A stretch of DNA of 64,000 nucleotides from Sphingobium sp. (GTDB lineage: Bacteria > Pseudomonadota > Alphaproteobacteria > Sphingomonadales > Sphingomonadaceae), in assembly GCA_009360885.1 (NCBI GenBank), contig SPEL01000005.1, positions 124,001-188,000 of the forward strand, read 5' to 3'. Under the pieces are notes generated by a model. That model had not been told where the DNA came from. It did no database searches and worked only from the letters and a program-made list of their open reading frames with translations. The position numbers and the translations under genes are program-made. The first letter of the stretch is position 1, and each line of letters begins with the position of its first letter. Shown here piece by piece: positions 1-64,000 of the stretch.

Positions 1-175
1 CCATGCGGATGATCTGCCCTTCCTCCGTCACGACATAATGGGCGGATACTTTGGATTCGGGGTTAGCCATCCAGTCGATCGCGCTCTGCGCATCGGGCAT
101 CCCGGTATAGTGCAGCACCAGCATAGTAACCGGCAACCGACGTTCATCAAAATTGGGCGACAGCCTTTCTATCAC
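1..175 (-). CDS. N-acetylmuramoyl-L-alanine amidase (Amidase_2 type), N-terminal fragment
   Basis: The gene runs off the left edge, so only about 58 N-terminal residues are visible. They read VIERLSPNFDERR, then LVLHYTGMP, and later SAHYVVTEEG. LVLHYTGM and the SAHYVV stretch are hallmarks of zinc amidases of the Amidase_2/AmiD family, the first His being a zinc ligand. These enzymes cut the bond between MurNAc and the stem peptide in cell-wall recycling. The start is a GTG at 173-175 with an AAGGAT ribosome site about 7 bases upstream; an in-frame TAA lies just before it. It follows cheR in the same direction after a 91-base gap and may be read through from the chemotaxis operon. Confidence 0.82.
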   Translation of the reverse strand, partial: MIERLSPNFDERRLPVTMLVLHYTGMPDAQSAIDWMANPESKVSAHYVVTEEGQIIRM

Positions 176-266
176 CGATTATCCTTAATATCACAGCGTA
201 CAGCACGGATATGCTTAACTACGTCTTCAGCAGATATACCAAAGCAGGGCGAACAAAAAGAGGCAA

Positions 267-1100
267 TCAGACAGAGGACGGTGAGGCAAGTTGGTAAAAG
301 CCACGAAACTGCTGGCTGGGCCTGAAATTACTATTTTGCCCGATAACGGTTTCCCCCGCACCCAGCAACAAATGGCCCCCTGCGGCGCAACGCTGCGCAA
401 TACTATCCAATAGCTGTTTCTGGCGGTCATCTGTAAAATATAACAGGACATTGCGGCAAAGGATAAGGTCATACAGACCCGCAGGCTGGCTGCTCGCAAA
501 TAAATTGCGTGCCTCAAACCGGATCATCTGACGCAATTCATCATGGACGCGCCATTGTTCCCCCACCGGCTCAAACCAGCGTAGCAAATGGTTGATCGGC
601 AGGCCCCGTTGTACTTCGGCCTGAGAAAATTGTCCCGCCACCGCCCGATCAATCGCATCAGTCGAAATATCCGTCGCCACTATTTCAAAGCGTATGTCAG
701 GCAGGTGCCTCAGCAACGGATGCAGCATCATAGCCAGCGAATAGGCCTCTTGCCCGGTAGAACAGCCCGCGCACCAAAAACGCAGCACATCGCTTTTTCT
801 ATTTGCGGTGGCATCCGCCAAAAGAGCTGGCAGAACCGAGTCTCCGAGCATTTTGAATACCGCCATATCCCGGAAAAAACGCGTTTCATTGTTGAGCAAC
901 GCATTAACAGATGCCCGTGCCAGCACTCCGTCTGGCTGAGAACGGACCACATCCACCAGATCCGCCATGTCCTCTATGCCATGCGCGCGAATAACCGGCC
1001 TTAACAGCGTATCCACACGCCAGCGCCGCCCTTCCGACAATATTTGCCCGGTCCGCTGCTCCAGCAAGCCAGAGAGGATGCGCATGGACGCCTCAGACAT
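267..1100 (-). CDS. cheR: Chemotaxis protein methyltransferase CheR
   Basis: CheR transfers methyl groups from S-adenosylmethionine to glutamates of chemoreceptors, setting the adaptation level. The protein of about 277 residues has the N-terminal helical domain, then the SAM-binding stretch FWCAGCSTGQEAYS, the ATDIS motif and LILCRNVLLYF, all typical of CheR. The ATG at 1098-1100 is chosen because MSEASMRILSGLL starts the conserved region and a GGAG lies 8 bases upstream; a longer reading frame reaches 1157. It overlaps the end of cheB by 8 bases (ATGTCTGA), which suggests translational coupling. It is the last che gene of the operon. Confidence 0.95.
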   Translation of the reverse strand: MSEASMRILSGLLEQRTGQILSEGRRWRVDTLLRPVIRAHGIEDMADLVDVVRSQPDGVLARASVNALLNNETRFFRDMAVFKMLGDSVLPALLADATANRKSDVLRFWCAGCSTGQEAYSLAMMLHPLLRHLPDIRFEIVATDISTDAIDRAVAGQFSQAEVQRGLPINHLLRWFEPVGEQWRVHDELRQMIRFEARNLFASSQPAGLYDLILCRNVLLYFTDDRQKQLLDSIAQRCAAGGHLLLGAGETVIGQNSNFRPSQQFRGFYQLASPSSV

Positions 1101-2172
1101 GGCATAGACTCCGCATACTGACATAAGGTGCCAGCTTCGCAGGAGGCAATATGGCACTTGCGAGGCCCGCCTTCACCACCGCGCCCGGCATCCCCCAAAC
1201 CACGCTACTGATACGATCCTGCGCCAGAACAGCGCCGCCCGCATCCGTAATCCGTCGCGCACCAAGGGTGCCATCGCGCCCAATACCGGACAGAATGATG
1301 CCCAGTGCCCCGTCACCATAGCAATCCGCCATGGCCGAAAACATGCGATTGACCGATGGCCGCGTCAGCGTGGCCGGGTCCCGTTCCTCTACCAGCGCAA
1401 TATGCACTGCGTCCTCATGCCTGCGGCAACAGAGGCTGGCCCGCCCCGGCGCGATATAGATATGATCCGCCTCAACAATCTGGCCATGGCTGGCCACCGA
1501 TACCGGCAGATCAATCATGCGCCCGACATGCTGGGCATAACCGTCGATAAAAGCATCAGGCAGATGCTGGGTAATGAAAACAGGAATGCCGGGCTTTCCC
1601 TGAACCGCCGCGAATAAATCCGCCAATATGCGAATGCCCCCGGTGGACGCGCCAATGCCAATGCACTGGGGCTGAAAATCATCAGCTATGGCCTTCATTT
1701 TATAGGGGCTGGAATCTATGCGGGCAGGCTGGCGTGACAACGACAGACGGCGGAACAGATGGCTCAGTTCCTCAGCAAGCTGAGAAATTCCGCCTGTTCG
1801 CTGAGGCTTCAGCACGGCTTCGCTTACGCCGGATGCAAGGGCCTTCATCATCACATCACTGCCCCGCTGACAGTGCGAAGACAGCATGATGATGTGCGCC
1901 CCCTGCGCCATGTCTACGAGACGAGGTAACGCCGCCAGACCGCTTTGTCCCGGCATTTCATGATCCAGCAAAATGAAGTCAGCACGGTTGGTCGACAGCC
2001 AGCCAAAGGCCTGATCTGCCGAGGCGACCATAGCGGCGACCTCAACTGCGGGATTGTCTTCAAACATCTGCGCGATGATCGCCCGCATCACCGCAGAATC
2101 ATCGACGATTAAAAGGCGCGCAGATCCCGGATGGGCGGCCCCTCTATCAGCAAGCCAAGGAAACACTGTCAT
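1093..2172 (-). CDS. cheB: Chemotaxis response regulator protein-glutamate methylesterase CheB
   Basis: CheB removes methyl groups from receptors and deamidates glutamines; it opposes CheR and is activated by CheA. The N-terminal receiver domain has LLIVDDS and the phospho-acceptor Asp in LLDHEMPGQSG. The C-terminal esterase domain has the catalytic Ser in GIGASTGG, His in ITQHLP and Asp in LSGIGRDG (usually TGMGxDG, a mild variation). I place the start at the ATG at 2170-2172 (MTVFPWLADRG) with a GGAA upstream; ATGs at 2193 and 2208 are alternatives. It lies 54 bases after cheY and overlaps cheR. Confidence 0.95.
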   Translation of the reverse strand: MTVFPWLADRGAAHPGSARLLIVDDSAVMRAIIAQMFEDNPAVEVAAMVASADQAFGWLSTNRADFILLDHEMPGQSGLAALPRLVDMAQGAHIIMLSSHCQRGSDVMMKALASGVSEAVLKPQRTGGISQLAEELSHLFRRLSLSRQPARIDSSPYKMKAIADDFQPQCIGIGASTGGIRILADLFAAVQGKPGIPVFITQHLPDAFIDGYAQHVGRMIDLPVSVASHGQIVEADHIYIAPGRASLCCRRHEDAVHIALVEERDPATLTRPSVNRMFSAMADCYGDGALGIILSGIGRDGTLGARRITDAGGAVLAQDRISSVVWGMPGAVVKAGLASAILPPAKLAPYVSMRSLCHV

Positions 2173-2226
2173 GTCATCAATTCCATTCCTCATGACCGCA
2201 CGCCACAACTATCATCCAGGATCAGA

Positions 2227-2589
2227 TCAGATAATTCCGACCAGTTGCAATTTGCTTTCCAGCGTATCCCGATCAAAAGGCTTCATCACATATTCATCGG
2301 CCCCTGCCTCCATCGCTGCGCGAATATGGCCGGGGCTGCTTTCCGTCGTGCAGAAAATCACCTTAGGCCGGGGGAAGTCCACCGTGGGTAACTGCTGCAA
2401 AAATTCCATGCCGCTCATCACGGGCATGTTCCAGTCAAGCAACACCACATCATGCGGCGCCTTGTGGCATTGATTAATCGCATCAAGGCCATCGCAGGCT
2501 TCTGTCACCCGGATGCCCAATGATTCCAATATATGCCGCGCAATCCTGCGGATGACCCGTGAATCATCGACCACCAGACAGTTTTTCAT
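2227..2589 (-). CDS. cheY: Chemotaxis response regulator CheY
   Basis: A stand-alone receiver domain of 120 residues. It has the acidic pair in VVDDSR, the phospho-acceptor Asp in LLDWNMPVMSG, the Thr in IFCTTES and the Lys in VMKPFD, so all five catalytic positions are present. Phosphorylated by CheA, it would diffuse to the flagellar motor. A GGAG ribosome site lies 9 bases before the ATG. It sits between cheW and cheB in the operon. Alphaproteobacteria often have several CheY proteins, some acting as phosphate sinks, so motor binding is inferred rather than shown. Confidence 0.93.
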   Translation of the reverse strand: MKNCLVVDDSRVIRRIARHILESLGIRVTEACDGLDAINQCHKAPHDVVLLDWNMPVMSGMEFLQQLPTVDFPRPKVIFCTTESSPGHIRAAMEAGADEYVMKPFDRDTLESKLQLVGII

Positions 2590-2662
2590 TTTTATATTCT
2601 CCAGCAGAACGTGCCAACGCGGCCTGACCTAAAAGGGATAACTAATTATAATGTTAACGCTG

Positions 2663-3109
2663 TCATACCACTGAGGCAGGGGCGCAGCACCGTTCCAGCA
2701 CGGTAGCGATAGAAAAAATGAAGAAGGCTCGCCCACCCTGCTCCAGCGCCCCTTTCACATAGGGTTTCCATCGTTCATCAATCTGCCTGTCAACCGTCTG
2801 AGGCTCATCCCCAACCGGAATAATATCCTCCAGATCATCCACCAGCAGGGCATAGCTATGCCCCCCAGCCTCACAGATAATCGCATGGTCGCGGTGCGTG
2901 GAAGAGGCCTCAGACATCTGCCCCGAAACAAGCATGGCAACATCAATCACCGTCAGAACCCGGCTACGCAGGGCAAAAAGGCCAGCGACATAGGGCGGCG
3001 TTCCCGGTGCAGGGGTAATCTCTCCCACACGCACGACAGCTTCGATTTCATCAGTCGCGATAGCCACTGCCGTGCCACCTATATGGGCGATGAGATAGAG
3101 AATATTCAT
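2663..3109 (-). CDS. cheW: Chemotaxis coupling protein CheW
   Basis: CheW links chemoreceptors to the CheA kinase in the array. The 148-residue protein is one CheW domain: it opens with a strand (NILYLIAHIGGTAVAIATDEIEAVV), then has the conserved region PGTPPYVAGLFALRSRVLTVIDV and later ALLVDDLEDI. The ATG overlaps the TGA of cheA as ATGA, the usual sign of translational coupling. The gap to cheY is 73 bases. Length fits the family. Nothing odd is seen. Confidence 0.94.
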   Translation of the reverse strand: MNILYLIAHIGGTAVAIATDEIEAVVRVGEITPAPGTPPYVAGLFALRSRVLTVIDVAMLVSGQMSEASSTHRDHAIICEAGGHSYALLVDDLEDIIPVGDEPQTVDRQIDERWKPYVKGALEQGGRAFFIFSIATVLERCCAPASVV

Positions 3110-5547
3110 GCCGCGGAACGCTGTCCGGCAGCGGCGGCCAGCGCATTCAGTACGGCGGCACGGTCATAACGATATATACTATCATCGGCGGGATGAGCCG
3201 GTGAATGGCTGCTGCGCAGGCGTAAAACAGGAGCCGGAAGAGACCCGGCAGGCGTATCTTCCTGATTGGCGGCGGAACCGGTAATCATGATAATGTCGGA
3301 TGGGGTATCTGCGCCCGCTTCCTCGCCCCATAGCACCTGATAGCCCGCCTGCATTAACAAAGGTGCGAGGATTTGTCGGTTCCATATATCCTCCCTATCG
3401 GCAATGAGGCAGCGCAGCGAAGGCACCTCTTCCCTCTGAAAATCAGGGTTAAGCGCTAATATGGCAACATCATCAATCACTTCAACCGGTTGTCCATCCA
3501 GCAATACCACACCAGCCACCAGACCAGCGGAGGCGGCGCGATCCATATCCTGCGGGACATCCTGCACATCCAGCACCGCGCGCACCGGGTAGCAAAGATC
3601 AACCACCCCATCACGAATGCGGATGCAATGCACCTCGCTCACACCCGTAGGCAGGGTTTCTGCATGCACCGGATGCACTGATAATAACGATTGCCCACCA
3701 ATCGTCACATGCCCCCGACCTCCCGTCACACTGAATGCCGCAAGAGGAATTTTTTCAACGCGATCTACCAGTGAAAGGCGAATAACCCGCTCCTCGCCGG
3801 TCAGTTCCGTGAAACGCAGCGCCTGATAATGGACCATTTTTCTGGCTCGATCGGCCTCATCGTCAGAAACCGCAGAGACATTTTCCACTATCAGGGGCAA
3901 TTCGACAACCTGTGCGACACCCGCCGCATCCAGCAACAGCATCGGCTGGCCATTATCCGGCAAGGTCATACCTGCATACAGGCCCGACGCCATCACCACC
4001 GGGGCCGCCGGGCGGATAACCAGTTCCTCGTGATTATCCACCAGCGACACGCCCAATATATAAGGGACACCTGTCGCAGAGCGAACCAGCATTAACGTGC
4101 GGGGGCCAGATTCACACAGAACAGGCAGGCCCAGCACCGTTTCCAGATTGACCATGGAATACCGCGTATCACGGATGGTCGCAGTCAGCGCACCGTCCCG
4201 TTCACACACGCTCACCATCGGGTTTGTCTCATGCGCTATTTCAATCACTGCGGACTGCGGTATCGCAAAACCCAGTCCGCCAGCGCGCAGAGTAAGACCC
4301 GGAATAATCGTCAAAGTCATTGGCACCCGCATAGTGATGGTGAGGCCCCGCCCCGGCTCACTATACAAGGAAATCGTCCCGCCCAGCCGCTCAATATTCG
4401 CGCGCACCACATCCATGCCGACGCCGCGCCCGGATACTGGCGTCACCTTCTCCGCCGTAGAAATGCCGGGGGTGAAGATAAGATCGAGCTTTTCCTGATG
4501 ATCGAGCAACGCCATCTGATGCGCGCTCATCAACCCAGCGCGGACGACCTTATTCGCCACCGCGTCAACATCTACACCGCGCCCGTCATCCGTTACCTCT
4601 ATAACGATCTGGCTGCCCGATTGATAAGCAGACAGGCTGAGCAACCCAGCCTCTGTCTTGCCCATCATCCTGCGTTCATCAGGTGTTTCGATGCCATGGC
4701 TGATGCTATTGCGCACAATATGGGTGAGCGGGTCCACGACCATTTCAATCATTTCCCGGTCCATATCCACCCCGCCGCCATCCAGCGACAGATGTATCAC
4801 CTTACCCAGTTCGCGGCTGAGATCACGCACCATACGCGGCGCCGCCTGAAACAGACGGTCCACCGGCTGCATCCGGGTTTTAGAAATAATATCGCGCATG
4901 TCGGCAATGCTGGAGGAAAGCCGTTCAAAGGCGGCTACGCTCTCTGGCGTGGCATCGCCATTACGCAATTGCCGCGCCAGTTCATTGCGGGTCAGCACCA
5001 TGTCTGACATGCCATTCATCAACTGGTCGATTAAGCGTAAAGGCAGCCGCACAGTGCGGGTTGTTGGTAACGCACGAGAGGAAGTGCCGTCATCATCCCC
5101 CGGCCATGGCAAAGCGATGGTTTTCTGCGCTGCTAAGGTGGGCGATACATCCTCCCCCGCGCACAGCATTCCGGGCTGACGACAGCGCCGCAATATCGCG
5201 ATCAGTTCGTCATCATCGCGGTCAGGCAAAGATTCCCCGGCATGAACCGCGACGCACAGTTCGGCAATTCTATCCATTACCGCCAGAACAGCGCTGATCG
5301 TCGCAGCATCAGGTATGTGCCCCTCAGACCGAAAATCCGACAGCACATCTTCTGCCGCATGGCTGAGCCGTTCAAACCTCGGCAGATTAAGGAAACCGCA
5401 GCTTCCCTTCACCGTATGAAAAAATCGGCAAAGCTGATCGAGCAAGCTAAGGTCAGACGGGTCCGCCTCCAGCGCGACCACTACGTTGGTTAGCGCATCA
5501 AGAGACTCCTGCGTCTCCGCGATAAATTCCGATAATAAATCGTCCAT
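3106..5547 (-). CDS. cheA: Chemotaxis histidine kinase CheA with extra CheW-like and degenerate receiver C-terminus
   Basis: CheA autophosphorylates under receptor control and passes phosphate to CheY and CheB. Order: HPt domain with the phospho-His in FHTVKGSCGFL (about residue 44), dimerisation helices (LPLRLIDQLMNGMSDMVLTRNEL), ATPase with GRGVGMDVVRANIERLGG, then a CheW-like domain (IIPGLTLRAGGLGFAIPQ), apparently a second CheW-like unit (about residues 560-690), and a C-terminal stretch beginning SLRCLIADREDIWNRQIL that looks like a receiver fold without its phospho-acceptor Asp. At about 813 residues it is longer than the classic 650-residue CheA. ATG at 5545-5547 begins MDDLLSEFIAETQESL; an upstream TTG at 5565 is less likely. 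First gene of the operon, preceded by a CtrA-type site. Confidence 0.94.
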   Translation of the reverse strand: MDDLLSEFIAETQESLDALTNVVVALEADPSDLSLLDQLCRFFHTVKGSCGFLNLPRFERLSHAAEDVLSDFRSEGHIPDAATISAVLAVMDRIAELCVAVHAGESLPDRDDDELIAILRRCRQPGMLCAGEDVSPTLAAQKTIALPWPGDDDGTSSRALPTTRTVRLPLRLIDQLMNGMSDMVLTRNELARQLRNGDATPESVAAFERLSSSIADMRDIISKTRMQPVDRLFQAAPRMVRDLSRELGKVIHLSLDGGGVDMDREMIEMVVDPLTHIVRNSISHGIETPDERRMMGKTEAGLLSLSAYQSGSQIVIEVTDDGRGVDVDAVANKVVRAGLMSAHQMALLDHQEKLDLIFTPGISTAEKVTPVSGRGVGMDVVRANIERLGGTISLYSEPGRGLTITMRVPMTLTIIPGLTLRAGGLGFAIPQSAVIEIAHETNPMVSVCERDGALTATIRDTRYSMVNLETVLGLPVLCESGPRTLMLVRSATGVPYILGVSLVDNHEELVIRPAAPVVMASGLYAGMTLPDNGQPMLLLDAAGVAQVVELPLIVENVSAVSDDEADRARKMVHYQALRFTELTGEERVIRLSLVDRVEKIPLAAFSVTGGRGHVTIGGQSLLSVHPVHAETLPTGVSEVHCIRIRDGVVDLCYPVRAVLDVQDVPQDMDRAASAGLVAGVVLLDGQPVEVIDDVAILALNPDFQREEVPSLRCLIADREDIWNRQILAPLLMQAGYQVLWGEEAGADTPSDIIMITGSAANQEDTPAGSLPAPVLRLRSSHSPAHPADDSIYRYDRAAVLNALAAAAGQRSAA

Positions 5548-5606
5548 ATTATGCCGCGCGACCAACCTGTTGGTTTTACTCCGGCTTATATGATCGACGA
5601 TTATGA

Positions 5607-5622
5607 TTAAACGATGGTTAAC
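5607..5622. promoter_or_regulatory. CtrA-type binding site (TTAA-N7-TTAAC) upstream of cheA
   Basis: The plus strand reads TTAA, seven bases, TTAAC, an exact match to the alphaproteobacterial CtrA consensus. It lies in the 166-base gap between chpT and cheA, about 60 bases before the cheA start, a sensible promoter position. Only about 0.1-0.2 exact matches would be expected by chance in the whole window at this base composition. Binding is inferred. Confidence 0.6.
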
Positions 5623-5713
5623 ATCTGTAACGACAGGGACCGTAACGGCAGGAAAATCTATTTTCTGCCTGCATCATTCCCACCATAGACATAAATATTG
5701 GACCTCTCCGCCA

Positions 5714-6394
5714 TCAGCGCGGCAGAAAGGCACCAAAGACCAATGCCGCTTCCCCTTCGGGAGAGAGCATGATTTGCCCGCCTGCCTGCACCACGAGGCG
5801 GCGGGCCATCCACGCCGCGGCATTGCGCGCCGAAAGGTCATCAGCGCTCAGGCTGCCATCCAGCGCCGCACGCAATCCACCATCCAGCATGATTTTCTGT
5901 CCCTGCGCCCGCACGGCAAGCTCTATGCCATTGCTGCCCGTTTCCGCACCAATATCGAGCTGACCACCGCGCACCAGCGCATCCCCCGCGATCAGTGCCA
6001 GATTGAGAAGGATTTTGACCGCCCTTTTATTCAGCATATCCGCGCCGGGCATCCAGTTCACGCTAACCCGGCCAGCGGCGGCAAACATGCCTTCTATCGC
6101 CTGACGCGCTTCCTCCACCGGCAATTCATCGCCATAGCCGCCCGCGGCACCAAAGGCCAAACGGAAGAATTTCAGCTTATTGGTCGATGTCCGGGCGCTT
6201 TCATTCAGCAGATCAAGGCAGCGGGCCTGCATATCCGGGTCTGTTTCAGACGCCATCAGTTCCAGCCCATTACTGAACGCCCCCACCGGGCTGAGCAAAT
6301 CATGGCACAGACGGGAACACAGCAATGCTGCAAATTCCAGCGTGCTGTCGTCCTGATTCTGATGGTCCTGCCCGCTCATAATGCCTGCCTTCAT
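5714..6394 (-). CDS. chpT: Histidine phosphotransferase ChpT
   Basis: ChpT relays phosphate from the hybrid kinase CckA to the cell-cycle regulator CtrA and to CpdR in alphaproteobacteria. The protein has the HPt-like helical pair with the phospho-His in SRLCHDLLSPVGAFSNG (His31 from the chosen start) followed by a degenerate ATPase-like fold ending GEAALVFGAFLPR, as in the family. The start ATG at 6392-6394 has AGGTGG 8 bases upstream; ATG 6379 is an alternative, and the longer frame opens with TTG. It sits upstream of the cheA operon in the same direction, and the gap carries a CtrA-type site, linking the relay to motility signalling. Confidence 0.85.
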   Translation of the reverse strand: MKAGIMSGQDHQNQDDSTLEFAALLCSRLCHDLLSPVGAFSNGLELMASETDPDMQARCLDLLNESARTSTNKLKFFRLAFGAAGGYGDELPVEEARQAIEGMFAAAGRVSVNWMPGADMLNKRAVKILLNLALIAGDALVRGGQLDIGAETGSNGIELAVRAQGQKIMLDGGLRAALDGSLSADDLSARNAAAWMARRLVVQAGGQIMLSPEGEAALVFGAFLPR

Positions 6395-6554
6395 GTCACT
6401 GGCCACCTGCAAAGATGGCTGATTATCCGATTCTTACATAGCCAATAGCAGAAACAAGGTTATCAAACCCTATGGCTGCATCATTTCTGGGCCAATCAAT
6501 TCTCACCCGCGCGCTCTTACCCCTCATCCCCGCCCTGTTGCAAGCCGCGAGCGT

Positions 6555-6959
6555 TCAGATGATCTCGGCCGCGATGGGCTGAAACTGGCCATGCAATCCT
6601 TCGCCCACCGCTCGCCAGAAATGATACTCACCCGCTGGCGTGCAGATCAGCCAGATGGCCCCATCCCCACAAGCCCTTGCGGCATCAGTGGGGGATGGCC
6701 GCGCCAGCCCGGAAGGGTGGGAATGATAATGGCCGATGATGCGCATATCTCGTTCCCGCGCCTGCCGCTGCGCCTGTATATGGGCGGCAGGGTCCAGTTC
6801 AAAATGCGTTTCAGGGGTCGCCGCGACATTGGTAACCGGCAAGATATCCATCACATAATTCCCACGCCCCAGCAGCAGGCCGCAGACCTCCTCTTCGGGC
6901 CGCTGCGCTGCCGCCTGCATTATGCGATTGAGATCGTCCCTTGATATACGCACGTTCAT
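6555..6959 (-). CDS. JAMM/MPN (Mov34) family metallopeptidase
   Basis: A 134-residue single-domain protein. The JAMM zinc motif is complete: a Glu in PEEEVCGLLLGRG near the N-terminus, and GHYHSHPSGLARPSPTDAARA carrying the HxH, Pro, Ser and Asp positions. Related bacterial JAMM enzymes cut isopeptide or peptide bonds after small ubiquitin-like or sulfur-carrier proteins (Mec/CysO, TtuC types), but the substrate here is unknown and no ubiquitin-like partner is adjacent. The start ATG at 6957-6959 is only 17 bases from the divergent rluD ATG; a GTG at 6965 is an alternative. Confidence 0.85.
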   Translation of the reverse strand: MNVRISRDDLNRIMQAAAQRPEEEVCGLLLGRGNYVMDILPVTNVAATPETHFELDPAAHIQAQRQARERDMRIIGHYHSHPSGLARPSPTDAARACGDGAIWLICTPAGEYHFWRAVGEGLHGQFQPIAAEII

Positions 6960-6976
6960 CCCCACATGCCTACCCC

Positions 6977-7957
6977 ATGGGGGAAGACGATTCCATATTA
7001 ACCGCCACTATTGAAGGCGATATAGCAGGTTCGCGGCTTGATAAGGCGCTGGCGGGCCTATGGCCTTCCTTATCGCGGGAACGGGTGAAAGCGCTGATCC
7101 TTGATGGGCAGGTGACCGAAGGTAACACCCCCGTGCGCGACCCCGCGCGTAAGGTAGAGGCCGGGCAGAATTACCGCCTTTCCGTACCAGAGGCCGCACC
7201 GGCAGAGGCCATCGCACAGGATATTCCCCTCTCCGTCACTTATGAGGATAAGGACCTCATCGTCATCGACAAGCCTGCTGGCATGGTGGTCCACCCTGCG
7301 GCGGGCAATTTTGATGGCACTTTGGTCAATGCCCTGCTTCACCACTGCGCGGGCCAGCTATCCGGCATTGGCGGGGTGGCACGCCCCGGTATCGTCCACC
7401 GCATAGATAAGGACACATCGGGCCTTCTCGTCATCGCCAAAAATGATGCCACGCATGAGGGGCTGGCGAAACAGTTCAAAGATCACAGCATTTCCCGCCG
7501 CTATAGGGCGATTACCGCAGGCCATCCCCGCCCGCTTTCCGGCACGGTTGATACATGGATCGGTCGGTCAGACCGTGACCGCAAGAAAATGGCGGTACAG
7601 AATGAAGGACGCGGCAAACATGCCGTCACCCATTATCGCACCATTGAAACGCTGCATAAAGCCACATTGGTGGAATGTCGGCTGGAAACAGGCCGCACCC
7701 ATCAGGTGCGCGTCCATATGGCGCATATCGGCCACCCATTGCTGGGCGACCCGGCTTATGGCGCACGCAAAGGGCGCGGGCCATCGGACAAAAAGCTGGG
7801 AACCATCATCCGTGACTTAGCGTTTCAGCGTCAGGCATTGCACGCAGCCTCGCTGGGTTTTATTCATCCCATCAGCGGGGAAAGGCTGGAATTTGAAGCG
7901 CCTTTGCCTGATGATATGCAGCAATTGTTAAGCCAGCTTCGCCTATCAGGGGGCTGA
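6977..7957 (+). CDS. rluD: Ribosomal large subunit pseudouridine synthase, RluD family
   Basis: RluD makes pseudouridines in helix 69 of 23S rRNA. The protein has an N-terminal S4 RNA-binding domain (GSRLDKALAGLWPSLSRERVKALILDG) and a catalytic domain with the active-site Asp in HRIDKDTSGLLVIAKN (about residue 144), the KPAGMVVHP strand, and the ETGRTHQVRVHMAHIGHPLLGDP signature. The ATG at 6977 is used; the frame also opens upstream with TTG at 6941, but that would overlap the divergent JAMM gene. No ribosome site is obvious. It is followed after 59 bases by rpoH, a common alphaproteobacterial neighbour. Confidence 0.92.
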   Translation: MGEDDSILTATIEGDIAGSRLDKALAGLWPSLSRERVKALILDGQVTEGNTPVRDPARKVEAGQNYRLSVPEAAPAEAIAQDIPLSVTYEDKDLIVIDKPAGMVVHPAAGNFDGTLVNALLHHCAGQLSGIGGVARPGIVHRIDKDTSGLLVIAKNDATHEGLAKQFKDHSISRRYRAITAGHPRPLSGTVDTWIGRSDRDRKKMAVQNEGRGKHAVTHYRTIETLHKATLVECRLETGRTHQVRVHMAHIGHPLLGDPAYGARKGRGPSDKKLGTIIRDLAFQRQALHAASLGFIHPISGERLEFEAPLPDDMQQLLSQLRLSGG

Positions 7958-8016
7958 GTGTTTTGAGGTCGCCATCGCCGTGACGGGATGGCAGGAAAGG
8001 AATAGCAGGTAGCTTT

Positions 8017-8919
8017 ATGGCCAGAAACCCGACCACACAGGCGCTTGTGCCGTCCCTCAATAGTGATGCGAGTCTCAACCGCTATCTGGCGGAAATTCGT
8101 AAATTCCCGATTCTCGCGCCCGAACAGGAATATATGCTGGCGAAGCGTTATCAGGAGCATCAGGATCCTGAAGCCGCAGCGCAGCTTGTCACCAGCCATT
8201 TGCGACTCGTGGCGAAAATCGCCATGGGCTATCGCGGATATGGCCTGCCCGTTAGCGAGTTAATCTCCGAAGGCAATATCGGCCTGATGCAGGGCGTTAA
8301 GAAATTTGAGCCCGATCGCGGCTTCCGCCTCGCCACTTATGCAATGTGGTGGATACGCGCCTCTATTCAGGAATTCATCCTGCGGAGCTGGTCCCTCGTT
8401 AAAATGGGGACCACAGCAGCGCAGAAAAAGCTGTTCTTCAACCTGCGCCGGATGAAGAATAATATCGAAGCATTCGAAGATGGCGACCTGCGCCCCGAAG
8501 ATGTGACGAAAATCGCTACTGATCTGGGCGTTAGCGAGGATGAAGTCATCAGCATGAACCGCCGTATGGCGATGGGGGGGGATACATCCCTCAACGTGCC
8601 CATGCGTGAGGATGGCGATGGCCAGTGGCAGGACTGGCTGGCCGATGACGGCCCATTGCAGGATGAGCGCGTTGCAGAGGCCGAAGAAAGCGGCCTACGC
8701 CACAGCTTACTCATCGAGGCAATGGAGTCGCTCAATGAACGCGAACGCCATATCCTCACCGAACGCCGTCTGGCCGAAGAACCCAAAACGCTGGAGGAAC
8801 TCTCTCAGGTTTATGGCGTATCGCGTGAACGTGTGCGGCAAATTGAGGTGCGCGCCTTTGAAAAGCTGCAAAAGGCGATGATGAGCATCGCAGGGGATAA
8901 GAGGCTGCTCCCCGCATAA
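8017..8919 (+). CDS. rpoH: Heat-shock sigma factor RpoH (sigma-32)
   Basis: RpoH directs RNA polymerase to heat-shock promoters. The 300-residue protein shows region 1.2 (LNRYLAEIRKFPILAPEQEYMLAKRY), region 2 (LVTSHLRLVAKIAMGYRGYGLPVSELISEGNIGLMQGVKKFEPDRGFRLATYAMWWIRASIQEFI, quoted here only as the span of residues 58-122), the RpoH box with QKKLFFNLRRM, and region 4 with GVSRERVRQIEVRAFEKLQ. A weak AGCAGGT lies before the ATG. It is downstream of rluD. Some alphaproteobacteria have a second RpoH elsewhere; this copy matches the classic one. Confidence 0.96.
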   Translation: MARNPTTQALVPSLNSDASLNRYLAEIRKFPILAPEQEYMLAKRYQEHQDPEAAAQLVTSHLRLVAKIAMGYRGYGLPVSELISEGNIGLMQGVKKFEPDRGFRLATYAMWWIRASIQEFILRSWSLVKMGTTAAQKKLFFNLRRMKNNIEAFEDGDLRPEDVTKIATDLGVSEDEVISMNRRMAMGGDTSLNVPMREDGDGQWQDWLADDGPLQDERVAEAEESGLRHSLLIEAMESLNERERHILTERRLAEEPKTLEELSQVYGVSRERVRQIEVRAFEKLQKAMMSIAGDKRLLPA

Positions 8920-8972
8920 GGATAAGGATCTCACCCAAGAAGCCGATAGCCTTCGACAATGGCCTTTAGACA

Positions 8973-9004
8973 GGCAGGATGCTGACATAATTTTGCATCC
9001 TGCC
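8973..9004 (+). terminator. Hairpin after rpoH
   Basis: GGCAGGATGC and GCATCCTGCC form a perfect 10-bp stem with a 12-base loop, 53 bases after the rpoH stop. There is no run of T after it, so it may stabilise the 3' end or act in a factor-dependent way rather than as a classic intrinsic terminator. Confidence 0.5.
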
Positions 9005-9027
9005 ACAAACATCCCTATATCGGCCCT

Positions 9028-9609
9028 ATGGCTTTTATTCCTCGCCCCGTATCCCCCCGCAGCGCAGGCAGCGACCTGTGGAAATATCTTGCCGAGAAGC
9101 GCCAGCATAAATGGCCGCTTCTGGGGGTTTCTGCGGCGATGACCTATCTGATTATCTGGGCATTTGTCGTGGATGCCAAAGATATTTCTCAGCCTCAGCG
9201 CAACAAAATCACTTATTTCAAGAGTTGGAACACCGATCGGGCCGATGCTCAGGCGATTCTTCAGCAAAAGCTGGATGTCGCGGATTATGAAATTTCCGTG
9301 CGCAAAAAACAGCAGGAAATGCAAAAGCTGGCGGACAGATTCGGTATCGAATGGCGCGAAGAAGCCGCAAAAAATGACGCGCGCCGCGAAGTCGCGCTAA
9401 AAAAGCTGAAGGCTGATCTCGATAAAAGGCTAGCAGAGGCCGAGAAAGAAGAAGGAGCGGCGGCGGCGCACACTGGCCTGCCTGCCCCGATCGTTCGCCT
9501 GCCTGCTACGCGTCATGAAACGCCTGCGTCAGATACATTGGCCCCGGCAACGAAAGACGGTCAAAAACCCCACGCCGCTAACAAGCCCGCATCCCCTACC
9601 CAGCCATGA
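9028..9609 (+). CDS. Hypothetical single-pass membrane protein with coiled coil
   Basis: I do not recognise this 193-residue protein. It has a short cytosolic N-terminus, one probable membrane segment at about residues 30-48 (PLLGVSAAMTYLIIWAFVV), then a long Lys/Glu/Ala-rich helical region at about 95-150 (KKQQEMQKLADRF, KKLKADLDKRLAEAEKE) that looks like a coiled coil, and a Pro/Ala-rich, probably disordered C-terminus. Its TGA overlaps the ribD ATG as ATGA, so it is translationally coupled to ribD, though nothing in the sequence ties it to riboflavin. It follows rpoH after about 108 bases. Confidence 0.75.
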   Translation: MAFIPRPVSPRSAGSDLWKYLAEKRQHKWPLLGVSAAMTYLIIWAFVVDAKDISQPQRNKITYFKSWNTDRADAQAILQQKLDVADYEISVRKKQQEMQKLADRFGIEWREEAAKNDARREVALKKLKADLDKRLAEAEKEEGAAAAHTGLPAPIVRLPATRHETPASDTLAPATKDGQKPHAANKPASPTQP

Positions 9610-10589
9610 ACCACCCCGATGATGCCCGCTTCATGCGCGCTGCCATTGCCCTGTCACAGCGCGGGGCAGGGCGCACCGCCCCCAACCCCAATGTCGGCTG
9701 TCTGATCGTCAACGACGGGATGATTGTGGGACGGGGCTGGACCCAGCCCGGTGGACGCCCCCATGCCGAGGCCCACGCCCTGCATCAGGCAGGCGAGCGC
9801 AGCTATGGTGCCACCGCTTATGTGACGCTCGAACCCTGCTTTCACATTTCTTCACGCGGGCCGCGCTGTGCCGAATTATTGCATCAGGCGGGCATATCGC
9901 GCCTCGTCATCGCCGCGACAGACCCGGACCCCCGCACCAATGGGCAGAGCATAGACTGGCTGCGCGAACAGGGGATGGAAGTCGCGGTCGGCATCATGGC
10001 CGATGAAGCCCGCACGGCGATGGCTCCCTTTTTCACGCGCCAGCTGTTGCGCCGTCCCTCTGTTACACTGAAGCTCGGCCTTTCGCTGGATGGCTGCATC
10101 GCGCTGGCCGATGGCAGCAGCCAATGGATTACCGGCCCCGCCGCCCGCGCCCATGCCCATCTGGAGCGCGCGCGCCATGACGCCATATTGGTGGGACGCG
10201 GCACATGGTGGGCGGATAATCCCCGCCTTGATGTACGTTTGCCGGGGCTGGAAGATCGTAGCCCGCTCCGTTATTTACTGGGCCATGGCGACGCACCCGA
10301 TGGATGGGGCATTATCCATGACCCCACCGACATCGCATCCTTCCCCGATACTGTTGGCAGCCTGATGGTAGAAGGCGGAGCCATGGCCGCAGCGGCCTTT
10401 CTGGCGGCTGATCTGGTAGACAGGCTGGTTCTCTATCGCGCGCCCATCATCATTGGCGGCGGGCGCGGGGCGGTGGCCGACATTGGCCTTGCCGACCTTG
10501 GCCTTGCCCATGGCCGGTGGAGGCTTGCCGACAGGCGGCAACTGGGCGATGACGCGATGGAGATTTACCAGCGCGTCAGAAATGCTTAG
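9606..10589 (+). CDS. ribD: Riboflavin biosynthesis deaminase/reductase RibD
   Basis: RibD carries out two steps of riboflavin synthesis, deaminating the pyrimidine and then reducing its ribose with NADPH. The N-terminal deaminase has the zinc site His53-Ala-Glu55 in GGRPHAEAHAL and the two Cys in LEPCFHISSRGPRCAE. The C-terminal reductase has VTLKLGLSLDG, ITGPAARAHAHLERARHDAILVG and a C-terminal VEGGAMAAAAFL. The 327 residues are slightly short for RibD (about 360), mostly by a shorter reductase middle. It overlaps the upstream membrane protein by ATGA and is followed by ribE, ribB and ribH. Confidence 0.95.
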   Translation: MNHPDDARFMRAAIALSQRGAGRTAPNPNVGCLIVNDGMIVGRGWTQPGGRPHAEAHALHQAGERSYGATAYVTLEPCFHISSRGPRCAELLHQAGISRLVIAATDPDPRTNGQSIDWLREQGMEVAVGIMADEARTAMAPFFTRQLLRRPSVTLKLGLSLDGCIALADGSSQWITGPAARAHAHLERARHDAILVGRGTWWADNPRLDVRLPGLEDRSPLRYLLGHGDAPDGWGIIHDPTDIASFPDTVGSLMVEGGAMAAAAFLAADLVDRLVLYRAPIIIGGGRGAVADIGLADLGLAHGRWRLADRRQLGDDAMEIYQRVRNA

Positions 10590-10641
10590 GGTCACAAGCC
10601 CACCCTGATTGCAGCCCATCATAACAGCAGAAAGCCCACCT

Positions 10642-11265
10642 ATGTTCACCGGCATCATATCCGACATTGGCACCATCCTCTCCGCCGAGATGCGCGGCGA
10701 CCTGCGCCTTGTGATTAGCTGTGCTTATGATGTGGATGGGGTGGATATGGGCGCTTCCATCGCCTGTTCCGGGGCCTGCCTTACCGTAGTGGATAAGGGG
10801 CGGGACGCCGACGGACAGAACTGGTTTGCCATTGACGCCTCCGCCGAAACCATTAGCCGCACCGCGTCAGGCATGTGGGATGCAGGACGTAAGCTCAATC
10901 TGGAACGCGCCCTGAAACTGGGCGAAGAACTGGGCGGCCATATCGTCACCGGCCATGTCGATGGCATTGCAAAGGTGCTGAGCGTCACACCAGAAGGCGA
11001 ATCGCACATCATCCTGTTCTCGGTCCCTGCCGCCATTGCGCCCTATATTGCGGCCAAGGGGTCCGTCACGCTGGACGGCACATCCCTCACGGTTAACAGC
11101 GTAGTGGATGAAGGGAAAGATGCCCATTTCACCGTCAACATCATCCCCCACACATGGGAAATGACGACGCTCTGCCGCCTTGCCCCCGGTGATAGCGTGA
11201 ATGTCGAAATTGATGTGCTGGCGCGTTATTTAATGCGACTGAAGGAACGATCTGCCTTTGCCTGA
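10642..11265 (+). CDS. ribE: Riboflavin synthase, alpha chain
   Basis: This enzyme dismutates two molecules of dimethylribityllumazine to riboflavin. The 207-residue protein begins MFTGIISDIGTI, the classic first strand of the family, and shows the two internal repeats expected of the twin-barrel fold: a first with IACSGACLTV and a second with KGSVTLDGTSLTVN, joined by GGHIVTGHVDG. The ATG at 10642 is chosen for the MFTGI start; the frame opens earlier at 10609. It lies 52 bases after ribD. (The gene is called ribC in Escherichia coli naming.). Confidence 0.95.
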   Translation: MFTGIISDIGTILSAEMRGDLRLVISCAYDVDGVDMGASIACSGACLTVVDKGRDADGQNWFAIDASAETISRTASGMWDAGRKLNLERALKLGEELGGHIVTGHVDGIAKVLSVTPEGESHIILFSVPAAIAPYIAAKGSVTLDGTSLTVNSVVDEGKDAHFTVNIIPHTWEMTTLCRLAPGDSVNVEIDVLARYLMRLKERSAFA

Positions 11266-11277
11266 GCCTGCGCAGCG

Positions 11278-11333
11278 ATGTGACATGAAATGTGATTAAT
11301 GGATTTGACATTCACATTTTAATGTGATTTCTA
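11278..11333 (+). promoter_or_regulatory. Probable ribB operator/promoter with perfect palindrome
   Basis: Just before the ribB ATG (11341) lies TCACATTTTAATGTGA (11312-11327), two perfect 7-bp arms with a 2-base gap. Further half-sites ATGTGA start at 11278 and 11290. A TTGACA at 11305-11310 stands exactly 17 bases before TTTCTA at 11328, so the palindrome would fill the promoter spacer; TTTAAT at 11318 is another possible -10. With either reading the transcript would start at or very near the ATG, and no ribosome site is visible. That RibB's own helix-turn-helix binds here is inference. Confidence 0.55.
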
Positions 11334-11340
11334 CCGCAGC

Positions 11341-12636
11341 ATGTCTACACAGCTTCTTCAGCAGATTGAAAATCTGGTTCATCAGGGTGAAATATCCCGT
11401 TCCGGCCTCGCGCGCGCCGCAGGCCTCCACGCCAACAGCCTGCGTAAGCTGGGCGAAAGCGACTGGAACCCCACAGCCGACACGCTTTCCAAGCTGGAAT
11501 CCTATCTGCTGAAACGCGAAAGCGGCACCGCCCTCGCCAGCCCCGAAGAAATCATCAACGAAGCCCGCAATGGCCGCATGTTCATCCTAGTGGATGACGA
11601 AGACCGCGAAAATGAAGGCGACCTCGTCATTCCCGCCCAGATGGCAACCCCGGATGCCATCAACTTCATGGCGACCCATGGACGCGGCCTCATCTGCCTC
11701 GCCCTTACCAAGGCCCGTGTGGATGAACTGGGCCTCGACCTGATGAGCCGCAACAACGGCACCCGCCACGAAACAGCCTTCACCACTTCGATCGAGGCAC
11801 TGGAAGGTGTTACCACCGGCATTTCCGCCGCTGATCGCGCCCGCACCGTTTCCGTCGCCATCGACGCTTCTAAGGGCAAAGCCGACATTGTAACGCCCGG
11901 CCATGTCTTTCCTCTGGTGGCAAAGGATGGGGGCGTCCTCATTCGCACCGGACATACCGAAGCCGCCGTTGACGTAGCGCGTCTGGCGGGCCTCAACCCA
12001 TCGGGCGTTATCTGCGAAATTATGAATGATAATGGCACGATGGCACGGCTGGATGACCTCATCCCCTTCGCCCGCAAACATGGCCTGAAAATCGGCACGA
12101 TTGCGGACCTTATCGCCTATCGCCGTCGTCATGACCATCTGGTGGAACGCCGCACTGAAACCCGCTTCACCAGCCAATGGGGTGGGGAATGGAGCGCCAT
12201 CAGCTTTTACAATAAAGCATCCCGCACCGAGCAAATTGTGCTGCAAAAAGGCAAGGTAGACCCCGATCAGCCAACATTGGTGCGTATGCATCAGCTTGCG
12301 CTGCTGGATGATGTTTATGGCCAGACCAGCACAAGAGCCAACCTTCTTTCCCGCTCGATGGAAATCATCGGCGAAGAAGGCGCAGGCATTATCGTCGTGC
12401 TGACCAGCACTTCTCGCGACGATTTCATCACCCGGTCATTAAACCAGCAAGCAGGCCGCCCACAGGCAAAGGATGAAAACGGGGCAGATGAACTGCGTAA
12501 TTATGGCATTGGCGCACAGATATTGGCCGATCTGGGCGTGCAGGACATGATCCTGCTGTCTAATACGCAGCACAGCCTTGTCGCACTGGATGGCTATGGC
12601 CTGACGGTTGTCGGCCAGCGCGCCATTGATCTGTAA
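11341..12636 (+). CDS. ribB: Dihydroxybutanone phosphate synthase with N-terminal helix-turn-helix and inactive RibA-like domain (RibBX type)
   Basis: RibB makes the four-carbon precursor of riboflavin from ribulose 5-phosphate. Residues about 17-56 (ISRSGLARAAGLHANSLRK, then WNPTADTLSKLESYL) form a Cro/Xre-like helix-turn-helix. Residues about 68-265 are the synthase, with DDEDRENEGD (85-94), TGHTEAAVDVARLAG and MNDNGTMAR. The C-terminal part (about 270-431) has the fold of GTP cyclohydrolase II, but the zinc Cys residues are gone (VYGQTSTRANLL where RibA has three Cys), so it cannot be catalytic. True RibA is encoded at 16143. The gene has its own upstream operator-like region and no ribosome site. 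Fusion of a DNA-binding domain suggests autoregulation. Confidence 0.93.
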   Translation: MSTQLLQQIENLVHQGEISRSGLARAAGLHANSLRKLGESDWNPTADTLSKLESYLLKRESGTALASPEEIINEARNGRMFILVDDEDRENEGDLVIPAQMATPDAINFMATHGRGLICLALTKARVDELGLDLMSRNNGTRHETAFTTSIEALEGVTTGISAADRARTVSVAIDASKGKADIVTPGHVFPLVAKDGGVLIRTGHTEAAVDVARLAGLNPSGVICEIMNDNGTMARLDDLIPFARKHGLKIGTIADLIAYRRRHDHLVERRTETRFTSQWGGEWSAISFYNKASRTEQIVLQKGKVDPDQPTLVRMHQLALLDDVYGQTSTRANLLSRSMEIIGEEGAGIIVVLTSTSRDDFITRSLNQQAGRPQAKDENGADELRNYGIGAQILADLGVQDMILLSNTQHSLVALDGYGLTVVGQRAIDL

Positions 12637-12675
12637 AGCTCAATCGACCTGCAAAGCCCAATCGACCTGCAAAGC
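12623..12675 (+). repeat. Three 18-bp tandem units over the ribB stop codon
   Basis: CATTGATCTGTAAAGC at 12623, CAATCGACCTGCAAAGC at 12641 and the same again at 12659 are spaced exactly 18 bases. The first unit contains the last two ribB codons and its TAA stop; the next two lost the stop (TAA became CAA). This looks like a local duplication of the gene end. Confidence 0.75.
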
Positions 12676-12808
12676 ATCGCACGGAACAGACGAAATCGCT
12701 TTCCAAAGAAAGTGATGTGGCATTACATTCGTTGGAGCGCGCAGCCTGTGTCAGACAAGATACAGCGCGCTCTGATCGCCTCCATATTTTCAGAAAAGAC
12801 CTCATTCC

Positions 12809-13231
12809 ATGGCTCATTTTCTTATCGTCGAAGCCCGTTTTTACGACCATCTCAATGACCTGCTGATTGCGGGCGCACAGGCCGCGCTGGACGCCGCCGG
12901 CCATAGCCATGAAGTCATCACCGTACCCGGCGCATTGGAAATCCCCGGCGCGGTGGCACTGGCATCCGAAAGTGGCCGCTATGATGGTTTTGTCGCCATC
13001 GGCGTTATCATTCGCGGTGAAACCTATCATTTTGAGGTGGTTTCCAACGAAAGCGCCCGCGGTCTGATGGCCCTCACCATGGATGGTATCCCGATTGGCA
13101 ATGGCATTTTGACCGTCGAGAATGAGGCGCAGGCCCTCACCCGCGCCCGGCCTGATGAAAAGGACAAGGGCGGGGAAGCAGCTAAGGCCGCTATCCGTAT
13201 GCTGGAACTGCGCACATCCTTCGTGGGCTGA
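12809..13231 (+). CDS. ribH: 6,7-dimethyl-8-ribityllumazine synthase RibH
   Basis: RibH condenses the RibA/RibD product with the RibB product to form lumazine. The 140-residue protein begins [15 protein letters not shown], has [14 protein letters not shown], the [22 protein letters not shown] stretch (residues about 68-88, containing the catalytic His), and [14 protein letters not shown]. Length is normal. It lies 172 bases after ribB, a gap that contains the 18-bp repeat and no gene. It closes the riboflavin cluster. Confidence 0.95.
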
Positions 13232-13247
13232 ACAAGCCTGCCTGCCC

Positions 13248-13286
13248 CCCTTCCCTCGCCGCTTTGTGGGGGAAGGGTTTCTATTT
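13248..13286 (+). terminator. Possible terminator after ribH
   Basis: CCCTTCCC (13248-13255) pairs with GGGAAGGG (13270-13277) across a 14-base loop, followed by TTTCTATTT. It begins 17 bases after the ribH stop. The large loop and interrupted T run make it a weak candidate. Confidence 0.5.
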
Positions 13287-13396
13287 CACCCCAGCACGGC
13301 ATTACAGCGGTCACGCCCCTAGGCAAAATGCCCCTTTCGTCACTTGCTGCTTGCCTCCCCCCGCCACAAGACTAAAATAACGGGCGGAGATATATA

Positions 13397-14056
13397 ATGA
13401 CTGACCTGCCCGCAGACCCCACCGTTGATGAAATCCGCGCTGTACTCGCCCCTCTGGTGGCGCGTAATGCTGCCTTTGATGGCTGGAATAAGGATGCCGT
13501 CACCATGGCGGCGCAGCAGGCAGGGGTGAACCCGGATATCGCCCGCCTCGCCTTCACCAATCCGATGAGCATGATCGATGCGTGGTTCGCCCATATTGAT
13601 GCGCAAATGGAGGCCGATTGTACGCCAGAGCGCCTTTCCAACCTTTCCATTCGCGGCAAGATAGAGGCGCTGGTCCTCAACCGGCTGACGCAGCTTTATC
13701 GCAACCGTGAGGCGCTGCGGCGTGCGCTATCTATCCTTGCTATGCCAACCAATATCACCCGCGCGGCACAACTTGGCTGGCGCTCCGCCGATGCGATGTG
13801 GCGAGCCATCGGCGATACATCGGTCGATTTCAATTATTACAGCAAGCGGATGACGCTGACCGCGCTCTACTCCTCTACCTTACTGGCATTTTTGAATGAT
13901 GAGAGTGAGGATTTCGCCGACACCCGTGCCTTTCTCGTCCGTCGCATTCAATCCGTGATGAAGATCGAGAAAACCAAGGCCCAGTGGCGCGCACGGGCAG
14001 AGCATCGCCCCAGCCTAGCCCGTTTTGTGGGGCGGCTGCGCTATCGCGCGCGCTAG
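13397..14056 (+). CDS. COQ9 family protein (ubiquinone biosynthesis)
   Basis: COQ9 is a lipid-binding TetR-like fold protein that helps COQ7 hydroxylate ubiquinone precursors. The 219-residue protein has the family signature in GWRSADAMWRAIGDTSVDFN followed by YYSKRMTLTALYSSTLLAFLND, which matches mitochondrial and alphaproteobacterial COQ9. N-terminal helices (VDEIRAVLAPLVARNAAFDGW) fit the TetR-like part. The presumed partner coq7 is in this window at 39566, not adjacent. A GGGCGGAG lies before the ATG. It stands alone between ribH and the lolA-like gene. Confidence 0.88.
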   Translation: MTDLPADPTVDEIRAVLAPLVARNAAFDGWNKDAVTMAAQQAGVNPDIARLAFTNPMSMIDAWFAHIDAQMEADCTPERLSNLSIRGKIEALVLNRLTQLYRNREALRRALSILAMPTNITRAAQLGWRSADAMWRAIGDTSVDFNYYSKRMTLTALYSSTLLAFLNDESEDFADTRAFLVRRIQSVMKIEKTKAQWRARAEHRPSLARFVGRLRYRAR

Positions 14057-14153
14057 GGAGAGGACCTAAGCCCTCATCGCCTGATCGCACCCTGATAATT
14101 CAGCCCGGGTTCAATCCCGCAATACTATCCCTGGACCGAATGGTAAGGAGTTC

Positions 14154-14828
14154 ATGATGCGTTTTTCCGATCCTCGGTCCATGATTTTTCTGATCGGCGC
14201 GACAGCCTTAATCCCGCCGTCCGTGGCGCTGATGAGTGCGCCTGCACCGGCTCTTGCGGCCCCCGCGGCTTCCAGTTCCGCCACTCTGTCTCAGGTCGCC
14301 AATTATATTCGATCCGTCAAAAGCCTGACGGCCAATTTCGCGCAGACTGATAATAAGGGCCAGACGCTGACAGGGCAGCTTACCCTCAAACAGCCCGGTA
14401 AGATCCGGTTCCAATATCAAAAGGGCGTACCGTTGCTGATCGTCGGCGATGGCAGCGCCCTCACCATGATCGACTATGAAGTGCGGCAGGTACAGCGCTG
14501 GCCGATCAAAAACTCGCCCCTCGGCGCGCTCATTGACCCATCGCGGGATTTCACCAAATTCAGCAAGGTCATCCCCACCGGCGACCCGAATATAGTGTCG
14601 ATTGAAGCAAGAGACCCGAAACGCCCCGAATATGGCACCATCACATTGGTATTTCAGCGCAAGGCATCTGCCCCGGCTGGCCTCGACCTTTATGGATGGG
14701 TGGCGAAGGATGCGCAGGGCAACCTCACCTCCATCCGCCTGACAAGCCACCAATATAATGTGCCAGTCGCTGATTCGGTATTCCGCTGGCAAGACCCGCG
14801 CACAAGAGCGCGACCCGGTGGCGGCTGA
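14154..14828 (+). CDS. lolA: LolA-like outer-membrane lipoprotein carrier protein
   Basis: LolA carries lipoproteins across the periplasm to the outer membrane. The protein has a signal peptide (hydrophobic residues about 10-35, ending near PALAAPA), then a helix LSQVANYIRSVKSLTANFAQTDNKG typical of the LolA start, the strands GQLTLKQPGKIRFQY and a beta-rich remainder to residue 224. A strong AAGGAG ribosome site lies 4-8 bases before tandem ATG codons at 14154 and 14157. The family assignment is firm; true LolA function is likely but related proteins have other cargoes. Confidence 0.85.
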   Translation: MMRFSDPRSMIFLIGATALIPPSVALMSAPAPALAAPAASSSATLSQVANYIRSVKSLTANFAQTDNKGQTLTGQLTLKQPGKIRFQYQKGVPLLIVGDGSALTMIDYEVRQVQRWPIKNSPLGALIDPSRDFTKFSKVIPTGDPNIVSIEARDPKRPEYGTITLVFQRKASAPAGLDLYGWVAKDAQGNLTSIRLTSHQYNVPVADSVFRWQDPRTRARPGGG

Positions 14829-14964
14829 CAATTACCAGTTACCCTGTCGATAAAATTTAGGGTTCTGCCCCTAAGTGGATAAGAACAAAAAAGTACATAT
14901 TCATCAAAATGAACAAAGTTGTTCATCCTGTGGACAGGGCGAATCAGTTAGATAGTTAGCCATG

Positions 14965-15078
14965 GCAAGGATGGTTCACCGGGCTTCCCCCTGTTTCCCT
15001 GTACCGGCCGTCCTTGCATATAGCGCTCCGGCGCATGTCAAAGGCCCTCGCTCCACGCCCCCCATAGGAGTGAGGGCC
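14965..15078. other. Gene-free stretch with two strong hairpins, candidate structured RNA
   Basis: Between the lolA-like gene and xthA (14829-15348) there is no credible reading frame. GCAAGGA (14965) pairs with TCCTTGC (15011-15017) around an inner CCGG/CCGG pairing. A second hairpin pairs GGCCCTCGCTCC (15043-15054) with GGAGTGAGGGCC (15067-15078), 12 bp with one G-T pair. The stretch 14829-14960 is AT-rich and could hold a promoter. I could not match it to 6S, SRP, tmRNA or RNase P RNA. Confidence 0.3.
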
Positions 15079-15171
15079 GCTTGATTCCGGCATTCCTGCA
15101 TTACTGAAAGTTACCCAATAGGGGTACCAGATCATCGGGATGGCTGGATTACAATGTTTCTATTACCTGCT

Positions 15172-15333
15172 GCATTTTCCGAGGCGTCGGACGGTTCCAT
15201 CTGACTTGAAAATGCATGCCCTAGCTTACCGCATTTTCCGAGGCGCCAGACGGTTCCATCTGACTTGAAAATGCATGCCCTAGCTTACCGCATTTTCCGA
15301 GACGTCAGACGGTTCCATCTGACTTGAAAATGC
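15172..15333 (+). repeat. Three tandem palindromic repeats (59-bp period) upstream of xthA
   Basis: Three 44-base units at 15172-15215, 15231-15274 and 15290-15333 are separated by the same 15-base spacer. Each begins GCATTTTCCGAG and ends GAAAATGC, forming an 8-bp outer stem. The third unit also has a perfect inner stem, GTCAGA/TCTGAC. The third unit runs straight into the xthA ribosome site (GGGGA). The unit is related, in reverse orientation, to the repeat at 40801. Confidence 0.85.
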
Positions 15334-15348
15334 TCTAGGGGAACTGCC

Positions 15349-16143
15349 ATGCCTCAAAATCTTAAAATCGCATCCTGGAATATCAACAGCGTCCGCGCCC
15401 GGCTCGACATTGTCACCCGCTTCCTGACAGAAGAAGCGCCCGACATATTGTGCCTGCAAGAAACCAAAGTGGTAGATAACACCTTTCCCGGCGGGATATT
15501 CCGTCAACTGGGTTATAATCATCAGATATTGCATGGTCAGCCGATGCACCATGGCGTTGCCATCCTTAGCAAAGTACCGATTCGCGAAGATGACCGGCTC
15601 GACTGGCAAGCCAATGGTGAGGCCCGCCATGTCGGTGTGCGACTGGACAACGGCATCCGTCTGGAAAATGTTTATATCCCCGCCGGGGGTGAGGAACCTG
15701 ATCGCACGATCAACCCCAAATTCGGGCAGAAGCTCGATTTTCTGGAACGGATGATCGATTGGGCCGCCAAGCTCGACAAACCCACCATATTGACCGGCGA
15801 TTTCAATATTGCGCCGCTCGAATCAGATGTGTGGAGCCATAAACAACTGGTCAATGTCGTCAGCCACACCCCGGTTGAGGTTGATTTGCTGGGCCGCCTT
15901 CAGGCCGCGCATAACTGGGTCGATATTGGCCGCAAATTTTACCCCGCGCCGCAACGCCTCTATACATGGTGGAGCTATCGCGCACGCGATTGGCAGGCGT
16001 CTGACCGGGGCCGCCGCCTCGACCATATGTGGGTCAGCCCGGAACTGGCGGATAAGGCAACCGCGCACCGCGTCGCGGAACCTTGCCGCGGCTGGATGCG
16101 CCCGTCCGATCATGCGCCGCTCATCACCGAGTTCAGCTTCTGA
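15349..16143 (+). CDS. xthA: Exodeoxyribonuclease III (AP endonuclease)
   Basis: This Mg-dependent nuclease cuts DNA at abasic sites and trims 3' blocks in base-excision repair. The 264-residue protein has the family motifs in order: KIASWNINSVRAR, the metal-binding Glu in LCLQETKV, VYIPAGG, GDFNIAP with the catalytic Asp and Asn, RRLDHMWVSP and the C-terminal SDHAPLI with the catalytic His. Length is normal. GGGGA lies 8 bases before the ATG. Its TGA overlaps the ribA ATG (TGATGA), so ribA is probably translated by coupling. It is preceded by a triple palindromic repeat. Confidence 0.95.
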   Translation: MPQNLKIASWNINSVRARLDIVTRFLTEEAPDILCLQETKVVDNTFPGGIFRQLGYNHQILHGQPMHHGVAILSKVPIREDDRLDWQANGEARHVGVRLDNGIRLENVYIPAGGEEPDRTINPKFGQKLDFLERMIDWAAKLDKPTILTGDFNIAPLESDVWSHKQLVNVVSHTPVEVDLLGRLQAAHNWVDIGRKFYPAPQRLYTWWSYRARDWQASDRGRRLDHMWVSPELADKATAHRVAEPCRGWMRPSDHAPLITEFSF

Positions 16144-17216
16144 TGACAGACGCCGAAGCCAGCCGGTCTGTTGCGCGCACTATCGACGCGTTGCGCCGTG
16201 GCTGGCCGGTGGAGGTGCGCGCCGGGGATGAAAAGCTACGCCTGCTGGCGGTGGAAAGCGCGGACGAAGATAGCCTCCCCGCTTTTAACCCGGACGGGCA
16301 AGCTCCCATCCTCATTTCCGCGGCCCGTGCGCAAACTTTGCGCCTTGCCAATCAGCGCGAAGCAGCAGCCCCCGAAGCGCCCGTATTGGTGCAACGGGAA
16401 AGCTGGATTGATGCGGCAGGCGCAATGGCGCTGGCGGACCCAGTAACGGACCTTGCGACCCCGCTGAAAGGCCCCTATCGCGCCCTGCCGCTGGCTATGC
16501 CCCATGCAGCAAGTGCAGCACTGAAACTCGCGCGGCAGGCAGGGATATTACCCGCCTTCTTCATCGGGGATGAGACTGCCCCCTATGAGGCCAGCGCTGA
16601 TGCCTCCGCAATCGACGCTTATGACGGCGGCGCATTACTGCACATCGCCACACGGGCTAAGCTGCCGGTTAGCGTATCGGAACAAGCCGAAATCGTGGCA
16701 TTTCGTACACCCGGCGACTCCCGCGAACATATTGCCCTCATCATCGGCAAGCGCGATGGCAGCACTCCCATAGTGCGCCTGCATAGCGAATGCTTGACCG
16801 GCGATGTACTAGGCAGCCTCAAATGTGATTGCGGACCGCAGCTTCATTCCGCCCTCCACCGCATGACGGAGGCAGACTGGGGCGTGCTGCTCTATTTGCG
16901 GCAGGAAGGGCGCGGCATCGGCCTCATTAACAAGCTGCGCGCCTATGCATTGCAGGATCAGGGCTTTGACACGGTCGATGCCAATGTGCGGCTCGGCTTT
17001 TCCATTGATGCGCGGGATTTTTCGGTCGCCTCGCAAATGCTTAAGCTGCTGTCCATACCGGAGGTAAAGCTGCTCACCAACAACCCCGCAAAGGTTGCTC
17101 GATTAGAAGCGGAGGGGATCACAGTAGCCGAACGCCTGCCGCTCGCCATTACCGCTAACCCTCATAATGCGCGCTATCTCGATACCAAGAGGGACCGCAC
17201 CGGGCATCAGCTATGA
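16143..17216 (+). CDS. ribA: GTP cyclohydrolase II RibA with N-terminal extension
   Basis: RibA opens the ring of GTP, the first step of riboflavin synthesis. The catalytic domain occupies about residues 180-357: RLHSECLTGDVLGS with LKCDCGPQ gives the three zinc Cys (217, 228, 230), followed by YLRQEGRGIGLINKLRAYALQDQG and the GTP-binding C-terminus. Residues 1-175 form an Ala-rich extension of about the size of a synthase domain but without the DDEDRENEG motif of RibB, as seen in other alphaproteobacterial RibA. The ATG at 16143 overlaps the xthA stop. The active partner to the dead RibA half of the ribB product. Confidence 0.93.
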   Translation: MTDAEASRSVARTIDALRRGWPVEVRAGDEKLRLLAVESADEDSLPAFNPDGQAPILISAARAQTLRLANQREAAAPEAPVLVQRESWIDAAGAMALADPVTDLATPLKGPYRALPLAMPHAASAALKLARQAGILPAFFIGDETAPYEASADASAIDAYDGGALLHIATRAKLPVSVSEQAEIVAFRTPGDSREHIALIIGKRDGSTPIVRLHSECLTGDVLGSLKCDCGPQLHSALHRMTEADWGVLLYLRQEGRGIGLINKLRAYALQDQGFDTVDANVRLGFSIDARDFSVASQMLKLLSIPEVKLLTNNPAKVARLEAEGITVAERLPLAITANPHNARYLDTKRDRTGHQL

Positions 17217-17770
17217 CAGGCGCGCCTGCCGATACCCGTGCCCACATTGATGCGGCCATTCATGTCGATACAGCTACCCGCACGCTCAGTTTTGCGGGCC
17301 GCTCCTACCTCTGCGCCATCGGTAAAGGCGGAGCCTGTGCGGCTGAGGATAAGCGCGAGGGTGATGGATGCACTCCACTTGGCACATGGCCAGTGCGCGG
17401 GGTGATGCTACGCCCCGTTCGCGTGGGAATGACCCACCGCCCCCTCATCCCATGGCGGTGGACTCGGGCGGATGATGGCTGGTCCGACGGCGTGGATGAC
17501 CCCGCCTATAATCGCCCGGTCAGCTTGCCTCATCCCTTTTCACATGAAAGGCTGCAACGCGATGATGCGGCCTATGACATCATCATCGTACTGGGCCATA
17601 ATGACGCCCCGCCTGTGCCCGGCATGGGCAGCGCGATTTTCTGGCATATATGGGTGCCGGGCGATGACGGCACACCCAAGGCAACAGAAGGCTGCATTGC
17701 AATAGCGCGGGAGGATATGGACATTATCTTCCCCAATTTACGTCCTGACATGACCATGTGCATAGAATAG
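17213..17770 (+). CDS. L,D-transpeptidase family (YkuD-like) protein
   Basis: The 185-residue protein resembles small YkuD-fold proteins: GDGCTPLGTWPVRGVMLRP, LGHNDAPPVPGMGSAIFWHIW, and TEGCIAIAREDM, which supply the His and Cys of the active site (S/T-x-GC motif, here TEGCIAI). Such enzymes cross-link peptidoglycan or attach lipoproteins, but no signal peptide is visible, so its place of action is uncertain. It overlaps ribA by ATGA, implying coupling to a riboflavin gene with no obvious functional link. It converges with glnD. Confidence 0.82.
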   Translation: MTGAPADTRAHIDAAIHVDTATRTLSFAGRSYLCAIGKGGACAAEDKREGDGCTPLGTWPVRGVMLRPVRVGMTHRPLIPWRWTRADDGWSDGVDDPAYNRPVSLPHPFSHERLQRDDAAYDIIIVLGHNDAPPVPGMGSAIFWHIWVPGDDGTPKATEGCIAIAREDMDIIFPNLRPDMTMCIE

Positions 17771-17923
17771 CACTGCCCACCGGCCCTCTGATATTGGGGG
17801 CGATAAGACCAACATAGAAATGCCCCCCACTGAGTGGGCAGGGAGAGTTAACAGGTCAAACAGACCGCGCGGCAACCAGATAGATGCCCTGTCGCTACGA
17901 AGCCGCGATCATCCCACCAGCCG

Positions 17924-20698
17924 TCATGCTGGCTCCGTTTCTTTCTCATTTTTCTCTACAATCGCCTCTGCCGCCACCAATAACCGCCGTTCCAGCGTTT
18001 GCAGGCGGGATTTGCTTTCTATTTTACCCCCCATCAGGTCGGTTACATAGAAAGTATCGACCGCTCGTTCGCCATAAGTGGTGATATGGGCGCTATGGAT
18101 TGTCACCCGGAGCTGGAACAAGGCATAAGCAAGGTTGAAAAGCAGCGCAGGCTTATCCCGCGCATGGATTTCGATAACTGTAAAACGATTAGATGCCTTA
18201 TTATCAATCAGAACATTGGGCGCAATTTCAAAAGCCTCGGCGCGCATACGGGGTAACGGACGCGCCTCCAGCCGAGGTTGCAAACGCTGCCGGTTCGCCA
18301 GCGCATCCTCAATCGCGCGGCCAATGCGTTCCATCTGGTCGGGCTGATCGAAGGGGCGGCCCAGCGGGTCCTGCACCAGAAAATTATCAATCGCCCGTCC
18401 GTCCCGCAGCGTATGAATACGCGCATCCATGATGCTACCCCCGGCAAGGTGAATGGCACCAGCAAGACGATAGAACAGACCCGGATGGTCGGAAGCATAG
18501 ATGCTGACGAGTGTAGCCCCGCGCTCTGCATCTGGTTGAGTAACGATAGAGAGAGGCTCTTCCTTCGCCGCCAATATCTGCCGCGCATTTTGCACCAATA
18601 TATCGGCTGGTTCCGCCAATATATAGCTATCCGGCAGGCGCGCTGCATATGCAGAGAAATCCGCATCAGAGAGACCCAGTGCCTGCTGCAATGCCTCTTT
18701 ACGTGCGATGATACGATCTTCGCGGCCCTTGGTCTTATGGCCAAGGCGCAACACTTCCTCCGCCGCGAGGTAGAGATCAGACAATAGCTGCCTCTTCCAG
18801 CCATTCCACACACCGGGGCCAACAGCGCGAATATCCACCACCGTCAGCACGAGCAACAAGCGCAGCCATTCCACGCTCTGCACCACTTCGGTAAAATCAA
18901 GAATGGTTTTATAATCGGCAAGATCACGCTTAAATGCGGTTGCACTCATCAGCAGATGATGCCGCACCAGCCATGCAACCGTTTCGGTTTCCGCCGCACT
19001 CAGCCCCAGTCGCGGACAAAGATGTTCGGCGACCTCTGCGCCCAATATGCTGTGGTCGCCATTGCGGCCCTTTGCAATATCATGCAGCAATACCGCGACA
19101 TACAGCACCCGGCGCGATAATATCTGGCTAAATATTTCGGCAGCGAGCGGATGATCTTCCGACAGCTCCCCACGCTCAATCCGTGAAAGCAGGCCGATGG
19201 CACGGATAGTATGCTCATCCACGGTATAGTGATGATACATATCGAATTGCATCTGCGCGACGACACGGCCAAAATCGGGTATGAAGCGCCCGAAAACACC
19301 GGCCTCATTCATCATCCGCAGCGCCCGTTCCGGGTCACGCGGCGATGTCAGCACATCCAGAAAGAAGGCATTGGCGCGTTCATCCCGGCGGATATGATTA
19401 TCAATCAGGCCCATATCCCGGCTGGCGGCAATCATCGCACTGGGGTGAACATCCAGCCCATGCTTATCAGCCAGCGCAAATATCTCCAGCAAGCGCACCG
19501 GATCCTCTGCAAAATAATCATCACGGGGAAGGGCAATACGTCCCCGGTCCAGCACAAAACCGCTTAATTTACGCGGACGGCGGGTGATGGAGGGAATGAA
19601 GCGTCGCCCCTTGCGCGCCCATTGGTCATCAAGGTGAGCAAGAAATACGGCGGTCAAATCCCCCACTTTTTTCGCGGTGAGGAAATAATAATGCATGAAG
19701 CGTTCAACGCCTGCCCTGCCGGTGCGGGCGGTGAAATGCATGTGGCCCGCCACCTCCAGTTGGAGGTCAAAGGTCAGCCTGTCCTCAGCACGGCGGGTAA
19801 TATAATGGAGATGACAGCGCACCGCCCACAGGAAATTTTCAGCCTTTTGGAACTGCCGCAGCTCTTGCGGCGTGAGCAACCCTGCATCTACCAGTTCCGA
19901 CACGCTGCGAACGCGGTTTACATATTTACCAATCCAGAACAGGGTGTGGAGGTCGCGCAGGCCACCTTTCCCTTCCTTCACATTGGGTTCTACCACATAG
20001 CGGCTGTCACCCATGCGTTTGTGCCTGTCATCGCGCTCCGCCAGCTTCTCCGCGACAAAAGTGCGGGCGCTATCCTTCACGACCTCAGCATCAAAGCGGG
20101 CCATTGCCTCGTCATAAACCTCGCGGTCACCCCACACATAGCGGGCCTCCAGCATCGCGGTTCTGATGGTCAGGTCTGCTTTAGACATACGGACCATTTC
20201 ATCAATCGACCGGCTGCTATGGCCGACTTTGAACCCTAAGTCCCACAGGGAATAAAGCATGGATTCAATGACCTGCTCGGTCCATGTCGTTGGCTTATAG
20301 GGGGTGACAAAGGCGATATCGACATCGCTATAGGGGGCCATCTCACCGCGCCCATAGCCACCTACCGCCAGCAGGGCGATCTGCTCCGCCGTGGTGCGAT
20401 TACCCGGCATATACAGATGATGGGTGGTCACATCATAAAGGATACGCACCACCTGATCCGTCAGGAACGCCAGCGCCTGCACCGCCTCGCGCCCATAAGT
20501 AGGCCGTGCATCCAGCCGCCTTTTCGCCTCTGCCCGCCCTTCTTTCAAGGCATCAGCCAATATGCGCACAATCTCGCGGCGCAATTTGCCACTGTCACCA
20601 GTGCCGATTTCCTCTACCAGCGTCTCGATACGATCCGCCACAATGCGGCGATTGATGATGGAACGGCGATTAGGCAAAGTGGCAAATAGGTCGGTCAT
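17924..20698 (-). CDS. glnD: PII uridylyltransferase/uridylyl-removing enzyme GlnD
   Basis: GlnD senses glutamine and adds or removes UMP on the nitrogen regulator PII. Domain order in 924 residues: nucleotidyltransferase with LLAVGGYGRGEMAPYSDVDI (about residues 112-131), a helical middle domain, an HD domain with VAVLLHDIAKGRNGDHS, and two ACT domains at the C-terminus (TLVSIYASDHPGLFYRLAGA and VIEIHARDKPALLFNLAYALF). All catalytic residues are present. It starts 10 bases after the mutS stop, so the two genes are probably cotranscribed, mutS first. Confidence 0.95.
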   Translation of the reverse strand: MTDLFATLPNRRSIINRRIVADRIETLVEEIGTGDSGKLRREIVRILADALKEGRAEAKRRLDARPTYGREAVQALAFLTDQVVRILYDVTTHHLYMPGNRTTAEQIALLAVGGYGRGEMAPYSDVDIAFVTPYKPTTWTEQVIESMLYSLWDLGFKVGHSSRSIDEMVRMSKADLTIRTAMLEARYVWGDREVYDEAMARFDAEVVKDSARTFVAEKLAERDDRHKRMGDSRYVVEPNVKEGKGGLRDLHTLFWIGKYVNRVRSVSELVDAGLLTPQELRQFQKAENFLWAVRCHLHYITRRAEDRLTFDLQLEVAGHMHFTARTGRAGVERFMHYYFLTAKKVGDLTAVFLAHLDDQWARKGRRFIPSITRRPRKLSGFVLDRGRIALPRDDYFAEDPVRLLEIFALADKHGLDVHPSAMIAASRDMGLIDNHIRRDERANAFFLDVLTSPRDPERALRMMNEAGVFGRFIPDFGRVVAQMQFDMYHHYTVDEHTIRAIGLLSRIERGELSEDHPLAAEIFSQILSRRVLYVAVLLHDIAKGRNGDHSILGAEVAEHLCPRLGLSAAETETVAWLVRHHLLMSATAFKRDLADYKTILDFTEVVQSVEWLRLLLVLTVVDIRAVGPGVWNGWKRQLLSDLYLAAEEVLRLGHKTKGREDRIIARKEALQQALGLSDADFSAYAARLPDSYILAEPADILVQNARQILAAKEEPLSIVTQPDAERGATLVSIYASDHPGLFYRLAGAIHLAGGSIMDARIHTLRDGRAIDNFLVQDPLGRPFDQPDQMERIGRAIEDALANRQRLQPRLEARPLPRMRAEAFEIAPNVLIDNKASNRFTVIEIHARDKPALLFNLAYALFQLRVTIHSAHITTYGERAVDTFYVTDLMGGKIESKSRLQTLERRLLVAAEAIVEKNEKETEPA

Positions 20699-20708
20699 AT
20701 TGTCCTGC

Positions 20709-23405
20709 TTACTCCTCGGTTGCGGTTTCCGCCAGCAACTTGAGCTGATAGATCATTTCCAGCGCATCCCGCGGGCTAAGGGCATCAACATCAAGGGCCG
20801 AGAGTGTTTCCCGCAACGGGTCTGGCTGCGCCTCTTCCTCCGTTATGCTGGCCGCAAACAGGGGAAGATCATCCAACCCCGCCGCAATGCCGCCGGTCTT
20901 TTCCTTACCCGCCTCCAGCCGTTTCAGCACATCCTTCGCGCGCGCCAATACAGCGGGGGGCAGGCCCGCAAGCCGGGCAACGGCAATGCCGTAACTGCGG
21001 TCCGCCGGTCCTTCTGCCAGTTCATGAAGGAGAACCAGATCTCCCTTCCATTCCCGCGCCCGAACATGATGGAGCGACAGGGCTTTCAGCGTTTCGGCAA
21101 GGCGCGTCAGTTCATGATAATGGGTGGCAAACAGGCAGCGGCACTGGTTCACCTCATGCACGGCCTCCACCACCGCCCATGCAAGGGCGAGGCCATCATA
21201 AGTGGACGTGCCGCGTCCTACCTCATCCAATATCACAAAACTATGCGGGGTTGCCTGCGAAAGGATAGCCGCCGTCTCCACCATTTCCACCATGAAGGTA
21301 GAACGACCCCGCGCCAGATTATCTGACGCGCCAACCCGGCTGAAGAGCCGGTCCACCAGGCTCATAGTCGCAGAGTCCGCCGGGACAAAGGCCCCCGCCT
21401 GGGCGAGCAAGACGATCAGCGCATTTTGCCGCAAAAAGGTGGACTTACCGCCCATATTCGGGCCAGTCACCAGCCACAGCCGGTCCGCACCCGACAATAC
21501 GCAATCATTAGCGACAAAAGGCTGTCCTGCCTTATGCAGCGCATCCTCCACCACCGGATGCCGTCCACCGATGATTTCCAGTTTTTGTTGCGCCACAAAA
21601 TGGGGCCGTGCCCAGCCCCCTTCGGCGGCGCGCTCCGCCAGAGCCGCAGCAACATCGAAGCGCGCAAGGGCATGGGCCGCATGGGTGATCGCCTCCTTGC
21701 GCGCCAGCACCATATCAATCAGTGTTTCAAGATGCGCCGCCTCCGCCGCCAAGGCATGGCCACCTGCCTGAGCAACCCGTGTCGCCTGCTCATGCAAATC
21801 CACCGAGTTGAACCGTACCACGCCCGCCAAAGTCTGACGGTGGGAAAAACCACTGCCTTCCTTCATCAGCGCGTCACCATGGCGTGAAGGCACCTCAACA
21901 TGATAGCCCAGCACCGCATTATGACGGATTTTAAGCGCCGCGATGCCCGTTTCATCGCGATATTTCGCCTCCAGCAAGGCAATGGCCCGCCTGCCATCAC
22001 TGCTAAGCGCGCGCAGATCATCTAATGCTGCGTCATAACCCTCGGCGATATAACCGCCGCTCGCGCTTTCTGTCGGGGGTGATGGCACCAATGCGCGGGA
22101 TAGTTCATCCACCAACGCGCCATGGCCATCCAGCGCAGGCAGCAACCGGTCCAGCAAAGCCGGGCGACCATCAGCCTTCCCCAGCCTTTCGCGCAGCATC
22201 CTCGCCTCGCCCAAACCATCGCGTATCTGGCCCAGATCGCGCGGGGTGCCGCGCCCCATGGCGACGCGCCCCAAAGCCCGGCCAATATCAGGAAGCGCCC
22301 GCAGCGCAACCCGCAGCGCGTCTCGCTGCCCGCTATGGTTATGCAGCCACTCTACCAGATCAAGACGGCTTTCTATCCCCTGCTGATCCAGCAAAGGCGC
22401 CGATAAATCCGCCGAAAGCATCCGCGCCCCTGCGCCTGTTACTGTACGGTCCACCGCATGCAGCAGGCTCCCCTGACGCGCCCCAGCCATGGTAGCGGTG
22501 ATTTCCAGACTTTCGCGGGTGGCGGCATCAATCGCCATATGGCTGCCCGGCGCGATATGCACCGGCGGCGCAAGATGCGGCAACGTGCCCTTTCCGGCAT
22601 GGTCGAGATAGGCGAGCAACCCGCCAATAGCAGACAGTTCCGCCCGGCCAAAATTGCCAAACCCATCCAGCGTCGCAACACCGAAAAGCGCCTTTAGCCG
22701 CGTGTCCGCCTTGACCGAGGAGAAAGCCCCTTTATCAAAACTATGCCCATCAGGCATATCGAGCCCGCTGCCTTCCGCTACCACAATTTCGCTGGCATTA
22801 AGGCGTGCCAGTTCAGCAGGCAAAGACGCCTCTTCAACCGTCATGGTTTCAAACCGGCCAGTGGAAATATCGGCGGCCGCTATGCCAATCTCGCCGCCAG
22901 CCTCCCCCACGGCAACCAGCATATTATCCCGCCGGGCATCCAGCAAAGTATCTTCGGTAAGTGTGCCGGGCGTTACATAACGGATAATACCACGCGCGAC
23001 GAGCGCCTTTGAACCACCCCGCGCCTTCGCCTCCGCTGGCGTTTCCGTCTGCTCTGCTATTGCAACACGGTGGCCCGCACGGATGAGGCGGGCAAGATAG
23101 GCCTCGGCGCTATGCACGGGGACGCCGCACATCGGTATCGGGTCGCCGCCATGCGCACCGCGCGACGTCAACGCAATATCCAGCGTCGCCGCAGCCGCCT
23201 TCGCGTCATCAAAAAACAACTCAAAAAAATCGCCCATACGGTAAAAGAGCAGGCAATCATCCGCCTGCGCCTTTAATTCCATATATTGCGCCATCATTGG
23301 CGTTACCGCAGGAGAAGCGGGTGCCGTTGTGTCTTTTTCACCTCTCGCGGACTTTTTGCGGGCGGATGAAGCGGCGGGTGCGTCTTGGGGTGATTGGCTA
23401 TCCAT
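20709..23405 (-). CDS. mutS: DNA mismatch repair protein MutS
   Basis: MutS binds mismatches and starts methyl-directed repair. The mismatch-binding motif is FYRMGDFFELFFDDA (Phe and Glu of FxE), preceded by a disordered Ser/Lys/Ala-rich N-terminus of about 35 residues. The C-terminal ATPase has Walker A GPNMGGKSTFLRQ, then GRSTFMVEM, FVILDEVGRGTSTYDG and FATHYHELT. Length (898 residues) is close to the family's. The start is taken at the ATG at 23403-23405. It is the first gene of a mutS-glnD unit and diverges from maeB. Confidence 0.96.
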   Translation of the reverse strand: MDSQSPQDAPAASSARKKSARGEKDTTAPASPAVTPMMAQYMELKAQADDCLLFYRMGDFFELFFDDAKAAAATLDIALTSRGAHGGDPIPMCGVPVHSAEAYLARLIRAGHRVAIAEQTETPAEAKARGGSKALVARGIIRYVTPGTLTEDTLLDARRDNMLVAVGEAGGEIGIAAADISTGRFETMTVEEASLPAELARLNASEIVVAEGSGLDMPDGHSFDKGAFSSVKADTRLKALFGVATLDGFGNFGRAELSAIGGLLAYLDHAGKGTLPHLAPPVHIAPGSHMAIDAATRESLEITATMAGARQGSLLHAVDRTVTGAGARMLSADLSAPLLDQQGIESRLDLVEWLHNHSGQRDALRVALRALPDIGRALGRVAMGRGTPRDLGQIRDGLGEARMLRERLGKADGRPALLDRLLPALDGHGALVDELSRALVPSPPTESASGGYIAEGYDAALDDLRALSSDGRRAIALLEAKYRDETGIAALKIRHNAVLGYHVEVPSRHGDALMKEGSGFSHRQTLAGVVRFNSVDLHEQATRVAQAGGHALAAEAAHLETLIDMVLARKEAITHAAHALARFDVAAALAERAAEGGWARPHFVAQQKLEIIGGRHPVVEDALHKAGQPFVANDCVLSGADRLWLVTGPNMGGKSTFLRQNALIVLLAQAGAFVPADSATMSLVDRLFSRVGASDNLARGRSTFMVEMVETAAILSQATPHSFVILDEVGRGTSTYDGLALAWAVVEAVHEVNQCRCLFATHYHELTRLAETLKALSLHHVRAREWKGDLVLLHELAEGPADRSYGIAVARLAGLPPAVLARAKDVLKRLEAGKEKTGGIAAGLDDLPLFAASITEEEAQPDPLRETLSALDVDALSPRDALEMIYQLKLLAETATEE

Positions 23406-23574
23406 AACAGCACAGCGATAGCCGCAGATGCGTATCAGCGAAAGACCGGCCCGGCATTATATAAATTATCCGACAAATAGAACGGAACGCCCTTGTGGGT
23501 TAAGGGTGAAAAGCGCTAGTGCGTTATACCAAAGTTGTAATTACTGCGCCGCGCTGGCGAGAGAGGGAGACATA

Positions 23575-25836
23575 ATGGCCGCCAAATCGAATATCGAGTT
23601 TTCTGAACGGGAAGCTCTGTTTTTCCACTCTACGGGCCGCCCCGGTAAAATTGAAATCATCGCTTCCAAGCCCATGGCGACCCAGCGCGATCTCGCCCTT
23701 GCATATTCCCCCGGCGTCGCCATTCCCGTAAAGGCCATCGCAGAAGATAGCTCAAAGGCCTATGAATATACTGCGAAAGGCAATTTGGTTGCGGTCATAT
23801 CCAACGGCACGGCGATTCTGGGCCTTGGCAATCTGGGCGCGCTAGCATCGAAACCAGTGATGGAAGGCAAGGCGGTGCTGTTCAAGCGCTTTGCCGATGT
23901 GGATGCTATTGACATCGAAATCAATTCGGAAGACCCGCAGGCCATTATTGACGCGGTCGCCCTCCTCGAACCCAGCTTTGGCGGCATTAACCTTGAGGAT
24001 ATCAAGGCTCCGGAATGCTTTATCATTGAGCAAGCCCTTAAAGAACGCATGAACATCCCCGTCATGCACGATGACCAGCACGGCACTGCTATTATCTGTG
24101 CGGCGGGCCTCATCAACGCGCTGCACATTACCGGCCGTGATATTAAGGACATCAGTATTGTTGTGAACGGTGCGGGCGCAGCCGCCATTGCCTGTACCGA
24201 ACTTATCAAGGCGATGGGTGCCCCGGCTGACCGGGTTATCATGTGTGACCGCGAAGGCCCCATTTATCAGGGCCGCACATCGGGTATGGACCAGTGGAAA
24301 TCTGCCCACGCCGCCAAAACCGATGCCCGCACGCTGGAAGAAGCGCTGGTGGGGGCAGACGTATTCCTCGGCCTCTCCGCCGCTGATGCACTGAAACCCC
24401 ATATGGTGAAAGGCATGGCACCCAAGCCTATTATCTTCGCCATGGCCAACCCTGACCCGGAAATTTCCCCGCCAGCCGCCAAGGAAGCGCGCCCGGACGC
24501 CATCATCGCCACGGGCCGGTCGGACTATCCCAATCAGGTCAATAACGTCCTCGGTTTCCCCTTCATCTTCCGCGGCGCGTTGGATGTTCATGCCACCGCG
24601 ATTAATGAGGACATGAAGATTGCGGCGGCCAACGCTATTGCGGAACTCGCCCGCCAGCAGGTGCCGGAGGAAGTTGCCCTCGCTTATGGCCAGAGCCACC
24701 AGTTCGGCCCGGAATATATCATTCCCGCGCCGTTTGACCCCCGTCTGATGGAAATCGTGCCCGCAGCAGTGGCCCAGGCGGCAATGGACAGCGGCGTCGC
24801 ACAAAAGCCAATTGAGGATATGGACGCCTATCGTCAGTCGTTAAAGGCGCGCCTCAACCCCACCACATCGGTGCTGACCAGCACCTATGAGCAAGCCAGA
24901 GCCGAACCAAAACGCGTCGTCTTTGCAGAAGCCGAAGAAGAAATCGTGCTGCGCGCCGCCATCCAGTTCCGCGAAGGGGGATATGGCATTCCCGTTCTCG
25001 TCGGTCGCCATGATGTTTATGACAAGCTGCGCGAATTGGGCGTTTCTGACCCGGAAAGCTTTGAACTGTACAACAGCGTCAATTCGCCTCTCGTCCCGAA
25101 AATGGTCGATATGCTGTATGAACGCCTGCAACGGCGCGGCTATTTGCTGCGCGATTGTCAGCGTATGGTCAATCGTGATCGTAATATTTTCGGTTCGCTA
25201 CTGGTGCAAATGGGCGAGGCAGATGCGATGATAACCGGCGTCACCCGCACCTTTGCCGAAACCATGCGTCAGGTACGCCGCGTGATTGACCCGGCACCGG
25301 GCAAAACCAGCTTTGGCATCCACGTTCTTGTCGGGCAGAGCCATACTGTGTTCATGGCCGATACCACTTTGCATGAGCGCCCTTCCGCTTCGGAACTGGC
25401 GGATATTGCACAGGGAACCGCTGCGGTTGCCCGCCGCATGGGCCACACGCCGCGCGTTGCGTTCCTCTCTTATTCCACCTTCGGCAACCCGCCGGGTGCC
25501 TATCTGGAAAGCCTGCGCGAAGCGGTTTCCATCCTTGATGAACGCGGTGTCGATTTTGAATATGAGGGCGAAATGGCACCTGACGTTGCCCTGAACCCCA
25601 ATGTGATGAAAAATTACCCGTTCAGCCGCCTTTCCGGCCCGGCAAACGTCCTCATCATGCCGGGGCTGCAATCAGCCAATCTGTCGGCCAAGCTGCTGCG
25701 TGAACTGGGCGGCGATGCGGTGATCGGCCCGATGCTGGTGGGCATGGATAAGCCGGTGCAGATCGCCGCCATGTCCTCCACCGCCAGTGAACTGGTGACA
25801 TTGGCGGTTCTCGCGGCCAGCGGTATCGCGAACTAA
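23575..25836 (+). CDS. maeB: NADP-dependent malic enzyme with phosphotransacetylase-like C-terminus
   Basis: MaeB oxidatively decarboxylates malate to pyruvate. Residues about 1-420 are the malic enzyme, with ATQRDLALAYSPGVAIPV, GKAVLFKRFADVDAIDIE, VMHDDQHGTAII and the nucleotide fold VVNGAGAAAIACTELI. The remaining about 330 residues match phosphate acetyltransferase (RVVFAEAEEEIVLRAA, MPGLQSANLSAKLLRELG) and in this family serve as an acetyl-CoA-sensing regulatory domain. The ATG at 23575 has GAGAGGGAGA upstream and begins MAAKSNIEFSEREAL; the frame is open back to 23428 but that part is not conserved-looking. A terminator follows. Confidence 0.94.
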   Translation: MAAKSNIEFSEREALFFHSTGRPGKIEIIASKPMATQRDLALAYSPGVAIPVKAIAEDSSKAYEYTAKGNLVAVISNGTAILGLGNLGALASKPVMEGKAVLFKRFADVDAIDIEINSEDPQAIIDAVALLEPSFGGINLEDIKAPECFIIEQALKERMNIPVMHDDQHGTAIICAAGLINALHITGRDIKDISIVVNGAGAAAIACTELIKAMGAPADRVIMCDREGPIYQGRTSGMDQWKSAHAAKTDARTLEEALVGADVFLGLSAADALKPHMVKGMAPKPIIFAMANPDPEISPPAAKEARPDAIIATGRSDYPNQVNNVLGFPFIFRGALDVHATAINEDMKIAAANAIAELARQQVPEEVALAYGQSHQFGPEYIIPAPFDPRLMEIVPAAVAQAAMDSGVAQKPIEDMDAYRQSLKARLNPTTSVLTSTYEQARAEPKRVVFAEAEEEIVLRAAIQFREGGYGIPVLVGRHDVYDKLRELGVSDPESFELYNSVNSPLVPKMVDMLYERLQRRGYLLRDCQRMVNRDRNIFGSLLVQMGEADAMITGVTRTFAETMRQVRRVIDPAPGKTSFGIHVLVGQSHTVFMADTTLHERPSASELADIAQGTAAVARRMGHTPRVAFLSYSTFGNPPGAYLESLREAVSILDERGVDFEYEGEMAPDVALNPNVMKNYPFSRLSGPANVLIMPGLQSANLSAKLLRELGGDAVIGPMLVGMDKPVQIAAMSSTASELVTLAVLAASGIAN

Positions 25837-25862
25837 ACGCTATACATTGATGAACTCAAACG

Positions 25863-25891
25863 GGGCGGCTCTGTTCAGGGCCGCCCTTTTT
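25863..25891 (+). terminator. Intrinsic terminator after maeB
   Basis: GGGCGGC (25863-25869) pairs with GCCGCCC (25880-25886), with a 10-base loop, followed by TTTTT. It lies 27 bases after the maeB stop, between convergent genes. Confidence 0.85.
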
Positions 25892-25924
25892 CATGCGCAC
25901 CCCTATCGGGCCAGCCCATCCTGT

Positions 25925-26518
25925 TCAGGCAGCGGCGATATGCGCCCGCACAAAATCCGCCCTTTCTTGTACACTGACCAGCGGCAATGGCACCACATCA
26001 TATCCCAGATTAGTGTAAACCTGCCCCATCATGCGGCACGTAGCCTCTGCCAACCTTTCATCCTGTTTACGTTCCGCATCCTGCACATAAATATCCGGCC
26101 AGTGAGGGGCGATAAAAACCAGAGGATTATAGCGATATAGCTCTGCCGCGCGGCGCATATGGGCTGGAACAGGCAAATTGCAGAGCATCAGATACCCCAT
26201 GATATCGGCTATGCCGCGGTCCAGAACAACGGGACCTTTCGACGCCATGGCCTCCCTGTACGATCGACATGCCCAGCTTAGCATTAATTCGGCAAAAGCA
26301 TTGCGATCCGCCCATGGCAGGGCGGTGCCGCCAATGGCTATCTGATCCTGAATGATAGCGCGCCCGGTCTCCGGCATGGTCAACAGAGGGGCTGAGAACT
26401 GCCTATCATTGATATAAGCGCCCTGTGCCAGCGCCTCAATCAGGCTGGTTTTACCGGAACCCGGCCCGCCAGTAATGACGAACATATGATCGGCTGACTG
26501 GATAATCGGGCTGTCCAT
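25925..26518 (-). CDS. AAA-type ATPase/kinase-like P-loop protein
   Basis: A 197-residue P-loop protein: Walker A GGPGSGKTSLIEAL near residue 17, a Walker B-like VVLDRGIAD at about 97-105, and RRAAELYRYNPLVFIAPHWPDIYVQD. It resembles the small AAA_28 group (NadR/TTD14-like nucleotide-binding proteins), whose bacterial members have no settled role. A kinase or regulatory function is possible but not shown. It stands alone between maeB's terminator and rlmE in the minus direction. Confidence 0.75.
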   Translation of the reverse strand: MDSPIIQSADHMFVITGGPGSGKTSLIEALAQGAYINDRQFSAPLLTMPETGRAIIQDQIAIGGTALPWADRNAFAELMLSWACRSYREAMASKGPVVLDRGIADIMGYLMLCNLPVPAHMRRAAELYRYNPLVFIAPHWPDIYVQDAERKQDERLAEATCRMMGQVYTNLGYDVVPLPLVSVQERADFVRAHIAAA

Positions 26519-26594
26519 TTACATTCCTTGTGCAGGAACAATTCAGGTCTGTAAAACCTTCAGGCCTTATAACGAACCGCTCAGGCAAAGCATA

Positions 26595-27308
26595 TTAAGG
26601 CCGCCAATCCCCACCTTCATGGCTATTATCATCGGCGCTGGCATCAGGCCGCCCCTTAAAGCCTTGGGCGACGACAAACCATTCAACGCTGCCCTTGCGG
26701 CTCGATGGCGGCTTAGCATGTTTAACAGTCGTGAAATTCTTCTTCAGCACCGTCAGCAAATCGCCATCGGTGCCGCCTGCAAATACCTTTGCAACAAAGG
26801 CCCCGCCCGGTTTCAGATGCTCTATCGCAAACCATGCCGCCGCCTCTACCAGCGCCATTGTGCGCAAATGGTCCGTCTGCGGATGACCCACCGTGTTGGC
26901 TGCCATGTCCGACAATACCAGATCCGGCGCATCGCCCAATGCCTCAGCTAACTTGGCATCGGCGCTTTCATCCATGAAATCCATTTCAAATATGGTGACG
27001 CCGTCGATAGGGTCCACCGGCAACAGGTCAATACCGACGACCTTCGCCTGCGGGGATTTTTTCCGCACGACCTGCGACCAGCCACCCGGCGCTATGCCAA
27101 GATCCACCACATGGCGCGCCTTTTTAACAAGGCTATATTTCTCATCCAGTTCGATGAGCTTGAACGCGGCGCGGCTACGCCATCCTTCGGCCCGCGCTTT
27201 TTTCACATAAGGGTCATTGAGCTGGCGCTGCAACCAGCGCGTTGACTGCTCGCTTCGCCTTTTTGCCGTTTTCACCCGAACACGACCAACGCCAGTGCCA
27301 CGCGTCAC
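26595..27308 (-). CDS. rlmE: 23S rRNA 2'-O-methyltransferase RlmE (FtsJ/RrmJ)
   Basis: RlmE methylates U2552 of 23S rRNA late in large-subunit assembly. After a basic N-terminus it has RSRAAFKLIELDEKY (catalytic Lys), the SAM site VVDLGIAPGGWSQV, a catalytic Asp in LVLSDMAANTVG, GGAFVAKVF (catalytic Lys) and KPPSSRKGSVEWFVVAQG with the final Glu, the K-D-K-E set. The start is a GTG at 27306-27308 that overlaps the ppx TGA (GTGA). ppx-rlmE is a common alphaproteobacterial pair. Confidence 0.94.
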   Translation of the reverse strand: MTRGTGVGRVRVKTAKRRSEQSTRWLQRQLNDPYVKKARAEGWRSRAAFKLIELDEKYSLVKKARHVVDLGIAPGGWSQVVRKKSPQAKVVGIDLLPVDPIDGVTIFEMDFMDESADAKLAEALGDAPDLVLSDMAANTVGHPQTDHLRTMALVEAAAWFAIEHLKPGGAFVAKVFAGGTDGDLLTVLKKNFTTVKHAKPPSSRKGSVEWFVVAQGFKGRPDASADDNSHEGGDWRP

Positions 27309-28387
27309 AGGGACTGCTCCATCAAAAGGCGCAAAATACCCTCCCTTATTCCTCTATCCGCTATGCCAAGACGTTCGGCAGGCCAGATATCCAGTATAGC
27401 TTCTAATATAGCACAGCCTGCAACCACGAGATCAGCCCGCTCCACACCGACACTTGGCAGGGCACGGCGCTGATCCAGCGTCATGACCGACAACCGCCGG
27501 GCAATGTCCCGCATCGCATCTGAAGGGACAATCAGCCCATCAATCATCTGCCGGTTATAGCGTTGCAGGTTGAGATGAATGCTCGCCAGAGTCGTGACCG
27601 TACCAGATGTGCCGAGCAACCGCACGCCCTGAACATTCTCCGGGAGGCGCAGGGCGAAAGGCGCGAAACTATCCGCCACCCTTTCCCGCATACGAAGATA
27701 GGCCCGATGTCGTTCGCTCTCATCCTCCATTTCCGGCGGCTCGCTCTCCGTCAACGACACCACGCCCCAGGGGACGCTCTGCCAGTCGACAATCCGCAGA
27801 TGCGGGCCGCTGGTATCAACCAGAACCAGTTCGGTCGAACCCCCACCAATATCAAAAATCAACGCCGGGCCATCACCCGGTTCCAGCAAGGCGTGACATC
27901 CTAATACAGCGAGTCTTGCCTCCTCCTGCGCCGAAATTACATCCAGCGCGATGCCCGTTTCCCGGTAAACGCGGTCGATAAAATCCGGACCATTGGCGGC
28001 GCGCCTGCATGCCTCCGTTGCGACAGAGCGGGCCAGTGTCACCTGTCTGCGGCGGAGCTTATCAGCGCAGACAGAAAGGGCGGTGATAGCCCGGTCGATT
28101 GCCGCATCACTGAGCACGCCAGAGGACGATAATCCCTCGCCCAATCGCACAATGCGGGAAAATGCATCAACCACGATGAAGCCATCAGCCGAGGGCTTCG
28201 CAATCAGAAGACGGCAATTATTAGTGCCAAGGTCGATTGCGGCGTAGCTTTTCCGGGCAGGCCAGCGCGAACGAGATGACGTCGCATGTATAGTCTTTGC
28301 ACCGCCGTCTGATGATAAACGATGGTTACGGCCCCCCGTGGATGACGAACAGCCATCCTGCGGCGTTGGGCGGCCACGCTGCGCCAT
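27305..28387 (-). CDS. ppx: Exopolyphosphatase/guanosine pentaphosphatase, Ppx/GppA family
   Basis: Members hydrolyse polyphosphate or pppGpp. The actin-like ATPase fold is clear: YAAIDLGTNNCRLLIA (phosphate 1), SVATEACRRA, LIFDIGGGSTELVLVD (phosphate 2) and RLLGTSGTVTTLA (adenosine motif). The first about 45 residues are Ser/Arg-rich and poorly ordered. The protein lacks the C-terminal HD domain of long Ppx enzymes, as usual in this group. The ATG at 28385-28387 (MAQRGRPTPQDG) has AGGTAA upstream; the frame opens earlier at 28444. It overlaps rlmE. Confidence 0.9.
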   Translation of the reverse strand: MAQRGRPTPQDGCSSSTGGRNHRLSSDGGAKTIHATSSRSRWPARKSYAAIDLGTNNCRLLIAKPSADGFIVVDAFSRIVRLGEGLSSSGVLSDAAIDRAITALSVCADKLRRRQVTLARSVATEACRRAANGPDFIDRVYRETGIALDVISAQEEARLAVLGCHALLEPGDGPALIFDIGGGSTELVLVDTSGPHLRIVDWQSVPWGVVSLTESEPPEMEDESERHRAYLRMRERVADSFAPFALRLPENVQGVRLLGTSGTVTTLASIHLNLQRYNRQMIDGLIVPSDAMRDIARRLSVMTLDQRRALPSVGVERADLVVAGCAILEAILDIWPAERLGIADRGIREGILRLLMEQSL

Positions 28388-28593
28388 AATGTTATTACCT
28401 ATATAATCTGTTTGCCGGGTCCCAATCGGGCCGGTACTTGACACCTAAACTATGACGACTGAGGGAAATACGCAAGTGGGCGATGATGACAGCCCATGAC
28501 CAGTCTCTTTTCTCATGCTGAATAAACAGAAAATCAGGCCGATTCGAATGGCAATGATGGGGCAAGAGTCGGATAACCGACATTTGTTTTCTT

Positions 28594-28622
28594 CTTGACT
28601 GGCGGAAATCCTATGCTAAACG
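28594..28622 (+). promoter_or_regulatory. Promoter for tRNA-Gln
   Basis: CTTGAC (28594-28599) and TAAACG (28617-28622) are spaced 17 bases, ending 11 bases before the mature tRNA. The -35 is a good match to the alphaproteobacterial form; the -10 is weak. Confidence 0.5.
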
Positions 28623-28633
28623 GCCCCACACGT

Positions 28634-28707
28634 TGCCCGATCCTCTAATGGTAAGAGAGCGGACTCTGACTCCGTCAATCAAGGTTCGAATCCTTGTCGG
28701 GCATCCA
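28634..28707 (+). tRNA. tRNA-Gln (anticodon CTG)
   Basis: The 74-base sequence folds as a tRNA: acceptor stem TGCCCGA/TCGGGCA, D-loop CTCTAATGGTAAGAG, anticodon stem GCGGA/TCCGT around loop CTCTGAC with anticodon CTG (reads CAG), and T-loop GGTTCGAATCC. The 3' end carries TCCA, so discriminator T and encoded CCA. Confidence 0.95.
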
Positions 28708-28753
28708 ATTTCTAGACATTACACAGAAATAAGCCTCGCTGGCCTCCACCTGC

Positions 28754-29140
28754 TCAGTCAGCAGTGACGACGGCTTCGGCTTCTATCTCCACCTTCCATT
28801 CCGGCCGATAAAGGCCCGCAATCGCCACCAGCGTCGCCGCCGGGCGCGCATGGCCCAATGCACGCGAAAAAGCCGAACTGATGGCGTCTGCATCCGCTAT
28901 GTCGGTCACAAACATACGCACCCGCACAACATGGGCCGCCTTACCGCCCAGAGTTTCGACATGCCGAATGATCTCAGCAAAAATATGGTCCGCCTGTTCA
29001 CTCGCCGTGGCAGGAACTGACCCATCAGGCAATGTAGCCGTGTGCCCAGATACGAATATATGATCCCCCACCCGCAAAGCACGGCTAAATCCTATATTTT
29101 CTTCAAAAGAAGACAAGGCAGGGATATGGGTACGCTTCAT
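28754..29140 (-). CDS. Rid (YjgF/YER057c/UK114) family protein
   Basis: Rid proteins hydrolyse reactive enamines and imines released by PLP enzymes. The 128-residue protein has RALRVGDHIFVSGHTATLPDGS, VVRVRMFVTDIADAD and ARPAATLVAIAGLYRPEWKVEIEAEAVV; the Arg of ARPAATLV corresponds to the catalytic Arg. The ATG at 29138-29140 has GGAGAG at good distance; a start at 29155 is less likely. It is divergent from a second Rid gene (29401) across 260 bases. The sequence is closer to the Rid subgroups with a C-terminal RPEWKVEIE than to classic RidA; its substrate is unknown. Confidence 0.88.
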   Translation of the reverse strand: MKRTHIPALSSFEENIGFSRALRVGDHIFVSGHTATLPDGSVPATASEQADHIFAEIIRHVETLGGKAAHVVRVRMFVTDIADADAISSAFSRALGHARPAATLVAIAGLYRPEWKVEIEAEAVVTAD

Positions 29141-29400
29141 ATTTTCTCTCCTCAATTATCTTTCTAACAGGCAACAAAGACTATGAAGCACTCAGGGTCA
29201 ATACAGCCTGATTGATCGATTATCTGTATTTTACTCAATATATTAATGCGGAGGATTCACAGCAGCGCAACTCTTTGCCTGTTAACGAAGTCATGCGCCG
29301 CAATTGCGCGCCTTCCCCTCCGCCGTTATAGGTCAAAGCTCATAATCAGGCATCCGCCACCACCGACATCATTCCCAATAGCATGAGGAAGGTTCATCAT

Positions 29401-29871
29401 ATGAGCATGATCGAGCATAACCTAACGCAGCTTGGTATCACCTTGCCTACCCCGCTGGCCCCTGTCGCCAATTATGTGCCTTATGTGCAGAGCGGCAACC
29501 TCATCTATATTTCCGGGCAAATTTGTGCCGGGGCAGGCGGCACTATTGCCGATGCGCATAAGGGGAAGCTGGGCGGCAGCGTTTCTGACGAAGCAGGACG
29601 GGAAGCCGCGCGTCTCTGTGTTATCAATATTCTGGCCCAGTTAAAGGCCGCCGTCGGTGATTTCAGCAACGTGAAGCGCTGCATCCGCCTCGGTGGTTTC
29701 ATCAATTCCATGCCAGATTATGCCGCCCTCGCTCCCATTATGAACGGCGCGTCCGATCTGATGGTTGAGGTGATGGGCGAAGCAGGCCGCCATGCGCGCT
29801 CTACCGTAGGCGTCGCCGAACTGCCGCTGGATTGCGCGGTCGAAGTAGAGGCGATTTTCGAGGTCGCCTGA
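29401..29871 (+). CDS. Rid family protein, YjgF-like
   Basis: A 156-residue second Rid protein: LAPVANYVPYVQSGNLIYISGQICA, KAAVGDFSNVKRCIRLGGFINSMPDY and ARSTVGVAELPLDCAVEVEAIFEVA. The ARSTVGVAELPLD stretch contains the catalytic Arg and is characteristic of the longer Rid type found near amino-acid genes. The ATG at 29401 (MSMIEHN) has AGGAAGG upstream. Its relation to the divergent Rid gene is distant, so this is not a recent duplication. It is 84 bases before rsmE in the same direction. Confidence 0.9.
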   Translation: MSMIEHNLTQLGITLPTPLAPVANYVPYVQSGNLIYISGQICAGAGGTIADAHKGKLGGSVSDEAGREAARLCVINILAQLKAAVGDFSNVKRCIRLGGFINSMPDYAALAPIMNGASDLMVEVMGEAGRHARSTVGVAELPLDCAVEVEAIFEVA

Positions 29872-29955
29872 ACAATATTGATCTGAATATTGATGAGACG
29901 GGCGGGACGACCCACCAGCTTTCCCGCCCTCTCGCCATTTACAGAGGTTCCCTTT

Positions 29956-30705
29956 ATGCCCGCCACCCCCGCATGGCCCCCGCGTAGCGCCCCGCGCCTG
30001 TATGTAACGCAGGCCCTCGGCCCCGACATTCGCCTGCCGGTGGATGGCCCCGCCGCTCATTATCTCATCAGTGTGATGCGCGTGCAGGAAGGGGATGCGG
30101 TCTTGCTCTTTAACGGGCAGGATGGCGAATGGGCCGCACGCGCCACCTCCATCCGCAAGCGGGATCTGGTGCTGGAATGCGTACAGCAGACCAAAGCGCT
30201 GGAACCCGTGCCTGATTTCTGGCTCTGCGCTGCCCCCATTAAAAAGGGCCGCATTGATATGGTGATGGAAAAGGCCTGTGAACTGGGCGTAGCGCAGGTT
30301 CACCCCGTGCTGACCAGCCGGGCCGTGGTGGATAAGCTTAACCTTGATCGTCTGCGCGCTCATATGGTTGAGGCTGCCGAACAATGTGGCCGCACCGCTA
30401 TTCCCATGCTGGAGGACATGGTAAAGCTCCCGCAGTTGCTGAAGGACTGGCCAGCAGAGCGCCATATTTTCTTCGCTGATGAACTGGGCGGGCAGCCTAT
30501 GCACAGCGCCTTTGCCGCCCACACTGGCCCGGCGGCCCTGCTCATCGGGCCTGAGGGCGGCTTTACAACGCAGGAACGGGACGCCATTCGCGCCCACCCT
30601 GCCGCAGTTCCGATCGCACTTGGGCCGCGCATATTACGCGCTGAAACTGCCGCCATCGCCGCAACAGCATGTTGGATGGCGATAAATGGTGACTGGCACG
30701 CATAA
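29956..30705 (+). CDS. rsmE: 16S rRNA m3U1498 methyltransferase RsmE
   Basis: RsmE methylates U1498 of 16S rRNA. The 249-residue SPOUT-class protein has an N-terminal PUA-like domain (GPAAHYLISVMRVQEGDAVLLFNGQDGEWAA spans about residues 32-62), KKGRIDMVMEKACELGV, AAEQCGRTAIP, LLIGPEGGFTTQERDAI and the SAM knot ALGPRILRAETAAIAA. The ATG at 29956 (MPATPAWPP) is chosen, with AGAGG upstream; the frame is open from 29890. Confidence 0.93.
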   Translation: MPATPAWPPRSAPRLYVTQALGPDIRLPVDGPAAHYLISVMRVQEGDAVLLFNGQDGEWAARATSIRKRDLVLECVQQTKALEPVPDFWLCAAPIKKGRIDMVMEKACELGVAQVHPVLTSRAVVDKLNLDRLRAHMVEAAEQCGRTAIPMLEDMVKLPQLLKDWPAERHIFFADELGGQPMHSAFAAHTGPAALLIGPEGGFTTQERDAIRAHPAAVPIALGPRILRAETAAIAATACWMAINGDWHA

Positions 30706-30801
30706 GGCGCAAATGAATTTCTTTTTCCGGCGTAGAAATGATTGATACGAGGTGAACGACTCCCTATTTCCACGATTGTGCAAAACAGCTAAGGCCCCAG
30801 A

Positions 30802-32175
30802 ATGAGCACCAGAACAGATACCGGAGAGGACGATCCCATCATCACGGGGCGGGATCAGTTAATCGCAGCTTTTGCACGCGGCGAAAAACCCCCGGAACGC
30901 TGGCGTATCGGTACGGAGCATGAGAAATTCGTCTATGCCCGCTCTGACCATCATGCCCCGTCTTATGATGAGGAAAAGGGCATATATGCGCTGCTGATGG
31001 GCCTCAAACGCTTTGGCTGGAAAGAGGTATATGAAGGCGATAAAGTCATCGCCCTTTCCGGCAGCGATGGCACGGTCAGCCTTGAACCGGCAGGCCAGTT
31101 GGAGCTTTCCGGCGCACCACTGGAAAATCTGCACCAGACCTGCGCCGAAACAGGCCGCCACCTTAAACAAGTGAAAGCCGTCGGCGAGGAACTGGATATT
31201 AGTTTCCTCGGCCTTGGTATGTGGCCTGATAAAAGCCGCGAAGAACTGCCCATCATGCCCAAGGGGCGCTATGGCATCATGCTGCGCCATATGCCCCGCG
31301 TTGGGTCACTGGGACTTGATATGATGCTGCGTACCTGCACCATTCAGACCAATCTGGATTATGGCAGTGAAGCGGATATGGCCCAAAAATTCCGTGTATC
31401 GCTGGCGCTGCAACCGCTGGCGACGGCGCTGTTTGCCAATTCCCCCTTTACGGATGGCAAGCCTAATGGCTTCCTTTCCTTCCGTAGCCACATCTGGTCA
31501 GACACCGACCCGGCCCGCACCGGCATGCTGCCCTTCGTGTTTGAGGATGGCTTTGGGTATGAACGCTATGCCGATTATGCCCTCGATGTGCCGATGTATT
31601 TCGTCTATCGCGATGGCAAATATATTGATGCTGCGGGCCAGAGCTTTCGCGATTTTCTGAAGGGGGAACTTCCCGCCCTGCCCGGCGAATTGCCGACGGA
31701 AGGCGACTGGAACGACCATCTTTCCACGGCCTTCCCAGAGGTGCGCCTCAAAAGCTTCCTTGAAATGCGCGGGGCCGATGGCGGGCCATGGGGCCGCATC
31801 TGCGCACTGCCTGCCCTGTGGGTTGGCCTGCTTTACGACAATAGCGCCCTTGATGCCGCATGGGATGTGGTGAAGGGATGGAGCATGGAAGAGCGCCAAA
31901 TTCTGCGCGACAGCGTGCCAAAACTAGGGCTGGACGCCCCCATAGCAGGCGGGCGCAAATTGCGGGATATTGCAGCAGAAGTGCTGGATATCGCACAGGC
32001 CGGCCTTACCGCCCGCAATCGCCTTGACGCCAGCGGTAATAATGAAACCGGCTATCTCTCCGCGCTTCACGAAGTAGTAGCACGCGGAAAAACACCGGCG
32101 GAAATCCTGCTGGATCGCTATCATAACGAATGGGGCGGCGATCTCTCCCGCATCTATGCCGAAGAGAGCTTCTGA
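30802..32175 (+). CDS. gshA: Glutamate--cysteine ligase, plant/alphaproteobacterial type
   Basis: This enzyme makes gamma-glutamylcysteine, the first step of glutathione synthesis. The 457-residue protein has the ATP-grasp-like GCS2 motifs WRIGTEHEKFVY, SLEPAGQLELSGAPL, LGLGMWPDKSREELPIMPKGRY, LRTCTIQTNLDYGSEADM and LEMRGADGGPWGRICALPALWVGLLY. Length is normal. No strong ribosome site is seen. A Fur-family regulator follows 79 bases later. Confidence 0.94.
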   Translation: MSTRTDTGEDDPIITGRDQLIAAFARGEKPPERWRIGTEHEKFVYARSDHHAPSYDEEKGIYALLMGLKRFGWKEVYEGDKVIALSGSDGTVSLEPAGQLELSGAPLENLHQTCAETGRHLKQVKAVGEELDISFLGLGMWPDKSREELPIMPKGRYGIMLRHMPRVGSLGLDMMLRTCTIQTNLDYGSEADMAQKFRVSLALQPLATALFANSPFTDGKPNGFLSFRSHIWSDTDPARTGMLPFVFEDGFGYERYADYALDVPMYFVYRDGKYIDAAGQSFRDFLKGELPALPGELPTEGDWNDHLSTAFPEVRLKSFLEMRGADGGPWGRICALPALWVGLLYDNSALDAAWDVVKGWSMEERQILRDSVPKLGLDAPIAGGRKLRDIAAEVLDIAQAGLTARNRLDASGNNETGYLSALHEVVARGKTPAEILLDRYHNEWGGDLSRIYAEESF

Positions 32176-32253
32176 AGGCAAAGGGACGCCATGGGCAGGG
32201 GAACCTTCGCTTAACCGCTTGTTTCCTGCCCCCGGCATCCTTATTATCAATCC

Positions 32254-32718
32254 ATGGCTAGTCATCATCATCATGAACTGACCGGACATTCCCTGCGCAA
32301 TGCGGCGCAGCGTGTCATGGAAGAACGCAGCGAACAATGGACACCGATGCGTGCGGCCATTTTTGATGCGTTGGCCGGGCAGGATAAGCCCGCCTCGGCT
32401 TATGATATTGCCGATGCTGTATCAACGGCACGGGGAAAGCGCGTCGCGCCCAATAGCGTTTATCGCATATTGGATTTGTTCGTGGCATCCAACCTTGCGA
32501 TTCGGGTGGAAAGCGCCAATGCCTATATCGCCAACGCGCATCCCGGCTGCATGCATGACTGTATTTTTCTGGTTTGCACCGATTGCGGCAAGGCCATCCA
32601 TGTCGATGATGACAGGCTGACCCGCGCTGTGCGTGACCGCGCCGGGGATGCAGGCTTTGTCGCCCGTCGCCCTATTATAGAGGTACAAGGCCAGTGCCAT
32701 GCCTGCGCACAGGCATAA
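32254..32718 (+). CDS. Fur-family metalloregulator, Zur-like
   Basis: A 154-residue Fur-family repressor. The winged helix covers WTPMRAAIFDALAGQDKPASAYDIAD and APNSVYRILDLFVASNLAIRVES. The C-terminal part has a CxxC pair in LVCTDCGKAIHVDD and a second in QCHACAQA, likely for structural zinc, and MHDCIFLVC for the sensing site. The His-rich start (ASHHHHE) and these Cys pairs fit Zur better than Fur, but target metal cannot be settled. It lies between gshA and dxs. Confidence 0.85.
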   Translation: MASHHHHELTGHSLRNAAQRVMEERSEQWTPMRAAIFDALAGQDKPASAYDIADAVSTARGKRVAPNSVYRILDLFVASNLAIRVESANAYIANAHPGCMHDCIFLVCTDCGKAIHVDDDRLTRAVRDRAGDAGFVARRPIIEVQGQCHACAQA

Positions 32719-32796
32719 CATCGCGGTTAATGATGGCAGAAGGTTCGACAATCGCTCCAACAGCGTCTATGGGCGTGGGTTGGAGATTATTACAGA

Positions 32797-34725
32797 ATGA
32801 CTGAACGCCCCGTCACACCCTTGCTCGATCAGGTCAACATACCCGACGATCTGCGTCGCCTGAAACCAGAACAATTGCGCCAACTGGCTGATGAGTTGCG
32901 CGAAGAAACCATCAGCGCGGTGGGGTCGACTGGCGGGCATCTGGGGTCTGGCCTTGGTGTTGTCGAACTGACCACCGCTATCCATTATGTGTTCAACACC
33001 CCCGATGACAAATTAGTGTGGGATGTGGGTCATCAATGCTATCCGCACAAAATATTAACCGGCAGGCGGGACCGCATCCGTACCCTGCGGCAGGGCGGTG
33101 GCCTATCAGGCTTCACCAAGCGCGCAGAGAGCGAATATGACCCCTTTGGCGCGGCCCATAGCTCCACCAGCATCAGCGCAGCCCTTGGCTTTGCCATAGC
33201 CAACAAGCTGGCCAACAAACCCGGCAAAGGCATTGCGGTCATCGGTGATGGCGCGATGTCGGCGGGCATGGCCTATGAGGCCATGAATAATGCCGAGGCC
33301 GCTGGAAACCGGCTCGTCGTTATATTGAACGACAATGAAATGTCGATTGCGCCGCCCGTTGGTGGCCTCGCCAGCTATCTGGCGCGCCTCGTTTCCAGCC
33401 GAGAGTTTCTGGGCCTGCGGGATCTTGCCAAGAAATTCGCCCGGCGCCTGCCAAGACCTCTTCATAGCGCTGCCCGCAAGACCGATGAATTCGCGCGCGG
33501 CATGGCCATGGGCGGCACATTGTTTGAGGAACTGGGTTTTTATTATATCGGTCCGGTGGATGGGCATAATCTCGATCAGCTCATTCCGATTCTCGAAAAT
33601 GTGCGCGATGCGGCAGAGGGGCCGTGCCTCGTCCATGTCATCACGCAAAAGGGCAAGGGCTATGCGCCTGCCGAGGCCGCCGCTGACAAATATCACGGCG
33701 TGCAGAAATTTGATGTGGTGACAGGCGCGCAGGCCAAGGCCCCGCCCGGACCGCCCAGCTATACCAATGTGTTCGCGCAGGCTTTGGTTGCCGAGGCAGA
33801 GCGCGATGATACCATCTGTGCCATCACCGCGGCGATGCCATCCGGCACCGGGCTGGATAAATTTCAGCAAAGCTTCCCCAAACGCAGCTTTGATGTGGGC
33901 ATTGCCGAACAACATGCCGTCACCTTTGCCGCTGGCCTTGCCGCCGAAGGAATGCGCCCGTTCTGCGCGATATATTCTACCTTCCTGCAACGCGCTTACG
34001 ATCAGGTCGTGCATGATGTAGCGATTCAGAATCTGCCGGTTCGTTTCGCCATTGACCGCGCCGGGTTGGTGGGGGCCGATGGCTGCACCCATGCAGGCAG
34101 CTTCGACATCGCTTATCTCGCCACCCTCCCCAATATGGTGGTGATGGCAGCAGCGGATGAGGCGGAACTCGTCCATATGGTGCATACATGCGCGCTCTAT
34201 GATGATGGGCCGGTTGCCCTTCGTTATCCGCGTGGCAATGGCACCGGTGTTCCTTTGCCCGATATGCCCATCGCCCTTGAAATCGGCAAAGGCCGCATCG
34301 TACGCGAAGGCAAGAAAATCGCCTTGCTCTCGCTCGGCACCCGTCTTGGCGAAGCCTTGAAGGCCGCTGATATATTGGATGCGCGCGGCCTTTCCACCAC
34401 GGTTGCCGATTTGCGCTTTGCCAAACCGCTGGATGAAGCGCTGATCCGTCGCCTTCTCGCCACCCATGAAGTTGCGGTGACGATTGAGGAAGGCGCGGTT
34501 GGTGGCTTTGGCGCGCATGTGCTGACCCTCGCCAGTGACGAGGGGCTGATCGACGCGGGCCTCAAACTGCGTACCCTGCGCCTGCCAGATATATTTCAGG
34601 ATCAGGATAAGCCCGAAAAGCAATATGCCGATGCGGGCCTTGATGCCGACGGCATAGTGGATAGCGTGCTGAAGGCGTTGCGCCATAACAGCGCAGGCGT
34701 TGATGAAGCCGGTGCCCGGGCCTGA
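32797..34725 (+). CDS. dxs: 1-deoxy-D-xylulose-5-phosphate synthase
   Basis: Dxs condenses pyruvate and glyceraldehyde 3-phosphate, the entry to the MEP isoprenoid pathway, with thiamine diphosphate. The 642-residue protein shows [35 protein letters not shown], the TPP motif [17 protein letters not shown], and the pyrimidine-domain [21 protein letters not shown] with the catalytic Glu. Full length. nadD starts inside its last 23 bases. Confidence 0.96.
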
Positions 34726-35443
34726 CGCCCCCCATAAGCACGTCGATATATCGGGACCATCGCCGCATCCATCAGGCTATCCCCGAAAAATCGGCCTGCT
34801 GGGCGGCTCCTTCAATCCGGCCCATGGTGGCCACCGCGCTATCAGCCTGTTTGCGATGAAGGCATTGGGTCTTGATGAGGTCTGGTGGCTGGTCAGCCCC
34901 GGCAATCCCCTGAAACCGGCGAAGGGCATGGCCCCACTCTCGGCCCGCCTTGCCCGTGCGCAGCATATCGCCCGGCGCGCACGGATTCGCCCCACCGCAA
35001 TCGAGGCGGAAATGGGCACGCGTTATACCTATGACACGCTGCGCGCTCTGCTGCATCGTTATCCCCGCCACCGCTTCCTCTGGCTGATGGGAGCGGATAA
35101 TCTGCGTCAATTCGGCCAGTGGAAAAGGGCGCGGGGCATTGCCCGCACCATGCCCATTGCCGTTATCGCAAGGCCGGGTTATGATGACCGCGTTCATGGT
35201 GACCCTATCATGAGCTGGCTGCGGCCCTTCGTCCGCCCCGCAAGCCAGAGCAAAAACTGGACGGAGTGGAGAGTCCCGGCGCTCGTGCAATTGCGCTTTC
35301 GCCCTGATACACGCTCTGCAACTGCGTTGCGCAGCGCAGACCCGCTATGGCACCGGGCATATCAACGCCCTGCCCTGCGGGATAGTGTAACTCATTCTCT
35401 CGTCCCTTCTAAACCTGTTATACCCCCCTTTGAAAAGGAGTGA
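34703..35443 (+). CDS. nadD: Nicotinate-nucleotide adenylyltransferase NadD
   Basis: NadD adenylates nicotinate mononucleotide in NAD synthesis. After a Pro-rich N-terminus of about 28 residues comes [18 protein letters not shown] with the HxGH nucleotidyltransferase motif, then [23 protein letters not shown] and a C-terminal ISxxxR-like region that here is weak ([20 protein letters not shown]). The ATG at 34703 overlaps dxs by 23 bases. The typical SSTxIR motif is replaced by DTRSATALR, so the C-terminal end is slightly unusual but the catalytic part is intact. Confidence 0.9.
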
Positions 35444-35445
35444 AT

Positions 35446-35853
35446 TTGAACCAGCAGCCCAACGCCAACGACCCCGCCCCTGAGGCAGGCTCTCCGGCAG
35501 AACTCCACGCCATCATCACGCAATCGCTGGATGACGATCAGGCGCAGGAAATGATTTCTATCCCGCTCGCGGGCAAGAGCAGCATCGCCGACTATATGGT
35601 GATCGCCAGTGGCCGTTCCTCTCGTCAGGTTGCCTCCATGGCACAGAAGCTGGCGGAGAAGCTGAAGCGTGAACATCGCATTCTTGCGCGGGTAGAGGGC
35701 CTTCCCACCGCCGATTGGGTGCTGATTGACGCAGGTGACGTGATCGTCCATCTCTTCCGCCCGGAAGTGCGCAGCTTCTATAATCTGGAACGCATGTGGG
35801 GCTTTTCCGACGCGCCGCCAGCCCCCGCTGCTGACGCATCCGCCACTTTCTGA
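35446..35853 (+). CDS. rsfS: Ribosome silencing factor RsfS
   Basis: RsfS binds uL14 of the large subunit and blocks subunit joining in starvation. The protein has DDDQAQEMISIPLAGKSSIADYMVIASGRSSRQV, VEGLPTADWVLIDAGDVIVHLF and RSFYNLERMWG, the family signature (each within residues 25-125). The longest frame starts with a GTG at 35440 overlapping the nadD stop, but AAGGAG (35435-35440) sits exactly 5 bases before a TTG at 35446, so TTG is the better start. It follows nadD, as in many bacteria, and precedes rlmH. Confidence 0.92.
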   Translation: MNQQPNANDPAPEAGSPAELHAIITQSLDDDQAQEMISIPLAGKSSIADYMVIASGRSSRQVASMAQKLAEKLKREHRILARVEGLPTADWVLIDAGDVIVHLFRPEVRSFYNLERMWGFSDAPPAPAADASATF

Positions 35854-35896
35854 CCAGCTCCATGCTGGCCTTTAATGGCGGACGGAACGCATATTC

Positions 35897-36322
35897 ATGC
35901 TGCTGCATATCATTGCCCGTGGGAAAATTGGTCGCTCGCCAGAGGCAGAGCTGGTTGATCGCTATCTAAAGCGCATTAGCTGGCCCACCCGCGTTACAGA
36001 GCTGCCGGATAAGGGCGGGAAGCTGCCGCCACCTACCGCCACCCCTTATGTAACGGTGATGCTGGATGAAAAAGGCAAGCAGTCTGGCTCGATGGAGTTT
36101 GCTGAAAAGCTGGGCCAGTGGCGTGATAATGGCATACGCGAATGCCGGTTGCTGATTGGCGCTGCGGATGGGTTTGATGAGGAAGAGCGAGCAGGCGCTG
36201 ACCTGCTCATCGCCTTTGGCCGGATGACATGGCCGCATATGATGGCGCGGGCGATGCTGGCAGAGCAATTATGGCGCGCCAGTTCCATCCTCGCGGGCCA
36301 TCCCTATCACCGGGAAGGATAG
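35897..36322 (+). CDS. rlmH: 23S rRNA pseudouridine-1915 N3-methyltransferase RlmH
   Basis: RlmH methylates pseudouridine 1915 in helix 69, a site first modified by RluD, which is also in this window. The 141-residue SPOUT protein has LHIIARGKIGRSPEAELVDRYLKR, LDEKGKQSGSMEFAEKLG, CRLLIGAADGFDEEE and the C-terminal MMARAMLAEQLWRASSILAGHPYHREG knot. Length is normal. It follows rsfS after 43 bases and is 3 bases before the envC-like gene. Confidence 0.95.
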   Translation: MLLHIIARGKIGRSPEAELVDRYLKRISWPTRVTELPDKGGKLPPPTATPYVTVMLDEKGKQSGSMEFAEKLGQWRDNGIRECRLLIGAADGFDEEERAGADLLIAFGRMTWPHMMARAMLAEQLWRASSILAGHPYHREG

Positions 36323-36325
36323 GCT

Positions 36326-37546
36326 ATGGGGCGCAGAACCCTACTCCTCTCCTTTGCCCTTGGTGGTGCGGCGCTGTCCTCCGGCCTGTGGATCGCATCG
36401 GCGCAGCAAGTGGTTGTTTCCGGCAAGGCGACAGACCTCGCTGCTGAGCGAAAGGCACTGCGGGAGGCCAAAATACAGGCAGAGCGCGCCCGCACCCTTT
36501 CCCGCCAGATGGATGTCAAAGCAAAAAGCGCCACCGCAGAGGCCGACCGGCTGAATGCGCAGGCCGCCGCCCTTGCCGCCCGCATCACCGAAAGCGAAGC
36601 CGAACTGCGCGCGAGCGAAGCCCGCCTCGCCATCGCCAATCGCCTTGTGGCGGATCAATCCGCCCGTCTTGCCGCGCAACAAGGCCCGCTGGTACGCCTC
36701 ACCGCTGCGCTACAAAGCCTGAGCCATCGCCCGCCTGCCTTCATGCTGATGCAGCCCGGCAGCCTCGTTGATATGGTGCATGTCCGGGCCGCATTCGGCC
36801 ATATCTGGCCCGCTGTTCACCGCCGGACCGCCAGCCTGAGGAATGAGCTTGGCCATAGCCGCCAGCTTCGCGCCATCGCCACTCAGGCCGGGGATGGCCT
36901 GCGCGCCAGCCGGACCCAATTAGCAGATCGAAAGGCGGAGTTTAACCGGCTGGAACAGGAACAGCGCGTGGCCGCACAAGGCTTTACCGCCGGGGCTTCG
37001 CTGGAATCTGAACGTGCCACCGCCATGGAAGAGCGCGCCCGCGACATTGATGAGCTGATGAGCCGGGTCGGGCAGGCAGGCGAAATCCGCACGCGGTTGA
37101 GCGCCCTTCCCGCTCCTCCTCCACGCCCACAACCCGCCGGACAGCAGGGCGCAGCGATCAAACAACCCACACCTCCCCCAGCCTATATATTGCCCGCCAG
37201 CGGCACCATTATCACCGGTACAGGCGAAATATCGGAGAGCGGGCTGCGGTCTCGCGGTATCACTATCGCGGTCAAACCGGGGGCCAGCATCATTGCCCCC
37301 GCCGCCGGACAGATCGCCTTTTCCGGCCCCTATAAGGGGTTCAAACAAATCGTCATCATCGACCATGGTGCGGGCTGGACCACACTTATCACCGATTTCA
37401 GCCGCCTTTCCGTGCGTAAAGGGGATAAGGTCGAACAGGGGGATGATCTGGGGACCGCGCAGCAAGGGAACAGCCCCGCCATCACCACCGAATTACGGCG
37501 ACAGGGCAGGCCGATCGACATCATAACGCTCGCAACCCCACTATAG
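36326..37546 (+). CDS. EnvC-like murein hydrolase activator with degenerate M23 domain
   Basis: A 406-residue periplasmic protein: signal peptide (RRTLLLSFALGGAALSSGLW), a long coiled coil (about residues 35-235; AERKALREAKIQAERARTL and similar), a Pro-rich linker and a C-terminal LytM/M23 domain (GITIAVKPGASIIAPAAG, IIDHGAGWTTLITDFSRLSVRKGD). The catalytic HxH of M23 peptidases is missing (TDF where active enzymes have AHL, and no HLHFE), so it is expected to activate amidases rather than cut, like EnvC. It starts 3 bases after rlmH and precedes ctpA, the usual order. Confidence 0.85.
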   Translation: MGRRTLLLSFALGGAALSSGLWIASAQQVVVSGKATDLAAERKALREAKIQAERARTLSRQMDVKAKSATAEADRLNAQAAALAARITESEAELRASEARLAIANRLVADQSARLAAQQGPLVRLTAALQSLSHRPPAFMLMQPGSLVDMVHVRAAFGHIWPAVHRRTASLRNELGHSRQLRAIATQAGDGLRASRTQLADRKAEFNRLEQEQRVAAQGFTAGASLESERATAMEERARDIDELMSRVGQAGEIRTRLSALPAPPPRPQPAGQQGAAIKQPTPPPAYILPASGTIITGTGEISESGLRSRGITIAVKPGASIIAPAAGQIAFSGPYKGFKQIVIIDHGAGWTTLITDFSRLSVRKGDKVEQGDDLGTAQQGNSPAITTELRRQGRPIDIITLATPL

Positions 37547-37711
37547 CGCCCTATCCTCAGGCACCTATACCGAAACCCCCGCGCCTAAACCCCATTCTGC
37601 AGGCGCAGGCCCCGGCATCAGCCCCTCTTATGCAAGATGAAATTCTCCACTATGCGGGCCGCCCTCCCCGTCCTATAAGGTTGTGTTTCTGGAATCTGGA
37701 CGCACCGCTAC

Positions 37712-39064
37712 ATGAATTCTTCCCTGTTTCGTAATGCCGCCGCCCTCGCCGCTCTTGCGCTGGTGCCAGCCACCACCGCCGCTCTGGCCGAAGCAGAGGG
37801 CAGCAACTATGCTGCGCTGGATGAATTTATGGACGTATTCCAGCGCGTGCGGAGTGACTATGTCGAGAAAGTCGACGATGAGAAGCTGATTCGCGGTGCA
37901 ATTGCGGGCATGTTATCCAGCCTTGACCCCCATAGCGGTTTTCTAGATGCGCGGGATTTCAATAATCTAAAGGCCCAGACAGAGGGCAATTATGGCGGCC
38001 TTGGTCTTACCGTTTCGATGGAAGACGGCACCGTCAAAGTGGTCGCACCAACGGCGGATACGCCTGCTGCGCGCGCCGGTATCAAGGCGGGGGATTATAT
38101 CACCCATCTGGATGGTGAACTAATTTACGGCAGCACCCTTGACGAAGCAGTAGAGAAAATGCGCGGAGAGGCTGGCACTTCCATCAAGCTCACCATCGTC
38201 AGGCCCGGTCGGGACAAACCCATTGAACTGACACTGACCCGTGAAATCATCGACATTAAGCCGGTGAAGTGGGAAGTCAAAAATGGCATTGGCGTCATCC
38301 AGATCATCAGCTTTTCCGCCAATACCGGCGCGGATGTGCGTTCCGCCATACGCAGTATCGAAAAATCACTGGGCCACCGCCCAACCGGCTATATCCTTGA
38401 TATGCGTTCCAACCCCGGCGGATTGCTGGATGAGGCCGTTTCGGTCTCAGACGCGTTTCTTGAGCAAGGGGAAATTGTTTCGCAGCGCGGCCGTCAGCGC
38501 AGCGATATAGAGCGTTATTATGCGAAACCCGGCGATGATACCAAGGGTGCGCCCATTATCGTGCTGGTGGACGCTGGCTCTGCCTCGGCCTCTGAAATTG
38601 TGGCGGGCGCACTTCAGGATCAGCATCGCGGCCTCATCATGGGGGAAACCACCTTTGGTAAGGGCAGCGTACAAACGCTTCTCCCTCTCTCTCCCAGCAC
38701 CGCACTGCGCCTGACAACCGCACGCTATTACACACCATCAGGCCGCAGTGTGCAGGAAGGCGGCATCAAGCCAGATATTCGCGTGCCGCAACTGTCCGAC
38801 CCGGACTATAAGACCCGGCCTCGTTTCCGGGAATCGGATCTGCGCCGTCACCTCATCAATGAAATCAAATCGGATGATCCGGTGTTTGAAGAAGATGCGA
38901 AGGATGATCCGCGCTTCTCTATGACCGCAGAACAATTGAAGGAAAAAGGCATAGACGATTTCCAGCTTCATTATGCGCTGGAAACCATCGCCCGCCTGCG
39001 CCAGCAGCCCGCCACCACCGCGCAGACACAGACCAGTGCTCTCAAAAAAGCAGCAAAGCGCTGA
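37712..39064 (+). CDS. ctpA: Carboxyl-terminal processing protease CtpA (S41 family)
   Basis: CtpA trims C-termini of periplasmic proteins. Order: signal peptide (about residues 1-27), helices, a PDZ domain (GGLGLTVSMEDGTVKVVAP, TPAARAGIKAGDYITHLDG) and the S41 domain with NPGGLLDEAVSV, the catalytic Ser in DAGSASASEIVAGAL and the Lys in TFGKGSVQTLLPL. At 450 residues it is typical. A long Lys/Ala tail closes it. dsbB starts 13 bases downstream. Confidence 0.94.
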   Translation: MNSSLFRNAAALAALALVPATTAALAEAEGSNYAALDEFMDVFQRVRSDYVEKVDDEKLIRGAIAGMLSSLDPHSGFLDARDFNNLKAQTEGNYGGLGLTVSMEDGTVKVVAPTADTPAARAGIKAGDYITHLDGELIYGSTLDEAVEKMRGEAGTSIKLTIVRPGRDKPIELTLTREIIDIKPVKWEVKNGIGVIQIISFSANTGADVRSAIRSIEKSLGHRPTGYILDMRSNPGGLLDEAVSVSDAFLEQGEIVSQRGRQRSDIERYYAKPGDDTKGAPIIVLVDAGSASASEIVAGALQDQHRGLIMGETTFGKGSVQTLLPLSPSTALRLTTARYYTPSGRSVQEGGIKPDIRVPQLSDPDYKTRPRFRESDLRRHLINEIKSDDPVFEEDAKDDPRFSMTAEQLKEKGIDDFQLHYALETIARLRQQPATTAQTQTSALKKAAKR

Positions 39065-39077
39065 TAGGGGAGTAACC

Positions 39078-39569
39078 ATGGCCAACTCCCTCTCTGTTCC
39101 ACGGTTGATTGCACTGCTGGTCCCTGCCGGGTTGCTGGGTGGGGCGTTGATTTCACAATATGCGGGCGGTCTTGCCCCCTGCGAAATGTGCATGTGGCAA
39201 CGCTGGCCGCATTTGATTGCCATTGGCTTTGCGCTGGCGGCTTATGGGCTGAGGCAACGCCCGCCCCTTAGCGCTACATTCATTGGGCTGGCGGCGCTAG
39301 GCATAGCTATTAGCGGCGTGATCGGCGGCTTTCACGCGGGCGTTGAATATGGCTGGTGGGAAGGTCTGACGGCCTGCTCCACCTCCATGGCTGGCGGATC
39401 AACACAGGATGTGCTGGATGCCATCATGGCTGCCCCACTCACCCGCTGTGACGTGGCCCCATGGTCGCTTTTTGGCATTTCACTGGCGGGCTATAATGCC
39501 CTATTTTCTCTGGTGAGTGCTGCGATTATCCTCATCCTCCTGCTTCGTTGGAAAAAGGATCGGCCATGA
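39078..39569 (+). CDS. dsbB: Disulfide bond formation protein DsbB
   Basis: DsbB reoxidises DsbA and passes electrons to quinones. The 163-residue protein has four probable membrane segments and the CxxC pair in APCEMCMWQRWPH, with further periplasmic Cys in TACSTS and TRCDVAPW. The start ATG at 39078 has AGGGGAG upstream; a longer open frame back to 38973 overlaps ctpA and lacks support. Its TGA overlaps the coq7 ATG as ATGA, linking a quinone-reducing enzyme to a quinone-synthesis gene. Confidence 0.88.
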   Translation: MANSLSVPRLIALLVPAGLLGGALISQYAGGLAPCEMCMWQRWPHLIAIGFALAAYGLRQRPPLSATFIGLAALGIAISGVIGGFHAGVEYGWWEGLTACSTSMAGGSTQDVLDAIMAAPLTRCDVAPWSLFGISLAGYNALFSLVSAAIILILLLRWKKDRP

Positions 39570-40135
39570 CTGCATCATCTTCCTCCGCCCTTTCCGGCCC
39601 GGATTTTCCCCGGCCCGTTCGTAAGAAAGTTGATCGCGCCTCTATGGTACGCGTCGATCAGGCCGGTGAATTTGGCGCAACCGTTATTTATGCGGGTCAG
39701 CTTGCTGTCATGGGGGATCGCCACCCAATGAGCCGTCATATCGCCCATATGGCCGCACAGGAAGAACGCCATCGCGCCCATTTTGACCGGATGATATTGG
39801 AACGTGGCGTGCGCCCCACATTGCTCACCCCATTTTGGGGCATTGCGGGCTATGCGCTGGGGGCCGTTACCGCCGCGATCGGCCCGAAGGCCGCCATGGC
39901 CTGCACTGCCGCCGTCGAAACCGAAATCGACAAACATTATGAGGAACAGCTTCAGCAATTGGGCGACAGTGACCCGGAACTATCCGAAGCCATCATAGAT
40001 TTTCAGGCCGAAGAAGTTGAACATCGTGACGCTGCCATCGCCCATGGCGCAGAAGAGGCACCGGCCTATCCCTTGCTCTTCGGCGCAATCAGTCTGGGCT
40101 GTAAAGCCGTCATCGCACTTGCAAAAAGGATCTGA
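39566..40135 (+). CDS. coq7: Demethoxyubiquinone hydroxylase Coq7
   Basis: Coq7 is a di-iron hydroxylase in the last steps of ubiquinone synthesis. Iron-binding motifs are present: VDQAGEFGATVIYAGQL, AAQEERHRAHFDRM, ETEIDKHYEEQL and FQAEEVEHRDAAIAHGAEEAPAY. The start ATG at 39566 overlaps the dsbB stop. The 189-residue length is normal. Its helper COQ9 is at 13397. A secreted protein of unknown function follows after one base. Confidence 0.93.
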   Translation: MTASSSSALSGPDFPRPVRKKVDRASMVRVDQAGEFGATVIYAGQLAVMGDRHPMSRHIAHMAAQEERHRAHFDRMILERGVRPTLLTPFWGIAGYALGAVTAAIGPKAAMACTAAVETEIDKHYEEQLQQLGDSDPELSEAIIDFQAEEVEHRDAAIAHGAEEAPAYPLLFGAISLGCKAVIALAKRI

Positions 40136-40136
40136 C

Positions 40137-40685
40137 ATGCAGCATCGTCTCTCTCTTATCGCCAGCGGTGCCTTTGCTGCTTTGCTGATGGCCAGCCCCG
40201 CACTTGCGCAGAATGAAAGTGCAGGCCCTTCGGCTGAACGCATTCGTCAGGTCATCGTTTATGGCGATGACGCCTGCCCACAGAGTGATAGCGGCGAAAT
40301 TGTGGTATGCGCCCGTCAGGAAGAAAAAGAACGATATCGCATCCCCAAGGAATTGCGAGAAGCGCCTGATTTCGGCTCTACCCGTAATGAGGCGTGGGCA
40401 AACCGCGTCCGTTCCATTGAATATGTTGGACGCTCTGGCACCGAAAGTTGCTCCCCATCCGGCCTTGGCGGGGTGACGGGCTGCTTCGCCAAAATCGCCG
40501 CGCAAGCGAAGGCAGAACGCCGCATGACTGGCGAGAAAAGCTGGTCCGATCAGGTCGCTGCAGAGCGAGAACGCCGCCTTTCGACTATAGACGCCGACTC
40601 GCAGGCTATTGAGGAACGCGCCAAGGCAGAAGAAGCCGAAGCCGCCGCACGGGCGCTCGATCATCAAAACGATCCAGGGAAATAA
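40137..40685 (+). CDS. Secreted protein of unknown function, YGDD-CPQ family (copy A)
   Basis: I do not recognise this family. The 182-residue protein has a clear signal peptide (LSLIASGAFAALLMASPALA) and then VIVYGDDACPQSDSGEIVVC followed by AR, and KERYRIPKELREA, which recur in the protein at 41114. Other shared features are SIEYVGRSG/ESCSPSG and GCFAKIAAQAKAERRM, giving Cys pairs that could form disulfides. Copy A has an extra Ala/Glu-rich helical tail (about residues 130-182). The ATG at 40137 lies one base after the coq7 TGA, so it is likely part of the ctpA-dsbB-coq7 operon. Confidence 0.8.
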   Translation: MQHRLSLIASGAFAALLMASPALAQNESAGPSAERIRQVIVYGDDACPQSDSGEIVVCARQEEKERYRIPKELREAPDFGSTRNEAWANRVRSIEYVGRSGTESCSPSGLGGVTGCFAKIAAQAKAERRMTGEKSWSDQVAAERERRLSTIDADSQAIEERAKAEEAEAAARALDHQNDPGK

Positions 40686-40700
40686 AGAGCAACGCAGAGT

Positions 40701-40723
40701 CCTATCCGATGTGATCGGGTAGG
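40701..40723. terminator. Hairpin after the coq7-linked operon
   Basis: CCTATCCGAT and ATCGGGTAGG pair over 10 bp with one G-T pair and a GTG loop, 15 bases after the copy A stop. There is no T run, so it is only a possible terminator. Confidence 0.35.
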
Positions 40724-40800
40724 AATTTGCTCCAGCGCAGTTTTCGGTCAGTGTGAATCAACTGATCCGTTCCCAATCATTGGGTTTACTGTGGTTTAGA

Positions 40801-40902
40801 GCGTTTTCTAATCAGGTGGCATCACCTGATGACTCGGAAAACGCGGCAAACCAAAACTGAGAGCGGTTTTCTCGATCCAGATTGATCGGAAACTGCTCCA
40901 GC
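40801..40902. repeat. Palindromic intergenic repeat
   Basis: GCGTTTTC (40801) pairs with GAAAACGC (40837-40844) and, inside, ATCAGGTG (40811-40818) pairs with CACCTGAT (40823-40830), two perfect 8-bp stems. A second block (to 40902) reads AAAACTGAGAGCGGTTTTCT then GATCCAGATTGATCGGAAAC. The same arrangement recurs, diverged, at 45815 and 50254, and the first block read in reverse matches the units at 15172. No gene is visible in the rest of 40686-41113. Confidence 0.8.
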
Positions 40903-41113
40903 CGCGCTGAACTGCTTTTCTTAACCAGCAGATGGTGCTGCGTGGCATCTGCGCGCTTTTTACTCTGACGTGTTTTGGGCTTCATCATAGCCCTAGCCTG
41001 ACCCGAAATTGCTCTAGCAGGGCAGAGTGACAGAAAACCGGCCCACACGTCTCAGCCTCAGCTTTATCCAACCATACAGCCCCCGTTCAGCATGGCAGGC
41101 AGAGAGTCAGCCC

Positions 41114-41533
41114 ATGATGCGCCGACTGCTCCCTTCGCCCCTTATGACGGCCATGGCCATGATCGCACTCTCGGTTCCCCCTGTTGGCATAGCGCAGGCT
41201 GAGCCACCAGAGCGGGTTTTTGTGCTGGTAATTTATGGTGATGATCCCTGCCCGCAAAAAACTGAGAATAAAGAGGACGAAGAAATCGTCGTTTGCGCCC
41301 GCCGCCCGGAGAGCGAACGCTATCGCATTCCCAAGAAGCTGCGTGAACAGGCAGCCCCGGTGGGCGGCCCCGGATGGGCTAGTCAGGTTGCCAATATGGA
41401 AGAAGCCGGGCGATCGTTGATGCCCGGCAGTTGCTCCGTCAATGGCAGTGCAGGCCAGACCGGCTGCATTCAGGCGATGCTGCGCCAATGGTTTGCCGAA
41501 AGGCGGATGCAGCAATCATCTGGTGTTCCATAA
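41114..41533 (+). CDS. Secreted protein of unknown function, YGDD-CPQ family (copy B)
   Basis: A 139-residue paralogue of the protein at 40137. After a signal peptide (LLPSPLMTAMAMIALSVPPVGIAQA) it has LVIYGDDPCPQ, EEIVVCARRPESERYRIPKK, a short LREQAAP, then GSCSVNGSAGQTGCIQAML and RQWFAERRM, matching the Cys and basic motifs of copy A in order. It lacks copy A's Glu/Ala-rich tail. Tandem ATGs at 41114 and 41117 follow a GAGAGTC. It is separated from copy A by a 428-base repeat-bearing gap and is not obviously cotranscribed. Function unknown. Confidence 0.78.
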   Translation: MMRRLLPSPLMTAMAMIALSVPPVGIAQAEPPERVFVLVIYGDDPCPQKTENKEDEEIVVCARRPESERYRIPKKLREQAAPVGGPGWASQVANMEEAGRSLMPGSCSVNGSAGQTGCIQAMLRQWFAERRMQQSSGVP

Positions 41534-41568
41534 GTGCATTCGGCCTTAGTTCATCAAGCCTAGCCTGG

Positions 41569-42198
41569 TCAGGACGGCTTTATCCGCAGCAACGCCAGAC
41601 CAAAAGCAATGAAAACGCCGCCTGTTATACGGTTAAACAGGCGTTTTAGCGCCGGGCGAGATAAATGATGCGCCAATGACCGCCCACCCAGCGCATAAAT
41701 GAAATACCACAATGTCTCTGTCATTGCGAAAGTCAGCACCAGAATGGCAAACTGAGGCACTTTAGGCAGAGCAGGATTCACAAATTGCGGTAAAAAGGCC
41801 GCGGCAAACAGCAATGCCTTAGGATTGCTGATACCAATCAGAAACCCACCCCGAAACAACGCCATAGCAGAGGTATTCGCGCGTATCTTGTCCGGTTGCT
41901 GGCCATTTTCATCAACATCGCTACGCCACGCCTTTACACCCAGATAGAGCAGATAGGCAACGCCCAGCAACCGCAGCGCATCAAAGGCCCCCGGTATAGC
42001 GAACAGCAGCGTTGTCACCCCCAGCGCCGATCCGCTTAATATCAGGAGGAGCGCGCTCATACAGCCCGCCATCGCAAACATAGTGCGCCGAACCCCCAGC
42101 TCCACACTACGCGACAATATGTGCAACATATTGGGGCCGGGCGTCGCCGATAACAGGAAAACCGCCGTTATAAACAACCACCAAAGATTAAGAGACAT
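41569..42198 (-). CDS. LysE/RhtB family amino-acid exporter
   Basis: A 209-residue inner-membrane protein with about six hydrophobic segments. The family signature is seen in SATPGPNMLHILSRSVELGVRR near the N-terminus and GGFLIGISNPKALLFAAAFLPQFV in the middle. LysE/RhtB proteins export amino acids such as lysine, threonine or homoserine lactone; the substrate cannot be read from sequence. It converges with copy B of the secreted protein. Confidence 0.9.
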   Translation of the reverse strand: MSLNLWWLFITAVFLLSATPGPNMLHILSRSVELGVRRTMFAMAGCMSALLLILSGSALGVTTLLFAIPGAFDALRLLGVAYLLYLGVKAWRSDVDENGQQPDKIRANTSAMALFRGGFLIGISNPKALLFAAAFLPQFVNPALPKVPQFAILVLTFAMTETLWYFIYALGGRSLAHHLSRPALKRLFNRITGGVFIAFGLALLRIKPS

Positions 42199-42308
42199 TA
42201 CACACCCCCACCCATATCCGGCTTGGTGCTATCCCTTGGCAGTGCATCTAACAAGCGGCTTTTCACATGGGTAGGCACGGGGACACTGGCATGCCGGGAT
42301 AAGCACGG

Positions 42309-42710
42309 TCAGATCAGACCCAGCTTCTCCAGTTCCTGCGCCATCATCGGCGGCATCGCGCCCCCTGTTGACATTCCATCGGTCAGATCAGGCGGCGCAT
42401 CGGCTTCCGCCAGATAACGCCAGCCCTGATGCGCCCTTTTCATGCGCGGTACGACAGGAATAAGGCGCGGTTCTATTCGTAACCAGTAACGCCCCTGCCC
42501 ATTTTCCATAAACCCCAATATCGGGCTGCGACCAACAATCGCACTGGCATGAATCCAATAAAGCGATCCACCCTCCATCTCCTCCACCCTTTTCGGGCAA
42601 TAGCGGGTGGTAAGGCGCACTTCACCCCCTTGGCTTTCCACTTCGAGGGCCTCACGCAAATCGTCAACGCTATCGCAGCCAAAGGCAATTTTGGTGATAT
42701 GAAGGGGCAT
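42309..42710 (-). CDS. DUF1489 family protein
   Basis: A 133-residue protein typical of a conserved alphaproteobacterial family of unknown function (DUF1489): LHITKIAFGCDSVDDLREAL, TTRYCPKRVEEMEGGSLYWIH and GWRYLAEADAPPDL. No membrane segment or known active site is seen. It stands between lysE and mgtE, both in the same direction; the 62-base gap from mgtE could allow cotranscription. Confidence 0.8.
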   Translation of the reverse strand: MPLHITKIAFGCDSVDDLREALEVESQGGEVRLTTRYCPKRVEEMEGGSLYWIHASAIVGRSPILGFMENGQGRYWLRIEPRLIPVVPRMKRAHQGWRYLAEADAPPDLTDGMSTGGAMPPMMAQELEKLGLI

Positions 42711-42772
42711 TAGTGAGAAATGGGGCGAAGGATCACCAGATGCAAGCCCAAAGCGACTATTGCCCCACCCTA

Positions 42773-44230
42773 TTATCCCGTCAGGCCCGCCACAGTCGCC
42801 AGCCCCAAAAAGGCGAAAAAGCCCATGGAATCGGTAATCATCGTCACAAAAATCGACGAGGCCACCGCCGGGTCAATATCATATCGGTCGAATATCAGTG
42901 GCACAGCGGCCCCCGCAAAACCGGCCGTCACAATATTAACCAGCATGGCCGATGCAATCACCCCGCCTAGCAAGGGGTTATGGAATACCAGCGCAACGCC
43001 CATACCCGTCACCACCGCAACGGTAGAGCCATTGAGCAGAGCCACACGAATTTCACGCCATATGGTGCGCAGCCGGTTGGATGCGGTAATCTGATTCGTC
43101 GCAAGCGCCCGTACGGTAACCGCCATGGTCTGGCTGCCCGCATTACCGCCCACACCGGCGACAATCGGCATCAAAGCGGCCAGTGCGACCATTTTCTCAA
43201 TCGTGCCCTGAAATATGCCAATGATGGTAGACGCCAGCAGCGCTGTCAAAAGATTGGAAAGCAACCAGCGCACACGGCCCTTATAGCTATCCAGCACCGG
43301 CTCGTTAATATCACCATCCCCGGCCCCTGACAGGCGCAATATATCCTCGCCTGCTTCTTCCTGAACGATGTGCAGAATGTCATCGACAGTAATCATGCCA
43401 ACTAGACGCCCCGCACCGTCAACCACCGCCGCCGAAATCAGCGCATATTTCTGGAACCTGAGCGCGACCTCTTCCTGATCCATATCGACGGGGATGAGCG
43501 TCTGTTCCCGTTTCATCACATCCGCGATGGAAATGGGCCGCGGGCAGGTCATCACCCAGCTTAGCTGGCAGGTGCCAATAGGCCGATGCAGCTCGTCAAC
43601 AACGAAAATTTCCCAAAAATCACGCGTGAGCGACTGATTATCGCGCAAATAATCAATCACCTGCCCCACACTCATATGCGGGGGCACGGCGATAAGATCA
43701 CGCTGCATCAGACGGCCAGCGGATTCCTCTGGATAGGACAGCGCGCTTTCAATGGCGGCGCGGTCTTCCGGCTCCATCGCATCAAGGACGGCCTGCTGAT
43801 CGGCCTCCTCCATATCCTCGATGATGGCAACGGCGTCATCCGTATCCAGCTCCGACGCCAGTTCGGCAAGCTGTTGCGGCTCCAGCGCGTCAATCAAATC
43901 ATCACGGACATAATCGTTGAGTTCGGAAAGAACCTCTGCCCCAACCAGATCACCCAGCGCCGCGATAATATCGGCGCGCTCCTCAACCGGGGTCAGCTCG
44001 ATAAGGTCGGCAACGTCCGCCGGGTGAAGCGGCGAAACCAGTTCCCGCGCCCGCTCAATATCGCCTGCATCCACCGCATCCCGCACGGCGGAAACATATT
44101 CCGGCCTCAGACGGTCATCTTCATCATGACGGCTTTCCATCGCCTGATCGGCAATAGAGTGTGCATCAGGGGAAAGAGCGTCAGGCGACAGCCTGTCCTG
44201 CTTGTGCGCGGACACATCGGTCTCGTTCAT
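42773..44230 (-). CDS. mgtE: Magnesium transporter MgtE
   Basis: MgtE is a Mg2+ channel whose cytosolic domains sense Mg2+. Order: acidic N domain (LVSPLHPADVADLIELTPVEERADIIAAL), two CBS domains (SAGRLMQRDLIAVPPHMSV; MKREQTLIPVDMDQEEV), and a C-terminal part with five membrane segments containing LVALAALMPIVAGVGGNAGSQ-like MPIVAGVGGNAGSQTMAVTV and GVALVFHNPLLGGVIASAML. 485 residues is slightly longer than usual because of a 40-residue Asp/Ser-rich N-terminus. A 180-base gap separates it from the divergent cyclophilin gene. Confidence 0.94.
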   Translation of the reverse strand: MNETDVSAHKQDRLSPDALSPDAHSIADQAMESRHDEDDRLRPEYVSAVRDAVDAGDIERARELVSPLHPADVADLIELTPVEERADIIAALGDLVGAEVLSELNDYVRDDLIDALEPQQLAELASELDTDDAVAIIEDMEEADQQAVLDAMEPEDRAAIESALSYPEESAGRLMQRDLIAVPPHMSVGQVIDYLRDNQSLTRDFWEIFVVDELHRPIGTCQLSWVMTCPRPISIADVMKREQTLIPVDMDQEEVALRFQKYALISAAVVDGAGRLVGMITVDDILHIVQEEAGEDILRLSGAGDGDINEPVLDSYKGRVRWLLSNLLTALLASTIIGIFQGTIEKMVALAALMPIVAGVGGNAGSQTMAVTVRALATNQITASNRLRTIWREIRVALLNGSTVAVVTGMGVALVFHNPLLGGVIASAMLVNIVTAGFAGAAVPLIFDRYDIDPAVASSIFVTMITDSMGFFAFLGLATVAGLTG

Positions 44231-44412
44231 CCGCGCTTCCTTCTGTGATCGCCTGCTTTTCCATGCCGCTGCTTTCGCCTATAGCCTGCGGAAATGCAAT
44301 GCCATTTGCTCATGCGGATAATTGCAAAAGCTGCATTTGTGCCTTTCATTACTGGCATTAGCCCCTATATGGGCGGCACACCCACCTGATTTCTCATTCA
44401 GAGGATAAAGAT

Positions 44413-44862
44413 ATGGCCGATCAGAAACTGACCCTCACGCTCGATAGCGGCGATGTCGTTATCCAACTCCGCCCGGACCTCGCTCCGGGACATGTTGAAC
44501 GCATCAGCACCCTTGCCAAAGAAGGCTTTTACGACGGCGTCGTGTTCCACCGCGTCATCCCCGGCTTCATGGCGCAGGGTGGCGATCCGACCGGCACCGG
44601 CATGGGCGGGTCCGAACTTCCTGACCTCAAGGCAGAATTCAACGCCGAACCGCATGTGCGCGGCGTATGTTCCATGGCGCGGGCGATGAACCCCAACAGC
44701 GCTAACAGCCAGTTCTTCATCTGCTTTGATGACGCGACCTTCCTTGACCGCCAATATACGGTCTGGGGCGTAGTGGAATCCGGCATGGAACATGTGGACG
44801 CGCTGCCTAAGGGTGAGCCACCAGCGAACCCCGGTAAGATTATCAAGGCGACCATATCCTGA
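44413..44862 (+). CDS. ppiB: Cyclophilin-type peptidyl-prolyl cis-trans isomerase
   Basis: A 149-residue cytosolic cyclophilin that speeds proline isomerisation. It has GDVVIQLRPDLAPGHVERI, the catalytic VVFHRVIPGFMAQGGDPTGTG (Arg of FHRVI and Gln/Gly of FMAQGGD), MARAMNPNSANSQFFIC and WGVVESGMEHVD. No signal peptide, so it is of the cytosolic PpiB kind. An AGAGG lies before the ATG. It diverges from mgtE and is followed by a terminator. Confidence 0.92.
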   Translation: MADQKLTLTLDSGDVVIQLRPDLAPGHVERISTLAKEGFYDGVVFHRVIPGFMAQGGDPTGTGMGGSELPDLKAEFNAEPHVRGVCSMARAMNPNSANSQFFICFDDATFLDRQYTVWGVVESGMEHVDALPKGEPPANPGKIIKATIS

Positions 44863-44929
44863 TTGGATAATAATATGCTTTATATCAAAGCATAGCCTGA
44901 TAGCTGTTTAATATAAATTATGACGAAAG

Positions 44930-44957
44930 AGGCGGGGTCGATGATCTCGCCTTTTTT
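44930..44957 (+). terminator. Intrinsic terminator after the cyclophilin gene
   Basis: AGGCGGGGT and ATCTCGCCT form a 9-bp stem (with G-T pairs) around a CGATG loop, followed by TTTTT. A smaller hairpin, TATGCTTT/AAAGCATA, lies before it at 44874-44894. Confidence 0.8.
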
Positions 44958-45010
44958 GTTATCTATCATTCATCTTAGATATATTTCAGTCATCTGAGGT
45001 TCAGGAAACG

Positions 45011-45026
45011 TGACAATATTGTCACA
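45011..45026. promoter_or_regulatory. Perfect 16-bp palindrome upstream of the outer-membrane protein gene
   Basis: GTGACAATATTGTCAC is a perfect inverted repeat, 8 bp per arm, about 170 bases before the ATG at 45196. Such a site in a promoter region is a likely operator for a dimeric regulator. No adjacent regulator gene suggests itself. Confidence 0.5.
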
Positions 45027-45195
45027 AACCATCTCTTCTTTCCACATTTATGTCATATTCATGAAACAGAAAGGTGGGCTCGCGCATTTCTATGTGCGTG
45101 AAGACGGTCACCAAAGGGGAACACGCCTTGGTTCGATCCTTCTCCGCCGGTTCCAAACCGTGCGTATTCTGCATAAATGAACGAGGTCGAAAGAC

Positions 45196-45735
45196 ATGAA
45201 GAAACTGATTCTCGCAGCCGTTGCTGCCACCGCTCTGGTTCCTGCTGCCCATGCTCAGGAACGTCGTTTTGAACCCTATGTTGGCGTGATGAGCGGCTGG
45301 GACCAGCACAACAAGACCGAAACCAAGGCTGGCATTCCGCCGCTCGGTTATGATGGTTGGATGGTTGAAGGCGTTGTTGGCGCCAACGTCAATGTTGCTG
45401 GCCCGATCGTTCTGGGCGTTGAAGGCAGCGCTTCCAAGGGTATCCGTGGCGATATCGACTGGGATTATGGCGTAAAGGGTCGCGCTGGCGTTAAGGCCGG
45501 TAAAGACAGCATGATCTTCGGTACGGTTGGTTACAAGTGGATCAACTTTGACGCACTCGGCAAGGACAGCCGCGATTTCCACGGCACCACCTATGGCTTC
45601 GGCGCGGAAGTTTCCCCGGTTGATCTGGGCCTGAGCAACGCTGACAGCAGCAACCTGCGTCTGCGCCTTCAGGTTGAAACGCTGGGCAACTTCAACAGCG
45701 TTCGCCCGATGGCCGGTGTTGTTGCCAAGTTCTGA
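45196..45735 (+). CDS. Outer-membrane beta-barrel protein
   Basis: A 179-residue small beta-barrel: signal peptide KKLILAAVAATALVPAAHAQ (cut after AHA), then alternating strands (FEPYVGVMSGWD, IVLGVEGSASKGI, YGVKGRAGVKAG, MIFGTVGYKWINF, LRLRLQVETLGNF) and a C-terminal Phe (VVAKF), the usual signal for the BAM machinery. It belongs to the OmpA-like/opacity porin group; function unknown. Codons are optimal and GC is uniform, hinting at strong expression. An AGGTCGAAAG lies before the ATG; the gene has its own leader and terminator. Confidence 0.82.
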   Translation: MKKLILAAVAATALVPAAHAQERRFEPYVGVMSGWDQHNKTETKAGIPPLGYDGWMVEGVVGANVNVAGPIVLGVEGSASKGIRGDIDWDYGVKGRAGVKAGKDSMIFGTVGYKWINFDALGKDSRDFHGTTYGFGAEVSPVDLGLSNADSSNLRLRLQVETLGNFNSVRPMAGVVAKF

Positions 45736-45760
45736 TCTTATATCAGCACGGATAAAAAAG

Positions 45761-45791
45761 AGCGGGGTCGCCATTGCGGCCTCGCTTTTTT
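45761..45791 (+). terminator. Intrinsic terminator after the outer-membrane protein gene
   Basis: AGCGGGGTCGC pairs with GCGGCCTCGCT over 11 bp (two G-T pairs) with a CATT loop, followed by TTTTT. It begins 25 bases after the stop. An A run on the other side could let it act in both directions. Confidence 0.88.
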
Positions 45792-45814
45792 AGTGCCTGC
45801 CGCACAGGATTAGG

Positions 45815-45915
45815 ACCTTTTCCAATCAAGCGACAGCACCCGACAGCTCGCAAACCGCAGCAAGCCAAAAGCCGAGAGCTGCTCCCGGCCATGATGGATA
45901 GAGAACTGCGCCAGC
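45815..45915. repeat. Diverged copy of the palindromic intergenic repeat
   Basis: It aligns along its length with the repeat at 40801: CACCCGACAGCTCGCAAACC, AAAAGCCGAGAGCTGCTCCC and GAGAACTGCGCCAGCC match the corresponding parts at 40823-40902. The stems are weaker than at 40801, so this copy looks older. Confidence 0.65.
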
Positions 45916-45959
45916 CTCTCCTCCGTATAGGGCAACTGACCATCGCCGATGACGGCAAG

Positions 45960-45986
45960 AAAAAAGGCGGACCCGAAAGCCCGCCT
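45960..45986 (-). terminator. Intrinsic terminator after sdhA
   Basis: On the minus strand AGGCGGGC and GTCCGCCT pair over 8 bp around TTTCGG, followed by TTTTT. It lies about 30 bases after the sdhA stop and would end the sdh transcript before any sdhB. Confidence 0.82.
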
Positions 45987-46014
45987 CCCTCAATAGCATT
46001 ATTCGTCGCAATGA

Positions 46015-47832
46015 TTAATAAACGCGCGCCTTCGGCTTGATATACTCCACCTCATCGGTGAGGGTATAATCATGCACCGGACGATAATCGAGCGTCACCT
46101 TGCCGCCCGTTCCGCCCCAACCTTCGAACCAGGAAACAGTGTGTTTCATCCAGTTCGTGTCGTCACGGTTCGGGAAGTCTTCATGCGCATGCGCACCACG
46201 AGATTCCTTACGTGCTTCGGCGCTGACCATCGTTGAAACGGCCTGCGCCATCAGATTGTCCAGTTCCAGCGTTTCAACGAGATCCGTATTCCAGATCAGG
46301 CTGCGATCTGCGATGGACACATCTTGAAGCCGCTTATTCACGACACCCATATGCTCCACCCCTTCGGAGAGAAGCTGGTTATCACGGAACACGGCCGCAT
46401 GTTTCTGCATCGTGCGTTGCATATCGAGGCGGATTTCCGCCGTCGGCGTGCTGCCCTTTGCATTGCGATAATGATCGACGCGGGACAGGGCGAGGTCTGC
46501 ACTATCTTGCGGCAACGGCTTATGCGGGCTGTTGGGCTTGATCGTTTCCTTCAGGTGCAGGCCGGTTGCACGACCGAACACAACAAGGTCAATCAAGGAA
46601 TTGGAACCAAGGCGGTTCGCACCATGAACCGACACACAGGCCGCTTCGCCCAGTGCATATAGGCCATTGACGATCACTTCGGGATCATCACCAATTTTCG
46701 TCACGACCTGACCATGATAATTGCACGGAATACCGCCCATATTATAATGCACCGTCGGGCAGACCGGCAGAGGTTGACGCGTCAGGTCAACACCCGCGAA
46801 AATCTTACCGCTCTCGGTAATGCCGGGCAGACGCGCCGCCAGCACCTTGGGATCGATATGGTCGAGGTGCAGGTAAATATGGTCACTATTCGGGCCAATG
46901 CCGCGCCCTTCGCGCATTTCCAGCGCCATAGAACGAGACACAACGTCACGGCTCGCCAAATCCTTCGCGGACGGGGCATAACGTTCCATGAAACGCTCCC
47001 CTTCGGAGTTGGTGAGGTAGCCGCCTTCGCCGCGTGCGCCTTCGGTAATCAATACGCCCGCGCCATAAATGCCGGTCGGGTGGAACTGAACAAATTCCAG
47101 ATCCTGAAGCGGCAAACCAGCGCGCAGCACCATGCCGCCACCGTCACCGGTGCAGCTATGGGCCGATGTTGCGGAATAATAAGCGCGGCCATAGCCACCC
47201 GTCGCCAGCACAACGGCATGGGCGCGGAAACGATGGATTGAACCATCCTCAAGGCACAGCGCGATTACGCCACGGCATTCCGGCACGCCATTGGCGCCGG
47301 GCTCCATGATGAGGTCAATCGCGAAATATTCGATGAAGAAATCCGCATCATATTTCAACGACTGCTGATAGAGCGCATGGAGCATTGCGTGGCCGGTACG
47401 GTCAGCGGCAGCACAGGTGCGCTGAACCGGCGGGCCTTCGCCCATATTCTGCATATGGCCACCAAAAGGACGCTGATAGATGGTGCCATCCGCATTGCGG
47501 CTGAACGGCACACCTGCATGTTCCAGTTCATAAACCGCCGCAGGGGCCTCACGCACCATATATTCAATGGCGTCCTGGTCGCCCAGCCAGTCAGACCCCT
47601 TAACGGTGTCATACATATGCCAAGTCCAGTGATCCGGCGTGTTATTCTGAAGCGATGCGGCAATACCGCCCTGCGCCGCAACCGTATGGCTGCGCGTCGG
47701 GAACAGCTTGGTGATGCAGGCCGTTTTGAGGCCCGCTTCGGCGCTGCCCATGGTTGCACGAAGGCCGGAACCACCTGCACCAACGACCACGGTATCATAA
47801 GTGTGGTCGATAATTTTATAGGCTTCCGACAT
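46015..47832 (-). CDS. sdhA: Succinate dehydrogenase flavoprotein subunit SdhA
   Basis: SdhA oxidises succinate with a covalently bound FAD. The 605-residue protein has the FAD fold [20 protein letters not shown], the FAD-linking His in [14 protein letters not shown], the active-site stretch [26 protein letters not shown] and [28 protein letters not shown]. Length is normal. It overlaps sdhD by one base (TAATG). No sdhB follows; a terminator does. Confidence 0.97.
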
Positions 47833-48221
47833 TATGCAGCGCCCCCTGTGAATGCGATTTTAGCGATAGAGAAAATGCCCATGGCCGCGCCGCCAATGGC
47901 ATAGAAGTTCAGCAAGATCAGAACCGCGAACTTCAACCCGTCTTCATGGATATAATCTTCGATCAATACCTGAAAGCCGATCTTCAAATGCCAGAAAATG
48001 CTGACGAGCATCAGCATCATCGGCACAGCAACCAGCGGCTGAGAGAGCCAACTGGTAACGCTGGCATAATCCAGCCCCGGCAATTGCAGCAGAGAGAAAA
48101 TCATCCACAAGACGAGCAGGATATTGCCAACCGCGGTAAAGCGCTGAATGATCCAGTGATGTGCCCCTGCTTTAGCAGAGCCAAGGCCGCGTACGCGACC
48201 AACCGGTGTTCCATTACCCAT
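47832..48221 (-). CDS. sdhD: Succinate dehydrogenase membrane anchor SdhD
   Basis: SdhD with SdhC anchors the complex, binds ubiquinone and haem b. The 129-residue protein has [20 protein letters not shown], a second segment [29 protein letters not shown] holding the haem-ligand His in WHLKIG, and [20 protein letters not shown]. The ATG at 48219-48221 ([14 protein letters not shown]) is used rather than the longer frame to 48299 within sdhC. It overlaps both neighbours by one base. Confidence 0.92.
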
Positions 48222-48628
48222 TACAGCTTCTCCGCCAGCAGCCACAGCCAGATGGCCGCAGTAACGACAACCGCCGCAACCGGCACAACGAGCGACCATG
48301 TGCGGTTTACGGTCAGTTCATAACCAGCACCCATATCCAGAACGAGGTGGCGAAGCCCCGAAAACAAATGCTGGAAAAAGGCCCATGTCAGGCCAATCAT
48401 AATGACATAACCGATTGGGCTGGTCGCCCAGCTCTGGAAATAGGCGTAGCTATCCGGACCGGCGGCGGCAGCGGCGAGCCACCACACCAACGCCAGCGCG
48501 CCGACAATCGCCAGACCATCACCGGTAACGCGGTGCATGATAGAGATCGCCATATGCGGTCCCCAACGCCAAATGGAAAGATGTGGCGATAATGGCCGAC
48601 CCTTCGGCCTATTTTGTGCATGACCCAT
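48221..48628 (-). CDS. sdhC: Succinate dehydrogenase cytochrome b subunit SdhC
   Basis: SdhC is the other membrane anchor. The 135-residue protein has RPLSPHLSIWRWGPHMAISIMHRVTGDGL, the family signature near the N-terminus (SPHL, SIxHRxTG), and AFFQHLFSGLRHLVLDMG with the haem-ligand His, then a last membrane segment WSLVVPVAAVVVTAAIWLWLL. It is the first gene of sdhC-sdhD-sdhA. AGGGGA lies upstream of the ATG. A 217-base gap separates it from the divergent chemoreceptor. Confidence 0.93.
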   Translation of the reverse strand: MGHAQNRPKGRPLSPHLSIWRWGPHMAISIMHRVTGDGLAIVGALALVWWLAAAAAGPDSYAYFQSWATSPIGYVIMIGLTWAFFQHLFSGLRHLVLDMGAGYELTVNRTWSLVVPVAAVVVTAAIWLWLLAEKL

Positions 48629-48752
48629 GCTGGTTGCAATCCCCTGGTTGAACCTGATTCAAGCCCCTTTAGCGCGTGGGTTTCCTTCACGCAAATTATG
48701 ATCGGCTTTAACGGCATTACTGGCCATTTTATGCCCCATCATCGGTAAAATC

Positions 48753-48768
48753 ATAATCAATGATTAAC
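48753..48768. promoter_or_regulatory. CtrA-like site upstream of the chemoreceptor gene
   Basis: ATAA, seven bases, TTAAC: one mismatch to the CtrA consensus, with the downstream half extended to TTAACCA. It is 78 bases before the ATG at 48846. It may equally sit in the sdhC promoter region. Confidence 0.4.
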
Positions 48769-48845
48769 CAGATTCCCCTAAAATCCGGCCCAAGACGTGA
48801 TTTACGCCTATTTTCAATGCAAAATCAGGAAAGCGGAAAACGGCT

Positions 48846-50228
48846 ATGCCGAATAATCCAACCACCAACACGCAGGATGACCTACAGGAACGACTCGCTG
48901 ATTTTGATGTGGATGGTAATATTATTGATTGCGCCCATCAGATATGGGGCATCATCGAACATGACAGCGCCCCTGCCGATCATTTTTTCAAGGCTTATAC
49001 CGGCCGGAGCGGGCTTGCCGATCAACTCGCCCCTAATAATTTACAGGCGATTCATGCTGAAATAGAGCGTTATCTCCGGCTAAAATTCACCTCTGTCTCT
49101 TCTCCTGAATGGGTAGAATCTGTCAGCGAATGCATACGCCACGCGCATAAGCATAATATATCGTCCCGCTGCGTACTGGTTGCCGTTAACGCCGCCAACG
49201 AAGTCATTACCGATCGTATATGGAACCATCTGCAGGATGATGGAAAGCGCCGTCACCAGTTGATGCACACTTTATTGCGACTCGCCGCGATAGAGGCGGA
49301 AATCATGTATACCGTCGTCAGCGAGGCAAATGCCCTGCAAGACATTGAAGATCGCAAACGCAATGGCGAGTTGTTTGACCGTAAAATTGCGGACGAGGTA
49401 GCTGATGCATCGCGTTTGGGCGAAAATCTGCGGGATCAGGCACAATGCGCGTCCAGTTCCACACGGGGAATGCTCGATCAGGTATCAGAAGTCGCCGCAG
49501 CGGCTGAACAATCAGCCCTTGCCATGCGCGAAGCCGCCCATATTTCCGCCAGCCTGATCCGCGCGATAGAAGAAACCCGCACTCAGGTAGAAAATTCTGC
49601 CGAGGTTGCCCAACGTGCCTCCGCACAAAGCAGCGAGGCAGTTGCCATGTCTGCTACGTTATTCGAACATGCTCAGGCGATCGAATCCATCCTTAGTCTC
49701 ATTCGTGACATTGCCGGACAAACCAATTTGCTGGCCCTCAATGCCACCATTGAGGCCGCCCGCGCAGGGGACGCAGGGCGCGGTTTTGCCGTGGTCGCGC
49801 AAGAGGTCAAATCCCTCGCCAGCCAGACATCCCGCGCAACCGACGATATTGCCGGAAAAATCGCCGCTATCCAGAGTTCTACGCGCCAATCCGTCGATAC
49901 TAATCAGCGCATCCGGGACACGGTTGGCGATGTTCAGGAAAATTCGCAGCGCATCCGTCAAGCGATGGAGCAACAGGCCCAGACCGTTACCATGATTACC
50001 GCCGCGGTTGATGAAACCGCCCTCGCGGCGGCCTCTATGTCGAGGACCGTCGCCACCATCCGCCGGGATACGGAGGTCGTCGCGTCCCAGATTGACGATC
50101 TGGAACAGGGGTTCAATACCGTGGACGGCATCCTGAAGAATTTGCAACATTCTTCGGCAGATTTCAGCCGTAGGGTGACCGCTGATTGCCAAAACTGTTC
50201 AGCACAAATGTTCCGCCTGATCGCCTAA
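48846..50228 (+). CDS. Soluble methyl-accepting chemotaxis protein with globin-like sensor
   Basis: A 460-residue chemoreceptor with no membrane segment, so it acts in the cytosol. Residues about 25-170 form an all-helical domain whose His-bearing stretch [18 protein letters not shown] (His101) and following helices resemble protoglobin sensors that bind haem and oxygen; a weak match, so the sensor type is inference. Residues about 180-440 are the signalling coiled coil, with the hairpin [20 protein letters not shown] and [15 protein letters not shown]. It has no C-terminal pentapeptide for CheR docking (ends MFRLIA). It carries a CtrA-like site upstream, as the che operon does. Confidence 0.88.
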
Positions 50229-50253
50229 TATAAGACCGTGCCCGAATTCGGTA

Positions 50254-50334
50254 GAATCACTTGATGGCTCAGAATAGGCGGAAAACCAGATTTAGAGCTG
50301 TTTCTTCTGATCCAGATTGATCGCAAACTACCCT
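50254..50334. repeat. Diverged copy of the palindromic intergenic repeat
   Basis: GAATCACTTGATGGCTCAGA, GAAAACCAGATTTAGAGCTG and GATCCAGATTGATCGCAAAC align with the copy at 40821-40895. The 16-base block GATCCAGATTGATCGC/G is almost identical between the two. Confidence 0.7.
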
Positions 50335-50348
50335 AAACATCACTCAAT

Positions 50349-50377
50349 AAAAAAGCCCGGACCATGCTGATCCGGGC
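50349..50377 (-). terminator. Intrinsic terminator after clpX (possibly bidirectional)
   Basis: GCCCGGA and TCCGGGC form a 7-bp perfect stem with a 9-base loop. On the minus strand it is followed by TTTTTT, a good terminator for clpX; on the plus strand by ATTTT, which may serve the chemoreceptor gene. Confidence 0.85.
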
Positions 50378-50422
50378 ATTTTAATAGCAACACAGCCATG
50401 ACCGGTCGCGCGTAAATAAAAA

Positions 50423-51691
50423 TTAAGCGGCGTCTTCGGCCTTTTCACCCTTCTCCGCGAATACGCGAACAGGCTCCTTGCGGCCATCGACCACGTCCTT
50501 ATCAACCACCACTTCGCTGACACCCTTCATGGACGGCAGATCAAACATGGTATCGAGCAATATCGCCTCGATGATGGAACGCAAACCACGGGCACCCGTC
50601 TTGCGCTCAATCGCCTTTTTCGCAATCGCTGTCAGCGCGTCCTCAGTAAAGCTGAGATCGACTTCCTCCATCTCAAACAGCTTGCCATATTGCTTTACCA
50701 GCGCATTTTTCGGCTCGACCAGAATTTTGACGAGTGCAGCAACGTCCAGATCCTCCAGCGTCGCAATAACCGGCAGACGGCCAACAAATTCGGGGATGAG
50801 GCCGAATTTCAGCAAATCTTCCGGCTCGCTCTGCGCCAATAGCACGCCGGTGCGGCGTTCTTCAGGCGCAGAAACATGGGCGCCAAAGCCGATGGATTTC
50901 GCTTCCAGACGGTCCCCGATGATCTTTTCGAGGCCAGCAAAAGCGCCGCCACAGATAAACAGGATGTTGGTGGTATCGACCTGCAAAAATTCCTGCTGCG
51001 GATGCTTGCGCCCGCCCTGCGGCGGAACGCTGGCAGTCGTGCCTTCCATCAGCTTCAGCAAGGCCTGCTGAACGCCCTCCCCCGAAACGTCACGGGTGAT
51101 GGAAGGATTTTCCGCCTTTCGGCTGATTTTATCGATTTCGTCGATATAAACGATGCCGCGCTGGGCCTTTTCGACATTATAGTCGCTGGCCTGAAGCAGT
51201 TTCAGGATGATGTTTTCAACATCCTCACCCACATAACCTGCTTCGGTAAGGGTTGTCGCATCCGCCATGGTGAAAGGCACGTCAAAGGTACGCGCCAATG
51301 TCTGCGCCAACAGCGTCTTGCCGCAACCCGTCGGACCGACCAACAAAATGTTGGATTTCGCCAGTTCCACATCACCGGTTTTCTGGCCATGGTTGAGGCG
51401 CTTATAATGGTTGTGCACCGCGACAGAAAGCACCCGCTTTGCCCGTGCCTGTCCGATGACATAATCATCCAGCACATCGCAGATTTCCTGCGGGGTGGGA
51501 ACGCTGCCGTCCTTCTTGCCGACAAGACCGCTCTTGGTTTCTTCGCGGATGATGTCATTGCACAGTTCAACGCATTCGTCGCAGATGAACACGGTCGGTC
51601 CGGCGATCAGCTTACGCACCTCATGCTGTGATTTCCCGCAAAAGGAACAGTAGAGAGTGCTCTTCGAATCGGAACCTGTCAGCTTGGTCAT
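50423..51691 (-). CDS. clpX: ATP-dependent Clp protease ATPase subunit ClpX
   Basis: ClpX unfolds tagged proteins and feeds them to ClpP. The zinc-binding domain has [15 protein letters not shown] and [10 protein letters not shown]; the AAA domain has Walker [19 protein letters not shown], Walker [14 protein letters not shown], the pore loop and sensor GYVGEDVE. At 422 residues it is normal. The ATG at 51689-51691 ([13 protein letters not shown]) is used rather than the 51724 frame start. It lies 159 bases after clpP. In alphaproteobacteria ClpXP degrades CtrA. Confidence 0.96.
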
Positions 51692-51850
51692 TCCTGCTCT
51701 TTCCTCATCCGGCCCGGAACGCATAACGCCTTTCCTCTTCGGCCGGACTCATCAAGCGGCCATCCTAGACCGCGCTTTCCGTATTTCACAAGCCCTGTTT
51801 ATCAGGCCTTGCGTATCGGGGGAAGATACCTCCCCCCGATTAACAACTGC

Positions 51851-52486
51851 TTATGCCTCGGTCGTTTCCGCGGCGACGGGCCGCGCGCTATAGACCTGAT
51901 CGACAATACCAAAGGCCTTGGCTTCTTCTGCTTCCAGAAATGTATCGCGATCCATTGCGGATTCAATACGTTCCAACGGCTGGCCGGTGAACTTGCAATA
52001 CAGGTCATTCATCCGGGCACGAATACGCAGGATTTCCTTGGCCTGAATCTCAATATCAGCCGCCATACCCTGTGCGCCGCCGGAAGGCTGATGCACCATG
52101 ATACGGGCGTTGGTTGTCGCAAAACGCATGCCCGGTTCACCGGCGGCGAGCAGGAAGCTGCCCATGCTGGCTGCCTGACCAATGCACACCGTGCCAACCT
52201 TGGGGCGGATATATTGCATCGTGTCATAAATAGCGAGGCCAGCCGTCACCACCCCGCCCGGCGAGTTGATATACATGTAAATATCTTTTTTCGGATTTTC
52301 GGCTTCCAGAAACAGCAACTGCGCGACGATGATCGACGCCATATGGTCTTCAATCTGGCCGGTCACAAAGATGATTCGCTCCCGCAGCAGGCGCGAATAA
52401 ATATCAAAGCTACGTTCCCCCCGATTGGACTGTTCAATAACAACGGGGACCAGCGCGGCCATGGGATCGAAATTGCTGTTGTGCAT
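51851..52486 (-). CDS. clpP: ATP-dependent Clp protease proteolytic subunit ClpP
   Basis: ClpP is the barrel peptidase of the Clp system. The 211-residue protein has the catalytic Ser in [15 protein letters not shown] (Ser107), His in [14 protein letters not shown] (His132) and Asp in [16 protein letters not shown] (Asp181). A 12-residue propeptide-like start [12 protein letters not shown] is present. It precedes clpX in the usual order, but a glycosyltransferase lies between it and tig. Confidence 0.96.
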
Positions 52487-52668
52487 GATTTTCTTTCAGA
52501 CGTCCGGATAATTCAAAACACTACATCGGGGCAAACCGGCGCAGGTTCAAGGGGAGAATATGTCATATGGCATAGCCTGCAAGAATTAACAGGCCTTTAG
52601 CGTACGGTTTTTCAACGCCATCACCCGTAAATAGCATCTGACCCACCGTTCCCTGGGCCAGCACAGTA

Positions 52669-53655
52669 TCAGCGTGACCCGGCGTCAGCCGGGGCAGGAT
52701 AAGCCAGATAAGCGAGCCGCTTCATCTCTTTACGCCCACGCACCACCGTATCGAGAAGCAGTCCGCACATAAAGCTCAGCACCGCGATAATCATCATGCC
52801 TGTCACCAATATCGCGGTCGGGAACCGCGGGACCAGGCCCGTTTCCATATAGGTCAGGAACAAGGGCACCGACAATGCCAATGCGCCGCCCATCAGCAAC
52901 AGCGCAAGCAAACCGTAGAACCAGATGGGCCGCTCTGTCCGATAAAGCGTCATAATCATCCGCAATATGCGCCAGCCATCGCTATAGGTCGATAATTTGC
53001 TGACGGACCCTTCCAGTCGAGCAGCATAGGCCGTCTGTTTTTCGGCCACAGGCATCGCAAGTTCAAGCGCATGAACGCTGATTTCCGTTTCAATCTCAAA
53101 ACCTGCAGAAAGCACCGGAAAGCTTTTGACGAAACGGCGGGAAAAAACGCGATAACCCGACAATATATCGGTGAAGCTACGGCCAAAAAGGCTCTGTAGC
53201 AGGCCGGTTAGCACCCGATTGCCCAGCCGATGGCCAGAACGATACGCCGCCTGTTCATCAGACTGACGGCACCCAACCACCATGTCATAATTATCGGCCA
53301 GCATCATACGGACCATATCCGGCGCGGCGGCAGCCTCATAGGTCGCGTCACCATCCGCCATCACATAGATGTCAGCATCAATATCCGCGAACATCCGGCG
53401 GACAACATGGCCCTTGCCTTGCTGGCGAACCGAACGAACAACAGCTCCGGCCTGCGCCGCTATCTTCCGGCTGTCATCGCTACTGTTATTATCATAAACA
53501 TAGATGGCAGCCGTCGGCAGCGCAGTTTTAAAATCCCGCACCGTAAGGCCAATTGCCGCCGCTTCATTATAGCAAGGCAGCAAAACCGCGATACGAACAC
53601 CAAGGGGCAGAGTTTCCCCTGCCCCCGATGCAATAGAGTGACCGGCATTGGTCAT
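52669..53655 (-). CDS. Family 2 glycosyltransferase with C-terminal membrane anchor
   Basis: A 328-residue enzyme: the GT-A fold has VAVLLPCYNEAAAIGLTV near the start, the Asp of IYVYDNNSSDDS, and the DXD-type MADGDATYEA; then ILSGYRVFSRRFVKSF. Two hydrophobic segments (about residues 240-265 and 280-305) anchor it to the inner membrane. It resembles dolichol/polyprenol-phosphate sugar transferases (DPM1/GtrB type). The acceptor is unknown. It interrupts the tig-clpP pair and is in the same direction, 29 bases after tig, so may be cotranscribed. Confidence 0.85.
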   Translation of the reverse strand: MTNAGHSIASGAGETLPLGVRIAVLLPCYNEAAAIGLTVRDFKTALPTAAIYVYDNNSSDDSRKIAAQAGAVVRSVRQQGKGHVVRRMFADIDADIYVMADGDATYEAAAAPDMVRMMLADNYDMVVGCRQSDEQAAYRSGHRLGNRVLTGLLQSLFGRSFTDILSGYRVFSRRFVKSFPVLSAGFEIETEISVHALELAMPVAEKQTAYAARLEGSVSKLSTYSDGWRILRMIMTLYRTERPIWFYGLLALLLMGGALALSVPLFLTYMETGLVPRFPTAILVTGMMIIAVLSFMCGLLLDTVVRGRKEMKRLAYLAYPAPADAGSR

Positions 53656-53684
53656 AGTAACGGTTCCCGGTCAGCCAGAGAGCC

Positions 53685-55295
53685 TCAGCCCTCAGCCTTA
53701 GGTGCAGCCTTCTTGGCAGGAGCCTTCTTCGCAGCAGGCTTCTTGGCAGGGGCCGCTTCCGCTTCGTCTGCCGCGTCCTCAGCAGCAGCCTTCTTCGCCG
53801 GAGCCTTTTTCGCAGCAGGCTTCTTGGCAGGGGCGTCTTCTACCGCGCCGTCTGCATCAGCATCAGCCGCCTTAGCGGCAGCCTTCTTCGCCGGGGCCTT
53901 CTTCGCAGGCTTGTCATCATGGTCATGGTTGCAATCGGGGCCATGGACGTGCGGCTTTACATCGCCATCTTCGGCTTCGATCGCAGCTTCCAGATCTTCC
54001 TTGCTGACGGCGCGATCGGTGATTTCCGCCTTATCAAACAGGAAGTCGACAACCTTATCTTCGTAAAGCGGAGCGCGAAGCTGCGCAGCCGCCATCGGAT
54101 CATTCTGGACATATTGTACGAAGCGTTCACGATCCTGCGGACGATATTGCTGCGCCGCCTGCATCACGAGGCGCTGCATTTCCTGACCGCTGACTTCTAC
54201 GCCATTGGCCTGACCGATTTCGGAAAGAAGCAGGCCAAGGCGAACACGGCGCACAGCAATAGCGCGATAATCTTCCTTTTCCGCTTCCAGCTCAGCGAGA
54301 GCCGCGTCCTTATTTTCTTCATGGCCAGCTTCATGCTCAAGCTGCGCCCAGATCTGCTGGAATTCAGCTTCAACCATCGACGGCGGCACATCAAAATCAT
54401 GGGCAGCAGCAAGCTGGTCAAGCAGCTTGCGCTTCATGTGGGTGCGCGTCAGACCATTATGTTCCTGCTCAATCTGGCCCTTCAGCAATTCACGAAGCTG
54501 TTCCAGACCTTCAAGGCCCAGACTCTTTGCAAATTCTTCGTCCAGCTTCGGCTTGGAACCGTCGAGGATCGCCGTCACCTTGATGTCGAAGGTGGCAGGC
54601 TGGCCCTTCAGGGTTTCAACACCATAATCTTCGGGGAAGGTTACGTTCACAACCTTTTCGTCGCCCTTTTTGGCGCCAATCAGTTGTTCTTCGAAACCTG
54701 GGATCAAGTTGCCCGATCCGATTTCCACCTTCATGCCTTCGCCAGTGCCGCCATCAAAGGCAACGCCATCCACCTTGCCAGCGAAATCGAGAACGACAAC
54801 GTCGCCCTGCTTCGCCTTGTGGCTGTCGGCATATTCTTCATAAGCGTTCTGCTGCGCAGCGATACGGCCAGCGGCTTCATCAACGGCTTCGTCGCTGACT
54901 TCGACAGTCAGGCGTTCCAGCTTCAGCCCTTCGACCGACGGCGTTTCGATGACGGGCAGAACTTCCAGTTCAACCTTGATTTCGGCATCTTGGCCAAATT
55001 CAAAGCCTTCCTTGAGCTCAATGGCCGGCTGCATCGCAGGGCGCAGCTTATTATCAGCCAGCAGCTTCTGCACGCCTTCCTGAATGCTGTTGTTCAGCGC
55101 ATCAGCCTGAAGCCGTTCGCCGTGCATTTTACGAACCAGATTAGCCGGCACCTTGCCGGGGCGGAAGCCGGGCATGCGGACCTGCGGGGCGATATTCGCC
55201 ACTTCGGCATCAACGCGTGCGTCAATATCCTTGGCGGGGATCGTCAGTGTGTAGGCGCGCTTCAGGCCCTCGTTCAACGTCTCGACAGTCTGCAT
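53685..55295 (-). CDS. tig: Trigger factor with His-rich and histone-like C-terminal tail
   Basis: Trigger factor is the ribosome-bound chaperone and peptidyl-prolyl isomerase. The ribosome-binding domain has VRMPGFRPGKVPANLVRK (GFRxGKxP loop), followed by the FKBP domain (GDVVVLDFAGKVDGVAFDGG) and helical C domain. It is 536 residues, about 90 longer than usual. The extra part begins with a metal-binding-like KPHVHGPDCNHDHDDKP and then has three repeats of the type PAKKAPAKKAA separated by acidic Ala/Asp runs, resembling histone H1. The ATG at 55293-55295 (MQTVETLNEG) is chosen; the frame opens at 55307. Confidence 0.93.
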   Translation of the reverse strand: MQTVETLNEGLKRAYTLTIPAKDIDARVDAEVANIAPQVRMPGFRPGKVPANLVRKMHGERLQADALNNSIQEGVQKLLADNKLRPAMQPAIELKEGFEFGQDAEIKVELEVLPVIETPSVEGLKLERLTVEVSDEAVDEAAGRIAAQQNAYEEYADSHKAKQGDVVVLDFAGKVDGVAFDGGTGEGMKVEIGSGNLIPGFEEQLIGAKKGDEKVVNVTFPEDYGVETLKGQPATFDIKVTAILDGSKPKLDEEFAKSLGLEGLEQLRELLKGQIEQEHNGLTRTHMKRKLLDQLAAAHDFDVPPSMVEAEFQQIWAQLEHEAGHEENKDAALAELEAEKEDYRAIAVRRVRLGLLLSEIGQANGVEVSGQEMQRLVMQAAQQYRPQDRERFVQYVQNDPMAAAQLRAPLYEDKVVDFLFDKAEITDRAVSKEDLEAAIEAEDGDVKPHVHGPDCNHDHDDKPAKKAPAKKAAAKAADADADGAVEDAPAKKPAAKKAPAKKAAAEDAADEAEAAPAKKPAAKKAPAKKAAPKAEG

Positions 55296-55385
55296 TTTTC
55301 TACTCAACGCTTTCTAGATCTCTCGGAATTCCGTGTGGCTTCAGCGCCCGCAACGCGGGAACCTCCCCGATCAAAGCCGACGTAC

Positions 55386-55470
55386 TGGTGCGGGCGAAGG
55401 GACTCGAACCCCCACATCTTGCGATACCAGAACCTAAATCTGGCGCGTCTACCAGTTTCGCCACGCCCGC
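55386..55470 (-). tRNA. tRNA-Leu (anticodon TAG)
   Basis: Read on the minus strand, acceptor stem GCGGGCG/CGCCCGC, D-arm TGGCGAAACTGGTAGACGCG, anticodon stem CCAGA/TCTGG around TTTAGGT (anticodon TAG, reads CTA and likely CTG by wobble), a variable arm of class II length (TATCGCAAGATGTG) and T-loop GGTTCGAGTCC. Ends ACCA, encoded. Confidence 0.95.
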
Positions 55471-55632
55471 ATCGGTCGCCGGTTCGGCGCGGCATAGAAC
55501 AAGGAAAACAAAAGGGCAAGGGGCCAGCAACATTAGCCGGTACTACACCCATTTTCTTTTCTTTGCCTACCGCGACCAATTCATGACAGCCACGCGATAT
55601 TCCAAAGAAAATGCGGGGCTGCCATCATTACA

Positions 55633-57135
55633 TCAGGCCAGTGCCTTTTTCAGCAGTTCATTGACAATTTGCGGATTGGCCTTGCCCTGCATCGCCTTCA
55701 TCGTCTGACCGACGAAAAAGCCAAAAAGCGCCTCTTTACCGCCCTTATACTGCTCTACCTTATCGCCATTATCGGCAAGGATTTTGCTAATAACCGCCTC
55801 AATCGCGCCGGTATCGCTGGTCTGCTTGAGACCCTTTTCCTCGACGATCTTACCCGCCGCATCACCGGTTTCCAGCATGATTTCGAAAACCTGCTTGGCG
55901 ATGGTGCCAGAAATCGTGCCATCAGCCACCAACGCCAGCAATTCCGCGCCCTGCGCCGGGGTAACAGGCGAATCATCCAAATGGCGGCCTATACGATTAA
56001 GCGCACCAAACAATTCCGACATCAGCCAGTTGGCAGACGCCTTGGCAACATCAGCCTCGCTCTTTTTCTGGGCCTTCGCGCCTTCGCTGAGCAGTTCCTC
56101 GAACCAGCGAGCCGTTTCCGCCTCCGCCGTCAGCACCGCCGCATTATAAGCAGAAAGGCCGAGCTCTTCCTCATAACGCTTCAGCTTCGCGCCGGGCAGT
56201 TCAGGAAGGGAGGCACGGCATTCCTCAAGAAACGCATCATCCAGCTCCAGCGGCAGCAAATCCGGGTCCGGGAAGTAGCGATAATCATGCGCATTTTCCT
56301 TTGACCGCATCGAACGGGTGGAACCGCTATCCGGGTCAAACAGGCGGGTTTCCTGTACGATTTTGCCGCCTGCCTCCAGCACGTCTACCTGCCGATTCGC
56401 CTCATGCTCAATCGCCTGCATCACGAACCGAACGGAGTTGACGTTCTTGGTTTCGGTGCGGGTGCCGAGCTCCTCACCCGGACGACGCACAGACACGTTG
56501 ACGTCCGCACGCATGCTGCCCTGATCCATATTGCCATCGCAAGACCCAACATAACGCAGGATCGTCCGCAATTTGGAAAGATACGCGCCAGCCTCAGCCG
56601 GAGAGCGCATATCCGGGCGGCTGACGATTTCCATTAGCGCCACGCCGGAACGGTTAAGGTCAACATAGGACATTGTGGGGTGCTGGTCGTGCATCAGCTT
56701 GCCCGCATCCTGCTCCACATGGATACGCTCAACGCCGATGGTTTTGCGCGGGCTATTGGGGTCTTTCTCATCAAGGATGACCTCAATCTGCCCTTCACCC
56801 ACCAGAGGGTGGTAAAGCTGACTGATCTGGTATCCCTGCGGCAAATCGGCATAAAAATAATTTTTGCGGTCAAAGCGCGACCATTTGTTGATCTGCGCCT
56901 CAATCGCCATGCCGGTGCGCACCGCCTGACGGATGCATTCCATGTTCGGCACGGGCAGCATCCCCGGCATGGCCGCATCGATCAACGAAACCTGCGTGTT
57001 GGGTTCTGCCCCAAAGGCGGTTGCCGCGCCGGAAAACAGCTTTGATTCCGTGGTGATCTGGGCGTGAACCTCAAGGCCGATCACGACCTCCCACTCACCC
57101 GTTGCGCCCTGTATGCGATAGGTTGATTCGGTCAT
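55633..57135 (-). CDS. gatB: Aspartyl/glutamyl-tRNA amidotransferase subunit B
   Basis: GatB binds misacylated tRNA-Gln or tRNA-Asn and, with GatA and GatC, converts the amino acid to its amide form. The 500-residue protein has [58 protein letters not shown] and a C-terminal helical tail domain ([24 protein letters not shown]). The ATG at 57133-57135 ([10 protein letters not shown]) is preferred to 57153, which overlaps the gatA end and has no ribosome site. Expected partner tRNA-Gln is at 28634. Confidence 0.95.
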
Positions 57136-57143
57136 CGTCTCAC

Positions 57144-58619
57144 TCACCACCATTTTTCAGCGCGGGCGGTAAAGCCTGCCCGTTCTTCCAGCGCCAGCGC
57201 TGCGTTCAGCACACCCTGTTCATCCAGCGGTCGCCCGATAATCTGGAGCCCCAGCGGCAATCCATCCGCCGACAGGCCGCCCGGCACCGACATGGCGGGA
57301 AGGCCCGCGAGGCTGGCGGGAACGGTGAACACATCGTTCAGATACATTTCCAGCGGATCGGCATTATTGCCGCCCAATGGGAAGGCCGCAGAGGGGGCCG
57401 TCGGCGTCAGCAGCACATCGCATTGCTCAAACGCCTTCATGAAATCCTGCTGGATGAGGGTGCGGACCTTGCCCGCCTGCGTGTAATAAGCGTCATAAAA
57501 GCCCGCAGACAGCACATAAGTGCCGATGAGGATACGGCGCTTCACCTCATCCCCAAAACCTTCGGCGCGGGTGGCGGCATACATATCCTGCAACCCTGCA
57601 CCATCGGGCAGGTTGCGCAGACCATAACGCACACCATCATAACGGGCGAGGTTCGAGGATGCCTCAGCCGGAGCAATGATATAATAGGTCGCCAGCGCAT
57701 ATTTGGTATGCGGCAGGGAAACCTCTACCACTTCCGCGCCCGCGTCCTTTAGCCATGCGACACCTTTGTCCCACAGCGCCGCGATTTCAGTATTCAGGCC
57801 ATCCGGGCGATATTCCTTCGGAATGCCTACCTTTTTGCCTTTCAGATCACCCGAAAGCGCCGCTTCCCAGTTGGGAACAGGCAGATCGAGGCTGGTCGCG
57901 TCCTTGGCGTCAAAACCCGCCATGGCCTCCAGCAAGATGGCGTTGTCCTTCACCGTGCGGGCCATCGCGCCGGGCTGATCGAGCGAGGACGCGAACGCCA
58001 CCACACCCCAGCGGGAACAGCGCCCATAAGTCGGCTTAATGCCTGCTGTGCCGGTATAAGCGGCAGGCTGACGTATAGAGCCACCCGTGTCGGTACCGGT
58101 CGCACCGGGGCAGAGCCGTGCGGCCAGCGCCGCCGAAGAACCACCAGAGGAGCCGCCGGGGGTTAATTGCGCGCCATCAGCGCCCTTCCACGGGGAAATA
58201 ACGCTACCGAAATAGCTCGATTCGTTGGATGACCCCATGGCGAACTGGTCAAGGTTCAGCTTGCCCAGCATCCCCGCGCCCGCATCCCATAATTTCCCGG
58301 AAACGGTCGATTCATATTCGGGTTTGAACCCTTCGAGCATTTTGCTCGCCGCGCTGGTCTGCACACCTTGCGTTGCGAACAAATCCTTCATGCCCAGCGG
58401 CACACCCGAAAGGGGCTTCAATGTGCCGGAAGCGCGATCTGCATCGGCCTGATCGGCGGCCGCCAGCGCATGATCGGGCGTTTCGACGATATAGGCGTTG
58501 AGGGCGCGAGCATCAGCGACCGCTACGTTAAAGGCGCTCGCTACTTCGCGGGCGGAAAAGTCACCACCCGCCACACCGTCACGGATTTCCGCAACCGTTA
58601 AATCAGTCAGATTTGTCAT
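57144..58619 (-). CDS. gatA: Aspartyl/glutamyl-tRNA amidotransferase subunit A
   Basis: GatA is the amidase that frees ammonia from glutamine for GatB. The 491-residue protein has the Ser-cisSer-Lys set: Lys in [10 protein letters not shown], Ser in [17 protein letters not shown] and the second Ser in [16 protein letters not shown]. Length is normal. It overlaps gatC by one base (TAATG) and stops 9 bases before the gatB ATG, so gatC-gatA-gatB is one operon. Confidence 0.96.
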
Positions 58620-58921
58620 TATTCAATCACCTTCGGCACGGCAAAAAAGCCATGTTCCGCCTGTGGCGCATTGGCCAGAACCTTATCACGAATGCCGCCA
58701 CCCGTTTGCGGATCAGCGTTGACGACATCATCACGCAGGCGAAGCGTGTTGGGGATAACGGCGGTCATCGGCTCTACGCCGGTCACATCGACCTCCCCCA
58801 ATTGCTCAACCCAACCGATGATGGAATTCAGTTCCGGCACCAGCTTTTCCGCATCGGCGTCGGTAACGGCGATACGGGCAAGGCTGGCAACCTTTTTAAC
58901 GGTGCTGCTATCTACGGACAT
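58619..58921 (-). CDS. gatC: Aspartyl/glutamyl-tRNA amidotransferase subunit C
   Basis: GatC is a 100-residue clamp around GatA. It has [42 protein letters not shown] and [16 protein letters not shown], the family features. The ATG at 58919-58921 ([11 protein letters not shown]) is used, with GGAAACC upstream; a longer frame to 59011 is unlikely. It is the first gene of gatCAB. A small reading frame (58950-59048) lies before it. Confidence 0.93.
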
Positions 58922-58949
58922 GGTTTCCGATACTTTTCCACGGCCTTGC

Positions 58950-59048
58950 TTATCCCCACCGCAACCAGCACGCCACATTACGTACCAGATAGGCCAGAAA
59001 AGCGCCGCCAAAGGTTAAAGAGACAAAGAACAGGAAATCCGCTAGCAT
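58950..59048 (-). CDS. Possible 32-residue membrane protein
   Basis: A short frame starting ATG at 59046-59048 codes for [20 protein letters not shown] followed by [12 protein letters not shown]: one hydrophobic helix with a Arg-rich end, so it could be a small membrane peptide. It stops 28 bases before gatC, in the same direction. There is no clear ribosome site and no known family; composition alone suggests it. Confidence 0.3.
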
Positions 59049-59177
59049 CCGGTCGATGATCCATCAAGCCTTGCGAACCATCCAAAGGATGCACAAAACG
59101 CATTTTACCCCGCAAGGGCGACAGTTGCGCCGCAGCGGTTTTTATGCTGCACTGCACAATATGGAGCAAATATTGCT

Positions 59178-60332
59178 ATGCCAGCCCGCAAATTCCTATA
59201 CATTATCGCGGGGCTTATCGTGCTAACCCTTGGGTCCGCCTTGTCCTATCGTTTCTGGGGCCAGCAGATGCTGGGCGCGGTCATGGTGCCGTCGGCGGCT
59301 TTTCATGAGCCTGACCGCCTGACACCACAGGATTATGCCCGGCATGATTTATGGCTCGCCCGGCCCGACGAACCCGCAACCAATGATAGCCTGTGGCTGC
59401 CACAAGGCGCAAAGGCAGCCAAGCCCGGCCCGGCGGCAGTATTTTTCATTCACCCCACCAGCTATACCGCGCCCTTCAACCTCGCCCAATGGAACGCACC
59501 GCTGGATGATAAGGACAGCGAATCTGCTGCCCGGCGCTATATCATGACGCAGGCCAGCGTGTTTACAGAAGCCGGGAAAGTCTGGGCGCCGCGTTATCAT
59601 CAGGCCCATATGGGCGCATTCATGGCGCACAGGTCAGAATCGGTGAAAGCTCTCCACGCCGCCTATCGAGACATAGAGGCCGCGTTTAAGGCATTCCTTA
59701 TCGAAAATCCCGCCGGGCCGATCATATTGGCCGGGCATAGTCAGGGGTCGCTCCACCTGCTTCGCCTCCTTAAAAATGAGGTTGCGGGCAAGGATGTCGC
59801 GAAACGCATTGTCGCAGCCTATGTCGTTGGCTGGCCGGTTTCACTGACGGAAGATATTCCCGCCCTTGGTCTGCCCGCCTGCCAGAACGCCGATCAGGCA
59901 GGATGCATCCTGAGCTGGCAGAGCTTTGCCGAACCGGCGGATACATCCTCTGTGCGCAATGCGTATGGCTGGTATCGCGGTATGACCGGGAAAAAGCGTA
60001 ATGATACGCCTATGCTGTGCATCAATCCGCTGACCGGCACGCCCGACAGCTTCGCCCCGGCAAGCGCCAATAAGGGCACTCTCGCCCCGTCCCTGCAACT
60101 CGATGGCAAGGATGCCCGCCTCATCCCCGGCGCGGTGGGTGCGCGATGTGGTGGTCTGGGGGGCAGCGCATCGGACAAAGAATCCGGCTTCCTGCTCGTC
60201 GGCACCCCGCCACAGCTCGGCCCCTATGTTTTGCCGGGCAATAATTATCATATCTATGATTATGCGCTGTTCTGGGGCAATGTCCGTGCCGACGCAACGA
60301 GAAGGCTGACATCATTTCTACAACAGCGATAA
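59178..60332 (+). CDS. DUF3089 alpha/beta-hydrolase family protein
   Basis: A 384-residue protein with an N-terminal membrane segment ([21 protein letters not shown]) and an alpha/beta-hydrolase domain: [12 protein letters not shown], the nucleophile Ser in [15 protein letters not shown] (about residue 194), WGNV and [13 protein letters not shown] at the end. It matches the DUF3089 group of lipase-like proteins; substrate unknown. A single anchor would place it facing the periplasm. The ruvX frame overlaps its last 19 bases if an ATT start is accepted. Confidence 0.85.
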
Positions 60333-60790
60333 TAACGACCGACCGCGCAGAATTTCGCGATGCCCTTCCCCATGGCGGGCGTCTGATCGGCATGGACGTG
60401 GGCAGCAAAACGGTGGGCCTCGCGCTCTGTGATGCGGGATGGATGATCGCCAGCGCGGCCCATACCGTGACGCGCGGCAAGTTCAGCAAAGATAAGGTGA
60501 AGATCACCAGCTTCATGGAAGAGCAGCAGGTAAAGGGCATCGTCATCGGCCTGCCGCTCAACCTTGATGGTTCCGGCAGTCCGCGCTCACAGGCCAGCAC
60601 GGCCTTTGCCCGCAATATGGCGGATCTTGGCCTGCCGATATTATTATGGGATGAGCGCTGGTCTACGCAGGCCGTCACCCGGATGATGATAGACGCGGAT
60701 ACCAGCCGCGCACGGCGGGATGAGCTGGTCGATAAGCTCGCCGCCAGCTATATTTTGCAGGGGGCGATTGACGCGCTGATGATGGGCTGA
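60314..60790 (+). CDS. ruvX: Putative Holliday junction resolvase/pre-16S rRNA nuclease RuvX (YqgF), unusual start codon likely
   Basis: YqgF/RuvX is an RNase-H-fold nuclease needed for 16S rRNA 5' maturation. The fold is clear: [20 protein letters not shown] (active-site Asp), [35 protein letters not shown] and [14 protein letters not shown]. The first in-frame ATG (60392) falls inside the first strand, whereas [20 protein letters not shown] in front of it is typical of sphingomonad RuvX. No ATG, GTG or TTG lies in between the upstream stop (60257) and 60392; AGAAGG at 60300-60305 stands 8 bases before an ATT (60314) and 5 before an ATC (60311). I therefore propose an ATT start giving 158 residues. 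With ATG 60392 the protein would be 132 residues. Confidence 0.82.
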
Positions 60791-60856
60791 GGGGGATTAT
60801 CCGCGCTTAACCATAGTCAGGCCGCATCACCCCCAATCCCCCCTTGCGCCACATAA

Positions 60857-61876
60857 ATGACTGGCCTAGAGCATGGCCTCATGTCCAGCGTAGCCCAAGA
60901 ATCCACCGCCGCGTCCCTTACGGGTCGCGCCCTGTTTCCGCACCGCCATTTGCTGGGCATTGCCCCGCTAAAACCATGGGAAATCCGTTTCCTGCTGGAT
61001 GAAGCAGAACATTGGGCGACGATGAACCGCGCCGCCGCCAGCAAGCATGATGGCCGATTGAAGGGGCTGACCCAGATCAACGCTTTTTTCGAAAACAGCA
61101 CGCGTACATTGCTGTCTTTTGAGATTGCAGGAAAACGCCTAGGCGCGGATGTCGTCAATATGCACGCGGCGCAGAGCAGCGTGAAAAAGGGCGAAACGCT
61201 GATCGATACGGCGATGACGCTGAACGCCATGCGCGCTGACGTTATCGTCATCCGCCATGGCAGTTCAGGCGCGGTGCAACTGATCGCGGACAAGGTGGAT
61301 TGCCCCGTGCTGAATGCTGGTGATGGCTGGCATGAGCATCCAACGCAGGCCTTGCTGGATGCGCTGACCATCCGCCGCCATAAGGGGTCTTTTGAAGGGC
61401 TGATCGTCACCATTTGCGGTGATGTGCTGCACAGCCGGGTGGCGCGGTCTAACATGCTGAGCCTCGCGGCATTGGGCGCACAGGTGCGGGTTGTCGCCCC
61501 GCCGACGCTGATGCCCGGCCATGTAGATTATCTGGGGGCCACACCCTATCACAATTTCGATGCCGCGCTGGATGGCGCGGATGTGGTGATGATGCTGCGC
61601 CTCCAGAATGAACGGATGGACGGCGCGTTTATCCCCTCTCCACGTGAATATCATGCGCTTTATGGCCTGACGCCGGAACGACTGTCACTGGCCAAGCCCG
61701 ATGCGTTGGTGATGCACCCCGGCCCGATGAACCGGGGCGTAGAAATCACCAGTTCCGTGGCGGATGACCTGACGCATTCTGTCATTACCGAGCAGGTTGA
61801 AATGGGCGTTGCTGTGCGTATGGCCTGCCTTGATGTTTTGACGCGAGCATCGAGGGGGGTGGAAGGATGGACTTGA
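60857..61876 (+). CDS. pyrB: Aspartate carbamoyltransferase PyrB
   Basis: PyrB joins carbamoyl phosphate and aspartate, the committed step of pyrimidine synthesis. The protein has [20 protein letters not shown] (carbamoyl phosphate loop), [46 protein letters not shown] and [12 protein letters not shown]. The start at 60857 (MTGLEHGL) is uncertain; ATG 60881 (MSSVAQES) is equally possible, neither has a good ribosome site. The stop TGA lies inside the first unit of a 36-bp repeat, so the last residues (EGWT) are repeat-encoded. No regulatory pyrI is seen; the neighbouring inactive PyrC fits the complex type without PyrI. Confidence 0.95.
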
Positions 61877-61960
61877 ACATCCTGACCAGCGAAAGACGTG
61901 GGATGGTCTTGAACATCCCGACCAGCGAAAGACCCGGGATGGACTTGAACATCCCGATGG
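61865..61960 (+). repeat. 36-bp tandem hairpin repeat between pyrB and pyrC
   Basis: GGATGGACTTGAACATCC begins at 61865, 61901 (with one base change) and 61937, exactly 36 bases apart, joined by GACCAGCGAAAGAC. Each unit contains an inverted repeat GGGATG/CATCCC (first unit GGATG/CATCC). The first includes the pyrB stop codon. Together they could form three hairpins between the two genes. Confidence 0.85.
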
Positions 61961-62009
61961 AAATCAAACACCCCCGAATCGCCATGATGGGGCATGAAGG
62001 ACATATGGG

Positions 62010-63242
62010 ATGGGCATGAGCCAGAAAATCGCAATTACCGGCGGGCTGCTCGCGGACCCTGCACTGGATGCCCCGACACCCGGCGCACTGCTGATCGAAG
62101 GTGACAGCATCCTTGCCAGCGGCGCGGTGGAAATCCCCTCTGACGCGCAGGTGATTGATGCGGCGGGCCTCACGGTTGCCCCTGGCCTTGTAGATTTAGG
62201 CGTATTTCGCACCGACAAACCCGCCTTTCATTTTGGCGGCATCACCCGTGCCGCTTTAATGCCTGACCAGACTTTGCCGCTCGATAATGTTGGCCTGATC
62301 CGTGAGGCGACCCGCCATGGCAAGCCTGATTTCTGGGTCCACCCGCTGGCCGCCGCCACGCGCGGGCTGGAGGGCAAGGAAATGGCCGAAATGGGCCTGA
62401 TGCAGGCGGCTGGCGCAAAGGCCGTTGCCACCGGGCGACAGTGGATAGCCGATTCCGGCGTGATGTGGCGCGTGCTATCTTACGCCAGCAGCCTCGGCCT
62501 CACCGTCATCACCCATGCGGAAGATAGCGGCCTCGCCGGAAAGGCTGTCGCCACCAGCGGTGAAACCGCAACCCGCCTTGGCCTTGCATCCGCCCCCGCC
62601 TGCGCTGAAGCCATGGCAATTGCCCGTGACATTGCCCTGCTACGAGAAACCGGTGGGGCCATCCATTTCCGGCTGGTGACAACAAAGGCGGGATTTGATC
62701 TTGTTCGCACCGCCAAGGCAGAAAAACTGGCCGTCACCTGCGGCGTATCCCCGGCCTATTTCATGCTCGCTGATAATGCCGTCACGGATTACCGTACCTT
62801 TGCGCGGCTTTCTCCTCCGCTGCGATCAGAAGAGGACCGTCAGGCCACGATCGCGGCTATTGCGGATGGGACGGTAGACGTCATCACATCCAGCCATGAC
62901 CCGCGCGGGCCAGAAGACAAACGCCTGCCTTTTGCCGATGCTGAACCGGGCGTGGCAGGGGCCGAGACATTGCTCGCCCTGTCGCTCAATCTGGTGCGGG
63001 AAGGGCATTTGTCTGTCACGGCCCTGATGCGGTTGCTATCGGCCAATCCGGCACAGATATTGGGAATAAAGGCAGGCGGCTTCACCCCCGGTAGCGCCGC
63101 CGACATCATCTTTGTTGACCGTGATGCACCGTGGATTGTCGATAGCGGCAAAATGGCAGCGGCGGCGGGCAACACGCCCTTTGATAAAATGCCGGTTCAG
63201 GGTCGGGTGCGCCGTGTGATGAAGGGCGGCGTCTTTTACTGA
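62010..63242 (+). CDS. pyrC: Dihydroorotase-like protein, catalytically inactive (PyrC')
   Basis: The 410-residue protein has the amidohydrolase barrel and the pyrimidine-type layout, but the first metal-binding motif is lost: APGLVDLGVFRTD (about residues 58-70) where active enzymes have GxxDxHxHxR. HAEDSGL and SSHDPRGPEDKRLPFADAEPG are kept. Such PyrC' proteins support the fold and activity of aspartate carbamoyltransferase rather than catalysing. An active dihydroorotase must be encoded elsewhere. ATG at 62010 has AAGGAC upstream. It follows pyrB across the hairpin repeat. Confidence 0.88.
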   Translation: MGMSQKIAITGGLLADPALDAPTPGALLIEGDSILASGAVEIPSDAQVIDAAGLTVAPGLVDLGVFRTDKPAFHFGGITRAALMPDQTLPLDNVGLIREATRHGKPDFWVHPLAAATRGLEGKEMAEMGLMQAAGAKAVATGRQWIADSGVMWRVLSYASSLGLTVITHAEDSGLAGKAVATSGETATRLGLASAPACAEAMAIARDIALLRETGGAIHFRLVTTKAGFDLVRTAKAEKLAVTCGVSPAYFMLADNAVTDYRTFARLSPPLRSEEDRQATIAAIADGTVDVITSSHDPRGPEDKRLPFADAEPGVAGAETLLALSLNLVREGHLSVTALMRLLSANPAQILGIKAGGFTPGSAADIIFVDRDAPWIVDSGKMAAAAGNTPFDKMPVQGRVRRVMKGGVFY

Positions 63243-63268
63243 CTCCTTTACCCCACCATCAGAACGAC

Positions 63269-63293
63269 AAAGGGGGCCGTCAAGCCCCCTTTT
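63269..63293. terminator. Intrinsic terminator after pyrC (bidirectional)
   Basis: AGGGGGC (63271-63277) pairs with GCCCCCT (63284-63290) with a CGTCAA loop; the stem extends into A/T runs on both sides (AAA before, TTTT after), so it can serve pyrC and the convergent SPOR gene. Confidence 0.88.
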
Positions 63294-63319
63294 CTATCTT
63301 TACTGAACGAGCAGATGCG

Positions 63320-64000
63320 TCAACGAAGCGCCACGCGCTGCTTATTCGCAGATGCTTTTCCGCCACCCGATCCGGCTTTATTGACCCATTGCGCAGCAGG
63401 TGCCTCCGCCCCGCTTTGGCGCACGAAACAACTTCCCCGCTGCGCCTTAATGGAAGCGCATAGCTTTTGTGCTTCGGCCTGACTGCCAAATCCCGCAAGG
63501 GCCAGACGATAATGGGTCTTACCACCCACCTGCACCTTACTATTAACTGCCTGATAGGCCGTCAGAGCGGAATTACGCTTTATCTGCTGCTTGTGGCTGA
63601 TCTGCGCCGCTTGCTGCGTGGAAAAAGCACCAAGCTGCACCACCCATTTGGATGATTTCCCAGCCCCGGCGGGGTTGGTCACAACAGCCTTGCTGGCTTT
63701 CACCTGCGCTCTGTCCAGCTCTGGCAGTGCCAGTTTCGTGATTTTCGCAGGCGCCTTCTTCGGTCCAGCCTTTTGGGCTGGCAGAGCAGCAGGCATCACC
63801 ACAGGCGCATCGCTGGATGGCCCGTACAAAGAGGGCAGCGGCGAGGCGCTATGCTTTTCATCCGCAACAGCCGCGAGTAGCGCTTTATCTCCGTCCGTAA
63901 CACCTGTCCCGGCAGTATCACCATCCGCTAAACGCACAGCATCCTGCCCAGCAGCATTCAAGGCCAACCGCGCTGGCAAACCAGCATCATCCTCGCGCAC
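63320..64000 (-). CDS. SPOR-domain protein, C-terminal part (cut by right edge)
   Basis: The visible 226 residues are a Pro/Ala/Lys-rich, disordered linker (ITKLALPELDRAQVKASKAV) followed by a SPOR domain: WVVQLGAFSTQQAAQISHKQ, RLALAGFGSQAEAQKLCASIKAQRGSCFVRQ. SPOR domains bind glycan strands bare of stem peptides at the division septum; they occur in DamX, FtsN and RlpA. The Cys pair (LCAS, SCFV) may form a disulfide. The N-terminus, and so the type, lies beyond the window. Confidence 0.85.
   Translation of the reverse strand: MREDDAGLPARLALNAAGQDAVRLADGDTAGTGVTDGDKALLAAVADEKHSASPLPSLYGPSSDAPVVMPAALPAQKAGPKKAPAKITKLALPELDRAQVKASKAVVTNPAGAGKSSKWVVQLGAFSTQQAAQISHKQQIKRNSALTAYQAVNSKVQVGGKTHYRLALAGFGSQAEAQKLCASIKAQRGSCFVRQSGAEAPAAQWVNKAGSGGGKASANKQRVALR

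Follow-up and report, generated by a model that had tools for sequence, protein, structure and literature searches.

The ribB gene of a Sphingobium sp. contig (SPEL01000005.1) lies directly behind an inverted repeat and encodes an enzyme that begins with a helix-turn-helix (HTH) domain, raising the question of whether the enzyme binds and controls its own promoter. We conclude that the RibB of many Sphingomonadaceae is probably (at a probability of about 0.82) both an enzyme and a repressor of its own gene's transcription. Homology, conservation, co-occurrence of domain and operator, a site with nearly a single target, and a common promoter layout, all established by sequence comparison, carry this reading.

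The riboflavin genes and the RibB protein

Within the 64,000-nucleotide stretch of DNA that was analysed (the window), the riboflavin genes follow the order ribD, ribE, ribB, and ribH, with a separate ribA further on (ribD, ribE, and ribH are named by sequence and position; Table 1). The lumazine synthase gene, ribH, is perhaps under the same promoter as ribB. In the gap between these two genes, directly after the ribB stop codon, CAATCGACCTGCAAAGC occurs twice in tandem (12641-12675; period 18).

Table 1. Features of the ribB region (window coordinates)
Feature	Coordinates	Strand	Basis and remarks
ribE	10642..11265	+	Sequence and position; start set at an ATG inside the listed ORF (10609); gene end adjoins the operator region
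Extra half-site ATGTGA	11279..11284	+	Sequence; 33 bp upstream of the palindrome, beyond the stretch covered by the promoter consensus
Upstream half-site AATGTGATT	11290..11295	+	22 bp from the palindrome start; conserved in HTH-ribB promoters
Putative -35 element TTGACA	11305..11310	+	Sequence; the genus-consensus TTG lies two bases further upstream than in the window
Candidate operator in the -35/-10 spacer	11312..11327	+	Sequence and family conservation
-10 position TTTCTA	11328..11333	+	Spacing only
ribB (RibBX protein)	11341..12636	+	ORF list, Pfam/TIGR domains
N-terminal Cro/XRE-like HTH of RibB, residues 1-62 (about)	11341..11526	+	Homology and predicted fold; putative recognition helix LHANSLR (residues 29-35)
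ribH (lumazine synthase)	12809..13231	+	Next gene downstream of ribB; sequence and position
Separate RibA with zinc cysteines SECLTGDVLGSLKCDCG	16083..17216	+	TIGR00505, 227 bits (cut-off, 206)

The synthase domain of RibB (residues 69-260) is intact (TIGR00506, 234 bits against a cut-off of 177), and its residues D85, D86, D88-D94 (except E87), and G204-A208 are invariant among 36 proteins. The GTP cyclohydrolase II (GCHII) half (residues 270-426) is degenerate, reaching 50 bits with TIGR00505 against a cut-off of 206, which agrees with the original prediction that this RibA-like half had lost its zinc cysteines. The separate RibA keeps these cysteines; as such, GCHII activity is supplied elsewhere than by RibB.

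The original prediction also placed an HTH at the N terminus of RibB, and the domain is indeed there, homologous to Cro-type proteins. It scores below the Pfam cut-offs (HTH_26, 16.2 bits versus 22; HTH_3, 14.7 bits versus 23), and a sequence search of solved structures yielded a best E value of 0.015. A model of residues 1-63 (pLDDT 87.6) has helices at residues 2-14, 20-27, and 46-62, with no helix assigned by DSSP at the putative recognition segment (residues 29-36); the full-length RibB model is mediocre (pLDDT 71.7). In Foldseek searches with the HTH model, HipB and C-proteins ranked highest, ahead of 434 Cro, 434 repressor, and P22 c2, all at weak E values: the top matches had probabilities of 0.96 to 0.99 but E values of at least 0.15 and TM scores of about 0.6. 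Five residues of the putative recognition helix (L29, H30, N32, L34, and R35) are invariant among 36 diverse proteins.

Operator and promoter upstream of ribB

The candidate operator, TCACATTTTAATGTGA, reads TCACATT-TT-AATGTGA. Its two 7-bp inverted arms are perfect, as had been claimed; the central TT is not symmetric, making the element a 7-2-7 inverted repeat and not the fully perfect 16-mer of the original prediction (for brevity, we retain the term palindrome). Its placement in the 17-base spacer after TTGACA is borne out, in that the 17 bases following this hexamer end exactly with the palindrome, and one of two additional ATGTGA half-sites was located correctly (at 11290), whereas the other starts at 11279 rather than 11278. 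The sequence at the -10 position is a poor match, and a promoter scan of the window listed no sigma-70 site at the position of the palindrome and TTGACA.

By chance, 0.33 matches to the operator with three or fewer mismatches would be expected within the window. In the genome assembly to which the window belongs (G000; 2.93 Mb, 79.6% complete), the palindrome is the sole match at zero or one mismatch in the 14 fixed bases, with nine further places at two mismatches. Both the palindrome and the HTH recur across the family, far above chance.

Co-occurrence of HTH and operator among relatives

The original prediction had proposed, as a check, that palindrome and HTH should co-occur across sphingomonads. 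Scoring each locus by its best match, over 14 fixed bases, to TCACATTNNAATGTGA upstream of ribB, we found that they do: every one of the 102 HTH-ribB loci whose recognition helix is normal reaches 10/14 or more, and 100 of them reach 11 or more. The 10/14 level is reached by 58 of 60 loci of the genus and by 44 of 44 HTH loci from the rest of the family, the weakest operators being those of L050 and L063 (10/14). Two second HTH-RibBX copies (L143 in G048 and L145 in G019) have the helix LPSGGLR instead of LH[APV]N[ST]LR, and their upstream regions hold no operator of the ribB type (score below 10/14). In a second set, drawn from Sphingobium, Sphingomonas, Blastomonas, and Sphingorhabdus, among others, and made up of the best 80 of 570 confirmed stretches, all loci score at least 11/14; many of them come from the same genomes as the 102-locus set.

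Among 73 HTH-less ribB loci, for which longer upstream stretches were scanned than for HTH loci, none reaches 11/14 and one reaches 10. These comprise 36 loci (maximum, 9), 8 paralogs (maximum, 10), and 29 loci from the same family (maximum, 9); L265, with only 48 bases upstream of residue 66, was left out of the count, and L308 and L309 lie outside the scored loci. At least 159 of 199 family genomes contain a match to the HTH profile (E value of 1e-4), whether in a fused or a stand-alone protein. In a separate search of 37 genomes, 3 gave no match. Across the class, 4 of 289 genomes match at 1e-6, three from the same family and one with a stand-alone gene. Several lineages of the family lack both HTH and operator.

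On a tree of the RibBX domains (HTH excluded; 125 rows), the presence of the HTH and that of the operator (at least 10/14) are identical in every row, and seven changes are needed. The sample included 19 of the 60 genus loci and left out L091, for which the reading was truncated, as well as L087, L088, L143, L145, and L147-L154. Independent pairs on supported branches agree in five cases against none (p = 0.0625), five pairs being too few for this test to reach 0.05. A single deletion can remove both the operator and the adjoining HTH codons, such that the count of co-losses overstates their independence and the tree test alone is not decisive.

HTH-RibB is also carried on Novosphingobium plasmids (L319, at about 3001, and L320, at about 2001), in L319 behind genes for a UbiB kinase and an iron-redox enzyme. 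In their promoters, both loci have a palindrome (6/6 and 5/6) that lies 42 nt from the ATG, along with another ATGTGA half-site.

Number of targets

Among 80 genomes, 38 contain the exact operator pattern, TCACATNNNNATGTGA, with 41 occurrences in all, of which 37 are at ribB by their coordinates. All 41 fall in the 60 HTH-bearing genomes and none in the 20 HTH-less genomes; a reversed control pattern occurs at one place in the same 80. Among the HTH-bearing genomes, 23 lack an exact site at ribB and have a looser one there, and 56 have no exact site away from it. A larger regulon was considered and dropped: the four exact sites away from ribB (L304 to L307) are treated as chance occurrences, one lying inside an ORF and none but L304 being near a riboflavin gene. 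At L304 (1430-1445 in G084), the exact operator stands behind ribB, ribH, and an aldo/keto-reductase-like gene, and the operator of ribB itself in G084 has two mismatches. A CRP-like site, suggested by the letters TGTGA/TCACA, was also dropped, given that exact sites are hardly found outside ribB and that the halves of the CRP consensus stand in the inverse order to those of the ribB palindrome.

These counts bear on the possibility that the palindrome is the operator of a regulator encoded elsewhere, with the HTH of RibB serving protein contacts or nothing at all. Such an arrangement could produce the association we observe, which is seen within one family and between two physically adjacent elements, but a regulator acting in trans would normally be expected to have more targets than a site found at ribB in 37 of 41 cases. 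Moreover, the 20 HTH-less genomes contain no exact site, the 29 HTH-less ribB loci of the same family have no operator, and the two paralogs with a changed recognition helix lack the site. Together with the recurrence of the same layout in 8 of 10 Cro homologs (see below), this makes a separate regulator improbable.

Operator anatomy

In each arm, the six outer positions hold 1.5 to 2.0 bits in the genus and 1.3 to 2.0 bits in other family members, against mostly 0.6 bits or less per position outside the operator, the half-site, and the TTG; all of these values are inflated, as the alignment placed each promoter by its best match to the pattern. The upstream half-site (ATGTGAT, at least 6/7) is present in 87 of 102 HTH-ribB promoters, in 84 of them at 20 to 23 bp (about two helical turns) from the start of the palindrome; control windows contain it in 1 of 102 cases. 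The gap between palindrome and ATG is 7 to 20 nt in 46 of the 102 promoters and 27 to 51 nt in the other 56. With 13 nt, the window belongs to the short class, and a leaderless ribB mRNA, as originally proposed, may apply there; it does not extend to the genus as a whole, where 47 of 58 promoters have a long gap (34 to 51 nt), many with a GGAG box.

Such conservation is difficult to reconcile with a frozen, phage-derived remnant of the fusion event that has no regulatory role and is kept as a promoter only. A remnant would fit the several lineages that live without both elements and the weak operators of L050 and L063; it would not be expected to hold five helix residues invariant among 36 diverse proteins or to keep the outer arms nearly invariant, and we give this explanation very little weight.

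Phage Cro relatives

Cro of temperate phages such as lambda and 434 is a small HTH protein whose gene lies just behind a promoter-overlapping operator, divergent from the CI gene. The HTH of RibB is homologous to genes of about 65 residues in the Cro position of phages and prophages (44% identity over 59 residues between the HTH encoded in the window and L311; E value of 8.9e-28 in a single hhalign comparison of the RibB-HTH and Cro profiles), a tie that the original prediction had missed, and its stand-alone relatives stand at the cro position within phage-like regions. The Cro-like gene of L155, for example, is followed by genes for an HNH endonuclease and a cytosine methylase, and the divergent neighbors in L155 and L302 are assigned to Peptidase_S24 by Pfam and to phage repressors by PHROGs. 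A full-length CI-like gene adjoins 6 of 10 Cro-like genes (L155, L156, L301, L302, L311, and L318, the last being Pseudanabaena phage Pan3, ON968454.1). In tblastn searches with the L155 repressor, full-length relatives (54 to 69% identity) were found beside the other five, similarity confined to the HTH part beside L273 and L316, and no relative beside L313 or L315. Six IMG/VR contigs hold such Cro-like genes, with L313 and L314 being near copies and L312 the same as L155; L155 and L156 are closely related. The Cro-like ORF of Pan3 (L318, 3001-3186) is unannotated, and the annotation instead has two hypothetical proteins over it on the opposite strand, one of which overlaps the CI-like repressor.

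The promoter of L311 (half-site ATGTGATT, 21 bp, TCACATTCAGATGTGT, 13 nt, ATG) follows the same plan as that of ribB. A 6-4-6 palindrome lies 10 to 16 nt before the ATG in 8 of 10 Cro-like genes (five at 6/6 and three at 5/6), compared with 0.54% (6/6) and 5.1% (5/6), together 5.6%, of 2,774 control ATGs in the window. For L313 and L315 the best match is 4/6, and for L326, which is more distantly related, it is 3/6, which amounts to no palindrome. A class-wide search with the Cro profile matched 69 of 386 genomes at 1e-4, mostly weakly; two of its loci (L333 and L334) contained no suitable ORF.

In a tree of the HTH domains (63 columns), a single RibB clade is neither recovered nor rejected (p-AU = 0.31), and the origin of the fused domain is not resolved. 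We nevertheless consider capture from phage to host the likelier direction, as the phage members are more varied in both helix and operator and the fused form is found in one family only.

The kinship of the two promoters could also mean that the operator serves mainly for cross-regulation, with prophage CI or Cro acting on ribB or RibB on prophage promoters, and the cro promoter of a prophage from the same family (L277/L311) does carry an almost identical operator; with 56 of 60 HTH-bearing genomes lacking an exact site away from ribB, and with L311 alone among the 10 Cro-like genes having an operator close to the ribB type, this is highly unlikely.

Recognition helix and half-site letters

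The letters of the half-site change, for the most part, with the recognition helix. RibB helices of the form LH[APV]N[ST]LR mostly go with ATGTGA or GTGTGA, LHRNTLR goes with ATGTGC, ATATGC accompanies the three helices whose last residue is L, Y, or N, and MSDTTLR and LKDTTLR go with ATGCGA (in the better half). Across few independent cases, Arg or His at residue 31 thus correlates with a final C, and loss of Arg 35 with a third base that is A and not G. Not every case conforms: one half ends in C in L315 (LHPNTLR), in G in L313, and in T in L311.

FMN riboswitch and the RibX half

FMN riboswitches are described as a key control of riboflavin genes in prokaryotes (PMC12542839). The original prediction held that the RibB operator replaces this riboswitch, which our comparison does not support. 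An Rfam search of the window returned two tRNAs only and no FMN riboswitch, and RF00050 was detected in just 1 of 80 genomes, the other 79 including 19 of the 20 without the HTH (under the same strict filters, by which some weak matches are lost, 7 of 14 control genomes were positive). Given that HTH-less relatives mostly lack the riboswitch too, it has not simply been replaced. The sole exception, in the HTH-less genome G064 (C1:1017386-1017534), adjoins a separate short ribB match (C1:1016622-1017272) and not ribBX. Among top-ranked open-access papers in PMC, we found no report of any other riboflavin control in sphingomonads and none of an HTH-bearing or DNA-binding RibB.

A second proposal, that the inactive RibX half acts as a sensor linked to the operator, likewise finds no support. 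Not one of the 125 RibX domains, 63 of which come with an HTH and 62 without, keeps the three GCHII cysteines: all 125 lack the first and second, and 124 lack the third. Since proteins with and without the HTH alike have lost the cysteines, the dead RibX half is independent of that domain. In Shewanella, the X domain of RibBX influences RibB activity by a mechanism that is not known, according to the relevant section of PMC10012899; RibX may thus have a regulatory role, but one not tied to the ribB operator.

A proposed model of autogenous repression

The core of the original prediction, that RibB binds its own promoter, is favored by comparison: domain and operator occur and are absent together, the site is nearly exclusive to ribB, and homologous Cro genes have promoters of the same kind. 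We propose that the promoter, operator, and HTH coding region would represent one captured cro module placed before a ribBX gene. RibB enzymes are dimers, which fits a two-fold operator; the two HTHs of a dimer would bind the 7-2-7 palindrome in the -35/-10 spacer, with binding assisted by the upstream half-site about two helical turns away. As the palindrome sits where RNA polymerase must, occupancy should repress, and bound RibB would block the polymerase, keeping ribB (and perhaps ribH) at a level set by its own product. Dimer binding, repression rather than activation, and modulation by substrate or flavin are what we infer from this arrangement.

A wider version of the model is more tentative, and we hold it to be somewhat doubtful: a whole phage lysis-lysogeny module (promoter, half-site and palindrome, near-leaderless start, and Cro DNA-binding domain) might have been transplanted before RibB, yielding a repressor tuned by enzymatic state or flavin supply and belonging to an HTH family with a readable code, from residues 31 and 35 to half-site letters.

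Relation to known systems

RibBX proteins were reportedly the subject of Brutinel et al. in 2013, and RibBX without an HTH is present in other families of the order. The description in PMC10012899, as far as the consulted part goes, is of a RibB followed by a RibA-like domain without the residues needed for zinc binding, which matches the RibB and cysteine-less RibA-like domain found here; that part makes no mention of an N-terminal HTH or an operator. The closest known class is that of the trigger enzymes, which in E. coli include BirA, NadR, PepA, PutA, and PyrH, with PutA being a single-target repressor of its own promoter region (PMC8249747, in the part consulted). Like these metabolic enzymes that also act on transcription, RibB combines an intact catalytic domain with a predicted DNA-binding domain in the same polypeptide and a putative cognate operator at its own promoter. 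It differs from them in belonging to the riboflavin pathway, in being an unrelated enzyme, and in having an HTH homologous to phage Cro and a Cro-type promoter layout.

Unlike phage Cro, the HTH of RibB forms part of an enzyme, and what lies upstream is ribE, on the same strand, rather than a divergent repressor gene; a stand-alone gene divergent from CI is seen in the six phage-like loci with full-length CI-like neighbors. The archaeal regulator RbkR, an HTH-riboflavin kinase, resembles RibB in joining an HTH to a flavin-pathway enzyme but is archaeal and combines another enzyme with another class of HTH.

Implications

If RibB represses itself, a large environmental family would have a protein-based control of riboflavin synthesis, and riboflavin would join the short list of pathways with trigger enzymes. 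It would also be a clear example of a phage repressor and its operator being taken over jointly by an enzyme of the host, and a specificity code for the RibB-type Cro family would become testable.
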